NCBI GenBank assembly: GCA_030596265.1
Contig: JAUVKM010000038.1
Coordinates: 1 to 11,083, forward strand
DNA from: Candidatus Cloacimonadota bacterium
GTDB lineage: Bacteria; Cloacimonadota; Cloacimonadia; Cloacimonadales; TCS61
DNA: 11,083 nucleotides
Reading direction: 5' to 3'
Part shown: in pieces, positions 1 through 11,083 of the stretch
Layout of the letters: the number at the start of each line of letters is the position of its first letter
How positions within the stretch are numbered: the stretch's first letter is position 1
The notes under the pieces: model-generated
What the model saw: the letters and a program-made list of their open reading frames with translations, nothing else
Told to the model about the DNA's origin: nothing
The model's database searches: none
Position numbers and translations under genes: made by a program

Positions 1-1
1 T

Positions 2-1264
2 GAAGAGGAAGAAAGGAAGAAAACCGGAATTTCCTCATTAAAGGTTAATTATAACCGTGTTTTCGGGTACTATATAGAAGTTACTGCAAGACACAAAGAT
101 AAAATACCTGAACACTATATTAGAAAACAAACATTAGTAAACTCAGAACGTTATATTAGTCCGCAATTAAAGGAATTTGAAGCAAAGGTATTGGGAGCAG
201 AGGAGAGAATAAAAAATCTGGAATATGAGATTTTCATTGATATCAGAGAAAAGCTGTACAAAGAGATCGAACCGATACAGCAATATGTAGAAGTTGTTGC
301 CATTATTGATGTCTTAACCAATCTTGCTCAACTTGCTTATAAAAATAATTATGTAAAACCCAAATTTAATGATGAGGATTATATTGATATCAAGCAAAGT
401 CGCCATCCTGTTATCGAAAAAATATTGAAAGATGAAGAATTTATTCCGAACGATATTAATATGAATAATAAAGATAATCAGATCTCTTTGATAACAGGTC
501 CTAATATGGCAGGTAAATCTACATATCTCCGTCAGGTCGGGTTATTAGCAATTATGGCACAAATGGGAAGTTTCATCCCTGTTGCAAGTGCTGATATGCC
601 GATCTTTGATAAAGTTTTTACTCGAGTAGGAGCTTCTGATAATCTGGCAATGGGGCAAAGTACATTTCTGGTGGAAATGATAGAAGCAGCAAATATCCTC
701 AATTCTGCAACTCCAAAATCATTGATCTTGCTTGATGAGATTGGTCGTGGGACCAGTACATTTGATGGGTTGAGCCTTGCCTGGTCAATTGTTGAATATA
801 TTCACAATAATCCCAAAATATCTGCAAAAACTCTTTTTGCAACTCATTATCATGAGCTAACAGAGCTGGAGAATATTCTTCCGAGAGTTAAGAATTTCAA
901 CATTGTTGTAAAAGAATGGAATGATAAGATCATATTCTTAAGAAAGATCGAGCGTGGATCAGCTGATCAGAGTTATGGTATTCAGGTAGCACGTTTGGCA
1001 GGAGTACCGAAGAAGGTGATTACAAGAGCAAAACAGATTTTGCATAATCTTGAAGAACATGAAATCAGTCCTCAAGGACTTTCTTCCACTGCGAAAAAGC
1101 AGCTTTCCAATTATCACACTAACCAATTAGATATTTTTGATGCGATCATTGAAAAATCCGAAGAGAAGAATGAAATTTTGGAAACTATTAAAAATTTAGA
1201 TGTAAATAAACTCACCCCGTTAGAAGCGATCAATAAGCTTTCTGAATTAAAAGATAAATTGTAA
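2..1264 (+). CDS. mutS: DNA mismatch repair ATPase MutS, C-terminal part (5' end outside window)
   Basis: This is the mismatch-recognition ATPase of the MutS/MutL repair pathway, acting in the cytoplasm on newly replicated DNA. The frame is open from base 2, so 420 residues are visible, about half of a usual MutS of roughly 850-900 residues. The N-terminal mismatch-reading domain lies off the window. The first visible residues belong to the lever/clamp region (TGISSLKVNYN, then YIRKQTL and ERYI). The ATPase domain follows: Walker A GPNMAGKST at fragment residues 166-174 (bases 497-523), Walker B/signature LLDEIGRGTSTFDG with the Asp at fragment residue 245, and the ATHYHEL His motif near base 840. 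The C-terminus LTPLEAINKLSELK is typical of MutS1, not MutS2, which would carry a Smr domain. An internal ATG at 191 is not the true start because MutS homology continues upstream of it. DUF523 follows after 13 bases. Confidence 0.97.
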   Translation, partial: EEEERKKTGISSLKVNYNRVFGYYIEVTARHKDKIPEHYIRKQTLVNSERYISPQLKEFEAKVLGAEERIKNLEYEIFIDIREKLYKEIEPIQQYVEVVAIIDVLTNLAQLAYKNNYVKPKFNDEDYIDIKQSRHPVIEKILKDEEFIPNDINMNNKDNQISLITGPNMAGKSTYLRQVGLLAIMAQMGSFIPVASADMPIFDKVFTRVGASDNLAMGQSTFLVEMIEAANILNSATPKSLILLDEIGRGTSTFDGLSLAWSIVEYIHNNPKISAKTLFATHYHELTELENILPRVKNFNIVVKEWNDKIIFLRKIERGSADQSYGIQVARLAGVPKKVITRAKQILHNLEEHEISPQGLSSTAKKQLSNYHTNQLDIFDAIIEKSEEKNEILETIKNLDVNKLTPLEAINKLSELKDKL

Positions 1265-1277
1265 ACTGGAGATCAGA

Positions 1278-1691
1278 ATGATTATCGTGAGTGCTTGTCT
1301 GGCAGGTGTTAAATGTCGTTATGATGGGAAGGATAATGCAAATCATAAAGTAATGAAGATGGTGAAAGGGGGTATTGCTATTCCTGTTTGTCCTGAACAG
1401 TTAGGTGGTTTAGAAACTCCACGAATTCCGGCTGAGATCTGTGAGGATAAAGTTTTAAATAAAAAAGGTGAAAATGTTACATCACAGTTTAAGAAAGGTG
1501 CTAAAGAAACTTTACGTATAGCTGAATTAACAAACTGTCATAAAGCAATTTTAAAACAGAATTCTCCCTCTTGTGGTTACGGTAAGATCTATGATGGAAC
1601 TCATACTGGTAAAATTATAGTAGGAATGGGCTTAACTGCAAAGTTATTGTCCCAAAAGGGAATTATCATACTTACAGAAGAAGATTTATAA
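1278..1691 (+). CDS. DUF523 family protein (YbbK-like), 137 aa
   Basis: This is a complete small cytoplasmic protein of the DUF523 family, whose biochemical role is not established. Family hallmarks are present: the N-terminal SACLAGVKCRYDG with Cys7 and Cys13, PVCPEQLGGL with Cys38, TPRIPAE, VT..FKKGAKETL, and the SPSCGYGKIYDGTHTGK block with Cys99. The conserved cysteines suggest metal or Fe-S binding, but that is inference. Length is normal for the single-domain form, without the C-terminal DUF1722 fusion seen in some homologs. The start is supported by GGAG at 1268-1271, six bases before the ATG. It lies 13 bases after mutS and is probably co-transcribed with it. It converges on the leftward HU operon, with a hairpin between. 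Confidence 0.9.
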   Translation: MIIVSACLAGVKCRYDGKDNANHKVMKMVKGGIAIPVCPEQLGGLETPRIPAEICEDKVLNKKGENVTSQFKKGAKETLRIAELTNCHKAILKQNSPSCGYGKIYDGTHTGKIIVGMGLTAKLLSQKGIIILTEEDL

Positions 1692-1701
1692 AATAATAAA
1701 A

Positions 1702-1730
1702 AAGCCAAGTTTGATTTCTCAACTTGGCTT
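1702..1730 (-). terminator. Intrinsic terminator for the leftward HU operon, probably also helping end DUF523 transcription
   Basis: A perfect 10-bp inverted repeat, AAGCCAAGTT (1702-1711) and AACTTGGCTT (1721-1730), encloses a 9-base loop. On the minus strand the stem is followed at once by a run of about six T and further T/A-rich sequence (the A-rich tract 1691-1701 on the plus strand), the classic Rho-independent form. On the plus strand the downstream tract (ATCTATCT) is poor in T, so termination in that direction would be weaker. The hairpin sits in the convergent gap between DUF523 and the small basic protein gene. Confidence 0.85.
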
Positions 1731-1756
1731 ATCTATCTAGAATTTACGAAAATTAT

Positions 1757-1852
1757 TTATTTACCTTTTTTCTTATGTCTATTCTTACGAAGTCTTTTCT
1801 TACGTTTGTGATTTGCAATTTTGTAACGTTTTCTTTTTTTTCCGCAGGGCAT
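1757..1852 (-). CDS. COX24/AURKAIP1-type small basic protein, bS22/mS38-like ribosomal candidate, 31 aa
   Basis: A 31-residue gene starts at the ATG 1852-1850 and stops with TAA at 1759-1757. The product begins MPCGKKRKRYKIANHKRKK and ends in a Lys/Arg-rich tail (RLRKNRHKKKGK). About two thirds of its residues are Lys, Arg or His. This matches the short proteins annotated in Bacteroidota and relatives as AURKAIP1/COX24-domain proteins. Relatives in that family are the mycobacterial small-subunit protein bS22 and mitochondrial mS38, so a role on the 30S ribosome is likely by homology. A strong GGAGG (minus strand, 1861-1857) lies four bases before the start. It follows the HU gene by 13 bases and precedes the terminator hairpin, so the two form an operon. 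Family assignment is from pattern memory. The alternative is an unrelated nucleic-acid-binding peptide. Confidence 0.8.
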   Translation of the reverse strand: MPCGKKRKRYKIANHKRKKRLRKNRHKKKGK

Positions 1853-1865
1853 TCATCCTCCAAAG

Positions 1866-2162
1866 TTACTTCAATCTGTCTTTGTTAGCTTCATTAACTT
1901 CTTCTTTAAAAGCTCTTGAAAATTTAAATGTAGGAACAATGCGAGCTGGAACTTCTACTTTTTCATCAGTTTTTGGGTTGCGACCAATGCGAGATTTGCG
2001 TTTTTTAAGTTTGAATGTACCAAATCCTCTAATCTCAATATGTTTCCCATCTTTCATTGAATCTTTTACTGAATCTAAAAATGCATCTACTGCAAGTGCT
2101 ACATCTTTACGGATAATTCCAGTCTCTGCTGAAATAACTCTTACTAAATCTGCTTTTGTCAT
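1866..2162 (-). CDS. HU/IHF-family nucleoid DNA-binding protein, 98 aa
   Basis: This is a histone-like architectural protein that binds and bends DNA as a dimer in the nucleoid. The 98-residue length and layout fit the family: an N-terminal helical dimerisation part (MTKADLVRVISAETG..., residues 1-40), IRGFGTF at 44-50, the DNA-gripping arm with GRNPKT at 60-65 including the intercalating Pro63, and a final helix (FSRAFKEEVN). The C-terminus is only a few residues longer than E. coli HU. Sequence alone does not separate HU from IHF. The start is supported by AAGGAG on the minus strand (2177-2172), nine bases before the ATG. It is the first gene of a two-gene leftward unit with the small basic protein, ending at the hairpin 1702-1730. 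No clear promoter match was found in the upstream spacer. Confidence 0.95.
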   Translation of the reverse strand: MTKADLVRVISAETGIIRKDVALAVDAFLDSVKDSMKDGKHIEIRGFGTFKLKKRKSRIGRNPKTDEKVEVPARIVPTFKFSRAFKEEVNEANKDRLK

Positions 2163-2373
2163 AATTTATTACTCCTTATTAATTTACCATCGGTACTCTT
2201 TGTTCAAGAGAGGGTTTTTTCTGTCAAGAACTTTCTATGTAACTTTGTGTATTCAGAGATTTTAGCAAAAATATCTTATTGTGTTGATAATTAGATTTTA
2301 ATTCAAATACTATAATTACCAATCTATTTTTTGCATTGAAAATATCTATAAACAGTACTATTTATGCTCATAA

Positions 2374-2399
2374 TAAACGTTTAATAATAGGCAATTATT
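2374..2399. promoter_or_regulatory. Palindromic cluster, possible operator upstream of the operon
   Basis: TAAACGTTTA (2374-2383) is a perfect 10-bp palindrome. It shares its last base with a second inverted repeat, AATAAT (2383-2388) and ATTATT (2394-2399), which has a five-base loop. Both lie just upstream of the candidate -35 TTGACA at 2402. The position would suit a regulator-binding site. In AT-rich DNA such short palindromes also occur by chance, so this is a weak call. Confidence 0.2.
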
Positions 2400-2401
2400 C
2401 A

Positions 2402-2430
2402 TTGACAGTAAAAAACTCATTATTTATTTG
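2402..2430 (+). promoter_or_regulatory. Candidate promoter for the 2470-10573 operon
   Basis: A perfect -35 hexamer TTGACA (2402-2407) is followed after 17 bases by TATTTG (2425-2430), which matches only the first three -10 positions. The location, about 40-65 bases before the first start codon and in the divergent spacer, is right. The poor -10 makes the call tentative. No better pair is visible close to the first gene. Confidence 0.25.
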
Positions 2431-2469
2431 GATAAACTTAAATAATATTGTAGTAGAGGTAAAAGTAGT

Positions 2470-3501
2470 ATGAAAAAAGTAAAATTTGCTCTTATTGGTT
2501 GTGGTCGGATTTCAGCTAAACATTTTGAAGCAATCGAACGAATTGAAGGTGCAGAAGTTATTGCCTGTGCAGATATTATTAAACAACGAGCTGCAGACTC
2601 TGCAGAAAAATTTAAAATTAAAACTTATTATTCCGATTATAAAAAAATGTTAGATAATGAGAATGTAAATGCTGTAATAATTTGCACTCCAAGTGGTATG
2701 CATTCCCAAATGGGCATTGAAGCGGCAAAAAGAAAGATCAATGTGATTAGTGAAAAGCCAATGGCTATAGATTTAAAATCTGCTGATGCTCTTGTTAAAG
2801 CATGTGATGATAATCAAGTTGAACTTTTTATTGTGAAGCAAAACCGTTTGAATCCATCCATTCAATTACTTAAAAAGGCAATTGATAAAGGAAGATTCGG
2901 AAGATTATTTAGTGCTAATGCAACAGTACGTTGGACTCGTCCTCAAAGTTATTATGATCTTGCAAAATGGCGTGGAACCTGGGAATTTGATGGTGGTGCT
3001 TTCATGAACCAGGCTTCTCATTATTTTGATCTTATTCAATGGCTGATGGGTCCAGTAGAGTCTGTAATGTCATTTACAGCAACCTTGAATCATAACATAG
3101 AAACTGAGGATATGGGAACAGGAATCATTCGTTTTAGAAATGGAGCGATAGGTACAGTAGAAGTTACAATGAATACATTTCCAAAAAACCTTGAAGGATC
3201 TATTACAATAATGGGTGAATACGGTACAGTTAAAATTGGTGGGATTGCTGTAAATCAAATAGATTATTGGGAATTCAAAGATTATGACGATGATGATAAA
3301 TTGATCGAGACTGCTAAAACTGATCCTAAAAGTGTTTATGGTTTTGGGCATTTTGGTTTCTTGCAAAATGTTGTTGATGTCCTCCGAGGAGAGGATACTC
3401 CAAATACTGATGGTAGAAGTGGTAGAAAATCACTAGAATTGATCTTGGCTATGTATCAATCAGCAAAAAATGGGAAGAAAATAGCTCTTCCACTAAGATA
3501 A
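2470..3501 (+). CDS. Gfo/Idh/MocA oxidoreductase, WlbA/WbpB-like UDP-GlcNAc-uronate 3-dehydrogenase candidate, 343 aa
   Basis: This is a cytoplasmic NAD(H)-dependent sugar oxidoreductase. The Rossmann domain opens with FALIGCGRISAKHFEAI (GxGxxS-type loop at residues 10-15). CTPSGMH (72-78), the catalytic-loop EKPMA (Lys96) and VKQNR (122-126) follow, then the C-terminal domain with RPQSYYD, WRGTW, and GGAFMNQASHYFD carrying the conserved His184, and NLEGS. This pattern is that of WlbA/WbpB, which oxidises C3 of UDP-N-acetylglucosaminuronic acid on the way to UDP-diacetamido-uronic acids for surface glycans. Length is normal. The start has AGAGG ten bases upstream. The aminotransferase and acetyltransferase that follow WlbA in known pathways are not in the window, so the exact substrate is inferred. 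It appears to be the first gene of the operon, 16 bases before the polyprenyl synthase gene. Confidence 0.82.
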   Translation: MKKVKFALIGCGRISAKHFEAIERIEGAEVIACADIIKQRAADSAEKFKIKTYYSDYKKMLDNENVNAVIICTPSGMHSQMGIEAAKRKINVISEKPMAIDLKSADALVKACDDNQVELFIVKQNRLNPSIQLLKKAIDKGRFGRLFSANATVRWTRPQSYYDLAKWRGTWEFDGGAFMNQASHYFDLIQWLMGPVESVMSFTATLNHNIETEDMGTGIIRFRNGAIGTVEVTMNTFPKNLEGSITIMGEYGTVKIGGIAVNQIDYWEFKDYDDDDKLIETAKTDPKSVYGFGHFGFLQNVVDVLRGEDTPNTDGRSGRKSLELILAMYQSAKNGKKIALPLR

Positions 3502-3517
3502 TAAAAAGAGGGATAAT

Positions 3518-4405
3518 TTGTTAGTACAAGAATATTTTAAGACACGTTCAAGATTATTAGAGAAAGCACTGGATCAATATTTAGCACCATCTGATAAGTA
3601 TCCTGAACAGCTTCATGAAGCAATGCGATATAGTGTATTCAGTGGTGGTAAACGAATGCGACCTATTTTGTTCTTTGCAACATATGAGATGCTTATCAGG
3701 AGAAAAAACATTAATCGACTGGCAAGATTAATGCCTGTTGCCTGTGCATTGGAACTAGTTCATACAGCCTCACTTATCCATGATGATTTGCCAAGTGTTG
3801 ATAATTCTTCGGAACGCCGTGGTATTCCAAGCTGCCATGAGAAATTTGGAGAAGCAACCGCAATTCTTACCGGAGATGCACTAATCACAAAAGCCATTGA
3901 ACTTCTTACTGAGATTAGTAATAAAAAAGTGGCACTTGATTGTATACACGTTCTTTCTAAAGCGGTTTCCACAAGAGGAATGATCGGCGGTCAGGCAGTT
4001 GATATTTTATCTGCAAAGAAGAAAGTGAATATCAATACACTTCGTTATGTACATCTAAAGAAAACAGGGGCATTACTGCAAGCAGCTATGGAACTTGCAT
4101 GTGTAATTGAAGGAGCAGAAGAAAACCTTACAATAACCCTTAGTAATTTTGCTCTTAACCTTGGTTTAGCTTATCAGATAGTTGATGACATTCTGGATGA
4201 AGTTGGAAGTTTCGAAGTTCTTGGAAAAAATCCTGGCGGAGATTCCAGAAGCCATAAAGCAACTTATCCATCGCTGTTAGGACTCGAAAAATCCAAAATG
4301 AAAGCAGAAAAACTTCTCAGAGATTGCTATAATCTAGTTAAGAACATGAAAGCGAATGACGTTTTATTGGAATTTGTAAATATAGTAAAAGATCGGTTAC
4401 CATAA
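3518..4405 (+). CDS. Short-chain (E)-polyprenyl diphosphate synthase, probable GGPP synthase, 295 aa
   Basis: This enzyme condenses isopentenyl diphosphate with allylic diphosphates to make C15-C20 isoprenoid chains. Motifs in order: GGKRMRP (43-49), first Asp-rich motif DDLPSVD (89-95) followed by RRG (100-102), GGQ..D near residue 150, second Asp-rich motif DDILD (223-227), then GKNPGGDSRSHKATYP. The form of the first motif is bacterial type II FPP/GGPP synthase (IspA/CrtE-like). Residue -5 from that motif is Ala84, where FPP synthases have Tyr or Phe. The open pocket predicts a C20 or longer product, which fits the GGPP-using gene downstream. The start is TTG at 3518, supported by AGAGGG (3507-3512) five bases before it and by normal family N-terminal alignment. 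It sits 16 bases after the dehydrogenase gene and 9 bases before the UbiA gene. Confidence 0.9.
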   Translation: MLVQEYFKTRSRLLEKALDQYLAPSDKYPEQLHEAMRYSVFSGGKRMRPILFFATYEMLIRRKNINRLARLMPVACALELVHTASLIHDDLPSVDNSSERRGIPSCHEKFGEATAILTGDALITKAIELLTEISNKKVALDCIHVLSKAVSTRGMIGGQAVDILSAKKKVNINTLRYVHLKKTGALLQAAMELACVIEGAEENLTITLSNFALNLGLAYQIVDDILDEVGSFEVLGKNPGGDSRSHKATYPSLLGLEKSKMKAEKLLRDCYNLVKNMKANDVLLEFVNIVKDRLP

Positions 4406-4414
4406 AATTCTAAG

Positions 4415-5236
4415 ATGCCTTTTATAAAGATAATTCGCCCCTTTAATTGCCTATTCGTAATTCTCTCAGTTTTTTTTGGAGCGTTATATCAATCATCAAT
4501 TAGTAATATCTATCCAATAATATTTGCAGCACTTTCTGCATCCCTTATTGCTGCAGCCGGTTATGTAATCAATGATTTCTTTGATATTCCAATTGATATT
4601 ATTAATCGACCGGATCGAATATTGCCTTCTGGTAAGATATCTCCAAAAGTAGCTTACCTCTTTTCTATAATGCTTTTCATCTTTGGAATAACTGCAAGTT
4701 ACTTTACTCAGAATTATTATTGTGTGATCATTGCAATTATTAATAGCATTTTGTTATTTAGTTATGCAAAGACATTTAAAATGAGTTTTTTGATTGGGAA
4801 CATCCTTGTTGCCTATACAACCGCAAGTACATTCCTATTTGGTGGATTATGTAATAATAATGTAAAAAATTCTATGATTATTGTTATTTTTGCTTTCTTA
4901 TATACTTTCATAAGGGAAATTGTGAAAGATGGTGAAGATATTGAAGGCGATATTAAATTGGGTGCCAAAACTCTTGCCGTGAAAATAGGTAGAAAAAATA
5001 TCGCAATTATATCCATTTTTCCTGCTTCAGGGATTATTCTCTATTCAATATTTCTATCTATGAATAATATGATTAGTTTGAAAGTTTTTTTAGTTCTAAC
5101 AGTAGGCATTTCTTTACCGCTTACTATTTTAATAATATATATTTTAAGAAAAAGTGAAGTAAAAAGATTTGCAAATGCTTCATCCTTGATGAAGATAAAT
5201 ATGTTAATGTTGTTAATAATTTTATGGGTTGGTTAA
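4415..5236 (+). CDS. UbiA-superfamily prenyltransferase, DGGGP synthase-like, 273 aa
   Basis: This integral membrane enzyme probably attaches a second geranylgeranyl chain to geranylgeranylglyceryl phosphate, forming the second ether bond of an archaeol-type lipid. The first Mg/diphosphate motif is NDFFDIPID (53-61) followed by INRPDRILPSGKIS. The second is REIVKDGEDIEGD (167-179) followed by GAKTLAVKIG. The NRPDR-PSG and REIVKD.ED.EGD forms are those of archaeal DGGGPS, rather than of MenA, UbiA or CyoE. Eight or nine hydrophobic segments cover the rest of the chain, and length is normal. The start ATG has no clear Shine-Dalgarno site and lies 9 bases after the polyprenyl synthase stop, which suggests coupling. 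The gene for GGGPS, which makes its expected substrate, follows at once. Substrate choice is inferred from motifs and context. Confidence 0.87.
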   Translation: MPFIKIIRPFNCLFVILSVFFGALYQSSISNIYPIIFAALSASLIAAAGYVINDFFDIPIDIINRPDRILPSGKISPKVAYLFSIMLFIFGITASYFTQNYYCVIIAIINSILLFSYAKTFKMSFLIGNILVAYTTASTFLFGGLCNNNVKNSMIIVIFAFLYTFIREIVKDGEDIEGDIKLGAKTLAVKIGRKNIAIISIFPASGIILYSIFLSMNNMISLKVFLVLTVGISLPLTILIIYILRKSEVKRFANASSLMKINMLMLLIILWVG

Positions 5237-5237
5237 A

Positions 5238-5984
5238 ATGAAAATTTATAATAAACTATTGGAACTTGCAAAGAAGCGAGCCAATTATTTTTGTCTGTTA
5301 GATCCAGACGAATTAGCGGCTGATAAAGTAAAAGATTTTGCTAAGATGTGTGAAGAAAATGGAGCCGATGGATTACTTGTTGGTGGAAGCATAATGGTAA
5401 ATAATAAATTCCAATCAAATTTAAAACTCATCAAGGAGAGCGTGAATATTCCTGTTTTAATATTTCCCGGAATCTTTGATTTTGTATCTCCTCATGCAGA
5501 CGCTCTGCTTTTGTTAAGCGTGGTTACTAGTCGCAATCCGCAAATGCTTATCGGTGAGCAGGTTCGTGCAGCACCATTAATAAAACATTATGGTTTGGAA
5601 GCCATTGGCACGGCTTATATGATAATTGAATCCGGGAATAGCACTTCAGTTCAGTTTATGAGCGGTAGTTTGCCACTTCCAAGGACAAAGAATGATCTTG
5701 CTGTGGCACATGCGCTGGCAGGGCAGTATCTTGGAATGAAGTTAATCTATATGGATGCTGGAAGCGGAGCAAAATATGCTGCAACCGATGAAATGATTGC
5801 TGCAGTAAGAAAAAATGTTGATCTTCCAATAATTCTTGGTGGTGGGATCAAAACTCCGGAAGTAGCAATGCAAAAAGCAATAGCAGGTGCAGATTTTATT
5901 GTAACTGGTAATGTGCTTGAAAATAATCCTGATCCAAAATTAATCAGAGAATTTGCGGATGCGATCCACAGTATAAAAAGATAA
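5238..5984 (+). CDS. Group II geranylgeranylglyceryl phosphate synthase (GGGPS/PcrB superfamily), 248 aa
   Basis: This TIM-barrel prenyltransferase makes the first ether bond, joining GGPP to sn-glycerol-1-phosphate. Motifs: LLDPDE (20-25), GLLVGGS (45-51), FPGIFDFVSPHADA (76-89), SRNPQMLIGEQVRAAP (98-113), YMDAGSGA (171-178), and the phosphate-binding GGGIKTPEVA (201-210) and ADFIVTGN (218-225). This set is typical of the archaeal/Bacteroidota group II family, not of the short PcrB form of Firmicutes. Asp173 stands where the family normally has Glu, and GTAY (124-127) replaces the usual PTGY. I chose the ATG at 5238, one base after the UbiA stop; a TTG at 5229 in the same frame would overlap UbiA and lacks support. 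The last base of its stop is the first base of the next ATG. Confidence 0.92.
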   Translation: MKIYNKLLELAKKRANYFCLLDPDELAADKVKDFAKMCEENGADGLLVGGSIMVNNKFQSNLKLIKESVNIPVLIFPGIFDFVSPHADALLLLSVVTSRNPQMLIGEQVRAAPLIKHYGLEAIGTAYMIIESGNSTSVQFMSGSLPLPRTKNDLAVAHALAGQYLGMKLIYMDAGSGAKYAATDEMIAAVRKNVDLPIILGGGIKTPEVAMQKAIAGADFIVTGNVLENNPDPKLIREFADAIHSIKR

Positions 5985-6754
5985 TGATAGATATTCATAC
6001 ACATATCCTTCACAACTGCGATGATGGTTCTGATAGCCTTGAACTTTCAATCGAACAGATTACAAATATGATCGATAAAGGCGTTACGGATATTGTGCTC
6101 ACACCGCATTATATGAATAGCTATGTTCAAACCGATGCAAAGATTATTGATAAACAATTTAAAGAATTATCAAAAGCTACTGCGAATTTAGAAGTCAATC
6201 TTCATAAAGGCGGAGAGATCTTTCTAAATCCTGGTGTTGAGAACAAGATAGATAGGGAACTTTGTATTGGAGAGACTTCCTATATTTTAGTTGAGACATA
6301 TATGGGTGAATTCACACCTGATATTTATGAAATTCTTTTCAAATTAGTTCGAAAAGGACTGCGACCGATTCTTGCTCATCCCGAACGCTATAATTATATC
6401 ATGAATGATCCTGAAATGGCAGAAGATTTTCTGCATAGGAATGTTTACTTACAGGTTAATGCCGGAAGTATTTTAGGACTTTACGGACCCAAAATTGCAA
6501 AGACTGCTTGGTATCTTATTGATAACGGATTTGCTCATTTTATTGCTTCCGACAATCATTGTAAAATTGATGAATATATATTACCTGCTGCAATAGAAGC
6601 AATTCGTGACAATATTGATGACTATACCGCAGATCTCCTATCGCAGATCAATCCTCAGAAAATGTTGAATAATGAGAATATCAAATATTTTTACCTGGAA
6701 AAACGACCAACCAAAAAGAAAGGATTTTTTGAAAAGATCCTAAAAAAAATATGA
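5984..6754 (+). CDS. PHP-domain phosphatase, CpsB/CapC/YwqE-like, 256 aa
   Basis: This is a metal-dependent phosphoesterase of the PHP superfamily, closest in pattern to the Mn-dependent CpsB/YwqE protein-tyrosine phosphatases that control capsule and exopolysaccharide synthesis. The predicted metal ligands are all visible: DIHTH (His5, His7), TPHY (His42), GGEIF (Glu78), LAHPERY (His132) and SDNH (Asp190, His192). HNCDDGSDS after the first motif is also typical. Length is normal. The C-terminus, about the last 17 residues, is Lys-rich and amphipathic (KRPTKKKGFFEKILKKI), which might touch the membrane. The start overlaps the GGGPS stop by one base, and its own stop overlaps the next start by four, so it is translated with the lipid genes. 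No BY-kinase partner is present in the window. The true substrate could be a phosphotyrosine protein or a small phosphoester. Confidence 0.86.
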   Translation: MIDIHTHILHNCDDGSDSLELSIEQITNMIDKGVTDIVLTPHYMNSYVQTDAKIIDKQFKELSKATANLEVNLHKGGEIFLNPGVENKIDRELCIGETSYILVETYMGEFTPDIYEILFKLVRKGLRPILAHPERYNYIMNDPEMAEDFLHRNVYLQVNAGSILGLYGPKIAKTAWYLIDNGFAHFIASDNHCKIDEYILPAAIEAIRDNIDDYTADLLSQINPQKMLNNENIKYFYLEKRPTKKKGFFEKILKKI

Positions 6755-7731
6755 CAAGTAAAATATTAATAACCGGCATTAGCGGGTTTGTCGGGCGGAA
6801 CGTTCTTAGACAATTAATACAAAGTTATGAGAATATAACTGCGATAATCCGTCCTGGAACTAAGCATCAGCGAATAAAAGAATTTATTGATAAGGTTGAA
6901 TTTGCTGAGATCGACCTTACAGATATTTCTACCTTAAAAGAATATCTTGATGAGAATTCTTTTGAAATAATAATTCATATTGGTGCTGTTCGAGGTGGTC
7001 GTAAATTAAATAATTCTAATTACTTCGATGCAAATGTAAATGCAACTGAACAGCTTGTGATCAATGCAAGAGATAATGATTCAAAGTTTATCTTCTGTTC
7101 CTCAGTCGGTATTTTTGGTGCTATTCCACTTGAGTTACCCGCTAACAATTTTACAAAAAGGCAAGAAGATAATTACTATCATTTTACAAAGATCAGAGCA
7201 GAATCAATAATCCAGAAATATGTTCTTTATGGATTGAAAGCAGCAATAATAAGACCTTCGATTACTTATGGAGCAAATGATTATGGCTTTCCATTTACAC
7301 TAACAAAATTAATTGATAAAAAGCTTCTTTTCCTACCTGACCAGGATGTGATTATTCATCTTGCAAATATTAATGTGATCACTCAATCTTTTATGAAACT
7401 TATCGAGATCGATTATCAACCGGGGATTTGTTATAATGTAGCTGACAGTCATCCGGTAGAATTGCATAAACTTGCAGAATTTATTAATAATGAATTAAAG
7501 GGAAAACCATATTCTACCAAAAGAGATATTGATATTAATTATTTTAAAAAGGGAGAAAAGATAGCAAAATTCTTTAAGAGCGAACTCTGGATTGCACGTT
7601 TCCAATTGATTTCAAGACATTGGTATTATGATGTTGGAAACAGCTATATTGATTTGAGTTTGAAGGGAACTGATACAATTCCAAATTTTAAGATCGTTAC
7701 AGATTGGTATAAAGATCTGAGATCGAAATAA
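6751..7731 (+). CDS. Extended SDR, NAD(P)-dependent epimerase/dehydratase-family protein, 326 aa
   Basis: This is a cytoplasmic Rossmann-fold oxidoreductase of the extended short-chain dehydrogenase type. The nucleotide-binding loop is TGISGFVG (Gly9, Gly12, Gly15). IHIGAVRGG lies at the end of beta-4, the active-site Ser lies in CSSVGIFG (Ser117/118), and the catalytic pair is Tyr143 and Lys147 in YHFTK. RPSITYG and a variable C-terminal substrate domain follow. Such enzymes act on nucleotide sugars, sterol-like lipids or other carbonyl/alcohol substrates, and sequence alone does not decide which. The catalytic residues look intact. The start overlaps the phosphatase stop by four bases (ATGA), strong evidence of co-translation. 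In this operon it could reshape a sugar headgroup or reduce a lipid intermediate. Both are inference. Confidence 0.82.
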   Translation: MTSKILITGISGFVGRNVLRQLIQSYENITAIIRPGTKHQRIKEFIDKVEFAEIDLTDISTLKEYLDENSFEIIIHIGAVRGGRKLNNSNYFDANVNATEQLVINARDNDSKFIFCSSVGIFGAIPLELPANNFTKRQEDNYYHFTKIRAESIIQKYVLYGLKAAIIRPSITYGANDYGFPFTLTKLIDKKLLFLPDQDVIIHLANINVITQSFMKLIEIDYQPGICYNVADSHPVELHKLAEFINNELKGKPYSTKRDIDINYFKKGEKIAKFFKSELWIARFQLISRHWYYDVGNSYIDLSLKGTDTIPNFKIVTDWYKDLRSK

Positions 7732-7744
7732 TACGGGTAAACTA

Positions 7745-8590
7745 ATGGCAATTCCGATATTGAAAAACTGGAAAAAATATTTTACTAACACCGATGAAGG
7801 TCTTGGCTCTTCTTATGAGAGAATTATATTGAACAATAAATTAGAATCCATCTGTAAGCATTTCAATATTTCATCGGTTCTTGAAGCTCCATGTTTTGGA
7901 TTTACCGGTTTATCTGGTATCAATAGTATGGGTTTAGCTAAAGATGGAAAGAAGATAACTCTTCTAGATAATGATAAAAAGCGAATCGAACTGATTGAAA
8001 AAACTTGGAAGGGAATGAAGCTTCCACTCACGATCGAATATTTAAAAGAATTCAGTCCTTTGTATTTTGCAGATAATTCATTTGATCTTAGTTGGAATTT
8101 TTCTGCACTCTGGTTTGTAGATGACTTATCTGGTTTTCTTAGAGAACTTACAAGAGTTACATCAAGAACTATATTGTTATGTGTTCCCAATAGAAATGGA
8201 ATGGGGTATATTTCCCAGAAAATTCTTGGGTACAAAGAATTGAAGAAGCATTTGAAAGAAGAAAATATATTACCACGCAAAATAAAAAAGGAAATGAAAA
8301 ATAATGGTTGGATATTGATTGATAGCAATTATATTGATTGCCCACCTTGGCCGGATATTGGTATGCCGAAAGAAAAATTCTTAAAGATATTCGGATTGAG
8401 TTGGTTGTTAAAAAAGAAAGAACATAAACCAATGACTATTATGGATTATTATGGTGGAAAAGATCCCCATTTTCCTGAGAAAATGATGTCTCATTTCTGG
8501 CTTGAAAAGAAAGCACCAAAATTATTGAAAACCTTTTGGGCACATCATAAATACTTTCTGTTCATTCCAGTTAAACAGGTTAAAAAATAA
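7745..8590 (+). CDS. Class I SAM-dependent methyltransferase-like protein, 281 aa
   Basis: The fold pattern is that of a class I methyltransferase, but the family is not one I recognise firmly. VLEAPCFGFTG (45-55) occupies the place of motif I, with Pro-Cys-Phe in place of the usual Gly-x-Gly. LLDND (73-77) gives the acidic residue that binds the SAM ribose. FDLSWNFSALWFVDDLSGFLRE resembles the motif IV and post-IV region of Methyltransf_11 proteins. TILLCVPNRNG would be the next strand. The C-terminal half is rich in Lys and aromatic residues and may bind substrate. No signal peptide or membrane helix is seen. It starts 13 bases after the SDR gene with only a weak GGGTA before it, and its stop overlaps the flippase-like gene by one base. 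A role in methylating a lipid headgroup or glycan is possible but unproven. Confidence 0.65.
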   Translation: MAIPILKNWKKYFTNTDEGLGSSYERIILNNKLESICKHFNISSVLEAPCFGFTGLSGINSMGLAKDGKKITLLDNDKKRIELIEKTWKGMKLPLTIEYLKEFSPLYFADNSFDLSWNFSALWFVDDLSGFLRELTRVTSRTILLCVPNRNGMGYISQKILGYKELKKHLKEENILPRKIKKEMKNNGWILIDSNYIDCPPWPDIGMPKEKFLKIFGLSWLLKKKEHKPMTIMDYYGGKDPHFPEKMMSHFWLEKKAPKLLKTFWAHHKYFLFIPVKQVKK

Positions 8591-9588
8591 TGAAAAAGAA
8601 CGGTCTTAATTGGATAGTTGGAATAGCTCTTGGTGCTATCTTTTTAATAGCCTGGATACGTATTGTTGACTGGCAGGAATTCATCAAGTATTTCCATGAA
8701 TTCGATCTTAAGATGGTTTTGGTCTTCTCTCTTTTTTATTTATTAGCATATATCTTGCGGAGTTTGCGTTGGAGAATAATTTTAAAACCTATTTATAAAA
8801 TGGGATTAATAGAGAGTTTTTCCATCTTTATGTCTGGAATGCTGATAAATTATATTATCCCGATACGAGCAGGTGAGATCGCAAAATCAGTTATCCTCAA
8901 AACCAGAGAAAATGTTAAAGTATCCGATAGTCTTCCTTCGATCTTTATTGATAAACTTACCGATCTTTTCCCGATAATATTCATAATGATACTCATCCCA
9001 CTTGTATCAATAAAATTAAATTCAGCACTTTATATCATTATAGGCCTTCTGTTCCTAGTTTTTCTTTTATTTCTTGCATTCCTATTTTTTGCAGTTAATC
9101 ATAAAGATAAAGCTATAAAGATATTGAAATATTTATTAAAACTTATATCAAAGAAATACAGAAGAAAATTTGAAGGTTTCTTTATCAATTTTGTGGATGG
9201 AATGGCAATAATGCATGGTAGATTTACGGAAAACTGTCTTGTATATCTTCTTACGTTACTTGCTGTTTTATCAGAAGCTATATATATTTATACGGTTTTC
9301 AGAGCATTTGGTTCCGAAGTTTCATACATGAAAATTTTATTCGGATACACTCTGATGAATCTCACATATATACTTCCAACTCCTCCTGCACAGATTGGTT
9401 CGAATCAGTTCATGTGGGTGCTGATATTTTCATTTGCATTGGGTGTGAACGAAAACCTTACAAGTGCAGCAGTTACATTTTCTCATCTATTAACATCAAT
9501 CTGGATATTCCTTACAGGTGGGATTTCCTTGATTGTACTTAAAATTAATTTGAACCAGCTTATAAAGAATAATAATGAAAAGGATTAA
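8590..9588 (+). CDS. YbhN/AglD-type LPG-synthase transmembrane-domain protein, flippase-like, 332 aa
   Basis: This polytopic inner-membrane protein belongs to the UPF0104/LPG_synthase_TM family. Members include the membrane domain of MprF, which flips lysyl-phosphatidylglycerol, and stand-alone proteins linked with lipid or lipid-linked-sugar translocation. Hydrophobic segments lie at about 8-26, 42-60, 78-91, 120-140, 146-170, 218-237 and 300-322, with more between 250 and 290. Family motifs are RSLRWRIIL (57-65), IPIRAGEIAKS (90-100), and LPTPPAQIGSNQF (262-274). The last is usually followed by Glu in the family, and here has Gln273. There is no soluble aminoacyl-transferase domain, so it is not an LPG synthase itself. 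It overlaps the methyltransferase stop by one base and precedes moxR by one base. In this setting it is a candidate for moving the ether lipid or its modified form across the membrane, which is inference. Confidence 0.83.
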   Translation: MKKNGLNWIVGIALGAIFLIAWIRIVDWQEFIKYFHEFDLKMVLVFSLFYLLAYILRSLRWRIILKPIYKMGLIESFSIFMSGMLINYIIPIRAGEIAKSVILKTRENVKVSDSLPSIFIDKLTDLFPIIFIMILIPLVSIKLNSALYIIIGLLFLVFLLFLAFLFFAVNHKDKAIKILKYLLKLISKKYRRKFEGFFINFVDGMAIMHGRFTENCLVYLLTLLAVLSEAIYIYTVFRAFGSEVSYMKILFGYTLMNLTYILPTPPAQIGSNQFMWVLIFSFALGVNENLTSAAVTFSHLLTSIWIFLTGGISLIVLKINLNQLIKNNNEKD

Positions 9589-9589
9589 T

Positions 9590-10573
9590 ATGGAAAAGAA
9601 TATTGAAATATTAGAAAAACTTCCAAAAATTAAAGAGAATATAATCCATGAGATCGGAAAAGTAATTGTAGGCCAGGATGTAATAATCGAACAAATGTTA
9701 ATTGCTTTGATCTCTAATGGGCATTGTCTTCTGGAAGGTGTACCAGGATTGGCAAAAACGTTAATGATCTCAACAATGGCAAAGGTTCTAAATATGAAAT
9801 TCAGCAGGATCCAATTTACCCCGGATCTTATGCCTTCCGACATAACCGGAACAGATATTCTGGCAGAAAACAAAGCTGACGGTAAAAGATATTTTGAATA
9901 TATCAAAGGTCCAATTTTCGCAAATATAATATTGGCTGATGAGATAAACAGAACACCTCCAAAAACGCAAGCTGCCTTATTGCAGGCAATGCAGGAATAT
10001 CAGGTTACTGCTGGTAATAAAACTTTTGATCTTGATAGACCATTTCTGGTTCTGGCAACTCAAAATCCAATTGAACAAGAAGGAACATATCCTCTTCCTG
10101 AAGCGCAGTTAGACAGATTCATGTTCTATCTTAATATAGATTATCCTTCTTATGAAGAGGAAAAAATGATCGTTAAAAATGATGCATTCGCTTCATTGAA
10201 TTCGGTTATATCTATTATAGGTGCAGAAGAGATCATTCAAATCCAGAACGCAGTAAAAGAAGTTCCTGTAAGCGAGCATGTGCTTGAATTTGCTGTAAAA
10301 CTTGCTCATACAACCAGATCTCAATATGATAATGCACCAGACTACATTAAAAAATGGGTAAGCTGGGGAGCCGGACCAAGAGCCAGCCAATATTTGATAT
10401 ATGCTGCTAGAAGCAGAGCAGTTCTGCAAGGTAGATTGACACCTGCAATTGATGATGTGATCAGCGTAGCACAAAGTGTTCTTCAACATAGAATTATTAT
10501 TTCATTTGCAGCTGAAGCTGAAGGCATTACACCAAAAAAAATAATTAATAAGATCATTTCAGATTTGAATTAA
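9590..10573 (+). CDS. MoxR-family AAA+ ATPase, 327 aa
   Basis: This is a cytoplasmic AAA+ chaperone-like ATPase of the MoxR class, which usually helps mature or activate protein complexes together with DUF58 or von Willebrand A partners. Walker A is the MoxR-type GVPGLAKT (50-57). RIQFTPDLMPSDITG follows. Walker B is IILADEINR with Asp117 and Glu118. Sensor 1 is in LATQNP (155-160), and EAQLDRF supplies the arginine-finger region. The lid domain follows (AVKEVPVSEHV, WVSWGAGPRASQYL). I chose the ATG at 9590 because AAAAGGA (9578-9584) lies five bases before it. An in-frame ATG at 9575 overlaps the previous gene by 14 bases and lacks a ribosome site. It starts one base after the flippase-like stop and ends in tandem stops (TAATAA). 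No DUF58 or VWA gene follows in the window. Confidence 0.93.
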   Translation: MEKNIEILEKLPKIKENIIHEIGKVIVGQDVIIEQMLIALISNGHCLLEGVPGLAKTLMISTMAKVLNMKFSRIQFTPDLMPSDITGTDILAENKADGKRYFEYIKGPIFANIILADEINRTPPKTQAALLQAMQEYQVTAGNKTFDLDRPFLVLATQNPIEQEGTYPLPEAQLDRFMFYLNIDYPSYEEEKMIVKNDAFASLNSVISIIGAEEIIQIQNAVKEVPVSEHVLEFAVKLAHTTRSQYDNAPDYIKKWVSWGAGPRASQYLIYAARSRAVLQGRLTPAIDDVISVAQSVLQHRIIISFAAEAEGITPKKIINKIISDLN

Positions 10574-10579
10574 TAATAC

Positions 10580-10607
10580 TTGCCAAAATTTGATTTAACT
10601 TTATATT
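10580..10607 (+). promoter_or_regulatory. Candidate promoter of the marR-like gene
   Basis: TTGCCA (10580-10585) matches five of six -35 positions. After 16 bases TATATT (10602-10607) matches five of six -10 positions. The predicted start of transcription falls near 10614, giving a leader of about 90 bases. The pair lies in the only non-coding gap around this gene, just after the moxR stop, so the regulator is probably transcribed on its own. Confidence 0.45.
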
Positions 10608-10622
10608 GTTTTAAAATTTGAT
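10585..10622 (+). repeat. 10-base direct repeat bracketing the marR promoter
   Basis: AAAATTTGAT occurs at 10585-10594 and again at 10613-10622, 28 bases apart start to start. The first copy abuts the -35 box and the second covers the predicted transcription start. This would be a good position for autorepression. MarR proteins normally bind palindromes, so a direct repeat is not diagnostic, and AT-rich DNA raises the chance of coincidence. Confidence 0.35.
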
Positions 10623-10707
10623 AGTGTAAAATATTTATTGCCGGAATGAGTTCTGGGAGTTAATTATTTTTTTGTAAAATGAAAGAAAATAATAATATGG
10701 AGGAATT

Positions 10708-11083
10708 ATGAAAGATACAGTACAGAAGTATGCAGCATTAAGTGGTATGCTTTATAAACTTTGCTCAAAGAAAGAAAGAATTCGACGTCAATGCCTTTCA
10801 CTTGGACGTATGGAATGTGATCTGTTAAACTATTTGAATCAAATTAACAAGCCAACTTGTATGAACGTTCTAGCCGAGGAATTGAAAGTATCTCACAGCA
10901 GAATTACTAGGATCGTTGATACATTAGTTAAGAAAAAATTAGTGAAAAGGTATCCATCAGAAAAAGATCGCAGAAGTTGGTTGGGAGAAGTTACTGCTAA
11001 AGGGAAGGTAACTAATGAAAATACAATTATTGATTTTCTAAACTTGCAGGAAGATCTAATCAATAGGCTTCCAAAAGATAAAG
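10708..11083 (+). CDS. MarR-family transcriptional regulator, N-terminal part (runs off window)
   Basis: The gene is open from the ATG at 10708 to the window edge, giving 125 residues of an expected 140-150. GGAGGA (10699-10704) lies three bases before the start codon, a strong though closely spaced ribosome site. After an N-terminal dimerisation helix (KYAALSGMLYKLCSKKERIRRQ) comes a winged helix-turn-helix: MNVLAEELKVSHSRITRIVD is the helix-turn-helix with recognition helix, LVKKKLVKRYPSEKDRRSWLGE is the wing with the conserved D-R-R, and VTAKGK follows. This pattern is characteristic of MarR. Such proteins usually repress nearby genes, and often their own, and respond to small ligands or oxidation. 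A Cys occurs in CLSLGRMEC, so redox sensing is possible but speculative. It lies 134 bases after moxR and has its own candidate promoter. Confidence 0.88.
   Translation, partial: MKDTVQKYAALSGMLYKLCSKKERIRRQCLSLGRMECDLLNYLNQINKPTCMNVLAEELKVSHSRITRIVDTLVKKKLVKRYPSEKDRRSWLGEVTAKGKVTNENTIIDFLNLQEDLINRLPKDK

Follow-up and report, generated by a model that had tools for sequence, protein, structure and literature searches.

The analyzed stretch of DNA (hereafter the window) comprises 11,083 nt from a Candidatus Cloacimonadota genome close to Tenebribacter. Three adjacent genes in it, spanning positions 3518-5984, had originally been predicted from their motifs to encode a GGPP-type synthase, a UbiA/DGGGPS-like protein and a GGGPS. 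The open reading frames were found at these positions and the families were established by profile searches (Table 1). The plainly bacterial character of the neighbors of the trio was also verified for mutS, HU and others. The longest open reading frame of GGGPS covers 5229-5984 with a TTG start at 5229, but the ATG at 5238 is the more likely start, given that the alignments with many homologues begin no earlier than residue 4. The UbiA stop codon occupies 5234-5236, and the GGGPS ATG follows one base further. The AAA ATPase in the last row of the table is a putative MoxR-type protein. A promoter scan was uninformative (49 observed versus 43.8 expected).

Table 1. Genes of the predicted ether-lipid locus and their neighbors, with positions counted within the window.
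Feature	Position	Strand	Basis and remarks
Gfo/Idh/MocA-family oxidoreductase	2470..3501	+	PF01408, PF02894; upstream neighbor, not pathway-specific
Polyprenyl diphosphate synthase, predicted GGPP type	3518..4405	+	TTG start; PF00348, motif columns
UbiA-family DGGGP synthase-like protein (second ether bond)	4415..5236	+	PF01040, PRK12882, 6m31
GGGP synthase (first ether bond)	5238..5984	+	PF01884, PRK04169.1-2, TIGR01769, 4mm1; ATG start likely
CpsB/CapC-type PHP phosphoesterase	5984..6754	+	PF19567; start shares one base with GGGPS stop
NAD-dependent epimerase/dehydratase-type SDR, conserved neighbor	6751..7731	+	PF01370
SAM methyltransferase-like protein, conserved neighbor	7745..8590	+	PF08241
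Flippase-like membrane protein, conserved neighbor	8590..9588	+	TIGR00374 above cut-off
AAA ATPase, conserved neighbor	9575..10573	+	Weak chelatase/RavA matches

All three proteins scored above the Pfam cut-offs, with 194 bits for the synthase (PF00348), 116 bits for UbiA (PF01040) and 143 bits for GGGPS (PF01884). GGGPS also exceeded the curated NCBIfam cut-offs (PRK04169.1-2, 272 versus 247 bits; TIGR01769, 214 versus 161.55) and matched over nearly its full length the solved GGGP synthases 4mm1 (E 6e-52) and 4jej (E 6e-50), which we take to belong to 'group II'. These enzymes come from other organisms, however, and the activity of the window protein is predicted. For UbiA, the best NCBIfam model was PRK12882 (GGGP geranylgeranyltransferase), with 201 bits under a cut-off of 296, PRK12883 gave 144 bits under a cut-off of 353, and no curated DGGGPS equivalog cut-off was reached in the NCBIfam scan. 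The best model of any other named function was that of the chlorophyll synthase ChlG, at 74 bits. Likewise, the closest solved structure was the DGGGP synthase 6m31 (E 2e-35), presumably from M. jannaschii, and the next was a chlorophyll synthase (E 7e-11). Both Asp-rich motifs of the family are present and align with those of 6m31, although the window protein is bacterial and falls below the equivalog cut-offs. In profile and solved-structure searches alike its nearest relatives were DGGGP synthases rather than the menaquinone, heme or chlorophyll enzymes; it is grouping with the latter three that the original prediction had named as a refutation. Going by its best match, its context and the published homologue, as opposed to a curated model, the protein appears closest to DGGGPS. 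The synthase carries DDLPSVD as its first Asp-rich motif, DDILD as its second and Ala at position -5, a position whose residue is linked to the chain length of the product of polyprenyl synthases. With DDxxxxD and DDxxD intact and no aromatic residue at -5, it is probably of the GGPP type.

We then compared 124 genomes of the phylum, 67 GGGPS-positive and 57 GGGPS-negative. UbiA was present in all 67 positive genomes and in four of the 57 negative ones, the latter with weak matches only (E 5e-9 to 1e-23). The synthase, UbiA and GGGPS genes were grouped in 32 of 36 loci (L001-L036), and this arrangement is therefore not due to chance. UbiA lay at most 500 bp from GGGPS in 47 of 51 positive loci (L099-L149), the other four having no UbiA on the stretch, and among the remaining 16 positive genomes the trio was grouped in 15 (exception L033). 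GGGPS and DGGGPS-like genes thus adjoin in genomes of Cloacimonadota. The pair is flanked by the synthase and by the PHP-phosphoesterase gene, the latter lying no more than 500 bp behind GGGPS in 48 of 51 positive loci (L099-L149). PHP matches turned up in 117/124 genomes, GGGPS-negative ones included; G082 and G108, both GGGPS-positive, have theirs on a separate contig. At the PHP locus, sequence was obtained for 48 of the 57 negative genomes, and in 46 of them both synthase and PHP are present, as direct neighbors. Nine negatives fell outside this set (G032, G046, G053, G063, G064, G070, G099, G106 and G111), and for 11 of the 57 the absence of the pair rests on searches of genomes of unstated completeness. 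Since the PHP, SDR, methyltransferase, flippase-like and ATPase genes are retained without the pair, they are uninformative on ether lipids, and the same preserved order weakens the candidacy of the first four as head-group genes of such lipids. On the GGGPS stretches from outside the Cloacimonadota set (44 loci, L037-L080), neither a UbiA nor a synthase or PHP of this type was matched at E<=1. The GGGPS of Bacteroidota is 44-49% identical but has none of these three nearby on those stretches.

The presence of archaeal-type lipid genes in this phylum is already known, as the original prediction had correctly stated. Both GGGPS and DGGGPS have been described from the phylum and put to the test (Villanueva et al. 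2020, PMC7852524): the NIOZ-UU3 homologues make GGGP and DGGGP in vitro and in E. coli, PG-archaeol was formed in E. coli carrying the homologous pair, and the GGGPS accepted G3P as well in vitro. A scaffold of this type was also re-amplified by these authors. Their MAG NIOZ-UU2 corresponds to our locus L035, with 85% GGGPS identity to the window over residues 94-251. On the one hand, the published locus resembles ours in its phylum, in the co-localization of the two enzymes, in a polyprenyl synthase within the amplified region, in the lack of egsA/araM and CarS, and in the presence of bacterial lipid genes. On the other hand, it belongs to another lineage of the phylum. The suggestion that gene order and partners might be new does not hold for the synthase, because a polyprenyl synthase is already on the published scaffold. 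As regards the other partners, the main text of PMC7852524 makes no mention of operon, synteny, gene cluster, methyltransferase, epimerase or flippase. What is new here is that genomes without the pair keep the adjacent synthase in a form missing a catalytic residue; no mention of such decay in lineages without the pair was found in the part of PMC7852524 considered. In the literature examined, no report was found tracing archaeol to a Cloacimonadota cell.

Among distinct synthase sequences of at least 250 aa, D95 of the first motif was kept in all 59 from GGGPS-positive loci and lost in all 43 readable ones from GGGPS-negative genomes (33 M, 6 K, 3 N, 1 S). Two were not counted, namely L164 (G106), which has D95 but whose contig ends just behind the synthase, making its status uncertain, and L170, which has a gap at D95. 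The motif was intact in all 20 second synthase copies examined, ten per group. The locus synthase of negative genomes is under purifying selection (median dN/dS 0.12). Values of dN/dS were about twofold higher in negative genomes for synthase, SDR and ATPase alike, and the rise is therefore not specific to the synthase. In a synthase tree rooted on the second copies, with motif columns removed and without L164 and L170, the negatives were nested within a clade, and several positive lineages branched outside it. A single loss was not rejected (p-AU 0.61), so the motif change was perhaps a single event, and the tree tool warned of long branches meeting. In the PHP tree, from which proteins shorter than 200 aa were left out, 43 of 45 negatives formed one clade and L206 and L208 stood apart (three changes). 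We do not claim several independent losses with parallel decay, for which the PHP tree has three changes but the synthase tree allows one clade. Whether loss of the pair turned the neighboring GGPP synthase into a pseudoenzyme retained by selection is, from these alignments and trees, an evenly balanced question. The decayed synthase may serve as a partner without catalytic activity of its own, either to the intact FPP-type second synthase or to surface-glycan machinery, the latter being suggested by the neighboring genes. If so, the phylum would amount to a knock-out experiment performed by nature on mixed membranes, with one gene row occurring with and without the archaeal pair.

We also looked for the remaining functions. 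No genome among the 124 exceeded the NF002022 cut-off for G1P dehydrogenase (best 95 versus 413 bits), a strict cut-off that only 3 of 14 control genomes passed. The three best G1PDH-like matches of the phylum were glycerol dehydrogenases, all in GGGPS-negative genomes. PF13685 was above its cut-off in 64/124 genomes, but the end of the model was reached only in these three, and GGGPS-positive genomes had partial matches only (at most 43 bits). Among the Fe-ADH-like matches (17 genomes), the six proteins scanned were alcohol-dehydrogenase-like or AroB-like, which speaks against them as G1P dehydrogenases. A hidden G1P dehydrogenase role for the Gfo/Idh/MocA gene was weakened by orthologues (E<=1e-40) in 98/124 genomes, GGGPS-negative ones included. 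A G1PDH orthologue has been listed for Cloacimonetes (Coleman et al. 2019), which our searches of the 124 genomes did not reproduce. With no G1P dehydrogenase recognized among the genomes sampled, the question of where G1P originates becomes more pressing. The search for CarS (CDP-archaeol synthase) gave one match in 124 genomes, marginal (22.4 versus 22 bits) and identified as PgsA by NCBIfam. With at most 17 candidates scored per genome, a geranylgeranyl reductase exceeded the TIGR02032 cut-off in 59/67 positive versus 6/57 negative genomes (Fisher p 2e-19, uncorrected for phylogeny); among the eight positive genomes without one, G011, G084 and G095 held partial matches of 79-131 bits. PlsY was found in 64/67 GGGPS-positive genomes, so that of the two options first proposed, synthesis alongside bacterial lipids or in place of them, the former is favored.

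Gene identities, order, co-occurrence and motif changes are direct observations. They are very probably explained by a Cloacimonadota module that builds an archaeal lipid core beside ester lipids, the pair having been lost together elsewhere, with decay of the synthase. The three genes would be co-transcribed, and the locus synthase would supply GGPP, which GGGPS would attach to glycerol-1-phosphate and possibly to G3P too. Addition of a second GGPP by the UbiA protein would then yield unsaturated archaeol phosphate. Finishing would likely fall to bacterial CDP-diglyceride and head-group enzymes and saturation to a geranylgeranyl reductase encoded elsewhere, with the resulting lipids expected in the living cell. 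Taking loss as the direction of change, much of the sampled phylum would have lost the two ether-bond genes jointly from between the synthase and PHP genes of a conserved row, and with them the neighboring synthase would have lost motif aspartates yet been retained as a constrained protein. This supports the published case that bacteria can produce archaeal-type ether lipids, a case relevant to the lipid divide, and adds a contrast within one phylum, where the pair is present in 67 genomes and missing from 57, of which 46 were viewed at the locus. Loss of the synthase motif where the pair is gone is evolutionary evidence for synthase and pair working together, and the contrast names lineages in which mixed and plain membranes could be compared.

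The backbone may nevertheless be G3P rather than G1P, making the lipids archaeal only in chain and linkage. We regard this as a serious though less probable reading: no G1P dehydrogenase was recognized in the 124 genomes and the published GGGPS used G3P as well, but high G1P stereoselectivity in engineered E. coli, together with an unknown bacterial G1P source, has been argued in print against it. The product itself could also be something other than a membrane phospholipid. PcrB of B. subtilis makes a minor prenyl-glycerol product, and the pair might do the same, with PHP dephosphorylating it, or might run in reverse and degrade scavenged archaeal lipids. The closeness of PHP behind GGGPS and the lack of a dedicated G1P or CDP-archaeol enzyme among the 124 genomes fit this reading, and the reverse reaction has been raised for FCB species without G1PDH (Coleman et al. 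2019). It is unlikely, however, considering that PHP also occurs in GGGPS-negative genomes and on other contigs, that a GGPP-type synthase and a reductase accompany the pair, and that the homologous pair yielded PG-archaeol in E. coli.

An archaeal-bacterial assembly chimera, to which the archaeal-type and bacterial genes lying side by side might point, is very unlikely to the point of being negligible. An identical gene row recurs in many MAG contigs, the complete mutS-to-MarR order being repeated in ten loci (L004, L005, L006, L009, L016, L025, L026, L028, L030 and L034), and such a scaffold was re-amplified in the published work. We also consider it quite unlikely that the locus synthase functions as a farnesyl diphosphate synthase, with GGPP supplied from elsewhere. 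FPPsyn was indeed its best NCBIfam model, above the cut-off (299 versus 275 bits), while GGPPSynCrtE gave 267 bits, below its cut-off of 460. Position -5, however, holds Ala in 59/59 positive-locus synthases versus Tyr/Phe in 20/20 second copies examined, and it is the motif of the locus synthase that is gone where the pair is missing.

The GGGPS of the window passed the curated GGGP models of NCBIfam and aligned almost end to end with GGGPS chains of solved structure. For the adjoining UbiA protein, the best models and the best solved structure (6m31) were those of DGGGP synthase, chlorophyll synthase was far behind 6m31, and the curated DGGGP synthase cut-offs were not reached. The gene trio of the original prediction (GGPP supply and the two ether-bond enzymes) is real and was correctly read. 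A small residue at position -5 of prenyl synthases is indicative of GGPP, and an aromatic residue of FPP. The window synthase has both Asp-rich motifs and an alanine at -5; despite this alanine, its top-scoring NCBIfam match was the FPP subfamily.

Gene row of the window, in order
Gene	Coordinates	Strand
mutS, partial		+
2-thiouracil-desulfurase (DUF523-type)		+
HU (sole gene of the row on this strand)		-
Gfo/Idh/MocA oxidoreductase		+
Polyprenyl synthase	3518-4405	+
UbiA	4415-5236	+
GGGPS	5229/5238-5984	+
PHP phosphoesterase	5984-6754	+
SDR		+
Methyltransferase		+
Flippase-like protein		+
AAA ATPase		+
MarR-type regulator		+

With ATG 5238 as the GGGPS start, a single base separates this gene from UbiA, and its other end shares one base with PHP; such close packing suggests that the genes may be carried on one transcript. 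The nearest loci belonged to Candidatus Cloacimonadota MAGs, some bearing the name Tenebribacter, and GGGPS was 98% identical to that of locus L001. The PHP gene is fast-evolving, both by dN/dS in positive loci and against L001:10756-11526, with 77% identity as opposed to 91-99% for GGGPS, UbiA, SDR, and methyltransferase. Within loci, UbiA diverged faster than GGGPS and the synthase (65% versus 84% and 89% in L009).

That the core idea had been published, as stated with the original prediction, is borne out by Villanueva et al. 2020 (PMC7852524), whose main text describes four Ca. Cloacimonetes MAGs from the Black Sea in which GGGPS adjoins DGGGPS, one scaffold of which was re-amplified, a GGGPS active with both G1P and G3P, and PG-archaeol obtained in E. 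coli. The amplified region also contains a polyprenyl synthase, as in the window. The same authors noted two polyprenyl synthases along with geranylgeranyl reductases, and the absence of egsA, araM and CarS. A term search of the main text retrieved none of the terms operon, synteny, gene cluster, methyltransferase, epimerase, and flippase. A table in PMC5059525 (2016) gives Cloacimonetes a single mark, from which we conclude nothing. Archaeal lipid genes in Cloacimonadota are ordinary as a discovery, their core being already published, and it is the loss contrast between genomes with and without GGGPS that is of moderate interest.

A profile search found PF01884 in 67 of the 124 Cloacimonadota genomes (GGGPS-positive, the other 57 being GGGPS-negative). 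With the window UbiA as query (E<=1e-5), matches were obtained in 71 genomes, namely all 67 positives and four negatives, the weak matches in the latter probably being other UbiA proteins. Geranylgeranyl reductase exceeded its cut-off in 59/67 positive versus 6/57 negative genomes, with only 17 candidates scored where a genome had more, and some weaker match to the family occurred in every genome. Since PlsY was present in 120/124 genomes, and in 64/67 of the positives, bacterial ester lipids are expected too, which favours archaeal-type synthesis alongside bacterial lipids over synthesis in their place. Many genomes had two to four PlsY-family matches, some far weaker than the main one. Loci L014 and L015 (genomes G087 and G086) are titled Armatimonadota, yet locus and phylum grouping indicate Cloacimonadota, and the records are probably mislabelled. 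L037 (G017, Cloacimonetes bacterium 4572_55) carried a GGGPS at 50% identity, with UbiA, synthase, and PHP absent on the fetched stretch; G017 was not among the phylum genomes with a PF01884 match and seemingly does not belong to the phylum group that contains G001.

UbiA lay within 500 bp of GGGPS in 47 of the 51 positive loci L099-L149, and the remaining four stretches lacked UbiA, two being cut by contig breaks and two coming from the split genomes G074 and G075. GGGPS and PHP were equally close (<=500 bp) in 48/51. Among the three exceptions, the L122 sequence stops after GGGPS, and L109 (G082) and L133 (G108) continue past it without PHP, the best PHP match being on another contig. The module is split in G014, G074, and G075 (L033, L102, L103), with synthase-UbiA and GGGPS-PHP on different contigs and GGGPS preceded by >8 kb of other sequence. 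In GGGPS-negative genomes, 46/48 loci had the synthase 4-48 bp from PHP on the same stretch, and UbiA or GGGPS occurred in none of the 48. SDR, methyltransferase, flippase-like gene, and ATPase followed the same order in most of these loci. No such neighbours were found on the fetched stretches of 44 GGGPS loci outside the phylum, with profiles that recover the window's own proteins.

The locus synthase differed between the two groups. D95, the aspartate of its first Asp-rich motif, was kept in 59/59 distinct synthases from positive loci and lost in 43/43 readable ones from negative genomes; outside this count are L164 (G106), which keeps D95 but whose contig ends right after the synthase, and L170, with a gap there. 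The second motif was altered too, D227 being kept in 2/45 of the negative set (L164 and L206). Second-copy synthases kept both motifs, with Tyr/Phe at -5 in 20/20 (ten per group). We found no report of this motif change in the open-licence literature covered by our search. Median dN/dS, from pairs that are not independent, was 0.124 for altered (29 pairs) versus 0.050 for intact synthases (48 pairs). Since SDR (0.18 in negative versus 0.09 in positive loci) and ATPase (0.11 versus 0.05) rise alike and PHP shows the reverse (0.17 versus 0.31), only the continued constraint is informative: altered synthases still evolve under constraint. From the motif change we infer that these copies are probably inactive.

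The synthase tree, rooted by the second copy and with motif columns removed, favours loss of the pair (UbiA and GGGPS) over gain, because negatives fall within a clade outside which positive lineages branch successively. One positive row fell among the negatives in this quick tree, where long branches were flagged; a single loss was not rejected. The simplest reading is that the locus is a dedicated GGPP-GGGP-DGGGP module, whose synthase would supply GGPP to the two steps of the pair. After loss of both ether-bond enzymes this supply would be superfluous and the synthase motif free to change, though the altered protein would retain some role.

No G1P dehydrogenase was recognised in the 124 genomes, which does not deny that one exists. 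None exceeded the NF002022 cut-off (best 95 bits versus 413), a strict one passed by only 3/14 control genomes, and the three best matches were glycerol dehydrogenases, all in GGGPS-negative genomes. PF13685 exceeded its low cut-off in 64/124 genomes; only the same three had matches reaching the model end, and the best match in positives was partial (43 bits). Six candidate proteins scanned from GGGPS-positive genomes proved alcohol-dehydrogenase-like or AroB-like. Coleman et al. 2019 (PMC6431249) report a G1PDH orthologue for Cloacimonetes, a listing in conflict with the main text of PMC7852524 and with the present searches. A glycerol dehydrogenase gene, L196:6266-7354 (G055, GGGPS-negative), lies ~300 bp upstream of an altered synthase, and its product exceeds the NF006941 cut-off and also has a weak G1P dehydrogenase score.
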